From Streptomyces clavuligerus (GTDB taxonomy: Bacteria; Actinomycetota; Actinomycetes; Streptomycetales; Streptomycetaceae): 64,000 bases of DNA. Position 1 is the stretch's first letter. Each line of letters opens with the position of its first letter. A program made the position numbers and the translations under genes. Below are positions 1 through 64,000 of the stretch, one piece after another. Location: positions 5,567,001 through 5,631,000 of the forward strand of contig NZ_CP027858.1 in the NCBI RefSeq assembly GCF_005519465.1, in the 5' to 3' direction. Under the pieces are notes generated by a model, which had not been told where the DNA came from, ran no database searches, and worked only from the letters and a program-made list of their open reading frames with translations.

Positions 1-1736
1 ACCCCTTCGACCTGGTGGCCTCGCACCCCGGGGTGCAGGCCCGGCAGCAGGGGCTCGACGGCGTCAGCGCCGTCTGCCGCCGCTGCCCCGTGGTCCGCTC
101 CTGCGGCGGCGGCCTCTACACCCACCGCTACGGCGCCGCCCACGGCTTCGACCACACCTCCGTCTACTGCGCCGACCTGGAGGCACTGATCCGGGGGGTC
201 GAACGGCGCGCCGCGCCCGGACTGATCCCCGCCGCCGTCACCTCCACCGCCGCCCTGCGGACCGAGCACCGGGAGCTGACCCGGATCCTGCTCGCCCTGC
301 TCCACACCGAACTCGCCGGGCGCGGCGGCGCCGCCTGGGACCGCGCCTGGGAGCTGGCCCTCGCCCTCGACACCGACGGCGGGCCTCTCGACGCCGTCTG
401 CGCCCACCCCTACACCCACACCTGGCTGCGCCGCACCCTCGCCGCGCTCGCGGCGGACCGCCCCGGGGCCGTCCCCGAGGCCCTGCGGCTCTCCGCCCAT
501 CTCGCCGCCGCCCTGATCCGCGCGGGCGACCCCACCCCCGTCCGGGTGGTGTACGAGAACGGGGTGCTCCAGCTCCCCGCGCTCGGACGGCTGCGTCTCG
601 GCGGCTCCGGGGCGTCCGGGGAGGCGGACATCCGGGCCGAGGAGGGGGGGTTCTCGGTCACGCCCGACGGCCGCCCCCCGATCCGGGTCGCGCTCGGTTC
701 CCCGGCCGCCGCCGACGAGCGCTGGGACCCGGTGCGCACGGTCGGCGGCCGGGGCGGTGCGCCCCTGCTGCTCCTCGACGATCTCGACCCCCACCGGGAC
801 TGTTTCGGTCCGCCGGTACGGGGGCGGCTCACCGGGGCCGAGGCCGCCGCGTGGGACGAACGGCTGACCGGGGCATGGGAGCTGCTGCTCCGGGCCGCCC
901 CCCGGCAGGCCGCCGAGGCCGCCGCCGCGCTGACGACGCTCACCCCGCTGGACCCCGGGACCCGCGCCGCGGCGCCGGTCCCCGGCCGGTCCGCCACATC
1001 CGAGGCGGCCGTCGGCGGGCACGGCCACGGTGCGCTGGGGCTCGCGCTGCCGGGCACCCCCGGCGAGCTGGCGGCCCTGCTCCTGCGCGGTCTGGCGGCG
1101 GCCCGGCTCGCGGCCCTGCTCGACGTGTGCGACCTGTACGCCGAGGACGGCTGGTGGCGGTATCCGGCCCCGTGGCAGGAGGGCGCGGAGGTCCCCGTCT
1201 CCGAACTGCTCGCGGGCGCCGTGGAACGGGTCGCCCTCGCCGCCCTGGACCCCGGCGCGGCCGCTCCCGCGCGAGCCGCCCTGGACGCCCTCGACGGGGC
1301 GCCGGAGCTGTCCGTCGCCGGACACCGGTTCCTCGCCCGGCTCCGGGAGGAGTTGACGGAACCGGCGGAACGGGCCGACCGCCCCGGGGCCGCCCCGGCC
1401 CGCCCCGGCGCTGCGGGCCCGGCATCCCCGACGGGGGGAGCCCCTGCCGGGGGAGCGCCCGTCCCGGAGGCCCCGGCCCCTTCTTCCGCTGGGGCCCCGG
1501 CTCCGGCGGCTCCGGCTCCGGGAGGCCCGACGGGCGGCGTCCCGGCTCCGGTGGCTCCCCCCTCGGAAGCGCCTTTCCCCGGAGCCCCGGCCTCCGCCCC
1601 CGTCGACGGAGTCCCCGCGCTGTCCGCCCCCGCCGATGCCGCCCCGTCCGCCCCGGCCCCCGGGGCTCCCCCCGCGCCCGCCCTGGACGGGACCGGAGCG
1701 GGACCGGCCGGACCGCCGGCCCCCGGCCATGGCTGA
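1..1736 (+). CDS. fxsB: FxsB-type radical SAM/SPASM cyclophane maturase, C-terminal part (5' end off window)
   Basis: Reading frame is open from the left edge, so only the C-terminal ~577 residues are present. It begins in the SPASM region, with Cys-rich motifs VCRRCPVVRSCGGGLY and a Cys 30 residues on (bases 72-168) that ligate an auxiliary Fe-S cluster. FxsB enzymes crosslink aromatic side chains of a short FxsA precursor to ring carbons or beta carbons, making cyclophanes. After SPASM comes the helical domain that in the family carries HExxH; here the aligned stretch is LLLRGLAAARLAALLDV (about 1077-1127), so the metal-binding motif is gone. The last ~110 residues are Pro/Ala/Gly low complexity. 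The stop overlaps the next start by 8 nt, implying coupled translation. Radical SAM CxxxCxxC core and FxsA lie outside the window. Confidence 0.85.
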   Translation, partial: PFDLVASHPGVQARQQGLDGVSAVCRRCPVVRSCGGGLYTHRYGAAHGFDHTSVYCADLEALIRGVERRAAPGLIPAAVTSTAALRTEHRELTRILLALLHTELAGRGGAAWDRAWELALALDTDGGPLDAVCAHPYTHTWLRRTLAALAADRPGAVPEALRLSAHLAAALIRAGDPTPVRVVYENGVLQLPALGRLRLGGSGASGEADIRAEEGGFSVTPDGRPPIRVALGSPAAADERWDPVRTVGGRGGAPLLLLDDLDPHRDCFGPPVRGRLTGAEAAAWDERLTGAWELLLRAAPRQAAEAAAALTTLTPLDPGTRAAAPVPGRSATSEAAVGGHGHGALGLALPGTPGELAALLLRGLAAARLAALLDVCDLYAEDGWWRYPAPWQEGAEVPVSELLAGAVERVALAALDPGAAAPARAALDALDGAPELSVAGHRFLARLREELTEPAERADRPGAAPARPGAAGPASPTGGAPAGGAPVPEAPAPSSAGAPAPAAPAPGGPTGGVPAPVAPPSEAPFPGAPASAPVDGVPALSAPADAAPSAPAPGAPPAPALDGTGAGPAGPPAPGHG

Positions 1737-2661
1737 GCCGGACCCGCCCACCGCCGCCGTGCCGCCCGCCCCCGCCGTCCGGCCGCTCCCGCCGGACGGC
1801 TCACCGGGCCTGCTCCGGGCCGCCCCGGAGCCCTCCGTCCGCACCGCCCCCGTGGACGGCATCCGGCCAAGGGGAAGCACGGCCGCGCGAGGCGGACCCG
1901 GCCGCGCACACCTCGCGCGCTCCTTCCGCGCCCTCGGCGTGCGGCCCGGCACGACCCTGCTGGTCCATGCCGGGCTCCGGGGCACGGGGGTCCCCCCGGA
2001 CACCCTCCGGCAGGCGCTCACCGACGCCCTCGGCCCCGGCGGCACCCTGGTCGTCCCCGCCTTCACCGCGGCCAACTCCGACACGTCCGACGCCTACCGC
2101 GCCCTGGTCGCGGGCCTCACCCCGGACGGGGCACGGGCCTTCCGCGCGGCCATGCCGCCCTTCGACGCGGCCACCACCCCGAGCCAGGGCATGGGCAGGC
2201 TGGCCGAGTCTGTCCGCACCGCCCCCGGAGCCGTCCGTTCCGCCCATCCGCAGACCTCGTTCGCCGCCGTCGGACACCACGCCGCGGAATTGCTCGCGCA
2301 CCATCCGCTCCACTCGCACCTCGGCGAGAACTCCCCGCTGGGCGCTCTCTACCGCGCCGCCGCGCACGTTCTGATGATCAATGTGGGATTCGAGGTCTGC
2401 ACCGCATTTCATCTCGCCGAATACCGGGTCAACGCGCCCCTTCGGACGTATCGTTGTGTAGTTCCGACGCCCGACGGGGGTAAGAAATGGACGGAGTACG
2501 AGGACGTCCGCCTCGACGACAGCGACTTCGGCGCGATCGGCGCCGCGTTCACCAGGGGAATGGCACGGAAGGGACGTCTGGGAAACCGTTCGGCGCTTCT
2601 CTTTCCGCTCCGGGCCGCCGTTGATCACGCGGTGGAGTGGATGACTGAAAAACGGCACTGA
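1729..2661 (+). CDS. AAC(3)-family N-acetyltransferase in Fxs cluster
   Basis: 310 residues. The start ATG overlaps the fxsB stop. Motifs of the AAC(3)/YokD fold are clear: LLVHAGLRGTG near the N-terminus, GTLVVPAFT, the HPQTSFAAVG block, HLGENSPLGALY and the CoA-site region NVGFEVCTAFHLAEYR with the conserved His-Leu-Ala-Glu. Family members move an acetyl group from acetyl-CoA to an amine. Residues 1-60 are Pro/Ala-rich linker, unlike classical aminoglycoside resistance enzymes, which start close to the HxSLR motif. Being translationally coupled to a peptide maturase, it more likely acylates the Fxs product or an intermediate than gives drug resistance; that role is inference. An upstream in-frame start at 1636 is less likely because it would lie deep inside fxsB. 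Confidence 0.88.
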   Translation: MAEPDPPTAAVPPAPAVRPLPPDGSPGLLRAAPEPSVRTAPVDGIRPRGSTAARGGPGRAHLARSFRALGVRPGTTLLVHAGLRGTGVPPDTLRQALTDALGPGGTLVVPAFTAANSDTSDAYRALVAGLTPDGARAFRAAMPPFDAATTPSQGMGRLAESVRTAPGAVRSAHPQTSFAAVGHHAAELLAHHPLHSHLGENSPLGALYRAAAHVLMINVGFEVCTAFHLAEYRVNAPLRTYRCVVPTPDGGKKWTEYEDVRLDDSDFGAIGAAFTRGMARKGRLGNRSALLFPLRAAVDHAVEWMTEKRH

Positions 2662-2771
2662 ACGACAGGACAGCGGGGGTCGGAACTGGAGCGCGCTCCA
2701 GAATGATGGCATCGCCGTGCCCGAACGGAACGAGGGCGCGGAGGCGGGTGTTCACACAGGACGGGGGTCGT

Positions 2772-4106
2772 GTGTCGGATTCAGCGCAACGTGCGCCGGA
2801 CCATCGGCCGTACTTTTTCTTGAGTTATGCACATACTCCTCGGTACGGGGGCGGGGGCCCCGATCCGGACATGTGGGTGGAACGGCTCTTCCGGGATCTG
2901 TGCGGCCATGTGATGGCCATGACCGACCTTCCGGCGGGAGCCCCCGCCGGATTCATGGACCGGGAGATCCGTTCGGGTGAGGGCTGGTCGGAACGGCTCG
3001 GCGAAGCGCTCGCCACCTGCCGGGTCTTCGTCCCGCTCTTCTCCCCGCGCTACTTCGCCAGCGAGATGTGCGGAAAGGAGTGGTACGCCTTCGCCCAGCG
3101 GGCGATCTACCACCAGGCCAAGCACAATCGCTCGGCCGAGGCCATCGTGCCCGCGCTCTGGGTCCCCATGCCGCCGGAGCACATGCCCGGACCGGCCAAG
3201 CGGCTCCAGTTCAACCACCGGGACTTCGGCGACCGCTATGTCACCGACGGCCTCTACGGCCTCATCAAACTCCGCATCTTCGCCGAGGAGTACGAGGCGG
3301 CCGTCTACGAGCTGGCCAAACGTATCGTCAGCGTGGCCGACTCCACCCGGGTCGCCCCCGGCAGCCCCGTCGACTACGGACTCGCGCCCTCCGCCTTCGG
3401 CAGGACCAGTGGCGCGTCCCGCCCCATGCATCTGACGATAGCCGCCCCCACCCGCCACGACCTGCCGGAGGGGCGCGCCCCCGACTACTACGGCAAGCAG
3501 TCCCAGGACTGGAACCCGTACCACCCGGACTCGGCCAGACCGCTCGCCTATATCGCCCAGGACCTCGTCCGCTCGCTCGACTACCAGGCCACCGTCTCCT
3601 CGTTCGACCACGAGCTGCCGCCCGCGCCGGGCCAGCCGCCCGGCCGGCCCGAGATCCTGCTGGTCGACCGGTGGGCCCTGGAGGACGACGACCGCTGTGC
3701 CCGGCTGGCCGCCTTCGACGCCACCCCCAGGCCCTGGGTCGGCGTCGTCGTGGCCTGGAACCGGGAGGACCCGCAGAGCCGGATATCCGAGGCCCAGCTC
3801 GTCGAGAAACTGGAGCGCACCATGCCGCACCAGATGAGCCAGGGCCGTGCCGCCTGCCGCGCCGCCGCCCGCGGCGTCTTCAGCATGGAGGCCTTCGGGC
3901 AGATCCTGCCCCAGGTCGTGGAGGCGGCGGCACAGGAGTATCTGCGGCACGCCACCGCGTTCGCACCCAGCCCGTCGCCCGGGGCCATCCGCCCCGTCCG
4001 GGCCCGGCTCGCCGGTCCCACGGCCGGTTTCGGTTCCACCCCCTGCACCAGCGCCACCCGCGGCACACCCCCCGATGCGGAGGACACGGATGACAGCCAG
4101 TCGTGA
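2772..4106 (+). CDS. fxsC: TIR-like protein FxsC
   Basis: 444 residues from GTG 2772 (AGGAC about 10 nt upstream); an ATG at 2703 would add 23 residues without domain content. Residues ~11-120 form a TIR-like domain beginning PYFFLSYAHTPRYG, with PLFSPRYFASEMCGKEW at ~87-104. SEMCGKE (97-103) matches the SxxCxxE motif that holds the catalytic glutamate (Glu103) in NADase TIR domains. The second half (~200-400) matches the FxsC C-terminal domain, with YYGKQSQDWNPYHPDS and EILLVDRWALEDDD; the tail is Pro/Ser/Thr-rich. FxsC accompanies FxsB and FxsT in actinomycete Fxs loci; its biochemical role is not established. The stop lies 17 nt inside fxsT. Confidence 0.86.
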   Translation: MSDSAQRAPDHRPYFFLSYAHTPRYGGGGPDPDMWVERLFRDLCGHVMAMTDLPAGAPAGFMDREIRSGEGWSERLGEALATCRVFVPLFSPRYFASEMCGKEWYAFAQRAIYHQAKHNRSAEAIVPALWVPMPPEHMPGPAKRLQFNHRDFGDRYVTDGLYGLIKLRIFAEEYEAAVYELAKRIVSVADSTRVAPGSPVDYGLAPSAFGRTSGASRPMHLTIAAPTRHDLPEGRAPDYYGKQSQDWNPYHPDSARPLAYIAQDLVRSLDYQATVSSFDHELPPAPGQPPGRPEILLVDRWALEDDDRCARLAAFDATPRPWVGVVVAWNREDPQSRISEAQLVEKLERTMPHQMSQGRAACRAAARGVFSMEAFGQILPQVVEAAAQEYLRHATAFAPSPSPGAIRPVRARLAGPTAGFGSTPCTSATRGTPPDAEDTDDSQS

Positions 4107-7100
4107 CGGACGCATCGTCACCTTCTACTCGTACAAGGGCGGCACCGGCCGCACCATGGCCCTCGCCAACACGGCATGGATCCTCGCCGCCAACGGGCAG
4201 CGCGTCCTCGCCGTGGACTGGGATCTGGAGGCGCCCGGACTGCACCGCTTCTTCCATCCCTTTCTCGACCCCTCGACCCTCGGGGCCACCACCGGGGTCA
4301 TCGATCTGATCACCGAGTACGCCTGGGCCGCCATCACACCCGACACCGGCCGCCGGGACGACTGGCACGTGGACTACGCGCGTATCCAGCCGCACGCCGT
4401 CTCCCTCACCCCGGAGAACCTGGGCTGGGAGTTCCCGGGCGGCGGCACCCTGGACTTCGTCTCCGCGGGCCGGCAGAACCGCGAGTACTCCGCCACCGTC
4501 TCCACGTTCGACTGGGACAACTTCTACGACCGGCTCGGCGGCGGCCTCTTCTTCGACGCGCTGCGCGAGGACATGAAGGCCCACTACGACTACGTCCTCA
4601 TCGACAGCCGGACCGGGCTGAGCGACATCGCCGACATCTGCACCGTCCATCTCCCGGACATCCTGGTCGACTGCTTCACCCTCAGCGACCAGTCCATCGA
4701 CGGGGCCGCCGCCGTCGCCCGCCAGATCGACGAGCGCTACGGCGGACGCGGCATCCGGATCTACCCCGTCCCCATGCGCATCGACGAGGGCGAGAAGGAG
4801 AAGGCGGACGCCGGACGGGCCCTGGCCCGGGTCAAGTTCGACCGTTTCCCCACCGGACTGAGCGGCGACGAACTCACCTCCTACTGGGGCGCCGTGGAGA
4901 TCCCCTACCGCCCCTACTACGCCTACGAGGAGACCCTCGCCACCTTCGGTGACGAGACCGGACTCACCAACTCCCTGCTCTCCGCCTTCGAACGGCTCAC
5001 CGCCGTCGTCACCGGGCAGCAGATCACCGCCATGCCCCCGATGAACGACGAGATCCGGCTGCGGATCAAGGACGCCTTCACCCGGCGCAGGCCCGCGCTC
5101 CCCGCCGATCTGTTCCTCAGCTATGTCGCCGAGAACCGGATGTGGGCCGACTGGATCGAGTCCCTGCTCACCCAGGCCGGATTCCGGGTCGTCCCCCGGG
5201 ACGTCTCCGCCGGGCCCGGCACCGCCGACGAGGAGCACCCCGCCCAGAACCCCACCCGGACCGTGGTGCTCCTCTCCGCCGCCTATCTCAAGTCCCCCCG
5301 GGCGGTCGAGCTGTGGCAGCGGACCTCCGCCGAGGACGCCGGGGGCTCGCGCCACCACCTCCTCCCCGTCCGGGTCGGCGACGTCCGGCTCAGCGCGCCC
5401 TACATCGACCGCAACCCCGTCGACCTCTTCCGGCTCGACGAGGCCCAGGCCACCGGCGCCCTGCTGCGCGCACTCGACCGCCCCGTCCAGCTCGCCGACA
5501 CCGGCCAGGCACCCGGACCGCGCTTCCCCGGCACCGTCCCCAAGATCTGGAACGCGCCGCCCCGGAACCCCGGCTTCACCGGCCGTTCCACCGCCCTGGA
5601 GCAGATGCGCGACCGGCTCGGCGGCGGGATGTCGGTGGCCGCCGTGCTGCCCCAGCCGCAGACCCTCTACGGCCTCGGCGGCGTCGGCAAGACCCAGGTC
5701 GCCATCGAGTACGTGCACCGCTTCATGGCCGACTACGACCTGGTCTGGTGGATCTCCGCCGAACAGCCCGACGACGTCATCGCCGGGCTCGCCGAACTCG
5801 CCGTCCGGCTCGGCGCCCAGGGCGGCGAGGACATGGCCGCCGCCTCCCAGGAGGCCATCGACCTGCTGCGGCGCGGGGCGCCCCACGCCCGCTGGCTGCT
5901 GGTCTTCGACAACGCCGACGACCCCGAGCAGCTCAAACGCTTCTTCCCGCCCCAGGGCCCCGGCCATATCCTCGTCACCTCCCGCAACCAGACCTGGTCG
6001 CAGTACGGCGACGCCCTCGCCATCGACGTCTTCACCCGCGAGGAGTCCGTCGAACACCTCCAGCGGCGCGCCCGCGGGCTCACCACCGAGGACGCCGACC
6101 AGGTCGCCACCGCCGTCGGCGATCTGCCGCTCGCCGTCGAGCAGGCCGCCGCCTGGATCGCCGAGACCGCGACCCCGGTCGCCGAGTATCTGGACCGGCT
6201 GCGCGAGCAGGCCACCAGCGTGCTCGCCCTCAACCAGCCCGCGGGCTACCCCGAGCCGGTCGCCGCCACCTGGAACGTCTCCATCGAGAAGCTGAAGGAG
6301 CGCTCACCTGCGGCGGTCCGGCTGCTTCAGCTCTGCGCCTTCTTCGCCCCCGAGCCGATCTCCGCGAACCTCCTCTACAGCAAGGAGATGATCGACGCCC
6401 TCAAGCCGTACGACGCCTCCCTCCAGGAGAAGCTGGTGCTCGGCCGGGTGATCCGGGAGATCGGCCGGTTCGCCCTCGCCAAGGTCGACCAGGTCAACAA
6501 CAGCATCCAGGTGCACCGGCTGGTCCAGGCGGTGATCCGGGCCCAGCTCACCGAGGAGGAGCAGCGCGACGCCCGGCACGCCGTCCACCGGGTGCTCGCC
6601 GGGGCCCGGCCCGACGACGACGAGCCGATCGACAACCCCGGCACCTGGGAGCGGTTCGCCACCATCTGGCCGCATCTGGCCCCGTCGGACGCGCACAACT
6701 GCACCGAGCCCGAGACCCGCAGGCTCCTCATCGACCGGGTCCGCTATCTGTGGAAGCGCGGCGACTGGGTGACCGCCCGGGGCATCGCCGACGAGGTGCG
6801 CGAGGACTGGCGGGCCATGCTCGGCACCGACGACCTCCAGTACCTCTACCTCTGCTTCCACATCTCCAACCTCTACCGCTCCCAGGGCCGCTACAAGGAG
6901 GCCAGGACGCTGGACGAGGAGACCCTGGAGCGCCAGCGGCGGGTGCTCGGCGCCACCCATCCGCACACCTATATGACCACCAGCGGACTGGCGATGGACC
7001 TCGGCACCCTCGGCCACTACAGCAGGGCGATGGAGCTGGCCCGGGAGGCCCACGACGGCTTCAGCCAGATCTTCCACGAGTCCCACCCCCGTACCCTGGC

Positions 7101-8034
7101 CGCCGCCAACAACCTCGCGCTCAATCTGCGGATGATGGGCCAGTACTCCCGGGCCCGCGAGATCGACCAGGACGTCTTCGACCGGCGGACGGAAGTCCTG
7201 GGCGCCGAACACCCGTACACCCTCTCTTCCGCCACCTCCCTCGCGCGCGACCTGCGCGAGATGGGGCGGTACGACGACTCCGTGACCGTGCTCGCCCGGA
7301 CCTACGAGCTGTACAAGCAGCGGCTCGGACGGACCTTTCCGGGTACCCTCGCGGCGGCCAAGAGCCTGGCCGTCTCGCTGCGCAGGGCGGGCCGCCTCGA
7401 CGACGCCCGGCGGCTCACCACGGCCACCCGCAACCGCTACCGCTCCCGCTACACCTCCGCCAACCCGGACTCCCTCGCCTGCGATCTCAACCTCGCGGCC
7501 GATCTCTTCGCGGCGGGGGAACCCGTCGCCGCGCGGGACCTGGCCCAGGAGATCGTGGACCAGTACCGGGTGATGCCGGGGGAGCGGCACCCGTACACCC
7601 TCGCGGCAATCAACAACCTGGGCATCTACCAGTGGGGCTGCGGCGACCCGGAGGCGGCCGAGGAGCTGCTGACCGCGGTGGGCGTCCAGATGCGGGAAGT
7701 CCTCGGCGACGGCCATCCGCACTACCTCTACAGCACCATCAACCTCGCCAACGCCAAGGCGGACCTCGGGGCCCTGGCGGAGGCGCTGGAGATCGAGCAG
7801 CGCTCGGTGACCCGGCTGCGCGAGGCGCTGGGGGCGCACCACCCCGAGGTGCTGGGCGTGACCTCGAACGTCGCGGTCACCCTGGGCGGGCTGGGGCGCA
7901 AGGCGGAGGCGGCCCGGCTGCGCACGGAGACCGTGGAGGAGCTGACCCGTCAGCTCGGTGAGGAACACGCGCTGGCCCGGCTGGCCCGGGACGAGCGGCG
8001 GGTGCACCGCGACCTCGAACCGCTCGCCGTCTGA
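4090..8034 (+). CDS. fxsT: FxsT: KGG-TGR ATPase / TIR / NB-ARC / TPR fusion
   Basis: 1314 residues, starting with ATG inside the end of fxsC. Residues 8-330: ParA/MinD-like ATPase with an atypical P-loop KGGTGRT (16-22), VDWDLEAPGL and a DYVLIDSRTG Walker B. Residues ~338-460: TIR-like domain, PADLFLSYVAENRMWADW; at the SxxCxxE position it reads SPRAVELW, with Leu replacing Glu. Residues ~490-760: NB-ARC STAND ATPase with Walker A GLGGVGKT (528-535), WLLVFDNADD, ILVTSRNQ and DLPLAVEQAAAW. Residues ~913-1300: about nine 42-residue TPR units of the H-P-x-T-L type. This matches the FxSxx-COOH system TPR protein. STAND-TPR architecture suggests ligand-triggered oligomerisation; the trigger and output are unknown. 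A strong hairpin follows the stop. Confidence 0.9.
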   Translation: MTASRDGRIVTFYSYKGGTGRTMALANTAWILAANGQRVLAVDWDLEAPGLHRFFHPFLDPSTLGATTGVIDLITEYAWAAITPDTGRRDDWHVDYARIQPHAVSLTPENLGWEFPGGGTLDFVSAGRQNREYSATVSTFDWDNFYDRLGGGLFFDALREDMKAHYDYVLIDSRTGLSDIADICTVHLPDILVDCFTLSDQSIDGAAAVARQIDERYGGRGIRIYPVPMRIDEGEKEKADAGRALARVKFDRFPTGLSGDELTSYWGAVEIPYRPYYAYEETLATFGDETGLTNSLLSAFERLTAVVTGQQITAMPPMNDEIRLRIKDAFTRRRPALPADLFLSYVAENRMWADWIESLLTQAGFRVVPRDVSAGPGTADEEHPAQNPTRTVVLLSAAYLKSPRAVELWQRTSAEDAGGSRHHLLPVRVGDVRLSAPYIDRNPVDLFRLDEAQATGALLRALDRPVQLADTGQAPGPRFPGTVPKIWNAPPRNPGFTGRSTALEQMRDRLGGGMSVAAVLPQPQTLYGLGGVGKTQVAIEYVHRFMADYDLVWWISAEQPDDVIAGLAELAVRLGAQGGEDMAAASQEAIDLLRRGAPHARWLLVFDNADDPEQLKRFFPPQGPGHILVTSRNQTWSQYGDALAIDVFTREESVEHLQRRARGLTTEDADQVATAVGDLPLAVEQAAAWIAETATPVAEYLDRLREQATSVLALNQPAGYPEPVAATWNVSIEKLKERSPAAVRLLQLCAFFAPEPISANLLYSKEMIDALKPYDASLQEKLVLGRVIREIGRFALAKVDQVNNSIQVHRLVQAVIRAQLTEEEQRDARHAVHRVLAGARPDDDEPIDNPGTWERFATIWPHLAPSDAHNCTEPETRRLLIDRVRYLWKRGDWVTARGIADEVREDWRAMLGTDDLQYLYLCFHISNLYRSQGRYKEARTLDEETLERQRRVLGATHPHTYMTTSGLAMDLGTLGHYSRAMELAREAHDGFSQIFHESHPRTLAAANNLALNLRMMGQYSRAREIDQDVFDRRTEVLGAEHPYTLSSATSLARDLREMGRYDDSVTVLARTYELYKQRLGRTFPGTLAAAKSLAVSLRRAGRLDDARRLTTATRNRYRSRYTSANPDSLACDLNLAADLFAAGEPVAARDLAQEIVDQYRVMPGERHPYTLAAINNLGIYQWGCGDPEAAEELLTAVGVQMREVLGDGHPHYLYSTINLANAKADLGALAEALEIEQRSVTRLREALGAHHPEVLGVTSNVAVTLGGLGRKAEAARLRTETVEELTRQLGEEHALARLARDERRVHRDLEPLAV

Positions 8035-8078
8035 GCCGTCGCTCCGCGCGCCGGACGGCGTCCACCGGAGCGGCGGGT

Positions 8079-8113
8079 GCCGGGGGCGGCGCGTACGGCG
8101 CGCCGCCCCCGGC
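8079..8113. terminator. bidirectional hairpin terminator
   Basis: Perfect 15-bp inverted repeat (GCCGGGGGCGGCGCG at 8079-8093 and its complement at 8099-8113) with a 5-nt loop. It lies between the convergent fxsT and alpha/beta hydrolase genes, close to both stop codons, and probably ends both transcripts. Confidence 0.75.
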
Positions 8114-8115
8114 GC

Positions 8116-9036
8116 TCACTCCTCCACCAGCCAGGTCAGCGCCCGGGGCAGCGCGTGCAGCGCGTCGAAGTGCGCGGCGCTCGGCTCCAGGACCGCTGTC
8201 GCCCCGGGGATGCGCTCCGCGAGCCAGCGCGAGTGCCCCACCGGGGAGAACACGTCCTTCTCCCCGTGCCAGAGCATCACCGGGGCCTTGATGTCCGCCG
8301 GGTCGAACCCCCAGGGGCTGCTGAACGCCAGCGCGTCGTCGATCCAGCCGTACGCCGAGGTCCGCAGCGCCTCCTGGTAGTTGCGCAGCAGCATGCCGCG
8401 CACCCCCGCGTCCTGGACCACCATCCGGTCCGACTCCGTCAGCTCCTTGCGCAGGTCGTTGAGGAGCCGGATCGGGTCCTCGCGGATCTGGGCCGACCGC
8501 AGGATGAACCGTTCGGTCAGCACGTCCGGGTGGTCCGACGCGAAGGTGTACTCCAGGACGTTGGAGGCCGCCATCCCCTCGAACCAGTCGAGTCCGGCCG
8601 CGTCCCGGGGTGCCAGCGTCACCAGCGCGGCGGCCCGGGTGACCCGTTCCGGCAGCAGCGCGGCGCAGGCCAGCGCGTGCGGGGCCCCGCCCGAGCGGCC
8701 CACCACCGCGAACCGGTCGAGCCCCAGCTCGTCGGCGATGTCCCGGACATCCCGGGCGACATCGGCGACACTGCGCCCGGGCAGCCGGTCCGAACCGCCG
8801 TAGCCGGGGCGGTCATAGGCGATGAGCTGGGTGCGCCGCTGGTAGAGCACCATGCCGCGCGGCGCCGGGCCCAGTCGGCAGCCGGGGGTGCCGTGCAGCA
8901 GGAAGACGGGCCTGCCGTGCGGATCCCCCAGCCGCTCCACCATCAGATGCCGCCCGTCGGACGTGCGCACCCGATGTCGCAACCCCCGCCCCCTTCGCCG
9001 TCTGCCGTCGTCCGGGTCCTCGTGGGCCTCTGGCAC
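8116..9036 (-). CDS. alpha/beta-fold hydrolase
   Basis: 306 residues. The oxyanion motif LLHGTPGCR (~45-53), DRPGYGGSD, the nucleophile elbow VVGRSGGAPH (catalytic Ser), acid in WHGEKDVFSP and His in AAHFDALH give a complete Ser-Asp-His triad. The family includes esterases, haloperoxidases and hydrolytic dehalogenases, and the substrate cannot be read from sequence. It is convergent with fxsT and separated by a terminator, so it is probably not part of the Fxs operon. The N-terminal ~20 residues are Arg/Gly-rich with no signal peptide, so it is cytoplasmic. Confidence 0.85.
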   Translation of the reverse strand: MPEAHEDPDDGRRRRGRGLRHRVRTSDGRHLMVERLGDPHGRPVFLLHGTPGCRLGPAPRGMVLYQRRTQLIAYDRPGYGGSDRLPGRSVADVARDVRDIADELGLDRFAVVGRSGGAPHALACAALLPERVTRAAALVTLAPRDAAGLDWFEGMAASNVLEYTFASDHPDVLTERFILRSAQIREDPIRLLNDLRKELTESDRMVVQDAGVRGMLLRNYQEALRTSAYGWIDDALAFSSPWGFDPADIKAPVMLWHGEKDVFSPVGHSRWLAERIPGATAVLEPSAAHFDALHALPRALTWLVEE

Positions 9037-9203
9037 TGCCTCACCCCTTCAGTGTCGGCCCTGCCACGCCGCCGGGGCGTCCGTCCGGGCCGCTATTCGG
9101 GGATTACCGCCGAATGGGCGCACCTATGCGGTCCGGGCTCGGTGGAAACTCCGTGAGCACCCGTCGTATCCGCCCCATCACCTGCCGTGTCCGCCCGGCC
9201 GGT

Positions 9204-10301
9204 TCACGGGGCCGTGGTCCCGGCGGGGGCGGCGGGCCGGTCGCCGGTGAGGGTGCGGGCCGTCGCGCACACCAGGGTGACCACGGAGCCCGCCACCGCC
9301 CACGCGGCGAGGACCAGCAGCGGGCCCCCCACCGCATGGCCGTGGAAGTAGCTGATCGAACGGGCGGCGAAGGTGCCCGCGCCCGGTGGCAGGGCGGGTC
9401 CGATCGCGCTCCAGAACGGCGGCAGCATCGGCCAGGGGTAGGCACCGCCCGCGCTGGGGTTGCCGAGGACGACCACGAGCGCGATGGCCAGCCCGATCCC
9501 GACGATGCCGAGCAGCCCCTGGAGGGCGAGGGTGATCGCGCCGACCGTGAACACCAGCAGGGTGCCGAGGCCCCACAGCGGCGCGACGCCGCCCGGCAGC
9601 GCCTGAAGGACGGGACCGGCGATCACGGTGCCCAGCAGCCCGGCGGCGATCGAGTACAGCAGCAGCACCCCGAGCCGGATCAGGGCCCGGTGGATGTTGG
9701 CGGGCCGGGCCCCGGCGCTGATGGCGAGGACCGCGGCGCACAGATAGCCGCCCACGCACCAGCCGATGACCAGATAGAACGAGGAGAGTCCGCGCGCGTC
9801 CCCGGCGGCGTTGGGCACGACGTCGGTCACCCGGACCGTCCGCCCCTGCCGCTGTTCGGCGGCCCCGACGGCCCCGGCCAGCGCGTCGGCCAGGGAGGCG
9901 CCCGCCGCGCTCGCGACCAGCAGCCGGTCGGTGGTGCCCCGGGGGTCGACGATCAGGGCCCCGTCGACGTCCCGGTTCTCGATCTGCCGCCGGGCCTCCG
10001 CCTCGTCCGCCACGGCCCGGGGGTCGAGCGGATCGCCGGGCAGCGCGGCGAGCCCGCGCACGGTCCCGGCGGTGGTCAGCGGGTCCGGGGCGGCGACCGC
10101 CAGGGGCACCTCATGGGGCCTGGGCTCGTGGAAGGCGCCGATGTACGAGGTGATGAACGCGAGCTGGAGCAGCAGCACCCCGATGACGAGCAGGGCGGCC
10201 CGCACGCTCACCGCGTCCCTGACCTCGGCGAGAAAGCCGGTGGGCGCGGCGGGTCCGGCCGTGGAGGCGCCGTCCGGGGGGCCGTCCGATGTGCGCTTCA
10301 T
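9204..10301 (-). CDS. DUF3533 / ABC-2-like membrane protein
   Basis: 365 residues. One transmembrane helix near residues 33-52, then a ~110-residue extracytoplasmic domain (AVAAPDPLTTAGTVRGL, ENRDVDGALIVDP), then five or six helices to the C-terminus. This is the layout of the DUF3533/YhgE-Pip family related to ABC-2 permeases, some of which are phage receptors or export-associated proteins. No ATPase is adjacent. It precedes the alpha/beta hydrolase on the same strand with a 167-nt gap. Function is unknown; the topology and domain assignment are reasonably firm. Confidence 0.72.
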   Translation of the reverse strand: MKRTSDGPPDGASTAGPAAPTGFLAEVRDAVSVRAALLVIGVLLLQLAFITSYIGAFHEPRPHEVPLAVAAPDPLTTAGTVRGLAALPGDPLDPRAVADEAEARRQIENRDVDGALIVDPRGTTDRLLVASAAGASLADALAGAVGAAEQRQGRTVRVTDVVPNAAGDARGLSSFYLVIGWCVGGYLCAAVLAISAGARPANIHRALIRLGVLLLYSIAAGLLGTVIAGPVLQALPGGVAPLWGLGTLLVFTVGAITLALQGLLGIVGIGLAIALVVVLGNPSAGGAYPWPMLPPFWSAIGPALPPGAGTFAARSISYFHGHAVGGPLLVLAAWAVAGSVVTLVCATARTLTGDRPAAPAGTTAP

Positions 10302-10527
10302 GGCCCCACGCTCCGTGGCCCGGGGCCCGTACGCAGGCGGTACGCGGCCGAATGGCCGATGCGCCCGCCCCGGGCAGGGCGGGCGCGGACCGGGGGTCCG
10401 GCCGTGGTGGCGGACGGACCCCCGGCGGTCGGGGCACCCGGTGGCGACGGCACCGGGCGGTTGTGGCTCCGGGCGGTGCCGGTGCCGGGCCGGGGCGCGT
10501 TCGGGGAGTGAGCGCGCCCCGGCCCGG

Positions 10528-10580
10528 GGCGCGGGTCCGGCCGGGGGTGCGGGTCCGGCCGGGGGTGCGGTCCCTGGAGG
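10528..10580. repeat. short GC-rich tandem repeat
   Basis: About three imperfect copies of an 18-bp unit, GGGTGCGGGTCCGGCCGG, lie just downstream of the LPMO stop on the opposite side from its start. The block may fold as part of a terminator, but no clean hairpin with a T-run is visible. Confidence 0.5.
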
Positions 10581-10585
10581 CCGGG

Positions 10586-11563
10586 TCAGATGGCCGATCC
10601 GCCGGCCCGGCGGCGGGCGGAGGCGAACATCCCGGCCGCGCCGAGCGCGAGCGCCGCCGCACCGCCGATGGCGATGTACATGCTGGTGCTGTCGCCGCCG
10701 GTCTCGGCCAGGGCCTGCTCGCTCGTGGCGGCCAGCTCGGTGGTGTGCGCGACCTGCGTCTGCGGGGCGTTGCCGCCACCGGTCCGCTGGGCGACGTGCT
10801 CGGCGTTCGCCTTCTTCTCGGCCGCGGTGTCACCGCCGTGGCCGCCGTGGTCGACGGAGGAGTTGCCCGCGCCCTGCTCGATGGCGTTCTCGCTGGGGGC
10901 CTGGGCCGCCGGGGCCCCGGCCGGGGCCTTGCCGCCGAAGACCACGTCGGAGCAGGTGTAGAACGCCTCGGGGGAGTCCGAGCGCTGGAGGATCGAGTAG
11001 ATCAGATGACGGCCGGTCCGGTTCGGCACCTGGCCGTCGAAGACATAGGAGCCGTTCTCCAGCCGCGGGTCGGTGACCTTGGCGAAGGGCTGGGCCTCCA
11101 GGTCGGACCACTTCAGCGGCTTGGTCGGGTCGTACCCCTCGCGGGTGATGTACAGCTCCAGCGTGCCCCGGTGGGGGGCGGTGGCCCGCCAGCGGAAGGT
11201 CTTGCTGCCTGCGGCCATCGGGCTGGAGGGCCAGTCGGCGCGGGGCGCGTCGAGGCCCTTGTACTTGTCGCGGCCGACGCTGCACAGCTTGCCGTCGGGG
11301 ATGATCTGGCGGTGGCGGCCCGCGGCGTCGCCGATGTTCACCTCGTTCCAGTCGTACAGCGGCTGGGTGCCCCCGGCCGCGACCATAGCCTTGCAGGCGG
11401 CGGAGTCCGGGCTCTCCGGGCCCTCGGCGAAACACGCGGACACCCGGCTGACCGGGTCGAGCATCGAGCCGTGGGCTGCGGCGGGCGTCACGGTCAGCGC
11501 GGTCAGGGCGAGCGGGACGACACCCAGGGCGGCGGCGACGGCCGCCGTGCGGCGAGTGGTCAT
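10586..11563 (-). CDS. secreted AA10 lytic polysaccharide monooxygenase with LAETG wall anchor
   Basis: 325 residues. ATG at 11563 preceded by AAGGAGAG. A Sec signal peptide ends PAAA before His31, so His31 becomes the mature N-terminus, as the copper histidine brace requires; the second ligand is His131 in TAPHRG. The rest follows AA10 enzymes: SMLDPVSR, DWNEVNIGDA, HRQIIPDGKLCSVG, GRHLIYSILQRSD. AA10 enzymes oxidatively cleave chitin or cellulose. A Ala/Gly/Gln-rich linker leads to LAETG (285-289), a 20-residue hydrophobic segment and a basic tail, the signal for class E sortase. The enzyme should therefore be fixed to the wall and not released. No carbohydrate-binding module is present. 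Confidence 0.93.
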   Translation of the reverse strand: MTTRRTAAVAAALGVVPLALTALTVTPAAAHGSMLDPVSRVSACFAEGPESPDSAACKAMVAAGGTQPLYDWNEVNIGDAAGRHRQIIPDGKLCSVGRDKYKGLDAPRADWPSSPMAAGSKTFRWRATAPHRGTLELYITREGYDPTKPLKWSDLEAQPFAKVTDPRLENGSYVFDGQVPNRTGRHLIYSILQRSDSPEAFYTCSDVVFGGKAPAGAPAAQAPSENAIEQGAGNSSVDHGGHGGDTAAEKKANAEHVAQRTGGGNAPQTQVAHTTELAATSEQALAETGGDSTSMYIAIGGAAALALGAAGMFASARRRAGGSAI

Positions 11564-12504
11564 GGGAACTCTCCTTGATGAGTGGGGGGTTCCGGGGCCG
11601 GTCCGACAGCTCGCGCCGGACGTACGGACTCGTCGGCACTTGTTCGAACCAGCCCCGGTGAGCAGCAAGTTAGCTGTTCGAAACCGGGGAGTCGCCAGGG
11701 AGAGGGACCGGGGCGCGGTCCTTATCCTTGCCTTAAGGAAGCGCTAAGCGGCGGCTGAGGAAACCGTGGTGAGGACCGGCCGAGCCGTGGCGGGGAGCCT
11801 GTGGGACGTTCGCGAAGGTAACCGAGCGCACCGCTGTGACCTGCGGACGAGGCCCAGGGGGCGGGCGTACCGCCGGGGTGGACGTGCAGTGGTCAACCAT
11901 GTACGTGGAGCGCCCTCGCCCGTCCGGATGAACCGGTCGGGGCTGGTCTGTACCGGCTCGTCACCTTCCGGTGCGAGCGTGCGGAAAGCGTGCTTCCGGA
12001 TCGACCCGCCGGGCCCGTGGACGGGAGGGTCCGGGCCGCCAGGAGGGGAGACCCGGACCGGTCCGGCGGGAGTACGCGGGCGGCTTCCGGGGCGGTGGGG
12101 CATGGGCCCCAGGGCCGTCGCGCCGGGTTCGGCCAGGAGCGGGGCCTGCGGTTCCCGATCGAACGGACGGGGCGTCCGGGGCCGGGGTGGTGAGGGGGAG
12201 CCGACCGCGCCCGCACGGTGTCCGCACGGGCGCCGGAGCCCGGTGCGCCACCCGGCTCGCGCGCGGGTGGGGCCTGCGCGCGACCACGTCCGCGCGCACG
12301 CATCACCGGGTGATGGCCGGGGGAGGAACCAGGGGAGGGACCAGGGGAGGAATACGGTCAACTCCCGGCCCGCGCACTGGCCGAGTCCGATTCGGGCCTC
12401 GCCCGGGACCTGTAGCTTTGCCTCGTCAGCGGGACGATTACCAGCCGACGATCACACCCGGCCCCGGACCGGCACGACCGGTGGACCGAGCGAAGGAGTC
12501 ATCC
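11564..12504. other. gene-free stretch between LPMO and PPOX genes
   Basis: About 940 bp between divergent genes. Several open frames occur in all phases but their translations are Arg/Pro/Gly-rich with no family resemblance or ribosome-binding site. Visible structure: the TGTTCGAA pair near the left end, a CCTTAAGG palindrome within ccttgccttaaggaagcg near 11730, and the purine-rich direct repeat GGGGAGGAACCAGGGGAGGG near 12320-12345. Probably two promoter regions plus non-coding sequence. Confidence 0.5.
11641..11685. promoter_or_regulatory. paired TGTTCGAA(A)CC direct repeats upstream of LPMO
   Basis: TGTTCGAACC (11641-11650) and TGTTCGAAACC (11675-11685) lie in the same orientation 34 bp apart, about 80-120 bp upstream of the LPMO start. 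Each contains a TTCGAA palindrome. They could be operator sites for the LPMO gene. The classic chitinase-type TGGTCTAGACCA repeat is not seen. Confidence 0.4.
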
Positions 12505-12933
12505 GTGACCCTCACCCGTGAAGAGCGCCAGCAGTTCCTGGCGGAACCGCATATCGCGGCCCTGGCGGTGAACGCGGGAGACGACGGGCGGGCGCCGCTC
12601 ACGGTACCGGTCTGGTACCACTACGCCCCTGGCCGCGATGTCTGGATCATGACCGGTCTCGGTTCCCGGAAGGAGCGGCTCATCGCCCGGGCGGGCCGCT
12701 TCTCGCTGCTGGTCGACCGGGAGCGGCCCACCGTGCGCTATGTCTCCGTCGAGGGACCCGTGGTCGGCACCTGTCCGGCCACCCGTCGGCATGTGGCGGA
12801 GATCAGCGCCCGCTATCTTCCCGCCCGCAAAGTCGCCTCCTATGTCGAGTTCGTGGAGAAGGAGCTGGGCGACCAGGTGATCATCCAGATGCGGCCCCAG
12901 CGCTGGAACAGCGCCGACCTGGGGCCGGTCTGA
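12505..12933 (+). CDS. pyridoxamine 5'-phosphate oxidase-fold protein
   Basis: 142 residues from GTG 12505, with GAAGGAG 8 nt upstream. The split-barrel flavin-binding fold is recognisable: FLAEPHIAALAVNAGDDG, PLTVPVWYHYAPGRDVWIMT, SRKERLIARAGRFSLLVD, TVRYVSVEGPVV. Family members bind FMN, F420 or haem and reduce or oxidise small substrates. The length fits the short Streptomyces PPOX/F420 group. Neighbours give no pathway, so the substrate is unknown. Confidence 0.8.
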   Translation: MTLTREERQQFLAEPHIAALAVNAGDDGRAPLTVPVWYHYAPGRDVWIMTGLGSRKERLIARAGRFSLLVDRERPTVRYVSVEGPVVGTCPATRRHVAEISARYLPARKVASYVEFVEKELGDQVIIQMRPQRWNSADLGPV

Positions 12934-13084
12934 CCGGACCGCCCGTGCGGTGCCGGTGCCGGACCCGCGCCGGGTGCGCCGTGCCCACCCGCGCCGCCGT
13001 GCCCACCCGCGCCGGGCGCATCGCGCCGCCGTGCCCACCCGCGTCCACGGCCCGCGCCCGCCGCCCGTTAGGATGATCGTCAAG

Positions 13085-13158
13085 GCGGGGTCGTAGCACA
13101 GAGGCAGTGCGCCTACACGACATGGAGGAGGACGCCGGTTCGAATCCGGCCGCCCCGC
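13085..13158 (+). tRNA. atypical tRNA-like gene (apparent GAC/Val anticodon)
   Basis: D arm GCAC/GTGC (13096-13110), anticodon arm CCTAC/GGAGG (13112-13128) with one mismatch, 5-nt variable loop, and a perfect T arm GCCGG-TTCGAAT-CCGGC (13134-13150) make a cloverleaf. The acceptor GCGGGGT (13085-13091) pairs with GCCCCGC (13152-13158), but this leaves two extra bases before the usual U8-A9 and one after the T arm. The anticodon loop ACGACAT lacks U33 (C instead) and would read GAC. No CCA is encoded. Either a degenerate tRNA or a tRNA-like RNA. A TAGGAT -10-like box lies about 15 nt upstream. Confidence 0.5.
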
Positions 13159-13234
13159 CCCTCTCTCCTTCCTGGACGGGCCCCGGCTGTCGTGGCCCCG
13201 GGCCACGACGCCCCGCTGAGCGGCGGGCCGCCGC

Positions 13235-13924
13235 TCAGCCCCCGCCCACCAGCCGGTACCGCCGCTCCGGGCGGCCCGTGCCGCCGTAGCGCAGGCTCAC
13301 CTCGACCCGCCCGGTCTCCGCGAAGTACTCCAGGTACCGCCGCGCGCTCACCCGGGACAGCGACCCCGCCTCCGCGCACTCCGTCGCCGACAGATCCCCC
13401 CGGTGCTCCCGCAGAATCCGCTCCACCAGCTCGGCCGTGTGCGCCGCGAGCCCCTTGGGCAGCTCCCGCGAGCCCGGCGGCCGGGTGCCGAAGATCTGGT
13501 CCACGTCCTCCTGGCGGGCCTCGCCGAGGCGGTCGAACCGTGACCGCAGCGCCGCGACATGACGCAACTGCTCTTGGAGCGCCGACTGGTTGAACGGCTT
13601 GATCAGATAGTGCAGCGCCCCCGCCCGCAGCGCGGCCCGGACCAGCCCCGCGTCCCGGGCGGCCGTGATGAACAGGGCGTCCGCGCTCGGCCGCGCCGTG
13701 TCCAGCGCCTCGGCGGCCCGCAGCTCCCGTAGCACCATCAATCCATCCATATCGGGCAAATAGATATCGAGCAGCACCAGGTCGGGCCGCAGCCGCTCGG
13801 CCGCGCTCAGGGCCTCCGCACCGCTGTGCGCGACTCCGGCGACCCGGAACCCCGCCGTGGAGGCCACATAGCGGCTGTGCAGCTTGGCGACCATGAAGTC
13901 GTCGTCCACCACCAGCACGTTCAT
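13235..13924 (-). CDS. CitB/DcuR-type response regulator
   Basis: About 229 residues from ATG 13924 (a GTG 9 nt upstream is also possible). The receiver domain has the acidic pair VVDDDF, phosphoacceptor Asp in LVLLDIYLPDMDGL, Thr/Ser in LFITAARD and Lys in YLIKPF. The C-terminal DNA-binding part (~150-225), GDLSATECAEAGSLSRVSARRYLEYF, is the HTH of the CitT/DpiA/DcuR class that regulates C4-dicarboxylate and tricarboxylate uptake. It is divergent from tctCBA with a 127-bp shared promoter region, so it very probably controls that transporter. The sensor kinase normally paired with it is not adjacent. Confidence 0.88.
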   Translation of the reverse strand: MNVLVVDDDFMVAKLHSRYVASTAGFRVAGVAHSGAEALSAAERLRPDLVLLDIYLPDMDGLMVLRELRAAEALDTARPSADALFITAARDAGLVRAALRAGALHYLIKPFNQSALQEQLRHVAALRSRFDRLGEARQEDVDQIFGTRPPGSRELPKGLAAHTAELVERILREHRGDLSATECAEAGSLSRVSARRYLEYFAETGRVEVSLRYGGTGRPERRYRLVGGG

Positions 13925-13945
13925 CACGGGCACACGCTAAGGCGC

Positions 13946-13963
13946 GACCACAATGACCACAAC
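13946..13963. promoter_or_regulatory. tandem GACCACAAY repeat between regulator and tctC
   Basis: Two abutting 9-bp direct repeats, GACCACAAT and GACCACAAC, in the divergent promoter region. Direct repeats in this position are typical binding sites for dimeric response regulators, so this is the best candidate for the site of the CitB-type regulator. Confidence 0.45.
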
Positions 13964-14051
13964 GTCCGTTGATTCCGGAAGAGAGACACTTTCTTAACGC
14001 GCAGGCAACATGTGGGCCACTTCACATCACTTCCACCGAAAGGCGGCTCAC

Positions 14052-15035
14052 GTGCGATTGCGCACTCCCCTCGCCGTGCTCGGGGCGGCGTTGCTGGTGT
14101 TCGTGGGGCCGCCACTGCTGAGCGAAGGCGAAAGCTCCGACTCCGGTACCCGTATCCCCGGCCTGCGGATCATGGTCCCCAACACCCCCGGCGGCGGCTA
14201 CGACATCACCGCCCGCACCGCGGCCAAGAACGCGGAGGACGCCGACCTCACCTCCGACATCGAGGTCTTCAACCTCCCCGGAGCCGGCGGCACCGTCGGC
14301 CTCGCCCAGCTCGTCAACGAGCGCGGCAACGGCAAGCTGGCGATGTCCATGGGCCTCGGCGTCGTCGGCGCCGTCCACACCAACAAGGCGCCCAAGACCC
14401 TCGCCGACACCACCCCGATCGCCCGGCTCACCGAGGAGCAGGACATCGTGGTCGTGTCCAAGGACTCCCCGTACAAGTCCATCCAGGACCTCGTCACCGC
14501 CTGGAAGAAGAACCCCGGCAAGCTGCCCGTCGGCGGCGGCTCCTCGCCCGGCGGCCCCGACCACCTCGCCCCCATGCTGATGGCGCAGGCGGCGGGCATC
14601 GCCCCCAAGACCGTCAACTACATCCCCTTCGACGGCGGCGGCGAACTCCTCGCCTCCATCCTCGGCAACAAGGTCGCCTTCGGCGTCTCCGGCGTCGGCG
14701 AGTACCTCGACCAGATCAAGGCGGGGGAGCTGCGGCTGCTCGCGGTCACCGGACCCGAGCGGGTCCCCGGCCTGGACGCCCCCACCCTGCGTGAGGCGGG
14801 CATCGACACCGAGTTCACCAACTGGCGCGGCATCGTGGCGCCCCCCGGGCTCACCGACGCCGAGCGGGACAAGCTCGTCACCCTCGTCGAGAAGCTGCAC
14901 GCCTCCCCGCAGTGGAAGGAATCGCTGAAGAAGCACGGCTGGAACGACGCGTTCCTCACCGGCGAGAAATTCGGTGACTTCCTGGACGAGCAGGACAAGC
15001 GCGTGGACTCGGTGCTGAAGGAGCTGGGACTGTGA
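14052..15035 (+). CDS. tctC: tricarboxylate-binding protein TctC
   Basis: 327 residues from GTG 14052 (AAAGGCGG upstream). The N-terminal hydrophobic segment LRTPLAVLGAALLVFVGPPLL is an export signal or anchor; no lipobox Cys is evident. The Bug/TctC fold motifs are IMVPNTPGGGYDITART, NLPGAGGTVGLAQL, PIARLTEEQDIVVV and NWRGIVAPPGLT. TctC captures tricarboxylates outside the membrane and hands them to TctAB. First gene of an operon; its TGA overlaps the tctB GTG. Confidence 0.93.
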   Translation: MRLRTPLAVLGAALLVFVGPPLLSEGESSDSGTRIPGLRIMVPNTPGGGYDITARTAAKNAEDADLTSDIEVFNLPGAGGTVGLAQLVNERGNGKLAMSMGLGVVGAVHTNKAPKTLADTTPIARLTEEQDIVVVSKDSPYKSIQDLVTAWKKNPGKLPVGGGSSPGGPDHLAPMLMAQAAGIAPKTVNYIPFDGGGELLASILGNKVAFGVSGVGEYLDQIKAGELRLLAVTGPERVPGLDAPTLREAGIDTEFTNWRGIVAPPGLTDAERDKLVTLVEKLHASPQWKESLKKHGWNDAFLTGEKFGDFLDEQDKRVDSVLKELGL

Positions 15036-15592
15036 ACTCACAGGAGACGCCCGCCACCCCGACGGAGCAGACCTCGACCGGCCCCGGTGCCGCCTCCCGC
15101 GGCTCCTGGCTGCGCGAACGCTCCGAACTCGGCGTCGGCGTACTGCTCTTCGCCATCGGTGTGCTCGTCCTCGGCGACGCCCTCACCATGGACGTCGACA
15201 TCGCCCAGCGCGGCCCCGTCGGCCCCCGCACCGTCCCCATCGCGGTCGGCATCGGACTGCTGGTCATCGCCGTACTCCTCGCCGTCGACGTGCTGCGCGG
15301 CGGCCGCGGAGAGGCGGAGTCGGGCGAGGACATCGACCTGAGCGAGCCCAGCGACTGGCGCACCGTGCTGCTGCTCGCCGGAGTCTTCCTCGGCTTCGCG
15401 GTGCTGATCGGCCCGCTCGGCTTCCCCATCTCCGGAATGCTCCTCTTCTGGGGTGCCGCCTTCGCCCTCGGCAGCCGGAGCTTCGACCGCGATCCGCTGA
15501 TCGCCGCCACGCTCTCCCTGGTCACGTACTACCTCTTCAACAATCTGCTCGGCGTTCCGCTCCCCGGTGGCCCGCTGATGGGGGTGCTCTAG
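15032..15592 (+). CDS. tctB: small TctB membrane subunit
   Basis: 186 residues, with start overlapping the tctC stop by 4 nt. Four hydrophobic helices (about 34-54, 68-86, 113-140, 155-175) separated by a polar loop with ESGEDIDLSEPSDW match the small poorly conserved TctB subunit of the tripartite tricarboxylate transporter. A polar ~30-residue N-terminal extension rich in Thr and Ser precedes the first helix. It acts in the cytoplasmic membrane with TctA. Confidence 0.9.
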   Translation: MNSQETPATPTEQTSTGPGAASRGSWLRERSELGVGVLLFAIGVLVLGDALTMDVDIAQRGPVGPRTVPIAVGIGLLVIAVLLAVDVLRGGRGEAESGEDIDLSEPSDWRTVLLLAGVFLGFAVLIGPLGFPISGMLLFWGAAFALGSRSFDRDPLIAATLSLVTYYLFNNLLGVPLPGGPLMGVL

Positions 15593-15595
15593 CCG

Positions 15596-17089
15596 ATGGA
15601 CTCTCTCAACTCCCTGATCGACGGCTTCGGCACCGCGCTGACGCCGATCAACCTCCTCTGGGCGGTGATCGGTGTACTGCTCGGCACCGCGATCGGCGTC
15701 CTGCCCGGTATCGGTCCCGCGATGGCGGTGGCCCTGCTGCTGCCCGTGACCTACGGACTCGAACCGACCGGCGCGTTCATCATGTTCGCCGGTATCTACT
15801 ACGGGGCCATGTTCGGCGGCTCCACCACCTCGATCCTGCTCAACACCCCCGGTGAGAGCGCGGCCGTCGTCGCCGCGATCGAGGGCAACCCCATGGCGAA
15901 GTCCGGACGGGGCTCCCAGGCGCTCGCCGCCGCGGCCATAGGCCACTTCACCGGCGGTCTGATCGGCACCCTGCTGCTGGTCGCGCTCGCCCCGACCGTC
16001 GCCGAACTCGCCGTCGACATCGGCGCCCCCGACTACTTCGCCATCATGGTGCTCGCCTTCATCGCGGTCACCTCCGTCCTCGGCTCCTCCCGGATTCGCG
16101 GACTGGCCTCCCTGCTGATCGGTCTGACCATCGGCCTCATCGGGCTCGACTCGATGACCGGACAGCAGCGGCTCACCTTCGGCAACCTCCACCTCGCCGA
16201 CGGCGTGGACGTCGTCATCGTCGCCGTGGGCCTCTTCGCCATCGGCGAGGCGCTGTGGGTCGCCGCCCATCTGCGCCGGGGCGCCACCGCCCCCATCCCC
16301 GTCGGCCGCCCCTGGCTGGGCAAGGACGATGTCAAGCGCACCTGGAAGCCCTGGCTGCGCGGACCCTTCATCGGCTTCCCCTTCGGCGCCATCCCGGCGG
16401 GCGGCGCGGAGATCCCGACCTTCCTCTCCTATGTCACGGAGAAGCGGCTCTCGAAGAACAAGAAGGAGTTCGGCAAGGGCGCCATCGAGGGCGTGGCCGG
16501 ACCCGAGTCGGCGGCCTCCGCCTCCGCTTCGGGCACCCTGGTCTCGATGCTCACCCTCGGCCTGCCCACCACCGCCGTCGCCGCGGTGATGCTCGCCGCC
16601 TTCCAGCAGTACGGCATCCAGCCCGGACCGCTGCTGTTCGAGCGCGAGCCCGACCTGGTCTGGGGTCTGATCGCCTCGCTCTTCGTCGGCCTGGTGCTGC
16701 TGCTGGCGCTCAACCTGCCGCTCGCCCCCGTCTGGGCGAAGCTGCTGCGGATTCCGCGTCCCTATCTCTACGCGGGCATCCTCTTCTTCGCCGGTGTCGG
16801 CGCCTACGCGGTCGGCGGCGAAGCCCTGGACCTGGTCATCCTGCTCATCATCGGTCTGCTGGGCTTCGGGATGCGGCGGTACGGACTGCCCGTGCTGCCC
16901 GCCGTCATCGGTGTCATCCTCGGCCCGTCCGCCGAGCAGCAGCTCCGCCGGGCGCTCCAGATCAGTGACGGCAGCGTCACCGGCCTGGTCAACACGCCCT
17001 TCTCGGTGACGGTCTACGTGATCATCGCCATCCTGCTCGCCTGGCCCCTGCTGAAGAAGCTGGTGGTCCGGCGCCGTAGCCACTCCTGA
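15596..17089 (+). CDS. tctA: large TctA membrane subunit
   Basis: 497 residues, starting 3 nt after the tctB stop. Around 11-12 transmembrane helices and the family motifs [42 protein letters not shown] and [20 protein letters not shown] are present. It is the sodium-coupled permease subunit of the tripartite tricarboxylate transporter, taking up citrate or similar acids with TctB and TctC. A strong terminator hairpin follows 11 nt after the stop. Confidence 0.95.
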
Positions 17090-17100
17090 TAACCCCCCAC

Positions 17101-17140
17101 ACACCCTCCCCGCGGCCGCACCCGGTCGCGGGGAGGGTGT
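17101..17140. terminator. terminator hairpin after tctCBA
   Basis: Perfect 14-bp inverted repeat ACACCCTCCCCGCG (17101-17114) and its complement (17127-17140) with a 12-nt loop. It lies between convergent tctA and the DUF402 gene, so it can serve both. Confidence 0.8.
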
Positions 17141-17162
17141 TCTCCGTGCCGGACACCCGGCG

Positions 17163-17663
17163 TCAGCGGGCGCCGCCGGGCCGCTCCAGCAGCTCCCCGA
17201 GCCGTCCCGCCCGCACCAGGGCCTCCAGCTCGTCCAGCGCGGCCCGCGCCCGCCCGGCCGCCTCGGGGTCGCGCTCCGCGAGACCGCTCGCCGCGAACTC
17301 GTCCTCGTCCAGCCGCAGCACCGACGTGCCGTCGCCGGACACCCACAGATCCAGCTCCAGGTCCTCGGAGACCAGTTCCGCGCCGGTGAGCCGGGCGGGC
17401 AGGGCGATGTCGCAGTACCAGCCCTTCAGCGCCCCGTCCCCGGTGCGCACCTCCTTCACCGCGTACCAGCGGTCGCGCCAGAAGTGCTCGGTGAAGACGT
17501 CACCCGGCTCGAAGCGGACGAACCCGAGGTCGCGCACGGGGATCGTCCACGGGGCCCGTACCACGATGTGGGTGCCGTCGTCGGTCAGCAGGGCCGCCCG
17601 GTAGACGACCTTCTCCCGGCCCGCCTTGAGCAAGCGGACCGTCACCGTCGGCGGTGCTGTCAT
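17163..17663 (-). CDS. DUF402 domain protein
   Basis: 166 residues, ATG at 17663 with GGGAGG 8 nt upstream. DUF402 features: GDVFTEHFWRDRWYAVKEVR, GWYCDIALPAR and LELDLWVSGDG, then a helical C-terminus RARAALDELEAL. The family includes phosphatases that act on nucleoside tri- and diphosphates using Asp/Lys/Tyr clusters. Some members bind RNA. The specific substrate is unknown. Divergent from a GntR regulator; an 8-bp AGRAACGA repeat lies in the shared upstream region. Confidence 0.82.
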   Translation of the reverse strand: MTAPPTVTVRLLKAGREKVVYRAALLTDDGTHIVVRAPWTIPVRDLGFVRFEPGDVFTEHFWRDRWYAVKEVRTGDGALKGWYCDIALPARLTGAELVSEDLELDLWVSGDGTSVLRLDEDEFAASGLAERDPEAAGRARAALDELEALVRAGRLGELLERPGGAR

Positions 17664-17697
17664 CGTGAACCTCCCGGCACATCGGGGAAACGGGGAT

Positions 17698-17732
17698 CGA
17701 GGAAACGAAGAAACGAAGAAACGAAGGAACGG
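17698..17732. repeat. 8-bp tandem repeat AGRAACGA
   Basis: Four consecutive units of an 8-bp, A-rich motif (AGGAAACGA, AGAAACGA, AGAAACGA, AGGAACGG) in the divergent promoter between the DUF402 and GntR genes. Its base composition is strikingly unlike the flanks. It may be an operator array for the GntR protein or a slippage-prone microsatellite. Confidence 0.55.
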
Positions 17733-17821
17733 GGCAACGGGTGAACGCGCGGGCGGGGCCCGTGTCGCGCGGATCGCGGACCTTCCGCCGGACACCCGGC
17801 GGCTGGGGGAGAATCGGGGAC

Positions 17822-18199
17822 GTGACCCTCAAGATCGTCATCGACGCCGCATCGGCCACCGCCCCCTTCGAACAGCTACGGACCCAGATCTCCGAACGGG
17901 CCCGCTCCGGAGCGCTGCCGGTGGGATACCGGCTGCCGACCGTGCGCGGCCTCGCGGAGGAACTGGGCCTCGCCGCGAACACCGTCGCCAAGGCATACCG
18001 CGCCCTGGAGGCCGACGGCGTCGTCGAGACCCGGGGCCGCAACGGTACCTTCGTCGCGGCGGCACAGGGCGCGGGCGCCCGCGAACTCGCCGCCGCCGCG
18101 AAGAGCTTCGCCGAGCGCGCCCGACGGCTCGGCGCGGACCGGGACACCGCCCACGCCGCCGCCCGGGACGCCATCCGCGCGGTCTACGGCGACGACTGA
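17822..18199 (+). CDS. YtrA-type GntR transcriptional regulator
   Basis: 125 residues from GTG 17822. The winged-HTH of Gnt[44 protein letters not shown] and [15 protein letters not shown], fills residues 15-80. The remaining ~45 residues form a short helical tail and not a ligand-binding domain, as in the YtrA subfamily, which usually controls ABC transporter or stress genes nearby. No ABC transporter is adjacent; the divergent DUF402 gene or its own promoter are the likely targets. Confidence 0.88.
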
Positions 18200-18202
18200 G
18201 GA

Positions 18203-18322
18203 GCGCCCCCTATTTTTTTGTGGCTCGGTTCGCCTCCGGGGTGCCAGAGCGTGCGCCGACGGACGCCCCCTTTTTTGTGGCTCGGTTCGCCTCCGGGGTG
18301 CTGAAGCGTGCGCCGACGGTCG
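18203..18322. repeat. two tandem ~60-bp repeats
   Basis: Two almost identical ~60-bp copies, at 18203-18262 and 18263-18322. Each has a C-run and T-run (cccccttttttgtggctcgg), then gttcgcctccggggtg and gcgtgcgccgacgg. The T-runs are rare in DNA this GC-rich. They lie directly after the GntR stop, so the T-tracts could act as terminators. Confidence 0.8.
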
Positions 18323-18355
18323 ACCGTGCTCGGTTCCTCGTTCCTCGGAACCTCC

Positions 18356-18780
18356 GCGCGCTCTCCACTTTCGGCACCCGCGGCACCCCTTCGGCTCACT
18401 CGCCGCAGGGCGAAGGCAGACGTCCAGCCCAGGAGGCGGGGGCGCGCTCTCCGCTTTCGGCGGCCACGCGCCCCCTCGGCTCACTCGCCCCGAAGCCAAG
18501 CCAATCACCCGGCCCAGAAGGCGGGGGCGCGCTCTCAGCTCCCGGCGGACACGCGCCCCATGGCCCACTCGCCCGCAGGGCCAAGGCAAACGCCCGGCCC
18601 AAGGGGCGGGCGCACGCTCTCCGCTTTCGGCAGCCACGCGTCCCCACGGCTCACTCCCCCCGGGGCGAGGCAAACGGTCGTCTCAGGGGTCTGCGCGCGC
18701 TCTTCGCTCTCGGCGTCTGCGGCACCCCTGCGGCCCACTCGCCGCAGGGCCGGGGCCAACGCCCGGGCAGGGACGGCGCA
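18356..18780. repeat. five imperfect ~85-bp tandem repeats
   Basis: Copies begin at about 18356, 18442, 18527, 18612 and 18695, spaced 86, 85, 85 and 83 bp. Each starts GCGCGCTCTCCGCTTTCGGC or a close variant, continues with CACGCGCCCCCTCGGCTCACTCGCC, and ends with a CGGCCCAAGGGGCGGG-like stretch. Frames in both directions stay open by composition, but no ribosome-binding site or known domain accompanies them. Units diverge by roughly 15-25%, so this is an old array. Not a CRISPR: unit is too long and there are no unique spacers. Confidence 0.8.
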
Positions 18781-19024
18781 GGGCAGAGGGCGAGGGCTCA
18801 CTCGGCCCCGGGGGAACCGTCCCGGGATGGGGGTCATCGCCCGGCCCAAGGGGCGGGTACGGGCTCGCTCGGCCCGGGGCGGAGGCAGTCGTCCACGTGT
18901 GGATCGGGGACGCAGGGGCTGGGGCACCCCCTTCGGCCCGGGAGGGGCCGGGCGATCGTCCACGCGGGGGCGGGGCGCGGGAGGCGTCGCTTCGGCTCGC
19001 ATGCCCCGGGGCGGCGTCGGGTGC

Positions 19025-20161
19025 TCAGAGATACAGCCCGGCGTCCGCGCCGTCGTTCTGCCCGGGGACGGACGCGGGGCCGGTGCCCCGGCGCAGCGCG
19101 TACAGCTCCGCCAGGGTGGAGCCCTGTCGTCCCACCCCCTCCTCCCGGCCCAGCCAGCCCACCGACTCCGCGTGGGTCAACGGACCCACCTCGATCCGGG
19201 CCAGACAGCGCCCCGGCCGGACCACCGCCGGGTGCAGCCGCTCCAGATCCTCGTTGGTGGTCACGCCGACCAGGACATTGCGGCCCTGGCCGAGCAGCCC
19301 GTCGGTGAGGTTGAGCAGCCGGGACAGCGCCTGTCCCGCCATATGCCTGGCCTCGCCGCGGATCAGCTCGTCGCAGTCCTCCAGCAGCAGCAGGCGCCAA
19401 CGCTCCTTGCCGGTGCTCTCGTCGTCCTCGCCGATCGCGATGTCCATGAGATAGCCGACGTCGCTGAAGAGTCGTTCCGGGTCGAGGACACAGTCCACCT
19501 GGCACCAGTCCTGCCAGGACCGGGCCAGCGTGCGCAGCGCGGAGGTCTTCCCGGTGCCCGGCGGGCCGTGCAGCAGGAGCAGCCGGCCCGCGATGTCGTC
19601 GGGGGTGACCTTCATCAGCCGGTCCATGGCCTCGGCCACCGGCGCGGTGTAGTTGCGCCGGATCTCCTCCCAGGGGCCCGCGCTGATCGGGCGGGTGGTG
19701 CGGTACGGGCCCCGGCGCGGGGAGACGTACCAGAAACCCATCGTCACATCGTCCGGCTCCGGCTCCGGCTCGTCCTCCGCGTCCGCGGTCGACTCCTTGA
19801 CGATCCGCTCGGCGAGTTCGGCGCTGACCGCCGTGACCGTGACATCGGCCCCCCGGTTCCAGTGGGAGACCAGCACCGTGAAGCCCTCGCCCTCGGCGAG
19901 CACGGCGCGGCGGTCGTCGTCCCGCGCGGAGCGCAGCACCCTCGCCCCCGGCGGCAGCAGATCGGCGTCGCGCTTGACCCGTTCGACCTGGTGGCCATGG
20001 GCGTACGGCTGCTCGCCACTGGTGAATCGGCCGAGGAACAGCGCGTCGATGACATCCGTCGGTGAGTCGTTGTCGTCGAGGGTGATCCGGACCGGGACGG
20101 CGTGCTGCGGGGGTACGGGTGCGGTGGCCATGCGCTCCGACTGAGGCTCTGGGACAGACAT
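19025..20161 (-). CDS. DUF5925 AAA-family ATPase
   Basis: 378 residues from ATG 20161 (GTG 20179 possible). Residues ~25-190 form the DUF5925-type N-terminal region (DVIDALFLGRFTSGEQPYAHG). The AAA domain has Walker A HGPPGTGKTSALR, Walker B WRLLLLEDCDEL, sensor 1 VLVGVTTNEDL and an arginine-finger-like HPAVVRPGRC. This is the CDC48/Vps4-like classic AAA layout, usually forming hexameric remodelling machines. No protease domain or partner is visible nearby. Family is widespread in streptomycetes; function unknown. Confidence 0.82.
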   Translation of the reverse strand: MSVPEPQSERMATAPVPPQHAVPVRITLDDNDSPTDVIDALFLGRFTSGEQPYAHGHQVERVKRDADLLPPGARVLRSARDDDRRAVLAEGEGFTVLVSHWNRGADVTVTAVSAELAERIVKESTADAEDEPEPEPDDVTMGFWYVSPRRGPYRTTRPISAGPWEEIRRNYTAPVAEAMDRLMKVTPDDIAGRLLLLHGPPGTGKTSALRTLARSWQDWCQVDCVLDPERLFSDVGYLMDIAIGEDDESTGKERWRLLLLEDCDELIRGEARHMAGQALSRLLNLTDGLLGQGRNVLVGVTTNEDLERLHPAVVRPGRCLARIEVGPLTHAESVGWLGREEGVGRQGSTLAELYALRRGTGPASVPGQNDGADAGLYL

Positions 20162-20411
20162 GGCCCCATGATCCGGCACGGGGCGGCTCGGCGCACGGAG
20201 TTTTGCCCGGGACGCTCTGCCATTGATGATCTGTCTTCTATGCTCGCTCTGGGCCGCTTTGCCCGTTCACATGTGGAGAACTCCTGGCCGCGGCGGTGTG
20301 TGACAAGCCGTCAAAGTCATGGCGAATCCTTGGCATGGACACTTCCGGATGGCTGCATCTGGCTGGTAAAACGAGCGTGACGCAGCGATCCTGCTTACTG
20401 GAGAGGTCGGC

Positions 20412-21221
20412 ATGAAACTGTCGCGCATCACGGCTTTCTCGTCCTCGCTCCTCCTAGGAGCCGCCCTCGCTCTCACCGGAGCCGCCCAGGCGCAGGCGGC
20501 CGAAAACGCCGCCCCCGTGGACTATGTGGCCCTCGGTGACTCCTACTCCTCTGGCCTCGGCGCCGGTGGCTACGACAGCGCCAGCGGTGACTGCAAGCGC
20601 AGCAACCGGGCCTTCCCGAAGCTCTGGGCAGCCGCGAACTCGCCCTCCTCCTTCGGCTTCACCGCCTGCGCCGGCGCCATCACCAGCGATGTCACCAGCA
20701 AACAGCTCGGGCCGGTGAACGCCTCGACCGACCTGGTCTCGATCTCCGTCGGCGGCAACGACGCGGGCTTCGCCGATGTGATGACGACCTGTGTCCTCCA
20801 GTCCGAGGCCAACTGCATCAACCGGGTCAACCAGGCGAGAGCGTTCGTGGACGCGACGCTCGCGGGGCGTCTCGACAGCGTCTACAACGCCATCTCCTCC
20901 CGCGCGCCCTCCGCCCGGGTCGTCGTGCTCGGCTACCCCCGCTTCTATCAGCTCAACGGAGGCTGCCTCGCCGGTCTGAGCGAGAACGAGCGCCGCGCGA
21001 TCAACGGCGGGGCCGACCATCTGAACACCGCGCTGGCCAAGAGGGCCGCCAACCACGGCTTCGACTTCGCCGACGTCGTGCCGCACTTCACGGGCCATGA
21101 GATCTGCTCCGGCGACTCCTGGCTGCACAGTGTGAACTGGCTGAACATCGGCGAGTCGTACCACCCCACCGCGAGCGGGCAGTCCGGCGGCTATCTGCCC
21201 GCCTTCCGCTCACGCGCCTGA
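20412..21221 (+). CDS. secreted SGNH/GDSL lipase
   Basis: 269 residues, ATG after GGAGAGG. Sec signal peptide (basic KLSR, hydrophobic core, AQAQA cleavage near 29-30). Block I VALGDSYSSG carries the nucleophile Ser; block III is VSISVGGNDAGF; block V ESYHPTASGQ has the catalytic His. Six Cys likely form three disulfides. The sequence follows the Streptomyces rimosus extracellular lipase closely along its whole length (SYDSASGDCKRS, LGYPRFYQLNGGC, CSGDSWLHSV). It hydrolyses esters of medium to long fatty acids outside the cell. Confidence 0.93.
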   Translation: MKLSRITAFSSSLLLGAALALTGAAQAQAAENAAPVDYVALGDSYSSGLGAGGYDSASGDCKRSNRAFPKLWAAANSPSSFGFTACAGAITSDVTSKQLGPVNASTDLVSISVGGNDAGFADVMTTCVLQSEANCINRVNQARAFVDATLAGRLDSVYNAISSRAPSARVVVLGYPRFYQLNGGCLAGLSENERRAINGGADHLNTALAKRAANHGFDFADVVPHFTGHEICSGDSWLHSVNWLNIGESYHPTASGQSGGYLPAFRSRA

Positions 21222-21613
21222 CCGGTCCGGACCCCGGTCCCGCGCCCGGTCCCCGCAGCCGGGCCCCGGAACCCCGCCCCGCGCCCGGACCCCGTGTCCG
21301 GCGCGGGGCCTTCGTGTGCGGCGGGGCCTCCATGTCCGCGGTGTGAGCGTGATCACGCCGAATTCCCGGCCCGGCGCGTGCGCCCGGCCGACGCCGGGAA
21401 GAATCAGCGGGTGAAGCCCACCAACTGTCCAACTCGCCCCGGAATCAGCGGGATTCATCGCCCGAGGGTCAACTCGCCTGCGTCCGTGGTGAATCCCGTG
21501 GGCGGGATACACGGCTGCCCGGGCGGGACGATAGGGTTAGTCTGCCCGAGCCGGGTATGTGACACGGGTGGGGATCACGGCGGAGTCACAGTGGGACTGA
21601 CGGTGGGATGGTC
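21222..21613 (+). other. intergenic region lipase / small basic protein
   Basis: About 390 bp. Holds the lipase terminator and then direct repeats AATCAGCGGG (near 21403 and 21445) and CAACTCGCC (near 21431 and 21470), plus a possible -10 GATAGGGT near 21530. No gene seen. Confidence 0.45.
21276..21309. terminator. terminator hairpin after lipase
   Basis: GCCCCGCGCCCGGAC at 21276-21290 pairs with GTCCGGCGCGGGGC at 21296-21309, with a single bulged C and a 5-nt loop, about 55 nt beyond the lipase stop. Confidence 0.65.
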
Positions 21614-21877
21614 ATGGAACGGATAACAGTGCGCAGCAGGCCGCGGGTGCCCGCGATCACCTGCGGCAGTCAGGCGACCAGCAGTCGCCTGGACCGGCAT
21701 CTGTCGGTGCTCGGCGGACCGGCCGTGCCCCAGCGGGACGCCGTCGAGGCCACCTCGCTGATGCGCGAGCTGACCTCGCGCGACGTACGGCACGACCGCG
21801 ACCGCGGCAAGGGCGGCGTCGCCCTCTTCGCGCCGCTGCGCCGACTGCGGCGCTCGCTCTTCGGCAGCCGCCGCTGA
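21614..21877 (+). CDS. small basic hypothetical protein
   Basis: 87 residues from ATG 21614 (ATG 21608 adds two residues). Not recognised. The protein is Arg-rich, has one Cys (ITCGSQATSSRLDRHL) and a strongly basic C-terminus LRRLRRSLFGSRR that could touch nucleic acid or membrane. The upstream region has a promoter-like sequence, and the frame shows the expected high GC at third positions, which favours a real gene. No operon partner on this strand. Confidence 0.5.
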   Translation: MERITVRSRPRVPAITCGSQATSSRLDRHLSVLGGPAVPQRDAVEATSLMRELTSRDVRHDRDRGKGGVALFAPLRRLRRSLFGSRR

Positions 21878-21957
21878 CTCTCGTCCTCCGCCCGGTCGGC
21901 ACGCCTCCCCCACACGCGTGCCTCCCGTCACGTGTCACCACCGGGGTCGCCCGCCGC

Positions 21958-23202
21958 TCAGGCGACCACACCGTCCCGGCGCAACGCGAGCGACTCCGCC
22001 TCCGTCACCCCCAGTGACCTCAGCACCGCCTCCGTGTGCTCACCCAGCGCCGGTACCGCGCCCATCCGCGGCTCCGGACCGCCCGGCAGCCCGATCGGCG
22101 GCAACAGGGCCCGCAGCGGCCCGGCCGGTGACGGGGTCTCCCGCCAGCGGTCCCGCGCCGCGAGCTGGGGGTGCGCCACCACATCCGCCACGGAGTTGAG
22201 CCGCGCGCACGCGATGCCCGCCGCGTCGAGACGTTCCACCGCCTCCGCGGCTGTCAGCCTCCCCAGCGCCCCGGCCACGGCCTCGTCCGTCCGCGCACGG
22301 TGCAGCGTACGGGCCCGATTGCTCGCGAAGCGGGGGTCGTCCGCCAGCTCCGGCCGTTCCAGCACCCGTTCGGCGAGCCGCCGCCACTCCCGGTCGTTCT
22401 GCACCGACAGCAGCACCTGGCCGCCGTCCGCCGTCGGATACGCGTCGTACGGGGCGATCACCGCATGGGCGACCCCGGTGCGTGCCGGGGGCTCGCCGCC
22501 GTGCATCCCGTGGTGCAGCGGATGGCCCATCCACTCGGCCAGCGCGTCCAGCATCGACACCTCCACCGGCCCGCCGCGCCCGCTGACGCCCCGGCGCAGC
22601 AGCGCCGCGAGCACCCCGGAGAAGGCGTACATCGCGGCGGCGATGTCGGCGGCCGGAATGCCCGCCTTCGCCGGGTGCTCCGCCGTCCCGGTGACCGAGA
22701 CGAGGCCCGCCTCGCACTGCACCAGCATGTCGTAGGCCCGTCGGTGGGCGTACGGGCCCCCCGCCCCGTAGCCGGAGATGTCCACGGCGACCAGCCGGGG
22801 GTGCCCGGCGCAGAGTGTGGCCGCGTCCAGGCCGAGCCGGGCCGCCGCGCCCTGGGCGAGGTTCTGCACAAAGACGTCGGCGTCCGCGATCAGCCGCCGG
22901 ACGAGGGCCAGTCCCCGGGGGTCCTTGAGATCGACGGCGACGGACTCCTTGCCCCGGTTGCACCAGACGAAGTGGGACGCGAGGCCGCGCGCGGCGGTGT
23001 CGTACCCCCGGGCGAAGTCCCCGCCGTCGGGGCGCTCCACCTTGATCACCCGCGCCCCCAGATCGCCGAGCTGACGGGTGGCGAAGGGGGCGGCGACGGC
23101 CTGTTCGACGGCGACGACGGTGATCCCCTCCAGCGGCAACGGCTGCGGCGGCCGGGGCGGCTGCGCGGGGCCCCCGCCGCGGGTGCCGTCCGCACGGCTC
23201 AT
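21958..23202 (-). CDS. CaiB/BaiF family CoA-transferase
   Basis: 414 residues; ATG overlaps the GntR stop as ATGA. Family III CoA-transferase features: GITVVAVEQAVAAPFATRQLGDLGARVIKVE, WCNRGKESVAVDLKDPRG, and the catalytic Asp in AYDMLVQCEAG (~183), then EWMGHPLHHGM and VAHPQLAARDRWRE. These enzymes move CoA between carboxylic acids through an aspartyl-CoA anhydride. Third gene of an hmgA-gntR operon, so a role in acyl-CoA steps of aromatic or amino-acid breakdown is likely; the acid is unknown. Confidence 0.9.
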   Translation of the reverse strand: MSRADGTRGGGPAQPPRPPQPLPLEGITVVAVEQAVAAPFATRQLGDLGARVIKVERPDGGDFARGYDTAARGLASHFVWCNRGKESVAVDLKDPRGLALVRRLIADADVFVQNLAQGAAARLGLDAATLCAGHPRLVAVDISGYGAGGPYAHRRAYDMLVQCEAGLVSVTGTAEHPAKAGIPAADIAAAMYAFSGVLAALLRRGVSGRGGPVEVSMLDALAEWMGHPLHHGMHGGEPPARTGVAHAVIAPYDAYPTADGGQVLLSVQNDREWRRLAERVLERPELADDPRFASNRARTLHRARTDEAVAGALGRLTAAEAVERLDAAGIACARLNSVADVVAHPQLAARDRWRETPSPAGPLRALLPPIGLPGGPEPRMGAVPALGEHTEAVLRSLGVTEAESLALRRDGVVA

Positions 23203-23951
23203 TCGGCGGCCACCGTCACCGAGAAGGAGAACCGGTCCCCCCGGTAGTGGATCCGGGCCACGTCCACCACCCGGCCGTCCTCGTCGTACGTCACCCCCGT
23301 GTAGTGCAGGATCGGGCTGAGCAGCGGCACCTGGAGCAGGTGCGCGGTCACCGGGTCGGCGAGCCGTGCCTCCACCGTGTCCGTGATCCTGCTGATCCGC
23401 ACCCCCACCGCGTCCCGCAGCACCTTCGTCATCGGCCAGCGCTCAAGGTCCGCCACGTCCAGCCGGGCCGCCACATCGGGGCGGACCGCGTTCTCCGCCC
23501 AGTTGGTCGGCTCGCCGCTCTCGCCGTCCGAACGCAGCCTGCGGTAGGTGACCACCTCGGTGAGGCCGGGGAAGTGCTCGGCGATCTCCCCGGGCACCGG
23601 GACCGGGCCATGGCCGAGGACCGCGGTCCGCTCGCCCGACTGCTGGGCGACGATCGCGTCGATCGAGCCCAGCAGCCTGCGGGGGGCGCACCGCCGGGCC
23701 CCCGGTTCGATGAAGGTGCCGCGCCGGCGGTGGCGGCTGATGAGCCCCTCCTCCTCCAGCTCCTTGAGGGCCTGGCGCATGGTCAGCACGCTCACCCCGT
23801 AGTGCGCGGCGAGCTGTTCCTCGGTGGGCAGCCGCAACGAGGCGTCGGGGCCGCGCCCGAGTATGGAGGCCCGCAGGGACTGCGAGACCTGGTACCACAA
23901 CGGCAGCTTGCGGTTGAGAACCACCGAGTCGGGGGCGAAGGAGGAGGTCAC
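23199..23951 (-). CDS. HutC-type GntR regulator (UTRA domain)
   Basis: 250 residues from GTG 23951, chosen because GGAG sits 9 nt upstream; a TTG at 24023 would add 24 Pro-rich residues and nearly touch hmgA. Winged HTH: PLWYQVSQSLRASIL, LRLPTEEQLAAHYGVSVLTMRQALKELEEEGLISRH. The UTRA effector domain follows (~110-245) with SPILHYTGVTYDEDGRVVDVARIHYRGDRF. Encoded directly after hmgA, it most likely represses this operon, sensing an aromatic-pathway intermediate; the palindrome at 25396 is the obvious candidate site. Confidence 0.88.
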   Translation of the reverse strand: MTSSFAPDSVVLNRKLPLWYQVSQSLRASILGRGPDASLRLPTEEQLAAHYGVSVLTMRQALKELEEEGLISRHRRRGTFIEPGARRCAPRRLLGSIDAIVAQQSGERTAVLGHGPVPVPGEIAEHFPGLTEVVTYRRLRSDGESGEPTNWAENAVRPDVAARLDVADLERWPMTKVLRDAVGVRISRITDTVEARLADPVTAHLLQVPLLSPILHYTGVTYDEDGRVVDVARIHYRGDRFSFSVTVAAE

Positions 23952-24000
23952 GGCGGGCTCCGTCTCTCCGGGCGGGAGATCCGCTCCCGGCGGGGAGGGA

Positions 24001-25359
24001 TCAGGACGGGAAGTGTCGCTCAAGACCCTGCCATACGCCGTCGTACCCCTTCTGGAGGTGGTCGGCGCCCGCGGCCCGCGCGGTGGCGGTCAGCGGCCAG
24101 CGGGTCTCGAACATGAAGGCCAGGCCGTCGTCGATCTTCTGCGGCCGGAGCGTGGCCGCGCTCGCCCGGTCGAAGGTCTCCCGGTCGGGGCCGTGCGCCG
24201 ACATCATGTTGTGCAGGGAGCCGCCGCCCGGGACGAAGCCGCCCGCCCCCGCCGACTTGGCGTCGTACGCGCCCTCGATCAGGCCCATGTACTCGCTCAT
24301 CACATTGCGGTGGAAGTAGGGCGGCCGGAAGGTGTCCTCCCCGACCAGCCAGCGCGGGACGAAGGCCACGAAGTCGACCCCGGCGAGCCCCGGGGTGTCG
24401 GACGGCGAGGTCAGCACCGTGAAGATCGAGGGGTCGGGGTGGTCGTAGGAGATCGAGCCGATCGCGTTGAAGCGGCGCAGGTCGTAGACGTAGGGGACAT
24501 GGTTGCCGTGCCAGGCGACCACGTCGAGGGGGGAGTGGTCGTACTCCGCGGCCCACAGATTGCCGCAGAACTTGGTGACCACCTCCACCGGCTCCGTACG
24601 GTCCTCGTACGCGGCCACCGGTGCGCGGAAGTCCCGGGCGTTCGCCAGCCCGTTGGCGCCGATCGGACCGAGGTCGGGCAGGACGAAGGGGCGGCCGTGG
24701 TTCTCGCAGACATAGCCGCGGGCCCGCTCGTCCAGCAGCTCGACCCGGAAGCGGACCCCGCGGGGGATCAGCGCCACCTCGCCGGGGCGGGCGGCGAGGG
24801 CGCCGAGTTCGGTGACGAGCAGCAGCCCGCCCAGCTCGGGGACGATCAGCAGCTCGCCGTCGGCGTCACCGAAGACCCGTCCCGTCATCGGCGCGTTCGC
24901 GTGGTAGAGGTGCACGGCCATACCGGTGCGCCGGGCCGCGTCGCCGTTGCCGCCGAGGGTCCACAGACCGGCCAGCCAGTCGGTGCCCGGCGCGGGCTCC
25001 GGCAAGGGGTCCCAGCGCAGCCGGTTGGGGTCGGGGACGGTCTCGGTGAACGGCGCGCCGCGCAGCGCCCCGTTGTCGATCCGGTGCAACGGCGGGTGCG
25101 CGGCGGAGGGCCGGATGCGGTAGAGCCAGGTGCGGCGGTTGTGGGCGCGGGGCTCGGTGAAGGCGGAGCCGCTGAGCTGTTCCGCGTAGAGGCCGAGCGG
25201 GGCCCGCTGGGGGGAGTTCCGCCCCACCGGGAGCGCGCCGGGGGCCGCCTCCGAGCTGTGTTCGTTGCCGAAGCCGGGGGAGTACCCGAGCCCCTCGGCC
25301 GTCTTGCGTGCCCGCTCCATGGCCTCGGTGGTCTGCCTGGCCCGTTCGATGCCGCTCAT
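24001..25359 (-). CDS. hmgA: homogentisate 1,2-dioxygenase
   Basis: 452 residues, ATG 25359 with GGGAG upstream. Whole-length match to Hmg[64 protein letters not shown] core, and iron ligands His and Glu in [13 protein letters not shown] plus His in [11 protein letters not shown]. The enzyme opens the ring of homogentisate to maleylacetoacetate in Tyr/Phe breakdown and limits brown pyomelanin formation. Next genes are a GntR regulator and a CoA-transferase; the maleylacetoacetate isomerase and fumarylacetoacetase genes are not here. Confidence 0.96.
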
Positions 25360-25697
25360 CGCCGCTCCCGCTGGAAAGCCCAAAAGCCCAAAAGGAATCC
25401 TATGGGTCACCGTAGGATTGCGCGCCCGGTCCGTCAACGACCGGATCGGCGGGAAACCCCGCGCGGGCGGGGGCCGGGCCGGGGGAGGGGTCGGGGAGGG
25501 CTGTGCCCGGCCGGCGGCGGGGGCCGGGGCGGCCCCGGGTGGCACCCTCGGGGTCCGAGATTGGGCACTTAGTGGTTCACCTGGGGTTTTGCTCGTATTG
25601 CTCACGCGTCAACATCTTGTTAACAGCTTTTGACGCGACCTAACGTCATCCGGACCGCCGCTCCGGTGGGAGTTCAAGGATGAACGTTAGGTAGCCC
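25360..25697. other. divergent hmgA / citrate transporter promoter region
   Basis: 338 bp with no gene. Contains the hmgA palindrome at the left. On the right, an AT-richer segment (tcaacatcttgttaacagcttttgacgcgacctaacg, ~25605-25645) with a TGTTAACA palindrome is the likely promoter area of the CitMHS gene. Confidence 0.5.
25396..25419. promoter_or_regulatory. palindromic operator upstream of hmgA
   Basis: AATCCTATGG-GTCA-CCGTAGGATT: 24-bp palindrome with arms AATCCTA/TAGGATT matched exactly and inner GG/CC also paired, 37 bp upstream of the hmgA ATG. Position overlaps or follows the expected promoter, as for a repressor. Likely bound by the GntR protein of the operon. Confidence 0.6.
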
Positions 25698-27191
25698 ATG
25701 CTGACAATCCTCGGCTTCGCGATGATCGCGACCTTCCTGGTCCTGATCATGATGAAGAAGATGTCGCCCATCGCGGCGCTGGTCCTCATCCCCGCGCTCT
25801 TCTGCGTGCTCGTCGGCAAGGGTGCCGAGCTGGGTGATTACGTCATCGAAGGCGTCGGCAACCTCGCTCCCACCGCCGCGATGCTGATGTTCGCGATCGT
25901 CTACTTCGGTGTGATGATCGACGTCGGCCTCTTCGACCCGATCGTCCGGGCCATCCTGCGCTTCTGCAAGGCCGACCCGATGCGGGTCGTGGTCGGTACG
26001 GCGCTGCTGGCCGCGATCGTCTCGCTGGACGGCGACGGCTCCACCACCTTCATGATCACCGTCTCGGCGATGTACCCGCTCTACAAGCGGCTCAAGATGA
26101 GCCTGGTCGTGATGACCGGTATCGCCGCCACCGCCAACGGTGTGATGAACACCCTCCCCTGGGGCGGTCCCACCGCCCGCGCGGCGACGGCGCTCAAGCT
26201 GGACGCCGCCGACATCTTCGTCCCGATGATCCCGGCGCTCGCCGTGGGACTGCTCTTCGTCTTCATCCTGGCGTACGTCCTCGGTCTGCGGGAGCGCAAG
26301 CGGCTGGGCTATCTCTCGCTGGACGAGGTGCTGTCGTCGGAGCAGGGTGACGCGCTGGTGAAGGTCGGCGGCGGCGCCAAGGCCGCGTCCGGCGCGGGCA
26401 AGGGTGCCAAGAACAAGGGCGCGAAGGGCAAGGGCAAGGGCGCGGGCGGCGCGAAGGGCGCGGGACAGGCCGCCGGCTCCGGCTCCTCCGGCACCGGCAC
26501 CGGCTCCGATGAGGACGCCGTGGACGGGCCCGCCCAGGTGGAGGAGGGCTTCCAGGGTCTCGACCCCAACCGCCCCACCCTGCGCCCCAAGCTCTACTGG
26601 TTCAACGCCGGACTGACCATCGCCCTCCTCACCGCGATGATCATGGAGCTGCTGCCCATCCCGGTGCTGTTCCTGCTGGGCGCGGCCCTCGCCCTCACCG
26701 TGAACTACCCGAACATGGCCGAGCAGAAGGCCCGGATCGGCGCCCACGCGGAGAATGTCCTCAACGTCGCCGGCATGGTCTTCGCCGCCGCCGTCTTCAC
26801 CGGGGTCCTCACCGGCACCGGCATGGTCAAGAGCATGGCCGACTGGCTGGTCGGGGCCGTTCCCGAGGGCATGGGCCCGCACATGGCCATCGTCACCGGT
26901 CTGCTGAGCCTGCCGCTCACCTACTTCATGTCGAACGACGGCTTCTACTTCGGTGTGCTGCCCGTCCTCGCCGAGGCGGGTGCCGCCCACGGGGTCTCCC
27001 CGCTGGAGATCGCCCGTGCCTCCCTCGTCGGTCAGGCGCTCCACATGTCCAGCCCGCTGGTGCCCGCCGTCTACGTCCTCGTCGGCATGGCGAAGGTCGA
27101 GTTCGGCGACCACACCCGGTTCACCGTGAAGTGGGCCGCCCTCACCTCCCTGGTGGTGCTGGCCGCCGGGGTCGCCTTCGGCATCATCTGA
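25698..27191 (+). CDS. CitMHS-type metal-citrate transporter
   Basis: 497 residues with about 11-12 helices. The family signature TLPWGGPTARAATAL is present, as are SLDGDGSTTFMITVSAMYPLY, MSNDGFYFGVLPVLAEAG and QALHMSSPLVPAVYVLVG. CitM/CitH proteins bring citrate in as a complex with Mg2+ or Ca2+/Fe, coupled to protons. The central cytoplasmic loop (~222-280) carries a Lys/Gly/Ala-rich insert (KGAKNKGAKGKGKGAGGAKG), followed by an acidic stretch SDEDAVDG; this is unusual for the family. A hairpin follows the stop. Second citrate/tricarboxylate uptake system in the window beside TctCBA. Confidence 0.93.
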   Translation: MLTILGFAMIATFLVLIMMKKMSPIAALVLIPALFCVLVGKGAELGDYVIEGVGNLAPTAAMLMFAIVYFGVMIDVGLFDPIVRAILRFCKADPMRVVVGTALLAAIVSLDGDGSTTFMITVSAMYPLYKRLKMSLVVMTGIAATANGVMNTLPWGGPTARAATALKLDAADIFVPMIPALAVGLLFVFILAYVLGLRERKRLGYLSLDEVLSSEQGDALVKVGGGAKAASGAGKGAKNKGAKGKGKGAGGAKGAGQAAGSGSSGTGTGSDEDAVDGPAQVEEGFQGLDPNRPTLRPKLYWFNAGLTIALLTAMIMELLPIPVLFLLGAALALTVNYPNMAEQKARIGAHAENVLNVAGMVFAAAVFTGVLTGTGMVKSMADWLVGAVPEGMGPHMAIVTGLLSLPLTYFMSNDGFYFGVLPVLAEAGAAHGVSPLEIARASLVGQALHMSSPLVPAVYVLVGMAKVEFGDHTRFTVKWAALTSLVVLAAGVAFGII

Positions 27192-27202
27192 CCCGCTCCG
27201 CG

Positions 27203-27231
27203 CCGGGCCCGGGGTGGTTCCCCGGGTCCGG
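27203..27231 (+). terminator. terminator hairpin after citrate transporter
   Basis: CCGGGCCCGGGG (27203-27214) pairs with CCCCGGGTCCGG (27220-27231), one G-U pair, 5-nt loop, 12 nt after the stop. Confidence 0.65.
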
Positions 27232-27442
27232 CCCCGTACCGCCCCCGTACCGCACCGGCGCGGCACCGGTCCACCCCCGGTGTCAGCCCCTCCTTCCTGC
27301 CGGAGACCGGTCCCATCGGTCCCCCCAGGGGCAGGCGCCCGCGGTACGGGGGCGCTGTGCTCCGCACGCGCCCGGCACACCGGCCCCGGGGCGCTTCGGG
27401 CGAGCCCCCGGCGCGGGGTGGGACGCGGGCCACGCGCCGTGA

Positions 27443-27458
27443 CCTAAGCGCTTGCTCA
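27443..27458. promoter_or_regulatory. operator motif CCTAAGCGCTTGCTCA upstream of TetR gene
   Basis: CCTAAGCGCTTGCTCA lies 51 bp upstream of the TetR start. A near-identical copy is at 28768, upstream of the MaoC gene. The AAGCGCTT core is palindromic and typical of TetR operators of lipid-degradation regulators. Confidence 0.6.
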
Positions 27459-27508
27459 CCTCCCGGGGTATGGTGTCCCCGGGAGCCGCACACGAGGAAG
27501 GGCGAGCC

Positions 27509-28138
27509 ATGGGCACGGCCGACGACACGACCGGCGATGAGGTGCCGTGGGGTGAGGTCACCCCCGAAGCGGCGAGAAAGCTGCTGGTCGCCGCCGTGGA
27601 GGCATTCGCCGAGCGCGGATATCACGCGACCACCACCCGGGACATCGCCGGGCGCGCCGGGATGAGCCCCGCGGCGCTCTACATCCACTACCGGACCAAG
27701 GAAGAGCTGCTGCACCGCATCAGCCGCATCGGCCATGAACGGGCGCTGGAGGTCCTGGAGACCGCCGCCGCGCGCCCGGGCACCCCCGGTGAGCGGCTGG
27801 CGGACGCCGTCAGCTCCTTCGTCCGCTGGCACGCCTGGCGCCATGACACCGCCCGGGTGGTGCAGTACGAGCTGGACGCGCTCTCGCCGGAGCACCGCAC
27901 CGAGATCGTGGAGCTGCGCCGCCGCAGCGGTGCCGTGCTGCGGGGCGTCCTGCGGGAGGGGGTGGAGTCGGGCGAGTTCGACGTCCCCGACCTGCCCGGC
28001 ACCACGCTGGCCGTGCTCTCGCTCTGCATCGACGTGGCGCGCTGGTTCAACACCCGGGGGGCCCGCACCCCCGAGGAGGTCGGCGCGCTCTACGCCGACC
28101 TCGTCCTGCGCATGGTCGCCGCCCGGCCGGCGGTCTGA
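27509..28138 (+). CDS. TetR-family regulator (acyl-CoA/lipid type)
   Basis: 209 residues, ATG 27509 after GAGGAAGGG. The N-terminal HTH reads LLVAAVEAFAERGYHATTTRDIAGRAGMSPAALYIHYRTKEELLHRI; the C-terminal ligand domain contains FVRWHAWRHDTARVVQYELDAL and IDVARWFNTRG, resembling KstR2-like/TetR_C lipid regulators. It is convergent with a MaoC hydratase, and both carry the same operator motif upstream, so it likely regulates itself and MaoC in response to an acyl-CoA. Confidence 0.88.
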   Translation: MGTADDTTGDEVPWGEVTPEAARKLLVAAVEAFAERGYHATTTRDIAGRAGMSPAALYIHYRTKEELLHRISRIGHERALEVLETAAARPGTPGERLADAVSSFVRWHAWRHDTARVVQYELDALSPEHRTEIVELRRRSGAVLRGVLREGVESGEFDVPDLPGTTLAVLSLCIDVARWFNTRGARTPEEVGALYADLVLRMVAARPAV

Positions 28139-28223
28139 GCCGGGCGGCGGGGGCCGGACCCGCGGCCGGGCGCCGGGGCGGTGGCCCCGGCCCGGGGCGC
28201 GGCGGATAGCGCGGCGGCGGGGC

Positions 28224-28694
28224 TCAGAAGTAGTAGCGGGACACCGAATCGGCCACGCAGACGGGCTTCTCGCCGCCCTCGCGCTCCACCGTGACCGCCG
28301 TCGTCACCTGCACCCCGCCGCCCGCCTCCCTGACCTCCGTGAGCACGGCCGTCGCCCGCAGCCGCGAGCCCACCGGCACCGGGGCGGGGAAGCGCACCTT
28401 GTCGGTGCCGTAGTTGATCCCCATCGTGACGCCCTCGACCCGCATCACCTGGGGGACCAGCGCGGGCAGCAGCGAGAGGGTGAGATAGCCGTGGGCGATG
28501 GTCGTCCCGAACGGTCCCTCGGCCGCGCGCCCGGCGTCCACATGAATCCACTGGTGGTCGCCGGTCGCCTCGGCGAAGAGGTCGATCCGCCGCTGGTCGA
28601 TCTCCAGCCAGTCGCTGTGTCCGAGCTGCTCGCCGACCGCCGCCCGCAGCTCGTCGGCGGAGGTGAAGATCCTCGGTCCGGCCATGTCGCTCAT
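28224..28694 (-). CDS. MaoC-like (R)-enoyl-CoA hydratase
   Basis: 156 residues from ATG 28694 with GGGAGGCAGGG upstream. Single hotdog domain with the hydratase motif FAEATGDHQWIHVD (catalytic Asp and His) and GPFGTTIAHGYLTLSLLPAL. Such enzymes add water to trans-2-enoyl-CoA to give (R)-3-hydroxyacyl-CoA. The operator at 28768 links it to the convergent TetR gene. The C-terminal ADSVSRYYF is usual in the actinobacterial group. Confidence 0.9.
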   Translation of the reverse strand: MSDMAGPRIFTSADELRAAVGEQLGHSDWLEIDQRRIDLFAEATGDHQWIHVDAGRAAEGPFGTTIAHGYLTLSLLPALVPQVMRVEGVTMGINYGTDKVRFPAPVPVGSRLRATAVLTEVREAGGGVQVTTAVTVEREGGEKPVCVADSVSRYYF

Positions 28695-28767
28695 CCCTGC
28701 CTCCCGGTCCGGGGCGGGTGCCACCCCGGTCTCCGCCGATGTCTCCCGGGCCCGCGCCCCATAGAAC

Positions 28768-28783
28768 CTAAGCGCTCGCTCAG
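28768..28783. promoter_or_regulatory. operator motif CCTAAGCGCTCGCTCA upstream of MaoC gene
   Basis: CCTAAGCGCTCGCTCA differs from the TetR upstream copy at 27443 by one base. It lies 74 bp upstream of the MaoC start and 67 bp upstream of soxR, in the divergent promoter region, so it could affect both. Confidence 0.6.
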
Positions 28784-28849
28784 CCCGCGTGGGCTCAGCA
28801 TGGTCCGACGGCGGACGGCTGTCAACGAGGAGCCACTAGGGTTGACGGG

Positions 28850-29350
28850 GTGCCCGACTCCACCGATCAGATCAAGGAGCTGACTGTCGGTCAGCTCTCC
28901 GCCCGCAGCGGCGCCGCCGTGTCCGCGCTGCACTTCTACGAGGCCAAGGGGCTCATCAGCAGCCGCCGCACCTCGGGGAACCAGCGCCGCTACACCCGGG
29001 ACACGCTGCGCCGGGTGGCCTTCGTCCGTGCCGCCCAGCGGGTGGGGATTCCGCTCGCCACCATCCGGGACGCGCTCGCGGAACTGCCGGACGAACGCAC
29101 ACCCGACCGGGAGGACTGGGCCCGGCTCTCCCGCACCTGGCGCCGTGAGCTGGAGGACCGGATCACCCAGTTGCACCGGCTGCGGGACCATCTCACCGAG
29201 TGCATCGGCTGCGGCTGTCTGTCGCTGGAGACCTGTGTGCTCTCCAACCCCGACGACACCTTCGGACGGAGCATGGCCGGATCTCGGCTGATGCCGGTCC
29301 GCTACCCGGAGCAGGGCCCGGAGCCGGGCCGGGGCCGGAGCGGCGGCTGA
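28850..29350 (+). CDS. soxR: redox-sensing regulator SoxR
   Basis: 166 residues from GTG 28850. MerR-type HTH LTVGQLSARSGAAVSALHFYEAKGLISS, coiled coil ~80-115, and the [2Fe-2S] motif CIGCGCLSLETC with Cys118, 121, 123, 129, the exact SoxR spacing. In streptomycetes SoxR senses redox-active metabolites such as phenazines or actinorhodin and turns on small oxidoreductase, monooxygenase and transporter genes. Those target genes are not adjacent here. Confidence 0.95.
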   Translation: MPDSTDQIKELTVGQLSARSGAAVSALHFYEAKGLISSRRTSGNQRRYTRDTLRRVAFVRAAQRVGIPLATIRDALAELPDERTPDREDWARLSRTWRRELEDRITQLHRLRDHLTECIGCGCLSLETCVLSNPDDTFGRSMAGSRLMPVRYPEQGPEPGRGRSGG

Positions 29351-29604
29351 GGGCACGGCACACGGGTGGGCGGGTGCGTCCCGGGTCCGCTGCGACGCGT
29401 GGGCGTGCCGGGCGGGGTGTGGCCGGGCGGTCTCGTTCCCGTCGGATGCCGGACACCCGGCGCGGTCTCCCGTACGGGGGCATCTGCGTGCGCGTCGTCC
29501 TGCCCCTGGTTCCGGATCGGGGCGGCCCGCCCCCGTGTGCGCTCGGGCCACCGGTCCCCCGGGGCGTTCCCCCGTTGTGCCGCTCCGCCGTCCCGCCCGC
29601 GGTC

Positions 29605-30216
29605 TCAGGCGGCCGACACCAGCGCCTCGCGTGCCGCGCGCTTGGCCGCCGCGAGGGCCTCCGACGTCAGTGCCGGACGGGGCACCACTATGCCGCAGCC
29701 CGTGCACACCGGTCCGGTCCACGGCTCGTGCGCCAGGTCCTGGCGCCAGACGATGACCGTGGTCGTGCAGACGGGGCACGCCGTGCCGGGGCCCCGTTCC
29801 AGCGCCGTGATCAGTCGGCGCAGTACCTCGTCCAGCGGGGCCGAGGGGTGGGCGGCCGGGGTGTCGCACCGTGCCACCCCGTTGCCGCCCCGGGCGCGCC
29901 GGTGCCACTCGTCGTCGGCCGACGGGCGGCGCAGACCGTCGTACTTCTCCCGCCTGCGGCGGTCCGCGAAACTCTCCTCGTACGCGAGCCAGACGGCCCG
30001 CGCCCGCTCCAGCTCGTCGAGTGCGGCCACGAGCCGCACCGGGTCGGGTGACCTGTCCTCGGGGTGGATTCTGTGCCTGTGGCACAGATGGTCCCAGGTC
30101 GCCCGGTGCCCATAAGGGGCGAAACGCTCCAGACACTTGCGCAGCGAGTAGCGCCTGAGCGCCAGGTCGCTCCGCGTGTCGCGGACCTGTCTCGCGAGAC
30201 TCCGAAAACCGGCCAT
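29605..30216 (-). CDS. hypothetical protein with CxxC pairs
   Basis: 203 residues, ATG 30216 preceded by GGAGGTGG. Not recognised. The N-terminal ~100 residues are highly charged helical sequence (RKCLERFAPYGHRATWDHLCHRHRIHPED). A C-terminal part has CPVCTTTVIVW and CTGCGIVV, 34 residues apart, likely a zinc ribbon. Sequence end (LAAAKRAAREALVSAA) is helical. A nucleic-acid or protein-binding role is plausible but not shown. Divergent from the penicillin acylase gene; convergent with soxR across 254 bp that hold nothing recognisable. Confidence 0.7.
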   Translation of the reverse strand: MAGFRSLARQVRDTRSDLALRRYSLRKCLERFAPYGHRATWDHLCHRHRIHPEDRSPDPVRLVAALDELERARAVWLAYEESFADRRRREKYDGLRRPSADDEWHRRARGGNGVARCDTPAAHPSAPLDEVLRRLITALERGPGTACPVCTTTVIVWRQDLAHEPWTGPVCTGCGIVVPRPALTSEALAAAKRAAREALVSAA

Positions 30217-30339
30217 CGCACTGCCACCTCCGTCGCTGGTACATCGGCGTTGCGGTTTGGACGTACAGGTGCCCGCTTCGGCTCCGTAGAAGTGTGGTGA
30301 TTCGGAAAAGGTGGCGTGCAGGTGTCTTACCTCATGAAC

Positions 30340-30352
30340 TTACCGTCGGTAA
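30340..30352. promoter_or_regulatory. TTACCGTCGGTAA palindrome upstream of penicillin acylase
   Basis: Perfect 6-bp arms TTACCG/CGGTAA around one base, 37 bp upstream of the acylase ATG. Looks like a TetR-type operator; no cognate regulator is adjacent. Confidence 0.5.
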
Positions 30353-30389
30353 CCTCCGCGGCGTCTGTCTCCCAGCCGAGGGGCGAGCC

Positions 30390-33368
30390 ATGCGACGACG
30401 ACGCACCGGACGCATCGGATGTACGCGACATGCCGGACTTGACGGGCGAGGGGGGCCGGACGGAACCACCGCACCGGCGGTGTCCGCCCCGCGGTCGGTG
30501 CCCGCCGTCCGCACCGGGCCCGCCGTCCGCACCGGGTGGCTCTCCGTCCGCACCCGGCGGGCCGCGCGGACCGGGGTCGCGGCGACCGCGGCCGTACTGG
30601 CGCTCGCCGCCGGGCTGCTCTCCGCCCCGGCGCGGGCCACCGCCGCCGCACCGGCCCCCGCTGCGGTCCCCGTCGACGGCGACCTCTGCGCCGGGCAGTG
30701 CGCCGACATCCTGCCGCCCGGTCAGAACGGCAACGCGACCCTGGCCGACATCCTCGCCCACCGCACCCTCGGTACCCGGCCCGCGCACAGCTCCGACCAG
30801 CTCGCCCGCTATACCTCCCTGGTCGGCGGAGCCGGCGGTCTCACCGATGAGACCCTCGGCGACTTCTTCAACGACGCCTCCTTCGGCGTCCCCCAGGACC
30901 AGATCGAGTCGGTGATCCGACCGCACCCCGAGGTCACCGTCACCCGGGACCGGAAGAGCGGCATCCCCCACATCAAGGGCACCACCCGCTATGGAACCGA
31001 GTTCGGCGCGGGGTACGCGGCCGGGCAGGACCGGCTGTGGATGATGGACCTCTTCCGGCACATCGGCAAGGGCGACCTCACCCCGTTCGCGGGCGGTGCC
31101 CTGGCCAATCAGGGCCTGGAACAGCAGTTCTGGTCCCAGGCCCCCTACACCGAGGCCGACTACCTGGCCCAGATCGAGTACATCCGCACCACCGGGGGCG
31201 AGCGCGGCCGACTGGCCATGGCGGACGCGCAGGCGTATCTCGACGGCATCAACGCCTACCGCGTCCAGTCCAAGAACGGGCGGTACTTCCCCGGCGAATA
31301 CGTCCTCACCGGACACATCGACTCCGTGACCAACGCGGGTGAGATCAAACCCTTCACCCTCACCGATCTGATCGCCATCGCCTCCGTCGTCGGCGGGCAG
31401 TTCGGCGGCGGAGGCGGCGGCGAGGTCGAGTCCGCGCTCTCCCTGCTCGCCGCCCAGCGCCGCTACGGGGTGGCCGAGGGCACGGCCGTCTGGGAGTCCT
31501 TCCGCCAGCGCGAGGACCCCGAGGCCGTGCTCACCGTCCACGACGGCACCCGCTTCCCGTACGCGGGGAAGCCCGCGTCCCCGCGCGGCATCGCCCTGCC
31601 CGACCCCGGCTCCGTCGTCCGGGAGCAGCTCGTGCACGACCGCACGGGCTCCGCCGCCACCCCCGCCAGGACCCGGGTGGCGGCGCCGAAGCGGCTCGAA
31701 CCCCTGCGGGGGACACACGACGACGGTGTGCTGCCCCCCGGTTCGCTCGCCCCCGGGCGGGGCATGTCCAACGCCCTGATGGTCTCCGGGGAACACACCG
31801 CGAGCGGCCGTCCCCTCGCCGTCTTCGGCCCGCAGACCGGCTACTTCGCGCCCCAGCTCCTGATGGTCCAGGAGCTCCAGGGCCCCGGGATCTCCGCCCG
31901 CGGCGTCTCCTTCGCCGGGGTCGGGATGTATGTCCAGATGGGGCGCGGCCGGGACTACGCCTGGTCCGCGACCTCCGCCGCCCAGGACCTGACCGACACC
32001 TACGCCGTGGAACTGTGCTCGCCCTCGGGCGGCACCCCGGCCCCGGACGCGTCGCACTACCTCCACCGCGGCCGGTGCGTCCCCATGGAGAAGCTGGAGC
32101 GCCGCAACGCCTGGCGGCCCTCCGTCGCCGACTCCACGGCCGTGGGCTCGTACCGGATGCAGGTCTGGCGCACCGCGTACGGCCTGGTCACCCATCGGGC
32201 CACGGTGAACGGGACCCCGGTCGCGTACACCGCCCTGCGCAGCACCTACCGGCACGAGGCCGACTCGATCATCGGATTCCAACTGCTCAACGACCCGGAG
32301 CAGATCACCGACGCGGCCTCCTTCCAACGGGCCGTCCACCGCGTGGGCTATGCCTTCAACTGGTTCTACGCCGACTCCCGCACCACCGCCTACTTCAACA
32401 GCGGGGACAACCCCGTACGCGCCGCGGACATCGACCCCGCGCTGCCCGTCACCGCCGTACCCGCCCATGAGTGGCGCGGCTACGACCCGGTCGCGGGCAC
32501 CGCCGCGTACACCCCGTTCGAGGAGCACCCCCGCTCCATCGGGCAGGACTACTACATCTCCTGGAACAACCGGCAGGCCGAGGGGTACGCGACGGCCGTC
32601 CCCGGCTTCGGCTCCGTGCACCGGGGCGATCTGCTGGACCGCCGGGTGGCCCGGCTGGTCGCGGCCCGGGGGGTCACCAGGGCCTCGCTCACCCGGGCCA
32701 TGGCCGAGGCGGCCGTCACCGACCTGCGCGGCGAGGAGATCCTGCCCGACCTGCTCGCCGTACTCCGCTCCCAGCCGGTCACCGACCCCCGGCTCGCCAC
32801 CGCGATCCAGCGCCTCGACGCCTGGCGGGAGGCGGGCGCCCGGCGCAAGGAGACCGCCCCCGGCTCCCGCCGCTACGCGCACCCCGAGGCCATCCGGATC
32901 CTGGACGCCTGGTGGCCGCTGCTGGTGGCGGCCGAGTTCCGGCCCGGACTCGGCGAGGAGCTGTACGGGGCGCTCACCGCGCAGCTCCCCGTGGACGAGT
33001 CGCCGTCCGCCGCCCATGGGCCGACGGGGGCCCATGGCGGCTCCGCCTTCCAGTACGGCTGGTGGGGATTTGTCGACAAGGATCTGCGCCGGGTGCTCGG
33101 CCGCCCGGTCCAGGGACCGCTCGCCCGCCCCTACTGCGGCGGCGGTGTGCTCGCCGACTGCCGCCAGGCGCTCCTGACCACCCTGGAACAGGCGACGGTG
33201 CGCACGCCGGACCAGGTCTACCCGGGTGACGACCACTGCGCCGCCGGTGACCAGTGGTGCGCCGACGCCATCGCCCACCGGGCCCTGGGCGGCATCACCC
33301 ACCCGGTGTCCCCCTGGCAGAACCGCCCGACGTACCAGCAGGTGATCGAGTTCCCCGCCCACCGCTGA
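30390..33368 (+). CDS. secreted penicillin acylase family N-terminal hydrolase
   Basis: 992 residues from ATG 30390. An Arg-rich N-terminus with a hydrophobic stretch (RRAARTGVAATAAVLALAAGLLSAPARA) is an export signal, possibly Tat, after an unusually long ~45-residue n-region; a later GTG start is possible. The alpha part contains VTVTRDRKSGIPHIKGTTRYGTEFGAGYAAGQDRLW-type family sequence. The beta-subunit nucleophile is Ser460 in GMSNALMVSG, where autocatalytic cleavage frees Ser1 of the beta chain. Later motifs include GYAFNWFYADS and GQDYYISWNN. Ntn acylases of this kind hydrolyse N-acyl bonds: beta-lactams, acyl-homoserine lactones or cyclic lipopeptides such as aculeacin. Confidence 0.93.
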   Translation: MRRRRTGRIGCTRHAGLDGRGGPDGTTAPAVSAPRSVPAVRTGPAVRTGWLSVRTRRAARTGVAATAAVLALAAGLLSAPARATAAAPAPAAVPVDGDLCAGQCADILPPGQNGNATLADILAHRTLGTRPAHSSDQLARYTSLVGGAGGLTDETLGDFFNDASFGVPQDQIESVIRPHPEVTVTRDRKSGIPHIKGTTRYGTEFGAGYAAGQDRLWMMDLFRHIGKGDLTPFAGGALANQGLEQQFWSQAPYTEADYLAQIEYIRTTGGERGRLAMADAQAYLDGINAYRVQSKNGRYFPGEYVLTGHIDSVTNAGEIKPFTLTDLIAIASVVGGQFGGGGGGEVESALSLLAAQRRYGVAEGTAVWESFRQREDPEAVLTVHDGTRFPYAGKPASPRGIALPDPGSVVREQLVHDRTGSAATPARTRVAAPKRLEPLRGTHDDGVLPPGSLAPGRGMSNALMVSGEHTASGRPLAVFGPQTGYFAPQLLMVQELQGPGISARGVSFAGVGMYVQMGRGRDYAWSATSAAQDLTDTYAVELCSPSGGTPAPDASHYLHRGRCVPMEKLERRNAWRPSVADSTAVGSYRMQVWRTAYGLVTHRATVNGTPVAYTALRSTYRHEADSIIGFQLLNDPEQITDAASFQRAVHRVGYAFNWFYADSRTTAYFNSGDNPVRAADIDPALPVTAVPAHEWRGYDPVAGTAAYTPFEEHPRSIGQDYYISWNNRQAEGYATAVPGFGSVHRGDLLDRRVARLVAARGVTRASLTRAMAEAAVTDLRGEEILPDLLAVLRSQPVTDPRLATAIQRLDAWREAGARRKETAPGSRRYAHPEAIRILDAWWPLLVAAEFRPGLGEELYGALTAQLPVDESPSAAHGPTGAHGGSAFQYGWWGFVDKDLRRVLGRPVQGPLARPYCGGGVLADCRQALLTTLEQATVRTPDQVYPGDDHCAAGDQWCADAIAHRALGGITHPVSPWQNRPTYQQVIEFPAHR

Positions 33369-33907
33369 CACCGGCCGGTCCCGTGCCCGCGGGCGCGGCC
33401 GTCGCCCGGTATGGCGCCCGTGTCCAGCGGGGCCCGGCTGCCCCGTCCGGCCCCAGCGGCGGAGCGTTCCCGACGCCGCTCCGGCCCCGCCGCTCCGGCG
33501 CCCGATCCGCCCTCCGCCGCCCGGCCCGGCACCGCGCCGACCGCCCGGGTCCTGTGCCCGGCATCCGGTGCGCCTCGGGTCGCGTGCCCGGGTTCCCCGG
33601 CGCCGCTGCCGCGGACGGCGCCCGGGCAGTGCCTGATGCCGCATCCGGTCCTGGCGGTGGGTGCGGGGTCGCGCGCCCGTTCCTTCCCGTGCCCGGGTAT
33701 CTGCCCGATAGCAGGAGTCGGGGTGGTGCCGCCGAGCCCGCGTCTGAGCCCTCCCCATCGGCGCCGGATGTCCGGGGTACGGGCTCCTTCGGGGCCGCCC
33801 CGCCCGGGTCCGGTGCCCGGCATCCGGTACGGCCCGGTGCCCGGCGGTCGGTGTGCGGGCCCGTGCCCGGCGGGCCCGGAGGTCCCGGGGCGGGCCCCGG
33901 CCCCGGG
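33369..33907. other. gene-free stretch between convergent genes
   Basis: 540 bp, about 80% G+C, between penicillin acylase and the GHSQG hydrolase. Contains the 29-bp direct repeat and a run of gtgcccggc-type repeats. Open frames exist by composition only. Confidence 0.5.
33541..33828. repeat. 29-bp direct repeat pair
   Basis: A 29-bp sequence (ccgcccgggtcctgtgcccg then gcatccggt) at 33541-33569 recurs with one mismatch at 33800-33828. Shorter variants of gtgcccggc also fill the 33830-33890 region. The pair lies wholly in non-coding DNA. Confidence 0.6.
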
Positions 33908-35305
33908 TCAGTGGCCGACGCGGCCCGCCGCGACCACCACGCGGGCCAGTTCGCGGTGGCAGATGTCGTCGTGGGCGCCGGACGGGGGCGCGCCGTGGCG
34001 GACCACGGCGGCGGTGTCGACGTTGACGTACCCGGAGCGGGGCATGCCCTGGCCCAGGGCCTCGGCCAGGGTCAGCCGGACCGAGGGCGAGGACACCGCG
34101 CGCAGCCCGTCATGGCCGACGGCCCACCAGCGGCGGTCCCGGCCGAAGCCGTTCCGTTCGTCCCGTGCGAGCCGGGAGGCCAGCGGATAGAGCACGCCGA
34201 GCGCGCTGTCGTACCGCGAGTAGCACGCCACCACCGGGCCGTCGACGCGGTACTCCATCGCCCGCAGCGCCCCCGACCACTGGGCGGCGTGCGGCAGGCT
34301 CGGCGCGAACGCGTAGTGCGAGAACGCCCCCTGGAGCAGGGTCACCGACTTCACGTTCCGTACCCCGTCGGGCAGCCCGCGCAGGGCGAAGGCCACCAGC
34401 CGGGCGCCCTGGCTGTGCCCCACCAGATGGACCCGCAACTCCGGGCGGCACCGCGCGAGCCGGCCCAGCAGCGGGCCGAGCCCCAGCTCGCCGACGGCCC
34501 CGGCGCGGCGCTTGAGCGCGTAGTACGTGGTCTGGCGGAGCAGTTCCCTGGCGCCGTGCCACAGCGGGTCGGTGCCGGACCGCGGCGCGCCGGTGCCCGG
34601 GCGCGGTCCGGCCGCCGCCCGGACGCCGTGCCCGGTCCGCAGGGCGGTGCCACCCGGGCGGGCCGCCCCCAGCGCCGCCGCGAACTCCCGGCACAGGGTC
34701 AGCGCGTCCTCGTACAGCAGCGCGGGCGGCCCCTGCTCGTCATGGGGGAGATCCTGGCCGAAACAGTTCCCCAGACCGCCCGGCGGGGCCTGGGCCAGCC
34801 GCCGGGTCAGCCGGCCGAACTCCAGGAACGCCTCCGCTTCGCCGGGCCGCGCCTCCAGCAGGGCGGCCAGCCGGGCCACCGTCTCCCCATGGCCTGGAAA
34901 CAGCCCCTGGAGCGCCAGTCGGGTGGCCGAATCCAGCGCGGGATGCTCATCCCACCGCTGCCCGTGCCGAACGGTCCGTTTCTCCCACGGCAGCGCGGCC
35001 ACCACCGGCGGCACGCCGTTCGCCACGGCGTCGACCTCGGGTATCGGCTCGTCCATGAAGCGCATCGAGGGCCAGACGATCCCCGCGTACGCCATGCGCA
35101 CCCCCGGCTCCAGCAGCTCCGGGAAGGGGGCGAAGAAGGATGAGAACAGCCGGGTGGCCTCGCCGGAGGAGTTGTTCCGGCCATGCGCGAACATGACCAG
35201 ATCCGTACAGTCGAGCGCCAGCAGCCGGGCCAGCTCCGCCCCGTCCGTATCGCCTTCCGGCCCGAAGCAGACCTCCTGATAAGGACCTACGCTCATTTCC
35301 GGCAT
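33908..35305 (-). CDS. alpha/beta hydrolase-like protein (GHSQG)
   Basis: 465 residues, ATG 35305 with GGTGGAG upstream. The nucleophile elbow is VHLVGHSQGARLVAFAL (~280), preceded by a strand and the early motif LVMFAHGRNNSSGEATRLF, which fits a lipase-like oxyanion strand. A likely acid is in VACYSRYDSALGVLY and His in RWWAVGHDG or DDICHRE. No signal peptide. The protein resembles serine-hydrolase-like proteins of unknown role in streptomycetes, some next to caspase-like or effector genes; none is seen here. Confidence 0.72.
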   Translation of the reverse strand: MPEMSVGPYQEVCFGPEGDTDGAELARLLALDCTDLVMFAHGRNNSSGEATRLFSSFFAPFPELLEPGVRMAYAGIVWPSMRFMDEPIPEVDAVANGVPPVVAALPWEKRTVRHGQRWDEHPALDSATRLALQGLFPGHGETVARLAALLEARPGEAEAFLEFGRLTRRLAQAPPGGLGNCFGQDLPHDEQGPPALLYEDALTLCREFAAALGAARPGGTALRTGHGVRAAAGPRPGTGAPRSGTDPLWHGARELLRQTTYYALKRRAGAVGELGLGPLLGRLARCRPELRVHLVGHSQGARLVAFALRGLPDGVRNVKSVTLLQGAFSHYAFAPSLPHAAQWSGALRAMEYRVDGPVVACYSRYDSALGVLYPLASRLARDERNGFGRDRRWWAVGHDGLRAVSSPSVRLTLAEALGQGMPRSGYVNVDTAAVVRHGAPPSGAHDDICHRELARVVVAAGRVGH

Positions 35306-35425
35306 GGCCGCTCCACCCCCGATACGTCCGTATCTGCCAGAAGCATCCCCCCTCAGGAGCGGAACGGCCATACCCGGGATGGCTTGTTGTCGACGGAGTC
35401 GCCCGTGCGCGGGTGCGGGCCCGGC

Positions 35426-36700
35426 TCAGTACCGCAGATGGCGCCGCCGCAGCCGCCGGAACGCGGCGAGGTCCGGCTGCCACGCCCCGACCACCTCATC
35501 CGTGTCCGCCCCCGCGTCGATCAGGGTCCGCACCCGCGTGGAGCCGGTGAGCCGGTCGATCCACTCGCCCTCCCGGACCCAGCCGAAGCGGTCCCACGAC
35601 CGCCGGGCCGTCACCAGCAGTCCGATCCCGGTGCGCACGGGGTCGAAGACCTCCCGGTCGTGGACGTGCACCTGCACCCCGCCCACCGTCTCCCCGGAGT
35701 GCTTGGAGAACGTCGGAACGAAGTACGCCTCCCGGAACCGCACCCCCGGCAGCTCCAGCGCGTTCGCCGCCTCCGCCCAGCGGCGGTCGACCCCCGGCGC
35801 GCCCAGCAGTTCGAACGGCCGGGTCGTCCCCCGCCCCTCGGACAGGGTGGTCCCCTCGAACAGACAGGTGCCCCCGTACACCAGCGCCGTGTCGGGCGTG
35901 GGCATATTGGGGCTCGGCGGCACCCACGGCAGCCCCGTCGCGTCATGGAGGTCGGCGCGCCGCCAGCCCGACATCCACACCGTCTCCAGCTCCACCGGAC
36001 GCTCCGCCAGGAACTCCGCGTTGAACAGCCGGGCCAGCTCGGCCACGGTCATCCCGTGGACCTGCGCGATGGGTTCGAGACCCACGAACGAGGCGAACGC
36101 CCGGTCGAGCACAGGACCCAGCGCGGCCCGCCCGCCCACCGGATTGGGACGGTCGAGGACGACGAATCGTTTCCTCGCGAGCGCCGCCGACCGCATGCAG
36201 TCGTACAGCGTCCAGATGTAGGTATAGAAGCGCGCGCCCACGTCCTGGATGTCGAAGACCAGGGTGTCCACGCCCGACGCGGTGAAGACGTCGGCGAGCC
36301 GCTGTCCGCTCAGCCGGTAGGTGTCGTAGACGGGCAGCCCGGTGGCGGGGTCGTCGTGGCGGCCCTCGGAGCCGCCCGCCTGCGCCGTCCCCCGGAAGCC
36401 GTGCTCGGGCCCGAAGACGGCGGTCAGCTCCACCCGTTCGTCGGCGTGCATCACATCCACGATGTGCCGCAGCCGGGCCGTGACCCCGGTCGGGTTGGTG
36501 ATCACCCCCACCCGCTCCCCGGCCAGCAGGGCGTAGCCGGAAGCGGCCAGCCGGTCGAACCCGGTCCGCACCTGCCGGCGCCCCCGCGCCGCCGTGCCGG
36601 GCGCCGCCCCCGGCGGCTCCGTGGCGGCGGCCGGGCCGCCCGTCGCCACCGCACCCATCGCCCCCGTGGCGGCCAGCAGCCCCCGTCTGGACAGACTCAT
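35426..36700 (-). CDS. Tat-exported DUF1343 protein (NamZ-like exo-muramidase)
   Basis: 424 residues, ATG 36700 after AAGGGG. SRRGLLAATGAMGAVATGG is a twin-arginine signal. DUF1343 motifs: GERVGVITNPTGV, LTAVFGPEHGFRGTAQAG, LPVYDTYRLSG, LVFDIQDVGARFYTYIWTL, LDRPNPVGG, PSPNMPTPDTALVYGGTCLFEGT, LSEGRGTTRPFELLG. The characterised member NamZ removes terminal N-acetylmuramic acid from peptidoglycan fragments. A wall-recycling role outside the membrane is therefore likely. A CCGTACG palindrome (36774-36789) is 74 bp upstream. Confidence 0.9.
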   Translation of the reverse strand: MSLSRRGLLAATGAMGAVATGGPAAATEPPGAAPGTAARGRRQVRTGFDRLAASGYALLAGERVGVITNPTGVTARLRHIVDVMHADERVELTAVFGPEHGFRGTAQAGGSEGRHDDPATGLPVYDTYRLSGQRLADVFTASGVDTLVFDIQDVGARFYTYIWTLYDCMRSAALARKRFVVLDRPNPVGGRAALGPVLDRAFASFVGLEPIAQVHGMTVAELARLFNAEFLAERPVELETVWMSGWRRADLHDATGLPWVPPSPNMPTPDTALVYGGTCLFEGTTLSEGRGTTRPFELLGAPGVDRRWAEAANALELPGVRFREAYFVPTFSKHSGETVGGVQVHVHDREVFDPVRTGIGLLVTARRSWDRFGWVREGEWIDRLTGSTRVRTLIDAGADTDEVVGAWQPDLAAFRRLRRRHLRY

Positions 36701-36773
36701 CGGACTGACCCCTTCCGGCCGGATGTCTCCCGGTGTCCCACCGGTGTCTCCCGTGGCTGCGCACGCTAGCGCG

Positions 36774-36789
36774 CCGTACGTCCGTACGG
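36774..36789. promoter_or_regulatory. CCGTACG-TC-CGTACGG palindrome
   Basis: Perfect 7-bp arms with a 2-bp spacer in the divergent region between the NamZ-like and SDR genes; possible operator for the NamZ-like gene. Confidence 0.4.
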
Positions 36790-36826
36790 AACGATCCCGG
36801 CGGCGCGATTCCGCGCTGGCCCCTGT

Positions 36827-36846
36827 CATACCGACTGGTTAGTATG
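36827..36846. promoter_or_regulatory. TetR-type operator upstream of SDR gene
   Basis: CATACCGACTGGTTAGTATG, an imperfect palindrome sharing the ACCGACYNGTYRGT core with the site at 40768. It lies 65 bp upstream of the SDR start and is the likely binding site of the TetR protein encoded two genes on. Confidence 0.65.
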
Positions 36847-36910
36847 CTGCGGTCGCGACCGGGTACGGGCCCGGTGGCAGAGGCCGACGGCGCAGGAATC
36901 GGGGAGAGCG

Positions 36911-37693
36911 ATGAGCGCGGTAGCGGGAGCGGGCACAGTGGTCACCGGAGCGGGCGGCGGCATCGGCGCCGCACTCGCCCGCCGGTTCGCGGCCGAGGGG
37001 GCCAGGGTCGTCGTCAACGACATCGACGCCGACAAGGCGCGGGCCGTCGCCGCGGAGATCGGCGCCGTCGCCGTCCCCGGCGACGCCTCCGCCGTCGTCG
37101 AGCAGGCCCGGGAGGCACTCGGCGGCACCGTCGACATCTACTGCGCCAACGCCGGACTGCCGTCCCCGGGCGACGCCTTCGCCCCGGAGGAGATCTGGGC
37201 CTCCGCCTGGGACGTCAATGTCATGGCCCATGTCCGCGCGGTGCGCGCCCTGCTGCCCGACTGGCTGGAGCGCGGCAGCGGCCGGTTCGTCTCCACCGTC
37301 TCCGCCGCCGGACTCCTCACCATGATCGGCGCCGCCCCCTACAGCGTCTCCAAGCACGGCGCCTACGCGTTCGCCGAATGGCTCTCCCTCACCTACCGCC
37401 ACCGCGGTCTCTCGGTGCACGCCATCTGCCCGCAGGGTGTCCGCACCGACATGCTCGCCACCACCGGGTCGGCGGGCGATCTCGTGCTCGTCCCGACCGC
37501 CATCGCCCCCGAGGCCGTCGCCGACGCCCTCTTCGAGGGCATCGGCGCCGACCGCTTCCTGATCCTGCCCCACCCCGAGGTGGCCGGTTTCTATCGGAAT
37601 CGCGCCACCGACCCCGAGCACTGGCTCACCGGGATGAACGGCATCCAGCGGACCTGGGAGGCCGGTCCCGCCGGGTCTGCGGCACACGGCTGA
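36911..37693 (+). CDS. short-chain dehydrogenase/reductase
   Basis: 260 residues. Cofactor motif TVVTGAGGGIGAALARRF (TGxxxGIG), NDIDADKARAVA with an acidic residue favouring NAD, CANAG, catalytic Ser in STVSAAG and YxxxK in YSVSKHG. Classical SDR. Cotranscribed with a TetR regulator 137 nt downstream; the same operator type stands before the acyl-CoA dehydrogenase operon, so it probably oxidises a hydroxyacyl or alcohol intermediate of that route. Confidence 0.92.
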   Translation: MSAVAGAGTVVTGAGGGIGAALARRFAAEGARVVVNDIDADKARAVAAEIGAVAVPGDASAVVEQAREALGGTVDIYCANAGLPSPGDAFAPEEIWASAWDVNVMAHVRAVRALLPDWLERGSGRFVSTVSAAGLLTMIGAAPYSVSKHGAYAFAEWLSLTYRHRGLSVHAICPQGVRTDMLATTGSAGDLVLVPTAIAPEAVADALFEGIGADRFLILPHPEVAGFYRNRATDPEHWLTGMNGIQRTWEAGPAGSAAHG

Positions 37694-37830
37694 TGGGAAG
37701 ATCTACCCAGCGGGGACACCTCCCCGCCCCGGGCCGGCCCAGCGGGGCCGCACCCGCCGCGTCCGTGCCCCGCGCACCGGTACGGCCGGCGCCGAGCGCA
37801 CGGCACAGGAACGAGAGGACGGTGGCGGCC

Positions 37831-38424
37831 ATGGCCAGAACGACGGGCGGGGACGGCACCCCCGTACCGAGGCGGCTGCTCGCCGCCGCCACCCGCCTCT
37901 TCGCCGAACGCGGGTACGACCGCACCTCCGTCCAGGAGATCGTCGAGGCCGCCGGGGTCACCAAGGGGGCGCTTTACCACTACTTCGGCTCCAAGGAAGA
38001 CCTGCTGCACGAGGTCTACGCCCGGCTGCTGAGGGTCCAGCAGGAGCGTTTGGACGCCTACGCCGACGCGGACGACCCCGTCGAGGTCCGGCTGCGGGCC
38101 GCCGCCGCCGATGTCGTCGTCACCACCATCGACAACCTCGACGACGCCCTGATCTTCTTCCGCTCCATGCACCATCTGAGCCCGGAGAAGCACAAGCAGG
38201 TACGCGCCGAGCGGCGCCGCTACCACGAGCGCTTCCGGGCCCTGGTGGAGGAGGGGCAGCGGGCGGGCGTCTTCTCCACGGCCACCCCGGCGGATCTCGT
38301 GGTCGACTACCACTTCGGCTCGGTCCACCACCTCTCCACCTGGTACCGGCCCGACGGGGCGCTCACCAAGCGCCAGATCGCCGACCACCTCGCCGATCTG
38401 CTGATGCGCGCCCTGCGGCCCTGA
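37831..38424 (+). CDS. TetR-family regulator of acyl-CoA operons
   Basis: 197 residues, ATG 37831 (AGAGGA 12-17 nt upstream; GTG 37822 is an alternative). HTH: LLAAATRLFAERGYDRTSVQEIVEAAGVTKGALYHYFGSKEDLLHEV. The ligand domain (~80-195) has IFFRSMHHLSPEKHKQVRAERRRYHERF, typical of FadR/KstR-like TetR proteins binding acyl-CoA. ACCGACYNGTCGGT-like sites at 36827 and 40768 flank the two units it would control. Confidence 0.9.
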   Translation: MARTTGGDGTPVPRRLLAAATRLFAERGYDRTSVQEIVEAAGVTKGALYHYFGSKEDLLHEVYARLLRVQQERLDAYADADDPVEVRLRAAAADVVVTTIDNLDDALIFFRSMHHLSPEKHKQVRAERRRYHERFRALVEEGQRAGVFSTATPADLVVDYHFGSVHHLSTWYRPDGALTKRQIADHLADLLMRALRP

Positions 38425-38439
38425 GCCGCCCGTCCCGTA

Positions 38440-38475
38440 CCCGCCCCCGGCCGGACTCCTCCGGCCGGGGGCGGG
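38440..38475. terminator. bidirectional terminator hairpin
   Basis: Perfect 16-bp arms, CCCGCCCCCGGCCGGA (38440-38455) and its complement (38460-38475), 4-nt loop, between the convergent TetR and acyl-CoA dehydrogenase genes. Confidence 0.8.
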
Positions 38476-38480
38476 CCGGC

Positions 38481-39695
38481 TCAGCGGTGGCGGCTCAGCT
38501 CGCGCCGGGCCAGGGACCGCTGATGGACCTCGTCCGGACCGTCCGCCAGCCGCAGCGTCCGCGCACCGGCCCACAGCTCCGCCAGCGGGAAGTCCTGGCT
38601 CACCCCGCCCGCGCCGTGCACCTGCACCGCCCGGTCCAGGATCTCCAGCACCGCCCTCGGCGTCGCGATCTTGATGGCCTGGATCTCGGTGTGCGCCCCC
38701 TTGTTCCCCACGGTGTCCATCAGCCACGCCGTCTTCAGCACCAGCAGCCGCAACTGCTCCACCGTCACCCGCGCGTCCGCGATCCACCCCTGCACCACGC
38801 CCTGGTCGGCGATCGGCCCGCCGAAGGCGGTCCGCGCCAGCGACCTGCGGCACATCAGCTCGATCGCCCGCTCCGCCATCCCGATCAGCCGCATGCAGTG
38901 GTGGATACGGCCCGGACCCAGCCGCGCCTGGGCGATCGCGAAGCCCCCGCCCTCCTCGCCGATCAGATACGAGCGAGGCACCCGGACATCCTCGAAGACG
39001 ATCTCCGCGTGCCCGCCGTGGGCATGGTCCTCGTACCCGTAGACCTGCATCGCCCGGCGCACCGTCACCCCCGGGGTGTCCCTCGGCACCAGCACCATCG
39101 ACTGCTGACGGCGGAGGTCGGTGTTCCCGGGGTCCGTCTTGCCCATGACGATGAAGATTTGGCACTCCGGGTTCATCGCCCCGGAGATGTACCACTTGCG
39201 GCCGTTGACGACGTACTCGTCGCCCACCCGCTCGATCCGGGTCCGGATGTTCGTCGCGTCCGACGAGGCCACCTCCGGCTCCGTCATCGCGAACGCCGAA
39301 CGGATCTCCCCCGCGAGCAGCGGCTCCAGCCACCGCTCGCGCTGGAACCCGTCCCCGAACTGCGCCAGCACCTCCATGTTCCCGGTGTCCGGCGCGGCGC
39401 AGTTCAGCGCGGTGGGGGCGAGCTGCGGACTGCGGCCGGTGATCTCCGCGAGCGGCGCGTACTGGAGATTGGTCAGCCCCGCCCCGTACTCCGCGTCCGG
39501 GAGGAACAGGTTCCACAGCCCCCGCCTGCGCGCCTCCGTCTTCAGCTCCTCCACCACGGCCGGGGTGTCCCACGGCGAGGCCAGCCGGGCCCGCTGCTCC
39601 TGGGCCCTCTCCTCGGCCGGGTGGACGCACTCGTCCATGAAGGAGAGCAGGGCGGCCCGCAGTTCCTCGGTACGCGCGTCGAATGCGAAGTCCAT
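38481..39695 (-). CDS. acyl-CoA dehydrogenase (ACAD10/11 type)
   Basis: 404 residues. FAD-binding flavoprotein motifs: FAMTEPEVASSDATNIRTRIE, VNGRKWYISGA, VFEDVRVPRSYLIGEEGGGFAIAQARLGPGRIHHCMRLIG, IKIATPRAVLEILDRAVQVHGAGGVSQDFPLA, and the C-terminal RLADGPDEVHQRSLARREL. Closest to the mammalian ACAD10/11 group. It follows a phosphotransferase by 9 nt; in ACAD10/11 these two are one polypeptide that phosphorylates and then eliminates 4-hydroxyacyl-CoA, so the bacterial pair probably works the same way. Confidence 0.92.
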   Translation of the reverse strand: MDFAFDARTEELRAALLSFMDECVHPAEERAQEQRARLASPWDTPAVVEELKTEARRRGLWNLFLPDAEYGAGLTNLQYAPLAEITGRSPQLAPTALNCAAPDTGNMEVLAQFGDGFQRERWLEPLLAGEIRSAFAMTEPEVASSDATNIRTRIERVGDEYVVNGRKWYISGAMNPECQIFIVMGKTDPGNTDLRRQQSMVLVPRDTPGVTVRRAMQVYGYEDHAHGGHAEIVFEDVRVPRSYLIGEEGGGFAIAQARLGPGRIHHCMRLIGMAERAIELMCRRSLARTAFGGPIADQGVVQGWIADARVTVEQLRLLVLKTAWLMDTVGNKGAHTEIQAIKIATPRAVLEILDRAVQVHGAGGVSQDFPLAELWAGARTLRLADGPDEVHQRSLARRELSRHR

Positions 39696-39704
39696 GGGTG
39701 GGAT

Positions 39705-40727
39705 TCAGCCTTCCTGGAGTGTGGTGAGGCCGTGCTCGATGAAGACGGGGACGATGGAGCCGATCCGGTCGAAGCCGTCGCCGACGGTCTGTCCGAGGGT
39801 GTAGCGGTAGTGGATGCCCTCCAGGATCACCGCGAGCTTGAACCAGGCGAACGCCGTGTACCAGGAGATCGCGGAGGTGTCCCGGCCGGAGCGGGCGGCA
39901 TACCGTTCGATCAGCTCCTCCGTGCCGGGGTGGCCCGGCGCGTTCGCCGTGCTGGTGACCGGGGAGTCGGGCAGGTCGACCACCGTGCTGTACATCGTCA
40001 GCAGCCCGAGGTCGGTCAGCGGGTCGCCGAGCGTGGACATCTCCCAGTCCAGCACCGCCGTGATCCGGTCGTCCACGCCGACGAGGACGTTGTCGAGCCG
40101 GTAGTCGCCGTGGACGACGGTGGGCGCGGCGGAACGGGGCAGCGCCCGGCCCAGCGCCCCGTGCAGCTCCTCGATGCCCGTCAGTTCCCGGCTGCGGGAG
40201 GCGGCGAGCTGCTTGCCCCAGCGCCGCAGTTGACGGTCGAGGAAGCCCTCGGGGCGGCCGAAGTCGCCGAGACCCACCGCGCCGGGGTCCACGGAGTGCA
40301 GCTCGACCAGGGTGTCGAGCAGTCCGAGCACCACCTGCCGGGTGCGCTCGGGGCCGAGCCGGGTCAGCTCGTCCGCGGACCGGTAGGGCGTGCCGGGGAC
40401 GAACTCCATGACATAGAACGGCGCTCCGGCGACCGACTCGTCCTCGCACAGCAGCACCGGCTCGGGCACCGGGACGGCGGTGGGGGCCAGGGCGCTGATC
40501 ACCCGGTGCTCGCGCCTCATGTCATGGGCGGTCGCGAGCACATGGCCGAGCGGCGGGCGGCGGACGACCCAGCGCCGGACCCCGTCCGTGACACGGTAGG
40601 TGAGGTTGGAGCGGCCCCCCTGGATCAGCCGGGCGCTGAGCGGTCCGCTCACCAGGCCGGGGCGTTCCCGGTGGAGATGGTCGCGCAGCCGCTCGGGGTC
40701 GAGTCCTGGCGTGGAGACGGGGCTCAT
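39705..40727 (-). CDS. aminoglycoside-phosphotransferase-fold kinase (ACAD10/11 N-domain type)
   Basis: 340 residues. Kinase-like fold: GGRSNLTYRVT (nucleotide loop), WVVRRPP (ATP Lys/Arg region), FYVMEFVPGTPYR, catalytic loop VVHGDYRLDNVLV and metal Asp in AVLDWEMSTLGDPLTDLG. This is the ACAD10/ACAD11 N-terminal kinase-like group. It would phosphorylate the hydroxyl of 4-hydroxyacyl-CoA to help dehydration before the neighbouring dehydrogenase acts. Not a drug-resistance enzyme by context. TetR operator 41 bp upstream. Confidence 0.88.
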   Translation of the reverse strand: MSPVSTPGLDPERLRDHLHRERPGLVSGPLSARLIQGGRSNLTYRVTDGVRRWVVRRPPLGHVLATAHDMRREHRVISALAPTAVPVPEPVLLCEDESVAGAPFYVMEFVPGTPYRSADELTRLGPERTRQVVLGLLDTLVELHSVDPGAVGLGDFGRPEGFLDRQLRRWGKQLAASRSRELTGIEELHGALGRALPRSAAPTVVHGDYRLDNVLVGVDDRITAVLDWEMSTLGDPLTDLGLLTMYSTVVDLPDSPVTSTANAPGHPGTEELIERYAARSGRDTSAISWYTAFAWFKLAVILEGIHYRYTLGQTVGDGFDRIGSIVPVFIEHGLTTLQEG

Positions 40728-40767
40728 CGGGGCACCTCCGGGGGAACGGGTGGGCCCGCATATGATG

Positions 40768-40781
40768 ACCGACCAGTCGGT
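40768..40781. promoter_or_regulatory. ACCGACCAGTCGGT operator upstream of kinase/ACAD operon
   Basis: ACCGAC/GTCGGT with a 2-bp centre, 41 bp upstream of the phosphotransferase start. Extended similarity to the SDR site at 36827 includes the flanking TATG. Confidence 0.68.
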
Positions 40782-40904
40782 ATGTCGTCCAGTGCAGGAA
40801 GAGCTCCCAGGTCAGGGGGGTTTGGCCGGACAAGTCGGGCCCATCGGGCCGGGTGGGTGACGCGGCAGGCCGGGCGGGTGGGGCCCCGGCCCGGGCCCGG
40901 CGGC

Positions 40905-41237
40905 TCAGAGGATCATCAGCGGTGCGAGGGCCGCGAGGAGCACGACGGCCGCCGCCGCGCCCAGCGCGTTCCGCGCCGACAGCGCCACCGGTACGGGACC
41001 GCCGCCCAGCAGCCGCAGCCGCCGCTGGGCCAGCACCAGGAAGGCCGCCCACACCAGGACCACCGCCGCCAGGGCGAGCGCCGCCCGGCCACCCCTGTCG
41101 CCGGTCAGGACCTGACGGACGGCGAGCACCCCGGCCACCGTGAAGGCCAGCGTCGTCCTGCGCCAGGCCAGCCGGGTCCGCTCCGGCTGGAGCCCCGGGT
41201 CCCGGACCCCGGGCCCGGCGCGCCCCGGACCCGTCAC
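40905..41237 (-). CDS. DUF202 membrane protein
   Basis: 110 residues from GTG 41237, overlapping the upstream stop as GTGA. N-terminal polar part ends in ERTRLAWRRTTLAFTVAGVLAVR, the DUF202 signature, followed by two further helices. Three transmembrane helices in all. Second of two DUF202-type genes. Function unknown. Confidence 0.82.
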   Translation of the reverse strand: MTGPGRAGPGVRDPGLQPERTRLAWRRTTLAFTVAGVLAVRQVLTGDRGGRAALALAAVVLVWAAFLVLAQRRLRLLGGGPVPVALSARNALGAAAAVVLLAALAPLMIL

Positions 41238-41632
41238 CGCCCGCCCTCCCGGCCGAGCAGGACGACGGCCACCATCGCCAGCGCGACCGCCGCGACGACG
41301 AGCCCCAGCAGCGCGGGGAAGCGGGACACCGGCAGATCCTCGCCCCGGCGCATCGCGCGTTCGCACCGCACCCAGTGGTTCACCGCCCGCAGCGCGCACA
41401 GCACCCCCGCGCCCAGCAGCGCGAGCGCCAGGCCCGCCCGTACCCCGAACCGCAGATCGGGCAGGAACTGGTCGACGGCGAAACCGCCGCCGATGAGCGC
41501 CAGCGCGGTGCGCAGCCAGGCGAGAAAGGTGCGCTCGTTGGCGAGCGAGAACCGGTAGTCCGGGGTCTCGCCCTCCGCGCGCACCCGCTGCGGCGAGAAC
41601 CACAGCCGCAGGCTCCGTACGAGGTCGCTCAC
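41234..41632 (-). CDS. YidH-type DUF202 membrane protein
   Basis: 132 residues from GTG 41632 (a GTG at 41689 would add 19 residues of Pro/Gly-rich sequence). Motif FSLANERTFLAWLRTALALIGGGFAVDQFLPD is diagnostic for YidH/DUF202; three helices. Forms a coupled pair with the next DUF202 gene, suggesting the two proteins act together in the membrane. Role unknown. Confidence 0.82.
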   Translation of the reverse strand: MSDLVRSLRLWFSPQRVRAEGETPDYRFSLANERTFLAWLRTALALIGGGFAVDQFLPDLRFGVRAGLALALLGAGVLCALRAVNHWVRCERAMRRGEDLPVSRFPALLGLVVAAVALAMVAVVLLGREGGR

Positions 41633-41711
41633 GCTTCGATCGTACGGTCGGATGATCGGTCGCGGTATTCCGCCCGCCGGCCCGCCCACCCCGCTGGCCC
41701 CGTCGGGCCCG

Positions 41712-42467
41712 TCAGCCTCCGTCCCCGTCCCCGGCGCCGGTCCTGTCGGCCCCGTCCCCGCCCGTACCGCAGGCCCCGTCCGTGGTGGGGGTCCCGTCCG
41801 TGGTGCGGGCCCCGTCGGCTCCGTCGGCTCCGTTCTCGCCCCGGGCCGTGAGGAGCCTTTGGTACGCCGCCAGCCCGTCCGGCACCCACTCCCACTCCGT
41901 CAGCCGCCGCCGGAGTTCGTCCCGCGACAGGAAGGTGTGCCAGGCGACCTCCTCCCGCTGCGGCCGGACCGGCAGCGCGCAGCGCACCTCATAGACCGCC
42001 GCCCACCAGGACAGCCCCCGGGCCCCGTCCTCGTACAGAAAGCGGAACAGCGGGGTGGGCGGGGGCAGCTCCGCCACCCCCAGCTCCTCGCGGGCCTCCC
42101 GCAGCGCCGCGTCGTCGTAGCTCTCGCCCGCCCCGACGACCCCGCCCGTGAACATGTCGTACAACGAGGGGAACACCAGCTTGGACGCCGTTCTGCGGTG
42201 GACGAAGACCTTGCCGTCGGCATCGGTGACCAGGACGAAGACACAGCGGTGCCGCAGCCCCCGGGCGTAGACCTCGCCCCGGCGGGCCTGCCCGGTCACC
42301 CGGTCGTCGGCGTCGACGAGGTCGAGCAGCTCCTCGGCCGGGTCGGCGGGACCCATGGCCTCCGTGGCGCCTGTGCTGTTGCCTGTGCTGTTGGAGGGAC
42401 CGTCAGGATCAGAGGGGCCGGCGGGTCCGGCGGGGCCGTTCGGGCCGGTGGCGTCAGCGGTGTTCAT
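41712..42467 (-). CDS. Nudix hydrolase with low-complexity ends
   Basis: 251 residues from ATG 42467 (AGGA 12 nt upstream). The Nudix box GGVVGAGESYDDAALREAREELGV is intact, with ELLDLVDADDRVTGQARRGEVYARGLRHR in front, as in the YfcD/isopentenyl-diphosphate-isomerase-like Nudix group. N-terminal ~40 residues (Gly/Pro/Ser/Asn) and C-terminal ~40 residues (Gly/Asp/Thr repeats such as GADGADG and TTDGTPTTDG) are low complexity. Hydrolyses a nucleoside diphosphate derivative; substrate unknown. Confidence 0.88.
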   Translation of the reverse strand: MNTADATGPNGPAGPAGPSDPDGPSNSTGNSTGATEAMGPADPAEELLDLVDADDRVTGQARRGEVYARGLRHRCVFVLVTDADGKVFVHRRTASKLVFPSLYDMFTGGVVGAGESYDDAALREAREELGVAELPPPTPLFRFLYEDGARGLSWWAAVYEVRCALPVRPQREEVAWHTFLSRDELRRRLTEWEWVPDGLAAYQRLLTARGENGADGADGARTTDGTPTTDGACGTGGDGADRTGAGDGDGG

Positions 42468-42612
42468 GGCCGTCATCCTGATTCTGTCGGTGGGTCCCCG
42501 GTGACCGCGCCGAAACCGTTGACGGGTTACCGAGCCGTACGGAGGATCGGACCGATCATCGCACCGGGCGGTCCGCCGACCCGCCGACACCCGCCGGACA
42601 AGGATGGATGCC

Positions 42613-44268
42613 ATGGCGTACGACGCTGATGTGATCGTGATCGGGGCCGGTCTGGCCGGGCTGGTGGCCACGGCGGAGCTGGCCGGTGCCGGACGGAAGG
42701 TCATCCTGCTCGACCAGGAGCCGGAGGGTTCGCTCGGCGGCCAGGCGCACTGGTCCTTCGGCGGGCTCTTCCTCGTCGACTCGCCCGAACAGCGGCGGCT
42801 GCGGATTCGGGACAGCCGGGAACTCGCGCTCCAGGACTGGCTGGGCACCGCGGGCTTCGACCGCCCGGAGGACCGCTGGCCCCGGCGCTGGGCCGAGGCG
42901 TACGTCGACTTCGCGGCCGGGGAGAAGAGAGCCTGGCTGCGCCGGCGGGGAGTGCGGTTCTTCCCGGTCGTGGGCTGGGCCGAGCGCGGCGGCTACGACG
43001 CCCGGGGGCACGGGAACTCCGTCCCCCGCTTCCACATCACCTGGGGCACGGGGCCCGGTCTGGTCGCCCCCTTCGCCCACCGGGTCCGTGAGGCCGCCGC
43101 CCGGGGACGGGTGGATCTGCGCTTCCGGCACCGTGTCACCGGCCTCGGGACCGCGGCGGGCGCCGTCGACACCGTGAGCGGCGAGATCCTGGAGACCTCC
43201 GCCGCCGAGCGCGGCGCACCCAGCAGCCGGGAGGTCGTCGGCGCCTTCGAACTCCGGGCGCAGGCCGTGGTCATCGCCTCCGGCGGCATCGGCGGCAACC
43301 AGGAACTGGTCCGCGCCCACTGGCCCGAGCGGCTGGGCACCCCGCCCCGGCGGCTGCTGCACGGGGTCCCCGCCCATGTGGACGGGCTCATGCTGGGGGT
43401 CGCCGAGCGGGTGGGGGCGAGCCGTGTCAACAGCGACCGGATGTGGCACTACACCGAGGGCATCGAGAACTGGAACCCGGTCTGGGAACGGCACGGCATC
43501 CGCATCCTGCCCGGCCCGTCCTCCCTCTGGCTGGACGCGCTCGGGCGGCGGCTGCCCGTCCCCCTCTTCCCCGGCTTCGACACCCTCGGCACGCTGGAGC
43601 ACATCATGCGCTCCGGCCACGACCACACCTGGTTCGTCCTCAACCAGCGGATCATCGGGAAGGAGTTCGCGCTGTCGGGCTCCGAGCAGAACCCCGATCT
43701 GACGGGGAAGTCGGTCCGCGGTGTGCTGGGACGGGCCCGTACGGCGGTGCCGGACCCGGTACGGGCGTTCATGGAGCGGGGCGCGGACTTCGTCGTCGAA
43801 CGCGATCTGGGCGCGCTGGTCCGGGGGATGAACGAGCGCACCGGCGAGGCTCTGATCGACGAGGCCGATCTGCGGCGGGAGATCGTCGCGCGGGACCGGG
43901 AGATCCGCCACCCCTTCACCAAGGACCTCCAGGTCATGGCCGTCCGGGGGGCCCGCGCCTATCTCGGCGACCGGCTGGTGCGCACGGCCGCCCCGCACCG
44001 GATTCTGGACCCGGCGGCCGGGCCGCTGATCGCCGTACGGCTCGGCATCCTCACCCGCAAGACGCTCGGCGGGCTGGAGACCGACCTGTCCGCGCGGGTG
44101 CTGGCGGACGACGGCCGCCCGCTGGAGGGGCTGTACGCGGCGGGGGAGGCGGCCGGGTTCGGCGGCGGGGGCATGCACGGCTACCGCTCCCTGGAGGGCA
44201 CCTTCCTCGGCGGCTGCCTCTTCTCCGGGCGGGCGGCGGGCCGGTCCGCGGCGAAGGCCGTCGGCTGA
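42613..44268 (+). CDS. FAD-binding dehydrogenase (KstD/fumarate-reductase-like)
   Basis: 551 residues from ATG 42613, chosen over 42604 because AAGGA is correctly spaced from it. Rossmann FAD motif VIVIGAGLAGLVATAEL at the N-terminus, GGQAHWSFGGLFLVDS, second FAD strand QAVVIASGGIGGN, and C-terminal YAAGEAAGFGGGGMHGYRSLEGTFLGGC. This matches the FAD-dependent dehydrogenases related to 3-ketosteroid delta-1-dehydrogenase. Electron partner and substrate not evident. Converges on gntP over a perfect terminator hairpin. Confidence 0.9.
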   Translation: MAYDADVIVIGAGLAGLVATAELAGAGRKVILLDQEPEGSLGGQAHWSFGGLFLVDSPEQRRLRIRDSRELALQDWLGTAGFDRPEDRWPRRWAEAYVDFAAGEKRAWLRRRGVRFFPVVGWAERGGYDARGHGNSVPRFHITWGTGPGLVAPFAHRVREAAARGRVDLRFRHRVTGLGTAAGAVDTVSGEILETSAAERGAPSSREVVGAFELRAQAVVIASGGIGGNQELVRAHWPERLGTPPRRLLHGVPAHVDGLMLGVAERVGASRVNSDRMWHYTEGIENWNPVWERHGIRILPGPSSLWLDALGRRLPVPLFPGFDTLGTLEHIMRSGHDHTWFVLNQRIIGKEFALSGSEQNPDLTGKSVRGVLGRARTAVPDPVRAFMERGADFVVERDLGALVRGMNERTGEALIDEADLRREIVARDREIRHPFTKDLQVMAVRGARAYLGDRLVRTAAPHRILDPAAGPLIAVRLGILTRKTLGGLETDLSARVLADDGRPLEGLYAAGEAAGFGGGGMHGYRSLEGTFLGGCLFSGRAAGRSAAKAVG

Positions 44269-44321
44269 CACCCGGAGGTCTCCGGCGGCGGCGACGGCGG
44301 GACCGCCGCCCGCCCGGAGCA

Positions 44322-44360
44322 CGAAGGGGCGGGACGGAAGCGTTCCGTCCCGCCCCTTCG
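44322..44360. terminator. bidirectional terminator, 18-bp perfect arms
   Basis: CGAAGGGGCGGGACGGAA (44322-44339), loop GCG, and its exact complement (44343-44360), between convergent dehydrogenase and gntP. One of the strongest hairpins in the window. Confidence 0.85.
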
Positions 44361-44382
44361 CGGAGGGTCTGTCACCCGCCGG

Positions 44383-45780
44383 CTACAGCACCAGCGACAG
44401 CAGCAGCACCAGGACGATGCCGACCACCGAGATGATGGTCTCCATCACCGACCAGGTCTTGATCGTCTGGCCGACGTCCATCCCGAAGTACTCCTTGACC
44501 AGCCAGAACCCGGCGTCGTTGACATGGCTGAAGAAGAGCGAACCGGCACCGATGGCCAGCACCAGCAGCGCGGACTCGGTCGAGGACATGCCCACTGCCA
44601 GCGGGGCGACCAGACCGGCGGCGGAGATCGTCGCCACGGTCGCCGAGCCGGTCGCCAGCCGGATCGCCACCGCGATCAGCCAGGCGAGCAGCAGGGTCGG
44701 GATCGACCAGTTCTCGGAGAAGTCCAGGATCATCTGGCCCACGCCGACATCGATCAGCGTCTGCTTGAAACCGCCGCCCGCGCCGACGATCATCAGCACG
44801 CCCGCGATCGGGGCGAGCGACTTCTCGACGGTGGAGGAGAGCCGTTCCTTGGTGAAACCGGCCGCGCGGCCCAGCGTGAACAGACCCACGAGCACGGCCG
44901 CGAGCAGCGCGATCATCGGGGACCCGATGACGTCCGTGACCTTCTGCACCGGGTTCTCGGGGTTGTCGACAACGATCTCGACCAGCGCGTTGGCCAGCAT
45001 CAGGACCACCGGCAGCAGCACCGTGAAGACGGTGACGCCGAAGCCGGGGCGGCGCTCCAGGTCCTCCGAGGGGCGCGCCGGGATCATCTTCTCCGGGGCG
45101 GGGATGTCCACCCAGCGGGCCGCGTACTTGGCGAAGAGCGGACCGGCGATGATCACGGTCGGTATGGAGACGAGCACACCGAGGCCGAGCGTGATGCCCA
45201 GGTTGGCGTCGAGGGCGTCGATCGCGACCAGCGGGCCGGGGTGCGGGGGCACCAGGCCGTGCATCACGGACAGACCCGCGAGGGCCGGAATGCCGATCCG
45301 CATCAGCGAGTAGTTGCCGCGCTTGGCGACCATGAGCACCACGGGGATCAGCAGCACGATGCCGACCTCGAAGAAGAGCGGCAGACCGATCACCGAGGCG
45401 ATCAGCACCATCGCCCAGGGCATGGTGCGGCCGTTCGCCTTCGCCAGGATCGTGTCGACGATCTGGTCACCGCCACCGGAGTCGGCGAGCAGCTTGCCCA
45501 GGATCGCGCCCAGCGCGATCAGCACACCGACACCGGCGACCGTCGAGCCGAGGCCCTTGGAGAACGACTCGATGGCCTTGCCGAGCGGGGCGCCCGCGAA
45601 GGCGCCCAGCGCCAGCGAGCCGATGGTCAGCGCCAGGAAGGCGTGCAGTTTGAACTTGGTGATGAGCAGGACGATGACGGCGATGCCCGCGAGGACGGCG
45701 ATGCCCAGCTGGGCGTTGCCCGCCGAGGTGATCGGCGCCGTCGCGTCCGCTGCCAGCATCTCGACGCTGAGACTGGTCAC
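44383..45780 (-). CDS. gntP: gluconate:H+ symporter GntP
   Basis: 465 residues from GTG 45780, AAGGA 8 nt upstream. 12-14 helices with family motifs: LGSTVAGVGVLIALGAILGKLLADSGG, GLPLFFEVGIVLLIPV, LSVMHGLVPPHPGPLVAI, GAGGGFKQTLIDVGVG, ATGSATVATISAAG and SHVNDAGFWLVKEYFG. Imports gluconate. Downstream of gluconokinase with a 144-nt gap, opposite to the FadR-type regulator. Confidence 0.95.
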   Translation of the reverse strand: MTSLSVEMLAADATAPITSAGNAQLGIAVLAGIAVIVLLITKFKLHAFLALTIGSLALGAFAGAPLGKAIESFSKGLGSTVAGVGVLIALGAILGKLLADSGGGDQIVDTILAKANGRTMPWAMVLIASVIGLPLFFEVGIVLLIPVVLMVAKRGNYSLMRIGIPALAGLSVMHGLVPPHPGPLVAIDALDANLGITLGLGVLVSIPTVIIAGPLFAKYAARWVDIPAPEKMIPARPSEDLERRPGFGVTVFTVLLPVVLMLANALVEIVVDNPENPVQKVTDVIGSPMIALLAAVLVGLFTLGRAAGFTKERLSSTVEKSLAPIAGVLMIVGAGGGFKQTLIDVGVGQMILDFSENWSIPTLLLAWLIAVAIRLATGSATVATISAAGLVAPLAVGMSSTESALLVLAIGAGSLFFSHVNDAGFWLVKEYFGMDVGQTIKTWSVMETIISVVGIVLVLLLSLVL

Positions 45781-45924
45781 GGTGGTTCCTTGGTGAGGTG
45801 GTGCGAAGGGGGAGGTGGTACGGGAAATACAGGGGATTGCCGGGGGTACGGCGGGGGTGCGGGGTCCGGGGCCGTCCGGCGCGGTCCGCGCCGTGCTGCC
45901 GGTCCCGGTGGCTCCCGGTCCGGG

Positions 45925-46443
45925 CTAGCGCCCGGTGACCGGCTCCGGGCGCAGGGCGGCGACGGCCCGTGCGGCGATCTCCTCGGGGGTGCCGGAGACA
46001 TCGACCGCGTGGCCCGCCTCGTCCTCCTCCAGCGGCTGGAGGGTCGCGAACTGCGAGTCGAGCAGTGCCGTGGGCATGAAGTGGCCCGTCCGCTCGGACA
46101 TCCGCCGCTCGATCAGCTCACGTCCGCCGGTGAGATGGAGGAAGACGGCGCCCGGGGCGGCGGCCCGCAGCCGGTCCCGGTAGGCGCGCTTGAGGGCGGA
46201 GCTGGAGACCACACCGCCGAGACCCGCCCGGCTGTGCGCCCAGTGGCCGATCGCGTCCAGCCAGGGCCAGCGGTCGTCGTCGTCCAGCGGGGTGCCGGAG
46301 GACATCTTGGCGATGTTCGCCGGGGGGTGGAAGTCGTCGCCCTCGGCGTAGGGAACGCCCAGGGACTCGGCGAGCAGGGGACCGATCGTGGTCTTGCCGG
46401 TCCCCGCCACGCCCATCACCACGACGACCTGAGGGGTGCTCAT
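45925..46443 (-). CDS. gntK: gluconokinase
   Basis: 172 residues from ATG 46443 (GAGG upstream). P-loop VVMGVAGTGKTTIG, then YAEGDDFHPPANIAKMSSGTPLDDDDRWPWLDAI, the typical GntK signature, and SSSALKRAYRDRLR, FLHLTGGRELIERRMSERTGHFMPTALLDSQFATLQP. Converts gluconate to 6-phosphogluconate, feeding the pentose phosphate pathway. First gene of the gntKP unit; divergent from its regulator. Confidence 0.96.
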   Translation of the reverse strand: MSTPQVVVVMGVAGTGKTTIGPLLAESLGVPYAEGDDFHPPANIAKMSSGTPLDDDDRWPWLDAIGHWAHSRAGLGGVVSSSALKRAYRDRLRAAAPGAVFLHLTGGRELIERRMSERTGHFMPTALLDSQFATLQPLEEDEAGHAVDVSGTPEEIAARAVAALRPEPVTGR

Positions 46444-46521
46444 GAGATGCCTCGCTGTTTCCGTCACACCGGTGCCGACCACGGCGTCGACATCGGTTGT
46501 CGCGCTACTGAAACCCATTAG

Positions 46522-46560
46522 GTATGACTTATTCAAGAGGATGAGATCTAAACGTCATAC
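46522..46560. promoter_or_regulatory. GTATGAC/GTCATAC inverted repeat in gnt divergent promoter
   Basis: GTATGAC (46522-46528) and its exact complement GTCATAC (46554-46560) are 25 bp apart in an AT-rich patch between gntK and the FadR-type regulator. Likely operator halves or two sites for the regulator; the spacing would cover both promoters. Confidence 0.55.
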
Positions 46561-46596
46561 TTTTTCTTCCCGGAGGCCGCCCCGTACCCTTGATCC

Positions 46597-47319
46597 ATGA
46601 CGACAGCGGGCCAGGGTCAGGGCCTCCATGAGCAGGTGCTCGACACACTCGGCCTCGCGATCACCGCGGGCGAGTATCCACAGGGCAGCGTGGTGCGCAC
46701 GGAGGAGATCGCCCAGCGCTTCGACGTCTCCCGCACGGTGGTCCGCGAGGTGGTGCGGGTCCTGGAGTCGATGCGACTCGTCGAGTCCCGCCGCCGGGTC
46801 GGGGTCACCGTCCGCGCCATCGAGGAGTGGAACGTCTACGACCCCCGGGTCATCCGCTGGCGGCTCGCGGGGAGCGACCGGCCCCGGCAACTGCGTTCAC
46901 TGACCGTGCTCCGGTCGGCGATCGAGCCGGTCGCCGCCGGGCTCGCCGCCCGCCGTGCCACCTCCCGGCAGTGCCGTGAGCTGACCGACTGCGCGCTCGG
47001 GATGGTCGAGACCTCCCGGGGGCAGCGGCTGGAGGAGTATCTGGCGCACGACATCGCCTTCCACCGGGTGATCCTCACGGCCTCGGGCAATGAGATGTTC
47101 GCCCGGCTCGGCGACGTGGTCGCCGCGATCCTCACCGGGCGCACCCACCACCAGGTGATGTTCGACGACCCGGACCCGGCCGCGGTGACCCTCCATGTCG
47201 AGGTGGCGCAGGCGGTGCGGGAGGGGGACGCGGAGCGGGCCGAGCGGATCACCCGGGAGATCGCCGTGGGCGCCCTCGCCGAGCTGGACGTCCTCGCCCC
47301 CGACCCGGGCGCCCGCTGA
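46597..47319 (+). CDS. gntR: FadR-type (FCD) GntR regulator of gluconate genes
   Basis: 240 residues. Winged HTH: HEQVLDTLGLAITAGEYPQGSVVRTEEIAQRFDVSRTVVREVVRVLESMRLVES. The FCD effector domain (~90-230) keeps the metal-binding Asp and His (HDIAFHRVIL, THHQVMF, HVEVAQAVREGD). No clear Shine-Dalgarno sequence precedes the ATG, so it may be leaderless. Divergent from gntKP and very probably its gluconate- or 6-phosphogluconate-responsive repressor. Confidence 0.92.
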   Translation: MTTAGQGQGLHEQVLDTLGLAITAGEYPQGSVVRTEEIAQRFDVSRTVVREVVRVLESMRLVESRRRVGVTVRAIEEWNVYDPRVIRWRLAGSDRPRQLRSLTVLRSAIEPVAAGLAARRATSRQCRELTDCALGMVETSRGQRLEEYLAHDIAFHRVILTASGNEMFARLGDVVAAILTGRTHHQVMFDDPDPAAVTLHVEVAQAVREGDAERAERITREIAVGALAELDVLAPDPGAR

Positions 47320-47778
47320 GCCGCCGGTCCTGCGGGCCGCCGCCCCGCTCACGCCCGCGCTGAGCCGTCACCCCGCCGAACCCCTGGTTCCGGCGCCCGC
47401 TGAGCCCTCGGTCCCGCCCTGCGGTCCCGCGGTCCCGCCGCCCGGCCCATCGATGGGTGAATTCTCAACATCGGCCCAGGTATGCCCTGAAAGGCCGTTG
47501 CACCCCGTACAACGGGCCGCCGACCGCATCGCGAATGTCACATCCCGTCACCCCGGCCCCTTGCGCCCCAAGGGGCCCGGCCCCTCGGGGCCCCCGCAGT
47601 GATCGGGAACGTCCTTGAGCCGTGATTTACTGCCACGGTTTACATTCCCTGAATCCTTGATTTACCAGTCCGCAACCTCAGAAATACCTCAGATCTGTGT
47701 CTGTGTGACCTGGAGCACTGCCAGAATCGCAGGGCTGCTGATGACCCTTGCACCACACACGAAGGCGAATCTCCCCCC
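47320..47778 (+). other. intergenic region gntR / amino-acid permease
   Basis: 459 bp. Left half is GC-rich with no structure beyond short CCGCCC repeats. The right half (47610-47720) is AT-richer, with an inverted CCGTGA...CCACGG sequence near 47621 and GATCTGTGTCTGTGTGACC near 47694, and is the likely permease promoter. No gene. Confidence 0.45.
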
Positions 47779-49239
47779 ATGAGCGAACGCACCAGCGCGG
47801 CCGAAGCGCCGGCGACCGGGTCTCCCGCGACCAGCTCTCCGCATGTCGATGCCGGTGACGCCGGTTATCGCAAGGACCTCAAGTCCCGCCATATCAATAT
47901 GATCGCGATCGGCGGAGCGATCGGCACCGGACTCTTCCTCGGCGCGGGCGGGCGGCTGGCGGACGCGGGGCCCTCGCTGGCCATCGCCTACGCCGTCTGC
48001 GGTGTCTTCGCCTTCTTCGTCGTACGGGCCCTCGGTGAGCTGGTGCTCTACCGCCCCTCCTCCGGCGCCTTCGTCTCCTACGCCCGTGAATTCATGGGTG
48101 AGAAGGGCGCCTACACGGCGGGCTGGCTCTACTTCCTCAACTGGTCCACGACCTGTATCGCCGACATCACCGCCGCGGCGACCTACGCCCATTTCTGGGC
48201 GATGTTCAGCGACATTCCGCAGTGGATTCTGGCGCTCATAGCGCTGGCCGTCGTCCTCGCGGCCAACCTGATCTCGGTGAAGTACTTCGGCGAGATGGAG
48301 TTCTGGTTCGCGATCATCAAGGTCGCCGCGCTGGTCAGCTTTATGCTCGTCGGTATCTTCCTGCTGGTCACCCAGCAGGACGTGGGTGGCCACACCCCCG
48401 GCTTCTCCACCGTCGCCGACGCCGGAGGCATCTTCCCCGCGGGCGCCCTGCCGATGCTGCTGGTGATCCAGGGTGTCGTCTTCGCCTACGCCTCCGTCGA
48501 GCTGTGCGGTGTCGCCGCGGGCGAGACCGAGAACCCCGAGAAGGTCATGCCCCGCGCCATCAACTCGATCATGTGGCGGGTCGGTGTCTTCTACGTCGGC
48601 TCGGTGGTGCTGCTCGCCCTGCTGCTGCCGTACACCGCGTACTCCGGCGACGAGAGCCCCTTCGTCACCGTCATGGACAAGCTGGGCGTCCCCGGCGCCG
48701 CGGGCGTGATGAACCTCGTGGTCCTGACCGCGGCCCTGTCCAGCCTGAACGCCGGGCTCTACTCCACCGCCCGCATCCTGCGCTCGATGGCGATGGCGGG
48801 CTCCGCGCCCAAGTTCACCGGCCGGATGAACAAGGGGCAGGTGCCCTACGGCGGTGTGCTGCTCACGGCGGCCTTCGGTGTCGCGGGCGTCGGGCTGAAC
48901 TATGTGATGCCCGGCGAGGCGTTCGAGATCGTGCTCAACCTCGCCTCCATCGGCATCCTGGGCACCTGGGGCATGATCATGCTCTGCTCGCTGATCTTCT
49001 GGCGCCGCTCGCAGGACGGCCGGGTCACCCGGCCCTCGTACCACCTCCCCTGGGCCCCCTACACCCAGATCGTCACCCTGGTCTTCCTGGCCTCCGTGGT
49101 GGTCCTGATGTGGGCCGGCGGCGGTGTGGGCCGGACGACCGTGATGTTCCTGCCGCTGATCGCCGCGGCGCTCGTCGGCGGCTGGTTCATGGTGCGGAAC
49201 CGGGTGACCGAGATCGCGGAGGCCCGCAAGGTCGGCTGA
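47779..49239 (+). CDS. amino-acid permease (AnsP/GabP-like APC family)
   Basis: 486 residues, ATG after GAAGGCG. Twelve helices; N-terminal APC motif YRKDLKSRHINMIAIGGAIGTGLFLGAGGRLADAGP; ALGELVLYRPSSGAFVSYAREFMGEKGAY; SVELCGVAAGETENPEKVMPRAINSI; LNAGLYSTARILRSMAMAG. The first block closely resembles mycobacterial asparagine permease AnsP, but cationic or aromatic amino acids cannot be excluded. No amino-acid enzyme adjoins it. Terminator follows. Confidence 0.88.
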   Translation: MSERTSAAEAPATGSPATSSPHVDAGDAGYRKDLKSRHINMIAIGGAIGTGLFLGAGGRLADAGPSLAIAYAVCGVFAFFVVRALGELVLYRPSSGAFVSYAREFMGEKGAYTAGWLYFLNWSTTCIADITAAATYAHFWAMFSDIPQWILALIALAVVLAANLISVKYFGEMEFWFAIIKVAALVSFMLVGIFLLVTQQDVGGHTPGFSTVADAGGIFPAGALPMLLVIQGVVFAYASVELCGVAAGETENPEKVMPRAINSIMWRVGVFYVGSVVLLALLLPYTAYSGDESPFVTVMDKLGVPGAAGVMNLVVLTAALSSLNAGLYSTARILRSMAMAGSAPKFTGRMNKGQVPYGGVLLTAAFGVAGVGLNYVMPGEAFEIVLNLASIGILGTWGMIMLCSLIFWRRSQDGRVTRPSYHLPWAPYTQIVTLVFLASVVVLMWAGGGVGRTTVMFLPLIAAALVGGWFMVRNRVTEIAEARKVG

Positions 49240-49281
49240 CCCGCGGCTCACGGCCCGCCCCGGCGGAGCCGCCCGCGCCTC

Positions 49282-49318
49282 GAAGCCCTCCGCGACGCAC
49301 ACCGTCGCGGGGGGCTTC
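49282..49318 (+). terminator. terminator hairpin after amino-acid permease
   Basis: GAAGCCCTCCGCGACG (49282-49297) and CGTCGCGGGGGGCTTC (49303-49318), 16-bp arms with one wobble pair, 5-nt loop. Confidence 0.75.
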
Positions 49319-49481
49319 TCCACGCCCGGCCCCGTACGCCCGGGCCTCCGGGCACCCGACCCCGTGCGCTGGGACCCGTGCGCTCGGCCTCGTGCGCTGG
49401 GACCCGGGCGCCCGGCCGCGGGGCGCCACGTCCGGGGGAGCGGACCGTGGCGGACCGCCGTCCGGCCGTGGCGCCCGTGTC

Positions 49482-51410
49482 TCAGTGGTGGGGCCCGTGC
49501 CCTGTGCCGTGGTCGAACTTCAGCGCCTGCGGGGGCATCACGACGAACGGCCGCATCATGCCCATGTCCTCGTGCTCCAGCAGATGGCAGTGGTACATGA
49601 ACCGCCCGTACGCCCCGTCGAAGTGGCCCATCACCTTCACCAGCTCCGCCGACGTGACCCGGAACACGTCCTTCCAGCCCTGCTCGTTCGGCGGTACCGG
49701 GATCGGGCGGGCCGGATCGAAGACGACCGGGGTACGGGTCCCGCCGATCGCCGGGTCGAAGCCGCCGACCGTGTACGCCTCACGGGCCAGGATCTGGAAG
49801 TCCGCCAGATGGATGTGCATCGGATGGGTCGGCACCCCCAGATTGAGGAACGACCACTGCTCATGGGTCCCCTCGCCGATGGTGATGCCCAGGCCGTCGT
49901 TGAACGTCCGCGAGGTGCGCCGATAGGTCCGCAGCTTGCCGTCCGGGCCCTGGACCTGGATCACCCCCTCGGCGGGCAGCCGGACACCCGCGTCCGGGAT
50001 CTCCCGCATCTCCCAGATCTCGGGGTGCCCGCCGCCGCCGACGGTCGCCGGGGGCGTCAGCACGATCAGCCGGTGCCCGTGTTCCAGGTCGTCGTGCGTG
50101 TAGCGCCGGAAGGAGCCGGAGAGCACCGGCGGCAGGACGAAGGGGTCGTGCTCCTTGGCCCGGCCCACCCGGAACTCCATGACCTGGGGGTACGGAACGC
50201 TGTCCGCCAGGTCGGGGACCCCGGGGCGCTGATTGCGTCCCTTGTTGACCAGCCGGACCCTCCGCCCCGCCAGCCTGCGGAAGTCGATCAGGAGGTCGAA
50301 GCGCTCGGCGGGGGCCACAATCAGCGGCGCCCCACCGGTGAAGTCCACCGGCACCGGCCGCGGCAGCAGTCCGCCGTCGCTGCCGATCTGGTGCATCACC
50401 CCGGGGACCGGGTCGCCGTCCTCGTCGACCAGGACCAGGTTGTAGATCCGGGCGTTGGAGGCGTTGACCAGCCGGAAGCGGTACCACGCGGCATCCGTCT
50501 CCAGATGGGGCCAGATCACCCCGTTCACCGTGGAGTAGGGGCCGAGGAAGGGCAGCGTCACCGGCTTGCCCGTCTCCGGGTGGCTCGGATTCAGGACGGT
50601 CGTCTTGTGCAGCAGCCTGCCGTTGAGCCGGCCGTCCTCGTCGGTGTCGAGATTGCGGTCGGCGAGGATCAGCGGCAGCTCGCGCTCCCCGCCGGGCAGC
50701 CCGAGGGCGTCCTCCTCGTCGTCCCGGACGATATAGGTGCCCACCAGGCCCGCGTAGACGTTCCAGCGGGTGATGTTCATCGCGTGGTCGTGGTACCACC
50801 ACTGCACGGCCTGGTGGTCGTTGGGGTACTCGGAGAGCTGGGCGTCCCCGAAGCCGACGGCGTTGTCCGCCCAGCCGTCGTTGCCCCCGCCGGTCTGCGC
50901 TCCGTGGAGATGGGTCACGGACCAGGCGGGCAGGGCCGCCACCTCCCGGCTGGCCCGGACGCCCTCGCGGCCCGGCCGGTTGTGGGGGAGGGGCTGCCCC
51001 TGGCCGCCGATCCCCACCTCCACGGCCGTGACCGGGTAGGCGCTCCCCGGCGGGATGCGGTTGGTCCAGGCGATCCGGATGCGCTGGCCGCGCCGTACCT
51101 CGACGGTCGGCCCCGGCACCGTGCCGTTGTACCCCCACATCAGGGTGGGAGGGAGCTGGGAGTGCATCCGCACCCAGGTGGGCCGCAGGGCGATCTCGAT
51201 CTCCTTGCGGACGTCCGGCTCGTCGGGCCGGAGCACGTCCGGCACCGGCAGCGGGTCGCTGAACGGTGTCAGCTCCCGGCTTCTGCCGCTGTCGGCCGCG
51301 GCCCGCGCCCGCTCGATGACGTCGTCGGTGATGCCCTCGGCGGCAGTGTCGCCGACACGGTCGGCGACATGGCTGGTGACCTCGTTGGTGAACTCGGCGA
51401 TCTCGGTCAT
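49482..51410 (-). CDS. phenoxazinone-synthase-like multicopper oxidase
   Basis: 642 residues, ATG 51410 with GGGGGA upstream. All four copper motifs are present: [47 protein letters not shown] and [17 protein letters not shown]. The sequence tracks Streptomyces antibioticus PhsA over its whole length ([45 protein letters not shown]). PhsA couples o-aminophenols to phenoxazinones. The first ~45 residues are an extra helical stretch. No signal peptide, so probably cytoplasmic. No actinomycin-type cluster is around it; it may be a general laccase. Divergent from mscR. Confidence 0.93.
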
Positions 51411-51433
51411 ACGTTCCCCCGTATGTTCGATCA

Positions 51434-51448
51434 CGTGCAAGGTGCACG
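51434..51448. promoter_or_regulatory. CGTGCA-AGG-TGCACG palindrome upstream of oxidase
   Basis: Perfect 6-bp arms with a 3-bp centre 24 bp upstream of the oxidase ATG; possible operator. Confidence 0.4.
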
Positions 51449-51640
51449 GAACAGAAGAAGTCCCGCATCACGTCAGACTCGTGTGAGGCGTGCGGAGTCT
51501 CCCATTCCAGTCAGATTGGCTGAAAAATCGCTCGTGCGGCCCCATGTGTAACGTGCATCCCAGCCACCGCGGCGCGGCGGCGTGACAGCCCACGCGCCAT
51601 AGTGGTCGTCGAGAGATGGACGAAGAAGGGCAGGTAAACG

Positions 51641-52726
51641 ATGGTGCAGCAGGTGCTCGGTGTGGTCGCGCCCGGCCGGGACGAACCGGTACGGGTGGAG
51701 ACGATCGTCGTCCCCGACCCCGGACCCGGCGAGGCCGTGGTCGCGGTGCAGGCGTGCGGGGTCTGCCACACCGATCTCCACTACAAGCAGGGAGGGATCA
51801 GCGACGACTTCCCCTTCCTCCTCGGCCATGAGGCCGCGGGGGTCGTCGAGGCCGTCGGCCCCGGTGTCACCGAGGTGGAGCCAGGGGACTTCGTCATCCT
51901 CAACTGGCGCGCGGTCTGCGGCCGCTGCCGGGCCTGTCTGCGCGGTCGCCCCTGGTACTGCTTCGACACCCACAACGCCCGGCAGCGGATGACGCTGACC
52001 GACGGCACGGAGCTGTCGCCCGCGCTCGGCATCGGGGCCTTCGCCGAGAAGACCCTGGTCGCCGCGGGCCAGTGCACCAAGGTGGACCCCGAGGTCGCCC
52101 CCTCCGTCGCGGGCCTCCTCGGCTGCGGCGTCATGGCGGGCATCGGCGCCGCCATCAACACCGGACAGGTCGGCCGCGGCGACTCGGTCGCCGTCATCGG
52201 CTGCGGCGGCGTCGGTGACGCGGCCGTCGTCGGCTCCCGGCTGGCGGGCGCGGCCCGGATCATCGCCGTCGACATCGACGACCGCAAGCTGGAGACGGCG
52301 AAGGCGATGGGCGCCACCCACACCGTCAACTCCCGCACCACCGACCCCGTGGAAGCCATCCGTGACCTCACCGGAGGCTTCGGCGCCGATGTCGTCATCG
52401 AGGCCGTCGGCCGCCCCGAGACCTACCGCCAGGCGTTCTACGCCCGCGACCTCGCGGGCACCGTCGTCCTCGTCGGCGTCCCCACCCCCGAGATGAAGCT
52501 CGAACTGCCGCTCCTCGACGTCTTCGGCCGCGGCGGCTCGCTCAAGTCCTCCTGGTACGGGGACTGTCTGCCGTCCCGCGACTTCCCGATGCTCATCGAC
52601 CTCCACCAGCAGGGCCGTATCGACCTCGGCGCCTTCGTCACCGAGGAGATCGGCCTCGGCGACGTCGAGCAGGCGTTCGCCCGGATGCACGAGGGCGACG
52701 TCATCCGTTCGGTGGTGCGGTTCTGA
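51641..52726 (+). CDS. mscR: S-(hydroxymethyl)mycothiol dehydrogenase
   Basis: 361 residues. Zinc alcohol dehydrogenase fold: catalytic Zn ligands in [11 protein letters not shown] and [10 protein letters not shown], structural Zn Cys set [18 protein letters not shown] motif [14 protein letters not shown]. The sequence [32 protein letters not shown] is specific to the mycothiol-dependent formaldehyde dehydrogenase. It oxidises the formaldehyde-mycothiol adduct to S-formylmycothiol, also handling nitrosothiols. Its stop overlaps the next start, an MBL hydrolase that often accompanies it. Confidence 0.96.
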
Positions 52727-53355
52727 TGACCATCCGCATCGACCGGCTGATCACCGCCGGGACCTTCTCCCTCGACGGCGGCACCTGGGACGTCGAGAAC
52801 AATGTCTGGATCGTCGGCGACGACTCCGAGGCGATCGTCATCGACGCCGCCCACGACGCCGCGGCCATCGGGACCGCGCTCGGCGGCCGTACCCTCCGCG
52901 CGATCGTCTGCACCCACGCCCACAACGACCACATCGACGCGGCCCCCGCGCTCGCCGACGCCACCGGCGCGCCCGTCCTGCTCCACCCCGACGACCTGCC
53001 GCTGTGGCGGCAGACCCACCCCGACCGGGCCCCCGACGGCGAACTGGCCGACGGCCAGGTCCTCACCGTCGGCGGCACCGCGCTGACGGTCCTGCACACC
53101 CCGGGGCACGCCCCCGGCGCCGTCTGCCTGTACGCCCCCGCCCTCGCCACGGTCTTCTCCGGCGACACCCTCTTCCAGGGCGGCCCCGGCGCCACCGGAC
53201 GGTCCTTCTCCCACTTCCCGACGATCGTCGGGTCGATCCGCGACCGGCTGCTCACCCTGCCGCCGGAGACCGTCGTCCGCACCGGCCACGGCGACCCGAC
53301 CACCATCGGCGACGAGGCACCCCACCTGGCGGAGTGGATCAGACGGGGCCACTGA
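52726..53355 (+). CDS. metallo-beta-lactamase-fold hydrolase partner of mscR
   Basis: 209 residues; ATG shares one base with the mscR TGA. Metal motif THAHNDHIDA, then HTPGHAPGAVCLY, SGDTLFQGGPGATGRS and TGHGDPT: a glyoxalase II-like MBL enzyme. By position it likely hydrolyses S-formylmycothiol to formate and mycothiol; that substrate is inference. The 3' end overlaps the convergent pseudouridine synthase gene by 17 bp. Confidence 0.9.
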   Translation: MTIRIDRLITAGTFSLDGGTWDVENNVWIVGDDSEAIVIDAAHDAAAIGTALGGRTLRAIVCTHAHNDHIDAAPALADATGAPVLLHPDDLPLWRQTHPDRAPDGELADGQVLTVGGTALTVLHTPGHAPGAVCLYAPALATVFSGDTLFQGGPGATGRSFSHFPTIVGSIRDRLLTLPPETVVRTGHGDPTTIGDEAPHLAEWIRRGH

Positions 53356-54268
53356 GCCGCAGCCGGCTCTCGAACCGTCTCGAAGCGCCCGTGAACGGGT
53401 CGGTGAACTCCAGCGTCCGCGCCAGCAGCGACAACGGCCGCCCGAAGTCCTCCGGCCCGTCCGCGCGCACCACCGGATAGACCGGGTCGTGCAGGATCGG
53501 CAGCCCGAGCCCGCTCATGTGCACCCGCAGCTGATGGGTCTGCCCCGTCGCGGGCAGCAGCCGGTAGCGCCCGAGCCCGCCCCGGTGCTCCAGCAGCTCG
53601 ATCCGGGTCTCGCTGTTCGGCTCGCCCGGCACCTCCCGCGCGGCCAGCACCCCGCGCTCCTTCACGATCCGGCTCCGCACCGTCCGCGGCAGTTCCACCG
53701 CCGGGTCGTACGCCGCGACCGCCTCGTACTCCTTGCGCACCCCGCGGTCCCGGAACAGCGTCTGGTACGCCCCCCGGTCCTCGGGCCGCACCACGAAGAG
53801 CACCAGACCCGCCGTCAGCCGGTCCAGCCGGTGCGCGGGCTGGAGCAGCGGCAGCCCCAGCCCGTGCCGCAGCCGCGCCACCGCCGTCTCGGTGATGTGC
53901 GAGCCGCGCGGAGTGGTCGCCAGGAAATGCGGCTTGTCCACCACGAGGAGCCGCGCGTCCCGGTGCACGATCCTGATCTCGAACGGCACCCGCGGCTCGG
54001 GCGCGAAGTCCCGGTGGAACCAGAGATACCGCCCCGCCGCATACGGTTCGTCCGCCGCGACGACCCCGTCCACCGAGACGATCCGCCCCTCCGCGAACAA
54101 CTCCCCGACCCGCGCCGCCCCGATCGCCCCGCCGTACCGCGCCACGAAATGCGCGTACACCGTCGGCCACGCCCCCTCCGGGTCCTGTGGCAGCCGGACC
54201 CGTACGGGGTCCACCCCCTGCCGCTGGGCGAGCGGGGAGGGCGGCGGGGAGTGGTGTCTGCGTCTCAC
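53339..54268 (-). CDS. RluA-family pseudouridine synthase
   Basis: 309 residues from GTG 54268. Core motif LQPAHRLDRLTAGLVLFV with catalytic Asp; VVDKPHFLATTPRGSH; TGQTHQLRVHMSGLGLPILHDPVY. N-terminal ~80 residues carry an S4-like segment (VGELFAEGRIVSVDG). Isomerises uridine in rRNA or tRNA. Target site not assignable. Confidence 0.9.
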   Translation of the reverse strand: MRRRHHSPPPSPLAQRQGVDPVRVRLPQDPEGAWPTVYAHFVARYGGAIGAARVGELFAEGRIVSVDGVVAADEPYAAGRYLWFHRDFAPEPRVPFEIRIVHRDARLLVVDKPHFLATTPRGSHITETAVARLRHGLGLPLLQPAHRLDRLTAGLVLFVVRPEDRGAYQTLFRDRGVRKEYEAVAAYDPAVELPRTVRSRIVKERGVLAAREVPGEPNSETRIELLEHRGGLGRYRLLPATGQTHQLRVHMSGLGLPILHDPVYPVVRADGPEDFGRPLSLLARTLEFTDPFTGASRRFESRLRLSGPV

Positions 54269-54304
54269 CGGACCACTCTAGGAACAGACCACCCCAAAAA
54301 CAGA

Positions 54305-54329
54305 AAAACCCCAGATCAACTGGGGTTTT
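54305..54329 (-). terminator. rho-independent terminator of tRNA-Leu
   Basis: AAAACCCCAG-ATCAA-CTGGGGTTTT: 10-bp perfect arms, 5-nt loop, followed on the minus strand by a T-run. It lies just beyond the tRNA 3' end; the only classic T-tailed terminator in the window. Confidence 0.88.
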
Positions 54330-54332
54330 CGC

Positions 54333-54420
54333 TGGTGTCCGAGGGGGGACTTGAACCCCCACGCCCGATAAAGGGCACTAGCACCTCAAGCTAGCGCGTC
54401 TGCCATTCCGCCACCCGGAC
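54333..54420 (-). tRNA. tRNA-Leu (anticodon GAG)
   Basis: Minus strand. Acceptor GTCCGGG pairs with CTCGGAC (one G-U); D loop AATGGCAGACGC; anticodon stem CTAGC/GCTAG with loop TTGAGGT giving GAG; long class II variable arm; T arm GGGGG-TTCAAGT-CCCCC; discriminator A and encoded CCA. Decodes CUC/CUU, the main Leu codons in this GC-rich genome. Confidence 0.95.
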
Positions 54421-54646
54421 CGGGTGTGTCCTCCCGGCCCGCTGGGCCGTTCCGACGAGGAAAACCATAGCAAACATTCGCGGCCCCCGATCACACCCCC
54501 GGTTCCCGCCCCGGCCCTCGGGCGGGCGGGGCGGACGGGCCGGTGGTGTGAGTGCCGGGTGGGGCCCGGCACCGGCTCTTGGGGTCCGGGGCGGGGCGGG
54601 GGAGGATGGGCCGCGAAAGACAGCAGCGACAGCGGGAGGAAACAGC

Positions 54647-55972
54647 GTGAGCGAGTCGAATGCGGCCCGTGCCGTCTCGGGCGAGGACGAGGTCGTCGAC
54701 CTCTGCCGTGAGCTGATCCGGATCGACACCAGCAACTACGGCGACCACTCGGGGCCGGGGGAGCGCGCGGCGGCGGAGTACGTCGCCGAGAAGCTGGCCG
54801 AGGTCGGGCTCGAACCGCAGATCCTCGAATCCCACAAGGGCAGGGCCTCGACCGTCGCCCGGATCGAGGGGGAGGACCCCTCGCGGCCCGCGCTGCTCAT
54901 CCACGGGCACACCGACGTCGTCCCCGCCAACGCCGAGGACTGGACCCACCACCCCTTCTCGGGCGAGATCGCCGACGGCTGCGTCTGGGGCCGGGGCGCC
55001 GTCGACATGAAGGACATGGACGCCATGACGCTCGCCGTCGTGCGGGACCGGCTGCGCAGCGGGCGCAAGCCCCCGCGCGACATCGTCCTCGCCTTCCTCG
55101 CCGACGAGGAGGCCGGCGGCACCTACGGGGCCCGCTACCTGGTCGAGAAGCACCCCGGGCTCTTCGAGGGTGTCACCGAGGCCATCGGCGAGGTCGGCGG
55201 CTTCTCCTTCACCGTCAACGAGAATCTGCGGCTGTATCTCGTGGAGACGGCGCAGAAGGGCATGCACTGGATGCGGCTCACCGTGGACGGCACCGCCGGA
55301 CACGGCTCCATGACCAACGACGACAACGCCATCACCGAGCTGTGCGAGGCCGTCGGCCGGGTCGGCCGCCACCGCTGGCCGGTCCGGATGACCAAGACCG
55401 TGCGGTCCTTCCTGGACGAGCTGTCCGACGCGCTCGGCACCCCGCTGGACCCGGAGGACATGGACGCCACCCTCGCCAAGCTGGGCGGCATCGCCAAGAT
55501 GATCGGCGCCACCCTGCGCAACTCCGCCGCGCCCACCATGCTCGGCGCCGGATACAAGGTCAATGTGATCCCCGGACAGGCCACCGCCCATGTCGACGGG
55601 CGCTTTCTGCCGGGGTACGAGGAGGAGTTCCTGGCCGACCTGGACCGGCTGCTCGGGCCCCGGGTCCGGCGCGAGGACGTCCACACCGACAAGGCGCTGG
55701 AGACCAGCTTCGACGGCGGCCTGGTGGACGCCATGCAGAGCGCGCTGCGGGCCGAGGACCCCATCGCCCGGGCGGTCCCCTACATGCTCTCCGGGGGCAC
55801 CGACGCCAAGTCCTTCGACGACCTCGGCATCCGCTGCTTCGGCTTCGCCCCGCTGAAGCTCCCGCCCGAGCTGGACTTCGCAGGGATGTTCCACGGTGTG
55901 GACGAGCGGGTCCCGGTCGACGGTCTGAAGTTCGGTGTGCGCGTGCTTGACCGGTTCATCGACCAGTGCTGA
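54647..55972 (+). CDS. M20 family metallopeptidase
   Basis: 441 residues from GTG 54647 with GGGAGGA 7 nt upstream. Two-zinc motifs: LLIHGHTDVVPA, GRGAVDMKDMDAM, FLADEEAGGTYGARYLVE (catalytic Glu pair) and the C-terminal FHGVDERVPVDGL His. Dimerisation domain about 195-320 (LTVDGTAGHGSMTNDDNAI). Resembles ArgE/DapE/CPG2 enzymes; M20A/F carboxypeptidases of this type trim dipeptides or N-acyl amino acids in the cytoplasm. Substrate unknown. Confidence 0.92.
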   Translation: MSESNAARAVSGEDEVVDLCRELIRIDTSNYGDHSGPGERAAAEYVAEKLAEVGLEPQILESHKGRASTVARIEGEDPSRPALLIHGHTDVVPANAEDWTHHPFSGEIADGCVWGRGAVDMKDMDAMTLAVVRDRLRSGRKPPRDIVLAFLADEEAGGTYGARYLVEKHPGLFEGVTEAIGEVGGFSFTVNENLRLYLVETAQKGMHWMRLTVDGTAGHGSMTNDDNAITELCEAVGRVGRHRWPVRMTKTVRSFLDELSDALGTPLDPEDMDATLAKLGGIAKMIGATLRNSAAPTMLGAGYKVNVIPGQATAHVDGRFLPGYEEEFLADLDRLLGPRVRREDVHTDKALETSFDGGLVDAMQSALRAEDPIARAVPYMLSGGTDAKSFDDLGIRCFGFAPLKLPPELDFAGMFHGVDERVPVDGLKFGVRVLDRFIDQC

Positions 55973-56060
55973 GACCGGATCGGGTGATGTCCGGCCCGTC
56001 CGTCCGAAAGGACACTCCCATAATCGTCACTATGTGCGTGGCTTACTGAAAAGAGTGAAA

Positions 56061-56087
56061 GGAACACCGGGCTCGTAGCCCTGTTCC
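56061..56087 (+). promoter_or_regulatory. hairpin in chaplin chpH leader
   Basis: GGAACA-cc-GGGCT-cgt-AGCCC-TGTTCC: two stacked perfect stems, 64 nt upstream of the chpH ATG. Either a 5'-UTR structure of the chpH mRNA or a late terminator for the M20 peptidase gene. It lacks a T-run. Confidence 0.5.
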
Positions 56088-56150
56088 GCCTCCTTCGTTA
56101 CAGGTGTTGCGGCCCGTGGCTGGGGCCGCAGTGCCAACTAGGAGGAACAA

Positions 56151-56384
56151 ATGATCAAGAAGGTCGTCGCGGTCGCGGCTGCCACGGGGAGCATGGTGCT
56201 CGCGGGTGCGGGCGTCGCTCTGGCCGACGCAGGCGCCCAGGGGGCCGCGGTCGGCTCCCCCGGTGTCATCTCGGGCAACGTCGTGCAGGTCCCGGTCCAT
56301 GTGCCGGTGAACGTCTGCGGCAACACGATCGACGTCATCGCGCTGCTCAACCCCGCCTTCGGCAACACCTGCGTCAACGCGTGA
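56151..56384 (+). CDS. chpH: short chaplin ChpH
   Basis: 77 residues, ATG after AGGAGGAAC. A Sec signal peptide ends ALA before DAG (near 26). The mature ~52 residues are one chaplin domain: GAAVGSPGVISGNVVQVPVHVPVNVCGNTIDVIALLNPAFGNTCVNA, with two Cys that form an intramolecular disulfide. Chaplins self-assemble into amyloid fibrils at the air interface, letting aerial hyphae emerge. The sequence is closest to ChpH, one of two short chaplins kept by all well-studied streptomycetes. Followed 136 bp on by long chaplin chpC. Confidence 0.96.
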   Translation: MIKKVVAVAAATGSMVLAGAGVALADAGAQGAAVGSPGVISGNVVQVPVHVPVNVCGNTIDVIALLNPAFGNTCVNA

Positions 56385-56520
56385 TGTGGTGACTCGACCC
56401 TTTGGGTCCGGGTTTTGACCCGGGCGGTCCCGAGTGCGTGCCAGGCACTCTGGGGCCGCCCGGCATTTTCCGCTCCCGGGCAGAGCGCCCGGAGGCCTGT
56501 GAGAAGGCAGGACAACAGCT

Positions 56521-57321
56521 ATGCGACAGGTCACGCGAAAGGGCCTGATCACCATCGCGGCAGCGGGCGGAGCGCTCGCGCTCGGCGGGGGATACGCGCA
56601 CGCCGGTTCCGGCGCGTCCGGGGCGGCCGTGGGATCTCCCGGCGTCGCCTCCGGGAACGCCGTCCAGGTGCCGGTGAGCGTTCCCGTCAACGTCTGCGGC
56701 AACTCGGTGAACGTCGTCGGTCTGCTGAACCCCACGTTCGGCAACAACTGCGTCAACGAGTCCAGCGGCCCGGCCGCGCCGCCGGTCGGCGGTCCGGGCC
56801 AGGGGCCCGGCGGTACTCCCGGAGGGCTTCCGCCCGTGGCCGAGCAGGGCGGCGGAGCCCAGGCCACCGGTGTGGCGGCGAACTCCCCGGGTGTCGGCTC
56901 GGGCAACGTCGTCCAGGTGCCCGTCGAGGTACCGGTCAACGCCTGCGGCAACAGCGTCGACGCGGGCGGGGTCCTGAACCCCGCGTTCGGCAACGAGTGC
57001 GTCAACGAGTCGGCCGCGACGCCGCCGCCTCCCCCGCCGGTGAAGCCGCCGACCCCGCCGGTCAAGCCCCCGACGGAGCCGCCGGTCAAGCCGCCGACCA
57101 CTCCAGTCAAGCCGCCCGCGCCGCCCAAGCCCCCCCAGGAGCCCGGCAACCCCGTGCAGCCGGGTGGGCCCACCCCCACGGAACCAGGAGAGCCCAACGA
57201 GCCCACGGCTCAGCTCGCCGAGACCGGAGCGGGCTCCCTCGGCCTGATCGCCCCGGTCGGCGCCGGAATGCTGCTCGCGGGAGCGGTCCTGTACCGCCGC
57301 GCCCGCGCCTCGGCGCAGTAG
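56521..57321 (+). CDS. chpC: long cell-wall-anchored chaplin ChpC
   Basis: 266 residues. Signal peptide to about residue 28. Two chaplin domains: about 29-80 and 115-160, each with VPVNVCGN or VPVNACGN and a LLNPTFGNNCVN or LNPAFGNECVN end. A wall-spanning Pro-rich stretch VKPPTPPVKPPTEPPVKPP leads to LAETG (232-236), a hydrophobic span and RRARASAQ tail for sortase E. Anchors the chaplin coat to peptidoglycan. Order chpH-chpC in tandem matches the conserved arrangement. Confidence 0.95.
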   Translation: MRQVTRKGLITIAAAGGALALGGGYAHAGSGASGAAVGSPGVASGNAVQVPVSVPVNVCGNSVNVVGLLNPTFGNNCVNESSGPAAPPVGGPGQGPGGTPGGLPPVAEQGGGAQATGVAANSPGVGSGNVVQVPVEVPVNACGNSVDAGGVLNPAFGNECVNESAATPPPPPPVKPPTPPVKPPTEPPVKPPTTPVKPPAPPKPPQEPGNPVQPGGPTPTEPGEPNEPTAQLAETGAGSLGLIAPVGAGMLLAGAVLYRRARASAQ

Positions 57322-57373
57322 TCGGCACCGGTACGCACCACCACCGGGACGCGTCGACGTCCCGGTACACCTC

Positions 57374-57404
57374 GAAGCGGGTCCCGTGCGACGGGGCCCG
57401 CTTC
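57374..57404. terminator. terminator hairpin between chpC and DUF5703
   Basis: GAAGCGGGTCCCG (57374-57386) pairs with CGGGGCCCGCTTC (57392-57404), 13-bp arms with one wobble pair, 5-nt loop, between convergent genes. Confidence 0.7.
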
Positions 57405-57450
57405 CCGTATGCCGGGCCGGGGCCGGGGCGCCGTCAGGGGGACGCGGGGA

Positions 57451-57639
57451 TCACCAGGTGGCGCGCAACTGGCGGATGATCCGCCGCCGCAGCCGGACCC
57501 GGCGGCTGCCGTCCCTGCGCAGGCTCAGCCGGTCCAACTCCCAGTGGCCGTACTCGGCGTGGTCGGTCAGCAGGCGTGCCGTCTCGGCTCGGGAGACCCC
57601 GCGGGGCACGTACACGTCGACAAATTCGTATTCCGGCAT
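57451..57639 (-). CDS. DUF5703 family small protein
   Basis: 62 residues: PEYEFVDVYVPRGVSRAETARLLTDHAEYGHWELDRLSLRRDG, then a very basic C-terminus RRVRLRRRIIRQLRATW. Matches the small actinobacterial DUF5703 family, which occurs next to chaplin genes in streptomycetes. No known function. The basic end may bind RNA or anionic lipid. Divergent from the acidic unknown protein at 57687, sharing a 47-bp promoter region. Confidence 0.82.
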   Translation of the reverse strand: MPEYEFVDVYVPRGVSRAETARLLTDHAEYGHWELDRLSLRRDGSRRVRLRRRIIRQLRATW

Positions 57640-57686
57640 CGCATCTATTGTGCGGGCACCGGCCCGGTACGGATAGCGTCTGCACT

Positions 57687-58472
57687 ATGTCTGATGCTGC
57701 GCCGCCCACCGCCGCCGAGGTACGTGCCGCCGCCGAGGCGGTCAAAGCCGCACTGGACCGCCACCTGGCGGCGGTCGAGAACCGCACGGGAGAGGACGAC
57801 CCGGCCGTCTATGACGCGTTCAACGCCCTGGCCGTCGCGGCGGAGACCTACGACGAGCGCCTGTACGACCGCTACGACGAGGTCACCCCCTTCGAGATCC
57901 CGGGCGTGGACGAGTCCCTGCCGCCCTACGCGGGCCCGGAGGAACCGAGCGCCCTCAGTGTGCTGATCCGCCGGGACTACGCCGTCGTGGAACCGGCACG
58001 CCTTCTCGCCCAGGCCCGCCGCATCGCCGACCTCGACCCCGACGAGGACTCCCCGGAGCGCGGCCGTGCGGCCCGTACCGGCGTGCACGCGGCGCTCGGG
58101 CTCGTCTTCGGTGAGTACGAGCCCGACGAGATCTCCTCCCGGCACAAGGAATTCGGCCTGGAGGAGGGCGACTCCACGCTCTGGATCTCCGCGCTGGACG
58201 AACTGCCGGAGCCGGGGGAGTGGCTCAACGCGCCGTTCGACCAGACGGACCCGCAGCGGGTCGTGATCCGGTACGACGTCAGCTCCGTCTTCGACGAGGA
58301 GGAGGACGGGTACGCCGACGAGGACGGCGCCGACCTCGACGACGACGGGACGGAGATCGACGAGACGGAGGACGCCGACCTCGACCCCGGTGCGGAGGAC
58401 CCCGGCGACGAGGACCCCGGCGACGAGGCGGGCGGGGGGCGCGCCGCCGCCCCGTCCCGCCCCGGGGACTGA
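57687..58472 (+). CDS. conserved acidic hypothetical protein
   Basis: 261 residues. N-terminal helical half (AAAEAVKAALDRHLAAVENRTGEDDP, DERLYDRYDEVTPFEIPG), a middle part with ARTGVHAALGLVFGEYEPDEI, LWISALDELPEPGEWLNAPF and RVVIRYDVSSVFDEEEDG, then a C-terminal tail of Asp/Glu runs with GDEDPGDE repeats. No catalytic motif. The protein looks conserved in Streptomyces by its well-structured middle; function unknown. Terminator at 58501. Confidence 0.8.
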   Translation: MSDAAPPTAAEVRAAAEAVKAALDRHLAAVENRTGEDDPAVYDAFNALAVAAETYDERLYDRYDEVTPFEIPGVDESLPPYAGPEEPSALSVLIRRDYAVVEPARLLAQARRIADLDPDEDSPERGRAARTGVHAALGLVFGEYEPDEISSRHKEFGLEEGDSTLWISALDELPEPGEWLNAPFDQTDPQRVVIRYDVSSVFDEEEDGYADEDGADLDDDGTEIDETEDADLDPGAEDPGDEDPGDEAGGGRAAAPSRPGD

Positions 58473-58500
58473 CCTCCCGGACCCGCCGCCCGGCCGCTCA

Positions 58501-58525
58501 GGCCCGCCCCCGCGTGGGGCGGGCC
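58501..58525 (+). terminator. terminator hairpin with T-tail
   Basis: GGCCCGCCCC-CGCGT-GGGGCGGGCC followed by TTTCT, 28 nt after the acidic protein stop. Confidence 0.82.
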
Positions 58526-58573
58526 TTTCTCCTGTCCCCCGGCTGTCTCCCGGCGTGGATGGCCCGCCCGCTC

Positions 58574-61360
58574 TCAGTCGGCCGGCGCGAGCAGAGCCGT
58601 CAGCAGGCCCCGCAGCCGCGTCGTGCACGGCTGCGCCGGAATGCCCGCGACCGCGCGGGGCAGCGCCTGATCGGCGCCGTGGACCACGGATAGATGGCGC
58701 TCGCCCCGGCTGAACGCCGTGTAGACCCACGGACGGCTCAGCCCGCCCACGGCGTCCCCGGGCAGCACCACGACCGCCGCGGGCCAGCGCACGCCCATCG
58801 CCTGGTGCGCCGTGAGCGCCCAGCCGTGGCGGAGGGCGGACGCCACCCGCTCCCTCGGGACCGTGACCCGTTCGCCCGCGCAATCCAGATGGAGGCCCGC
58901 CGCGTCCGCCGAGACCACTGTCCCGGGCACGGTGCGGCCGGGCGCGGGGGAGTGGGCGACCCGGTCGCCCGGGTCGAAACCGGCGAACCGGCCCGGCCCC
59001 GGATTCAGCCGCTGCTTCAGCGCCGCGTTCAGCGCGCGGGTGCCCGCCGCACCACCATGGCCCACCGTGATCACCTGCGTCTGCTCGACCGGGACCCCGA
59101 TCGCGCGGGGCACCGAGTCCGCGACGAGCTGCACCGTCCGGTGCACGGCCTCGCCCGCGTCGCCCACGGGCACGACGACGACCTCCTTGCCCGGGGCCTC
59201 CACCCGGTTCAGCTCGCCGATGCCGATGCCCGACACCAGCTCGCCGATCGGGCCGGGGTCCGGTGTACGGGAGGCCACCCGGGGGCACACCGCGGCGCCC
59301 AGCAGATCGCCGAAGACCCGGCCCGCGCCCACCGCGCCGAGCTGTCCCGGGTCACCGCTGAGCAGCAGCCGTCCACCGTCCGGCAGCGACTCCACCAGCA
59401 TCGCCGCCGTCTCCACATCGAAGAGCTGGGCGTCGAGCACCACCAGCAGATCGAGCGCCAGCGCGCCGTCCTCGTCGCGGCCCGGCCCCTGCGCGCCCGA
59501 GAGCAGCCCGCCGACGGTGACCGCCGCCGGGCCCAGGCCCCGGCGGCCGTGCTCGCCGTGGACGGCGACCACGGACCGCAGACCGAGACCGGCGGCGGCC
59601 CCGGCGAGTGCCACCGGCTCGGCCCGGGCGGCCTCGCCGCCGGTGTGGACGACCAGACCGCTCGCCGCGACCGCGCGGGCCAGCCCTTCGGGGGCGGCGG
59701 CCTCCCAGCGGGCGTCCGCGCCGGAGCGGGCGAGCCGGGCCAGTCCGTCGGCGAGGCTCTCCTCCGCGAGCGCGTACCGGTCGAGCCCCAGCAGGACCGG
59801 CCCCGCGGTGTCCGCGCCGCCCTCCCCGTCGGCCGCGGCCCCGTCGCCGTCCTCGGCGTCCGTGCCCGCTCCGTCGCCCTCGTCGTCCTCGGCGCCGTCC
59901 TGGAACACCAGCACCACGCCCTCCGCGATCGTCTGCTGGAGCGCGCCGTCCGGGTCCGGCACCCGCCGCTCGGCCAGCGCCGCGCGCAGCACGGACGCCT
60001 CCAGCGCCGTGTGTCCCTCCAGGGCCGCGCCCTCCAGCCGCCAGACCACCAGGGCCGCCGTCCGCCGCTCGTCCCCCGGACCGCAGGCGTCCCCGAGCAG
60101 GGCCCGGGCGAACCCGTCGGCCTGCTCCGGCCGCACCCCCGGGACGGACAGCAGCCGCCACGGGTCCTGGCGCAGCAGATCGGCGGCCTGCTCCCCGAGC
60201 ACGTCCAGGCACCGGACCGCGAACGCCTCGGGCGCGCCGCCCTCGACGAGCACCGCCCGGACCGCAGCGACGGCCTCCGGCGGAACCTCCCGAAGGGCCG
60301 CCGGAGGCCGGAGCGCGGGCGCCTCGTTCGGTGCCGGTGCCGGTGCCGGTGCCGGTGCCGGAGCGGTACGGGGTTCCCCGGCCGCCGGGGCCGCGGGGCG
60401 GACGGGAGCCGGGGCGGGGGCGTAGAAGGCGTTGCCGGACTTCTCCCCGCTCTCCACCGCCCGGACCGCCGCCAGCAGATCGGCGGCCGTGCCGCTCAGT
60501 CCGCCCCCGCTCACGACCGGACCCTGCCGCTCGGCCTTCCGCCGCTCGATCCGCTCCCGCACCTCCCGCTGCGCCGCCAGCTCCGCCTGAGCCTCCGACA
60601 GCTCCCCGGCCCGACCCTCCCGGGCGCCCTCGCCCGCCCCGGCCTCCTGCCCGGACGGGGCCTGCTGCTCCTCGGCGTCGGCGCCCTGATCGTGGGTGCG
60701 CGCGCCCGGGTCCGGGGACGGTCCGCCGGTGGCGGGGGCTCCGGCCGTGTCCCCTTCCGCCCGGGGCGCGGGCACCGTGCCGCTGTCGTCGGCCGCCGCC
60801 GCAGGGGCATCCGGTGAGCCACCGCCCGTCCCGCCGGAGGAGTCGTCCTCGGTACCGGTACCGGCAGTCTCCTGCTGCCGGTCCGTCCGTGGCGTCCCGG
60901 TGCCGGTGTCCGGGCCCGGTGCCGTGTCTCCTGCCGGGCCCGTGCCGTCGCCGGAGTCTCCTTCGGCGGCTGCCGGGCGGGACGCGTTCTCCGTTCCGTG
61001 GGGGTCGTCCCCGGTACCGCTGGTTTCCTGTGTCCCGCCGTGGGGGCCCGGGTCCGGGGACGGCCCGTCGGCGGCGGGCGCGCCGGTCGCCTCCCGTTCG
61101 GCCCCGGGGGCGACGGCAGAAGCCGCGCCGGTGGTGTCGTCGGAGGCCCGGTCCTCCGCCCTCGCTCCGCCGCCGGCGTGGTCCCGGGCGTCCGCGCCCG
61201 CCCCTCCGGACACGGACACCGGCACGGGTGCTTCCGCCCCGGCGGTGGACGTGATGGACACGGAGGCCGGGTCCGGCGACGGGGACGCGGTGGGCGTCGG
61301 GCTCCCGTCGGTGGCGGCAGCCGGGGGTTCGGGGCGCGGCCCCCGGGAAGACGCGGTCAC
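58574..61360 (-). CDS. RecD/TraA-like helicase homologue with degenerate ATPase motifs
   Basis: 928 residues from GTG 61360, overlapping the aldo/keto reductase stop as GTGA. Residues 1-~330 are Gly/Ser/Thr/Asp/Glu/Pro low complexity. Then an HhH-like part (AVRCLDVLGEQAADLLRQDPWRLLSVPGVRPEQAD) as in RecD2, followed by a RecD-type helicase core. Motif III LLLSGDPGQLGAVGAGRVFGDLL and UvrD_C2 LTAHQAMGVRWPAAVVVLP, VYTAFSRGERHLSVVHG are preserved. The P-loop position reads VVHTGGEAARAEP (no GKT) and motif II reads VVLDAQLFD in place of DE. ATP hydrolysis is therefore unlikely. Confidence 0.8.
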   Translation of the reverse strand: MTASSRGPRPEPPAAATDGSPTPTASPSPDPASVSITSTAGAEAPVPVSVSGGAGADARDHAGGGARAEDRASDDTTGAASAVAPGAEREATGAPAADGPSPDPGPHGGTQETSGTGDDPHGTENASRPAAAEGDSGDGTGPAGDTAPGPDTGTGTPRTDRQQETAGTGTEDDSSGGTGGGSPDAPAAAADDSGTVPAPRAEGDTAGAPATGGPSPDPGARTHDQGADAEEQQAPSGQEAGAGEGAREGRAGELSEAQAELAAQREVRERIERRKAERQGPVVSGGGLSGTAADLLAAVRAVESGEKSGNAFYAPAPAPVRPAAPAAGEPRTAPAPAPAPAPAPNEAPALRPPAALREVPPEAVAAVRAVLVEGGAPEAFAVRCLDVLGEQAADLLRQDPWRLLSVPGVRPEQADGFARALLGDACGPGDERRTAALVVWRLEGAALEGHTALEASVLRAALAERRVPDPDGALQQTIAEGVVLVFQDGAEDDEGDGAGTDAEDGDGAAADGEGGADTAGPVLLGLDRYALAEESLADGLARLARSGADARWEAAAPEGLARAVAASGLVVHTGGEAARAEPVALAGAAAGLGLRSVVAVHGEHGRRGLGPAAVTVGGLLSGAQGPGRDEDGALALDLLVVLDAQLFDVETAAMLVESLPDGGRLLLSGDPGQLGAVGAGRVFGDLLGAAVCPRVASRTPDPGPIGELVSGIGIGELNRVEAPGKEVVVVPVGDAGEAVHRTVQLVADSVPRAIGVPVEQTQVITVGHGGAAGTRALNAALKQRLNPGPGRFAGFDPGDRVAHSPAPGRTVPGTVVSADAAGLHLDCAGERVTVPRERVASALRHGWALTAHQAMGVRWPAAVVVLPGDAVGGLSRPWVYTAFSRGERHLSVVHGADQALPRAVAGIPAQPCTTRLRGLLTALLAPAD
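60331..60360. repeat. GTGCCG hexamer microsatellite
   Basis: Five perfect GTGCCG copies inside the RecD-like gene, encoding an Ala-Pro run between the disordered N-terminus and the HhH region. In frame, so copy-number changes would only alter linker length. Confidence 0.85.
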
Positions 61361-62337
61361 AGCGTGCTCCAGTCGTGATCGGGATAGCGGTGCACGGGCG
61401 CCGACACATCGTCGAGCGCCCGGCAGATCTCGTCAGGAAGCGTAAGCGCCTCCACTGACATCGCCGCGGCGAGCTGCCGCGCGTCGCGCGCGCCGACGAT
61501 CGGGGCGACCACCCCGGGCCGGTCCCGCACCCAGGCCAGCGCCACCTGGAGCGCGCTGGTCGCGAGCCCGTCAGCCGCCGTCGCCACCGCGTCGACGATC
61601 CCGGTGGCGGTCTCGTCGAGATACGGCTCCACGAACGGCGCGAGCAGGTCCGAGGCCCCGCGGGAGTCCGCCGGGACGCCGTGCCGGTACTTCCCCGTCA
61701 GCACCCCGCGCCCCAGCGGGGACGACGGCAGCAGCCCGATCCCCAGATCCAGCGCGGCGGGCAGCACCTCCCGCTCCACCCCGCGCTGGAGGAGCGAGTA
61801 CTCCAGCTGGGTACCCGCCAGCCGGGCCCGGCCCGGCGCGGCGAGCTGCCAGGTCGCCGCCTTGGCGAGCTGCCAGCCGCAGTAGCCGGACACCCCCGCG
61901 TACCGGGCCCGCCCGCTGCTCACGGCCGTGTCCAGCGCCTGAAGGGTCTCCTCCAGCGGGGTCCCGTGGTCGAAGCCGTGGATCTGCCAGAGGTCGACGT
62001 GGTCGGTCCCGAGCCGGGCCAGCGAGTCGTCCAGCGCCGCGAGCAGATGCCCGCGGGAGCCGTCGAACCGGCGGTCGGGGTCGGGCACACTGCCCGCCTT
62101 GGTGGATATGACCAGATCCCGGCGCGGCACCAGCCGCTCCAGGAGCTGCCCGAGGACGTATTCGGCGTCCCCGCCCGCGTACACGTCGGCGGTGTCGACG
62201 AGCGTCCCGCCCGCCTCCCAGAACACCTTCAGCTGCTCCGCCGCGTCATGCTCATCGGTGTCCCGTCCCCAGGTGAGGGTGCCGAGTCCGATCCGGGACA
62301 CGCGCAGGCCGGTCCGGCCGAGATGCCTCTGCTCCAT
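61357..62337 (-). CDS. aldo/keto reductase
   Basis: 326 residues from ATG 62337 (QRHLGRTGLRVSRIGLGTLTWG). Catalytic tetrad: Asp and Tyr in LVDTADVYAGGDAEYVLG, Lys in LVISTKAGS, His in LWQIHGFDHG. NADPH-binding end PIVGARDARQLAAAMSV. Class AKR of broad-range carbonyl reductases. Translationally coupled to the RecD-like gene, a pairing with no obvious metabolic reason. Confidence 0.92.
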   Translation of the reverse strand: MEQRHLGRTGLRVSRIGLGTLTWGRDTDEHDAAEQLKVFWEAGGTLVDTADVYAGGDAEYVLGQLLERLVPRRDLVISTKAGSVPDPDRRFDGSRGHLLAALDDSLARLGTDHVDLWQIHGFDHGTPLEETLQALDTAVSSGRARYAGVSGYCGWQLAKAATWQLAAPGRARLAGTQLEYSLLQRGVEREVLPAALDLGIGLLPSSPLGRGVLTGKYRHGVPADSRGASDLLAPFVEPYLDETATGIVDAVATAADGLATSALQVALAWVRDRPGVVAPIVGARDARQLAAAMSVEALTLPDEICRALDDVSAPVHRYPDHDWSTL

Positions 62338-62524
62338 GAGCGCTGAGACTACTGGCCGCGGCTCCACCGGCTAAGGGCCTGTGGACAACCCCGGCGGGGC
62401 CCGTTCCCGGCGTCCGGGTCCGGACATCCGGGCGTGTGCCCCGCCACTGACCGCTGACGAATGGCCCCTCACCGCGTTAGGCTCCCGGGAACACCGACGT
62501 TACTGATGAGTAAGGGGAGCGGTC

Positions 62525-63574
62525 ATGCGGCTCGGCATCAACCTCGGCTACTGGGGCGCGGGGATGGACGGCGACAATCTCGCCGTCGCGCAGGAAGCCG
62601 ACAGGCTCGGCTACGACGTCTGCTGGGCGGCGGAGGCGTACGGCTCCGACGCCCCCACCGTCCTCGCCTGGGTGGCGGCCCGGACCGAGCGCATCGACGT
62701 CGGCTCCGCGATCCTCCAGATCCCGGCCCGCCAGCCCACGATGACCGCCATGACCGCGGCCACCCTCGACTCCCTCTCCGGCGGGCGCTTCCGGCTCGGT
62801 CTCGGGGTCTCCGGCCCCCAGGTCTCCGAGGGCTGGTACGGGGTGAAGTTCGACAAGCCGCTCGCCCGCACCCGCGAGTACGTCGAGATCGTCCGCAGCG
62901 CCATGAGCCGCGAACGCGTCAGCCACCAGGGCGAGCACTGGACCCTGCCGCTGCCCGACGGCCCCGGCAAGCCCCTCAAGCTCACCGTCCACCCCCAGCG
63001 CGAGCACATCCCGCTCTACATCGCCGCCATCGGCCCCAAGAACCTGGAGCAGACCGGCGAGATCGCCGACGGCGCCCTGCTGATCTTCCCGGCCGCCGCG
63101 CATCTGGAGGCCACCGCGCTGAGCCACATCCGCTCGGGCCGCGAGAAGGCCGGTCTGACGATGGAGGGCTTCGACGTCTGCCCGACGGTGCCGCTGGCGG
63201 TCGGTGACGACGTCACCGCGCTCGCCGACCTGTTCCGCCCGTACACCGCCCTGTACGTCGGCGGGATGGGCAGCCGGAAGCAGAACTTCTACAACCAGCT
63301 CGCCCGGCGCATGGGGTACGAGAAGGCCGCCGCCGAGATCCAGGACAAGTACCTCTCCGGCGACAAGGACGGGGCCGCGGCGGCCGTGCCGCAGGAGCTG
63401 ATCGAGTCCACCACCCTGCTCGGCGGGGTGGACCGGATCGCCGACGGCATGCGGGCCTATGCCGCGGCCGGGGTCACCACACTGACCCTCGCGCCCGCCG
63501 GGTTCACCAAGGAGGAGCGGATCTCCGCGCTCCGGATCGGGGTCGACGCCCTGGAGCGCGCCGGGGTCGCCTGA
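62525..63574 (+). CDS. LLM-class F420-dependent oxidoreductase
   Basis: 349 residues, ATG after AAGGGGAG. Luciferase-like barrel motifs: RLGINLGYWGAGMDGDNLAVAQEADRLGYDVCWAAEAYGSDA, VGSAILQIPARQPTMTAMTAATLDSLSGGRFRLGLGVSGPQVSEGWYG, PLYIAAIGPKNLEQTGEIADG. Typical of the actinobacterial F420H2-dependent group that reduces or oxidises alcohols, lactones or quinones. Strong terminator follows. Confidence 0.92.
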   Translation: MRLGINLGYWGAGMDGDNLAVAQEADRLGYDVCWAAEAYGSDAPTVLAWVAARTERIDVGSAILQIPARQPTMTAMTAATLDSLSGGRFRLGLGVSGPQVSEGWYGVKFDKPLARTREYVEIVRSAMSRERVSHQGEHWTLPLPDGPGKPLKLTVHPQREHIPLYIAAIGPKNLEQTGEIADGALLIFPAAAHLEATALSHIRSGREKAGLTMEGFDVCPTVPLAVGDDVTALADLFRPYTALYVGGMGSRKQNFYNQLARRMGYEKAAAEIQDKYLSGDKDGAAAAVPQELIESTTLLGGVDRIADGMRAYAAAGVTTLTLAPAGFTKEERISALRIGVDALERAGVA

Positions 63575-63582
63575 CCTCCGCT

Positions 63583-63621
63583 TCCGGTGGGGACGGGAGC
63601 GCGCCTCCCGTCCCCACCGGA
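63583..63621 (+). terminator. terminator hairpin, 17-bp perfect arms
   Basis: TCCGGTGGGGACGGGAG (63583-63599), 5-nt loop, exact complement (63605-63621), just after the LLM gene stop. Confidence 0.82.
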
Positions 63622-63741
63622 TACGGGATATCCCGCTGAGCGCCGATTACCCCATTCGGCGGCGTTTACCGCGTCGAGCTGTTGCCCGGTCCACCCCGCG
63701 GCAGTTGACTCGTCCCGGGATGTCCTCAGGAGGTGGCAGTG

Positions 63742-64000
63742 ATGCTCTCGGCCCGCAGCCTTTTCCAGGAAATCGTCGACGACGACAACGCCTTCCAGCT
63801 CTTCTGCTCCATCGCCGCCAGCGGAGAGGCCCAGGGCGGCTGGGAGAACGGCCGGATCGCCGCCCTCGTCCCCGAGCGCATGCGGGTCCTCGCCCCGAAG
63901 ATCGCCCGGCACGGAGCCGACGAGGACAAACACGGCCGGATCTTCAACGCCCTGCTGCGCAGGCGCGGACTCGACCCCGTCCCCGTACCGCCCGAGACCG
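63742..64000 (+). CDS. ferritin-like domain protein, N-terminal part (runs off window)
   Basis: First 86 residues only. ATG 63742 with AGGAGG 8 nt upstream. SLFQEIVDDDNAFQLFCSIAASGEAQGG and KIARHGADEDKHGRIFNALLRRRG contain Glu and ExxH-type residues of a ferritin-like four-helix bundle (EDKH). Streptomyces proteins of this kind are ~280 residues and may oxidise a substrate with a di-iron centre. Product and downstream genes are beyond the right edge. Confidence 0.65.
   Translation, partial: MLSARSLFQEIVDDDNAFQLFCSIAASGEAQGGWENGRIAALVPERMRVLAPKIARHGADEDKHGRIFNALLRRRGLDPVPVPPET

Follow-up and report, generated by a model that had tools for sequence, protein, structure and literature searches.

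The DNA analysed here, a 64,000-nucleotide window from Streptomyces clavuligerus, begins inside an FxSxx-COOH (FxsA-FxsB-FxsC-FxsT) locus, whose distal portion takes up positions 1-8034, as identified from its sequence. We propose that this locus would act as an intracellular, peptide-gated, Thoeris-like alarm running from TIR to SLOG to SLATT, a chain of action that we infer and to which we assign a probability of roughly 0.38. That the parts belong to the locus has good support; in what order they act, and what triggers them biologically, is hypothetical. The core of the locus is already known from curated NCBIfam models and from the standalone systems of Kaur 2020 (PMC7159879), whose passages on standalone peptide-processing systems of this kind expect a peptide toxin or signal. 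The sequence-only reading had described a peptide maturase coupled to immune-like modules, which was correct and, as those same passages show, already published. Its filing under FxsA/B/C/T was likewise borne out, with all components scoring over the curated family cut-offs, and the four genes that it described do exist and point in one direction, with a strong family match for every one of them (FxsB, AAC(3)-family, FxsC and FxsT). The features are as follows.

Upstream of the window (L005:13921-14082): fxsA, the precursor gene, product ending in ATFNSAL (TIGR04268).
3..1736, plus strand: 3' part of fxsB, a radical SAM/SPASM cyclophane maturase of the FxsBH form with a degraded HExxH domain (TIGR04269, NF040587).
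1729..2661, plus strand: AAC(3)-family (Antibiotic_NAT) N-acetyltransferase of 310 aa (PF02522; relative FrbF, 3sma).
2772..4106, plus strand: fxsC, with a TIR-like domain carrying a catalytic-type Glu and a C-terminal flavodoxin/receiver/TIR-like domain (NF040588, TIGR04276).
4090..8034, plus strand: fxsT, the FxSxx-COOH system TPR protein, with a KGGTGR ParA-like domain, degenerate TIR, NB-ARC, DUF7779 and kinesin-light-chain-like TPRs (NF040586).
8116..9036, minus strand: alpha/beta hydrolase with a conserved Ser-Asp-His triad, convergent with fxsT.
Window 9204-10301, beyond the hydrolase: membrane protein with a weak ABC-2 match below cut-off.

The four genes had been called overlapping, and this holds at two of the three junctions. 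The acetyltransferase gene starts at ATG 1729 inside ATGGCTGA and overlaps the fxsB stop at 1734-1736, and fxsC overlaps fxsT, but the acetyltransferase stop at 2661 does not reach the likely GTG start of fxsC at 2772. GTG 3847 was considered as the fxsT start and judged less likely than ATG 4090, which is preceded by GGAGG and gives an overlap of 17 nt with the end of fxsC. Across the loci compared, FxsB, FxsC and the NB-ARC/TPR part of FxsT co-occur in 107 of 124, which excludes a chance association.

Both a small precursor and a radical SAM core had been predicted to the left, and both are present. FxsA, just upstream of the window, is a 53-aa protein with the F-x-S-x-x end that an FxSxx-COOH system requires (FNSAL), and it matches the TIGR04268 profile with 34.6 bits (cut-off 28). 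The fxsB gene starts at L005:14103, 898 bases 5' of the window, such that the window, starting at its left edge and up to 1736, encodes residues ~300-877; the whole protein scores 585.6 bits against TIGR04269 (cut-off 370), and the core motif CDLACDHC (CxxxCxxC) in its upstream part is intact. ChlBH, the fused radical SAM/alphaKG-HExxH cyclophane synthase and beta-hydroxylase cited in the relevant part of PMC12636437, shares with FxsB the radical SAM/SPASM core and a C-terminal HExxH-type domain. In contrast to ChlBH, the HExxH columns of this FxsB, where the metal-binding motif of alphaKG-HExxH proteins would lie, read RGLAA, and its C-terminal extension matches NF040587 (460 bits), which NCBIfam names as the ‘inactivated beta-hydroxylase’ form. 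In the FxsB alignment columns, HExxH is degraded in 89 ‘lost’ loci and intact in 18. The zincin domain, taken for a peptidase in the pertinent section of PMC7159879, is degraded in this locus. Overall, the filing, precursor and radical SAM core of the earlier interpretation stand, while two points changed, namely that the FxsB hydroxylase is of the inactivated form and that the FxsT TIR is degenerate. FxsB would be expected to cross-link the Phe and Ser of the C-terminal FxSxx, with a bond of the type reported for MscB, whose IPR026335 we take to be the FxsB family. According to the passages of PMC11002830 that concern them, MscB and other three-residue cyclophane-forming enzymes join residue i to residue i+2 through a C4(Phe)-Cbeta(Ser) bond, which fits the F-x-S motif; for FxsB this bond is a prediction.

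FxsC scores over the curated cut-offs of NF040588 (238.6 bits) and TIGR04276 (216.2 bits) and gives TIR-fold matches at E 2.4e-3. A TIR catalytic-type glutamate, at what we presume to be the position of this motif in the FxsC/FxsT alignment, is found in 99 of 108 FxsC rows and missing in the other nine (Q in 8, H in 1). The corresponding column of the FxsT TIR holds E in 28, D in 25, A in 18 and T in 12 of 108 rows, with E in the window's copy. FxsC would therefore be the likelier TIR enzyme, because the FxsT TIR has no conserved catalytic-type glutamate. FxsT itself matches NF040586 with 1053.5 bits and the KGGVGR-ATPase model NF047398 with 145.7 bits, as well as TIR_2 and NB-ARC; its ParA-like domain is GRT-type, and its NB-ARC P-loop (GxGGxGKT) reads GLGGVGKTQ, a motif whose conservation across 111 rows reaches the 90% level. 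The FxSxx-COOH system as defined by TIGR04268, TIGR04269, NF040588, TIGR04276 and NF040586, and by the section of PMC7159879 devoted to it, shares with this locus the C-terminal FxSxx precursor, FxsB, FxsC and an AP-ATPase/TPR protein with an inactive MinD/ParA-like domain. That account (section 24) does not name AAC(3), SLOG, SLATT or an alpha/beta hydrolase as partners, and in the open-licence literature we found no earlier mention of AAC, SLOG or SLATT beside FxsB.

Upstream of the locus, two genes sit tail to tail, one for a 2TM protein of the SLATT family and the other for a protein with a SLOG fold. The SLATT protein scores 123.2 and 119.0 bits against Pfam SLATT_3 and SLATT_1, both over cut-off, with hydrophobic segments at 35-63 and 213-239; the gene upstream of it encodes a 161-aa single domain of the SLOG Rossmannoid fold. 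Sequence comparison suggests that Fxs loci often carry such a pair of nucleotide sensor and membrane protein. Within the fetched stretches, SLOG-SLATT was not found in 18 of 18 HExxH-intact loci and in 17 of the 89 HExxH-lost ones; since FxsC and FxsT are retained in most loci without it, the pair can be no more than an optional arm for output. Downstream placement of SLATT was considered as an independent recruitment and is best read as a single in-place inversion of fxsA-T. The alpha/beta hydrolase is linked to long-form FxsB loci. This linkage, the SLOG-SLATT pair and the cis/trans behaviour of the acetyltransferase described below all go beyond the sequence-only reading. Thoeris combines the TIR protein ThsB with the SIR2-SLOG protein ThsA. 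Unlike in Thoeris, SLOG here is not part of a fused SIR2-SLOG effector but stands on its own as a single-domain protein next to a 2TM SLATT. No SIR2 match was found among the proteins scanned, and a RiPP and a STAND protein come in addition.

In the proposed alarm, the acetyltransferase would tailor the peptide in place of the dead hydroxylase, most likely at the N-terminal alpha-amine, given that no conserved lysine was found in FxsA; acetylation would follow leader removal, possibly carried out by the alpha/beta hydrolase. The enzyme may, however, act on a substrate other than FxsA. The TPRs of FxsT would read the mature peptide or its disturbance, and FxsT would assemble through its NB-ARC domain, gathering FxsC TIRs that would make an ADP-ribose-type nucleotide. 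SLOG would sense this nucleotide, and SLATT would permeabilise the membrane and stop the cell. The most specific form of this idea, in which a dedicated AAC(3)-fold enzyme, having replaced the dead HExxH hydroxylase, N-acetylates a radical SAM cyclophane peptide that as a ligand licenses an NLR-like protein, whose partner TIR signals by nucleotide to a stand-alone SLOG and thence to a SLATT effector, as peptide-gated Thoeris-like immunity, is rather improbable as a whole. If true, immunity would be gated in a new way, with a RiPP from inside the cell as the ligand of an NLR-like protein. Streptomyces genomes commonly hold FxSxx systems, and the candidate missing parts (acetyltransferase, SLOG-SLATT output pair and hydrolase) give a testable chain of enzyme substrate, signal and effector.

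Among 295 genomes of the genus, 179 have the system, a frequency that resembles housekeeping or development more than mobile defence. This frequency, a stable order of the genes and an inheritance that is tree-like speak for a tentative alternative, an intracellular signalling module in which the acetylated cyclophane peptide would serve FxsT/FxsC as a messenger-like ligand, tuning a developmental or physiological process of multicellular actinomycetes and killing no cells. In line with this, the adjacent genes scanned included neither a dedicated exporter for a RiPP nor a peptidase of a curated family, and Kaur et al. (PMC7159879), where they discuss the subject, tie conflict systems of this type to multicellularity; TIR, STAND, SLOG and SLATT are, however, recurrent conflict-system parts according to the relevant passages of PMC9503650 and, for SLATT, PMC7159879. 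It is unlikely that the locus is instead a cluster for a secreted RiPP, antibiotic or pheromone, with FxsC and FxsT as self-protection or regulatory genes. Precursor, cyclophane maturase and tailoring acetyltransferase are the usual make-up of a RiPP cluster, and relatives of FxsB make triceptides (PMC11002830, in the part concerned), but the ABC-2-like frame that might serve as transporter occurs in only 20 other loci in the fetched stretches, no other transporter match was seen among the neighbouring genes scanned, and the NB-ARC/TPR protein is conserved as well as the maturase in long-form loci.

The acetyltransferase matches PF02522 with an E-value of 4.8e-74 (249 bits, cut-off 25); H113, H168, E171 and Y172 of the aligned domain are kept in 64 of 64 rows, and the motifs RSxHP, GExSP and FHLAEY are conserved. 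Its closest relative in the PDB, FrbF (3sma, E 6e-54), is an AAC(3)-fold N-acetyltransferase of phosphonate biosynthesis that shares these motifs. Genome comparison suggests that the Fxs gene set also uses an acetyltransferase that is sometimes encoded elsewhere in the chromosome. An orphan copy is present in none of 50 genomes with a linked gene and none of 51 FxsB-less genomes. The 300-bit line was set after the scores were seen; five of the 26 orphan genomes, one being the query's own, had been seen before the idea was framed, and the remaining test gave 21/23. In genome G251, neither a cis nor a trans copy was found. That the orphans do a separate job and match the AAC-less operons through lineage history only has a small chance of being right. 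In its favour, 21 of 25 trans rows form one clade, the orphans make up a clade of their own instead of being duplicates of the local cis gene, their upstream regions showed no promoter box of the fxsA type, and the sign test on independent pairs (3/3 as predicted, p 0.25) covers too few events, with four switches. Against such a separate job stand the 0/50 and 0/51 counts and the three small switches, which use three further sites.

That the gene is an unrelated resistance gene sitting in the operon by accident, as the family name and the label aminoglycoside N(3)-acetyltransferase on close relatives in the source databases would have it, is very improbable and already disfavoured by a score of 147.2 bits against the aminoglycoside 3-N-acetyltransferase equivalog model NF033082 (cut-off 270), by FrbF as nearest solved relative, by an in-operon clade that stands apart from the remaining AAC(3) sequences sampled in Streptomyces, and by the cis/trans complementarity with the Fxs operon. 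If the enzyme tailors a peptide, such labels would mislead resistance counts.

Strong family matches confirmed the sequence-only reading that the first 8 kb of the window hold the 3' end of fxsB and genes for an AAC(3)-family N-acetyltransferase (AAC), FxsC and FxsT. The small FxsA precursor and radical SAM core that it sought upstream are both present in the fetched stretch L005, in which window position p is p + 15000; the window itself spans G000:C1:5567001-5631000.

Window's first 8 kb, + strand: fxsB 3' end, AAC, fxsC, fxsT
L005:13921-14082: fxsA, 53 aa, AAGGAG ribosome site, end ATFNSAL
L005:14103 (start): fxsB, radical SAM motif CDLACDHC
Window 8116-9036, - strand: alpha/beta hydrolase, conserved Ser-Asp-His triad
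Window 9204-10301, - strand: membrane protein, weak ABC-2 match (21.3 bits, cut-off 31.6)
Window 10586-11668, - strand: lytic polysaccharide monooxygenase (LPMO_10, PF03067, E 1e-56)
Window 13085-13161, + strand: tRNA-Val (gac)
Window 13235-13933, - strand: DpiA-like response regulator (PF00072, E 4e-23; HTH_64)
Window 54333-54420, - strand: tRNA-Leu (gag)

The four genes had been described as overlapping and co-directional. This holds for fxsB and AAC, which overlap in a ATGGCTGA arrangement, and for fxsC and fxsT, which share 17 nt (GGAGG precedes ATG 4090), but AAC and fxsC are separated by 110 nt if GTG 2772 is the start of fxsC, as the length of relatives (443-446 aa) suggests. Upstream of fxsA, at L005:13846-13855 and in other loci, there is a conserved GAGTAAAGTC box (TAAAGTC in 51/81 loci), followed in many loci by a possible operator, an inverted repeat resembling GCA-N4-TGC. 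The cassette is preceded by a tandem pair of luciferase-like monooxygenase ORFs (L005:6802-9584, + strand).

The core of the locus is of a known kind, since it is covered by NCBIfam models and published work. Models exist for FxsA, FxsB, FxsC, the FxSxx TPR protein and an 'inactivated beta-hydroxylase extension form' of FxsBH, and the home proteins score above their cut-offs. Kaur et al. 2020 (PMC7159879) describe actinobacterial standalone FxSxx systems, with an AP-ATPase carrying a MinD/ParA-like domain, from which a peptide toxin or signal is expected; a review (PMC11002830) credits MscB with Phe-C4 to Ser-Cbeta cross-links, and PMC12636437 presents a radical SAM-HExxH fusion as a beta-hydroxylase whose substrate is a cyclophane peptide. 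No description of the extended cassette (SLOG, SLATT, AAC in cis or trans, hydrolase) was found in the open-licence literature searched; its parts are well supported.

In a profile search FxsB scored above the cut-off in at least 179 of 295 genomes from Streptomyces, the genus of the window and of five named relatives found by AAC, and in 11 of 396 across the phylum. From the matches listed we took 120 FxsB loci, favouring high scores, and added four named loci and the home locus; removal of one duplicate left 124, a non-random sample for which alone the counts hold, with the C-terminal HExxH domain of FxsB degraded ('lost') in 89, intact in 18 and FxsB short in 17. A further twenty stretches were examined separately; they came from other families, from weaker FxsB types and from one FxsB-free SLATT site. 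Some genomes (G108, G254, G228, G248) have four or five FxsB matches among those listed, and intact, lost and short forms coexist within G108 and within G228.

HExxH is degraded in several ways in the 89 lost loci (RGLAA at home; SEFQR, RGFQY and QEWQY elsewhere), and its state requires five changes on the tree. The middle residue of FxS is Gln in 15 of 16 precursors found in intact loci and in 5 of 82 from lost ones (one duplicate included). The place of AAC varies: 56/89 lost loci and 1/18 intact loci have it between fxsB and fxsC, 2/17 short loci upstream of fxsB, and 3/18 intact loci in reverse orientation, 9-10 kb downstream. Further AACs are present in L152, an intact locus from another family, and in two clusters headed by an NLR gene (L163 and L170, the latter also with SLATT). 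These two clusters, together with L165, L167 and L169, have another architecture, with the NLR gene first, a short FxsB and an HExxH-family-like domain encoded by a gene of its own. One clade (51 rows, support 100/99) takes in most in-operon AACs, and the wider Fxs clade has support 91/85. Fifteen ordinary members of the AAC(3) family, sampled in the same genus, fall outside it, as do the AACs of L163 and L170, so that AAC was probably recruited more than once.

Fxs-clade AACs were first sighted elsewhere in five genomes with an AAC-less operon, and we therefore searched with one such orphan as query. An orphan of at least 310 bits was found in 26 of 28 genomes chosen for a lost operon without AAC, or 21 of 23 once the five idea-giving genomes are set aside; the misses were G251 and G054, and the fetched part of the G054 operon (L056) has no FxsC or FxsT either. 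In G070 a second Fxs locus, with HExxH intact, is close to the orphan. At a control line of 300 bits, set after the scores were seen (top control score 284, an in-operon AAC), there was no orphan in two control sets with linked AAC (0/28 and 0/22), in genomes without FxsB among the matches listed (0/19 and 0/32) or in those with only weaker-type FxsB (0/15). Thirteen further genomes with other locus classes yielded two orphans (G057, G276), both adjoining an HExxH-intact Fxs locus. For three of the 33 lost loci that lack AAC, the genome has the gene in a different Fxs locus (G098, G264, G275); two more of the 33, in G004 and G041, come from genomes where PF02522 gave no match at E 1e-20, and their fetched stretches contain no FxsC. 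For the match between orphans and AAC-less lost operons, Fisher's test (26/28 vs 0/50 for genomes with a linked AAC) gives p = 1e-18 but ignores kinship. On the tree the orphan state requires four changes (bootstrap range 4-4), and three supported independent pairs are all in the predicted direction (p 0.25, the floor for three).

The orphans occupy four sites in all. One, next to a YigZ/IMPACT-like gene, accounts for 17 of the 20 sites retrieved with long flanks; a second is common to G006 and G210, a third is in G267, and the fourth is in G188, where flanks of about 1.5 kb show no match to six other sites apart from AAC itself. The YigZ/IMPACT-like gene also adjoins the three reverse AACs. 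It is seen next to an orphan AAC in L202-L218, L071, L095 and L102, and an HExxH-intact Fxs operon adjoins this site in three genomes. That orphans are local AAC genes that moved was rejected, because they form a clade of their own with the reverse AACs (support 99), which argues for replacement by a relative.

The finding that AAC, in cis or trans, accompanies mostly lost loci suggests a takeover of the tailoring step by acetylation. Alternatively, the association may reflect shared ancestry. As for the acetyltransferase that would perform this step, AAC scores 147 bits against the NCBIfam AAC(3) model (cut-off 270), its nearest solved-structure relative is FrbF, and key motif residues are retained in 64/64 rows. 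No conserved lysine was found in 52 FxsA precursors from AAC operons; 16 are without lysine in the last 30 residues, and at any one of the last 45 positions at most 28 have it. For this reason the likely target, judged from sequence and if FxsA is the substrate, would be the alpha-amine of a processed peptide.

In 98/107 long-form loci, among them 14/18 HExxH-intact ones, no more than 2 kb separates the hydrolase from the operon. In a search of 35 genomes, all 14 matches in the 11 FxsB genomes adjoin FxsB; matches also turned up in 5 of the 24 FxsB-less genomes, strong ones in three. Its position makes it a candidate peptide-processing enzyme. The membrane-protein frame beyond it is present in 20 other loci and may serve export.

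FxsC has the catalytic-type glutamate in 99/108 rows, and its predicted structure (mean pLDDT 67) best matches plant TIRs (E 2.4e-3). FxsT has E 28, D 25, A 18 and T 12 of 108 at the aligned column, a ParA-like motif KGGTGRT (Arg in 111/111) and a conserved NB-ARC P-loop. Its TPRs match those of kinesin light chain, which bind short peptides, C-terminal ones included; by analogy, peptide binding by FxsT would fit the strictly C-terminal FxSxx motif. The extended cassette yields a definite model, in which a STAND protein would be gated by peptide, TIR would then make a nucleotide, SLOG would come next and SLATT last, a chain that may serve defence or development and to which we give a probability of somewhat under four in ten. 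The home genome has three more SLOG-like paralogue matches, one at G000:C1:2815893-2816354 and a pair on the second contig separated by about 7 kb (C2:413116-413313 and C2:420133-420600).
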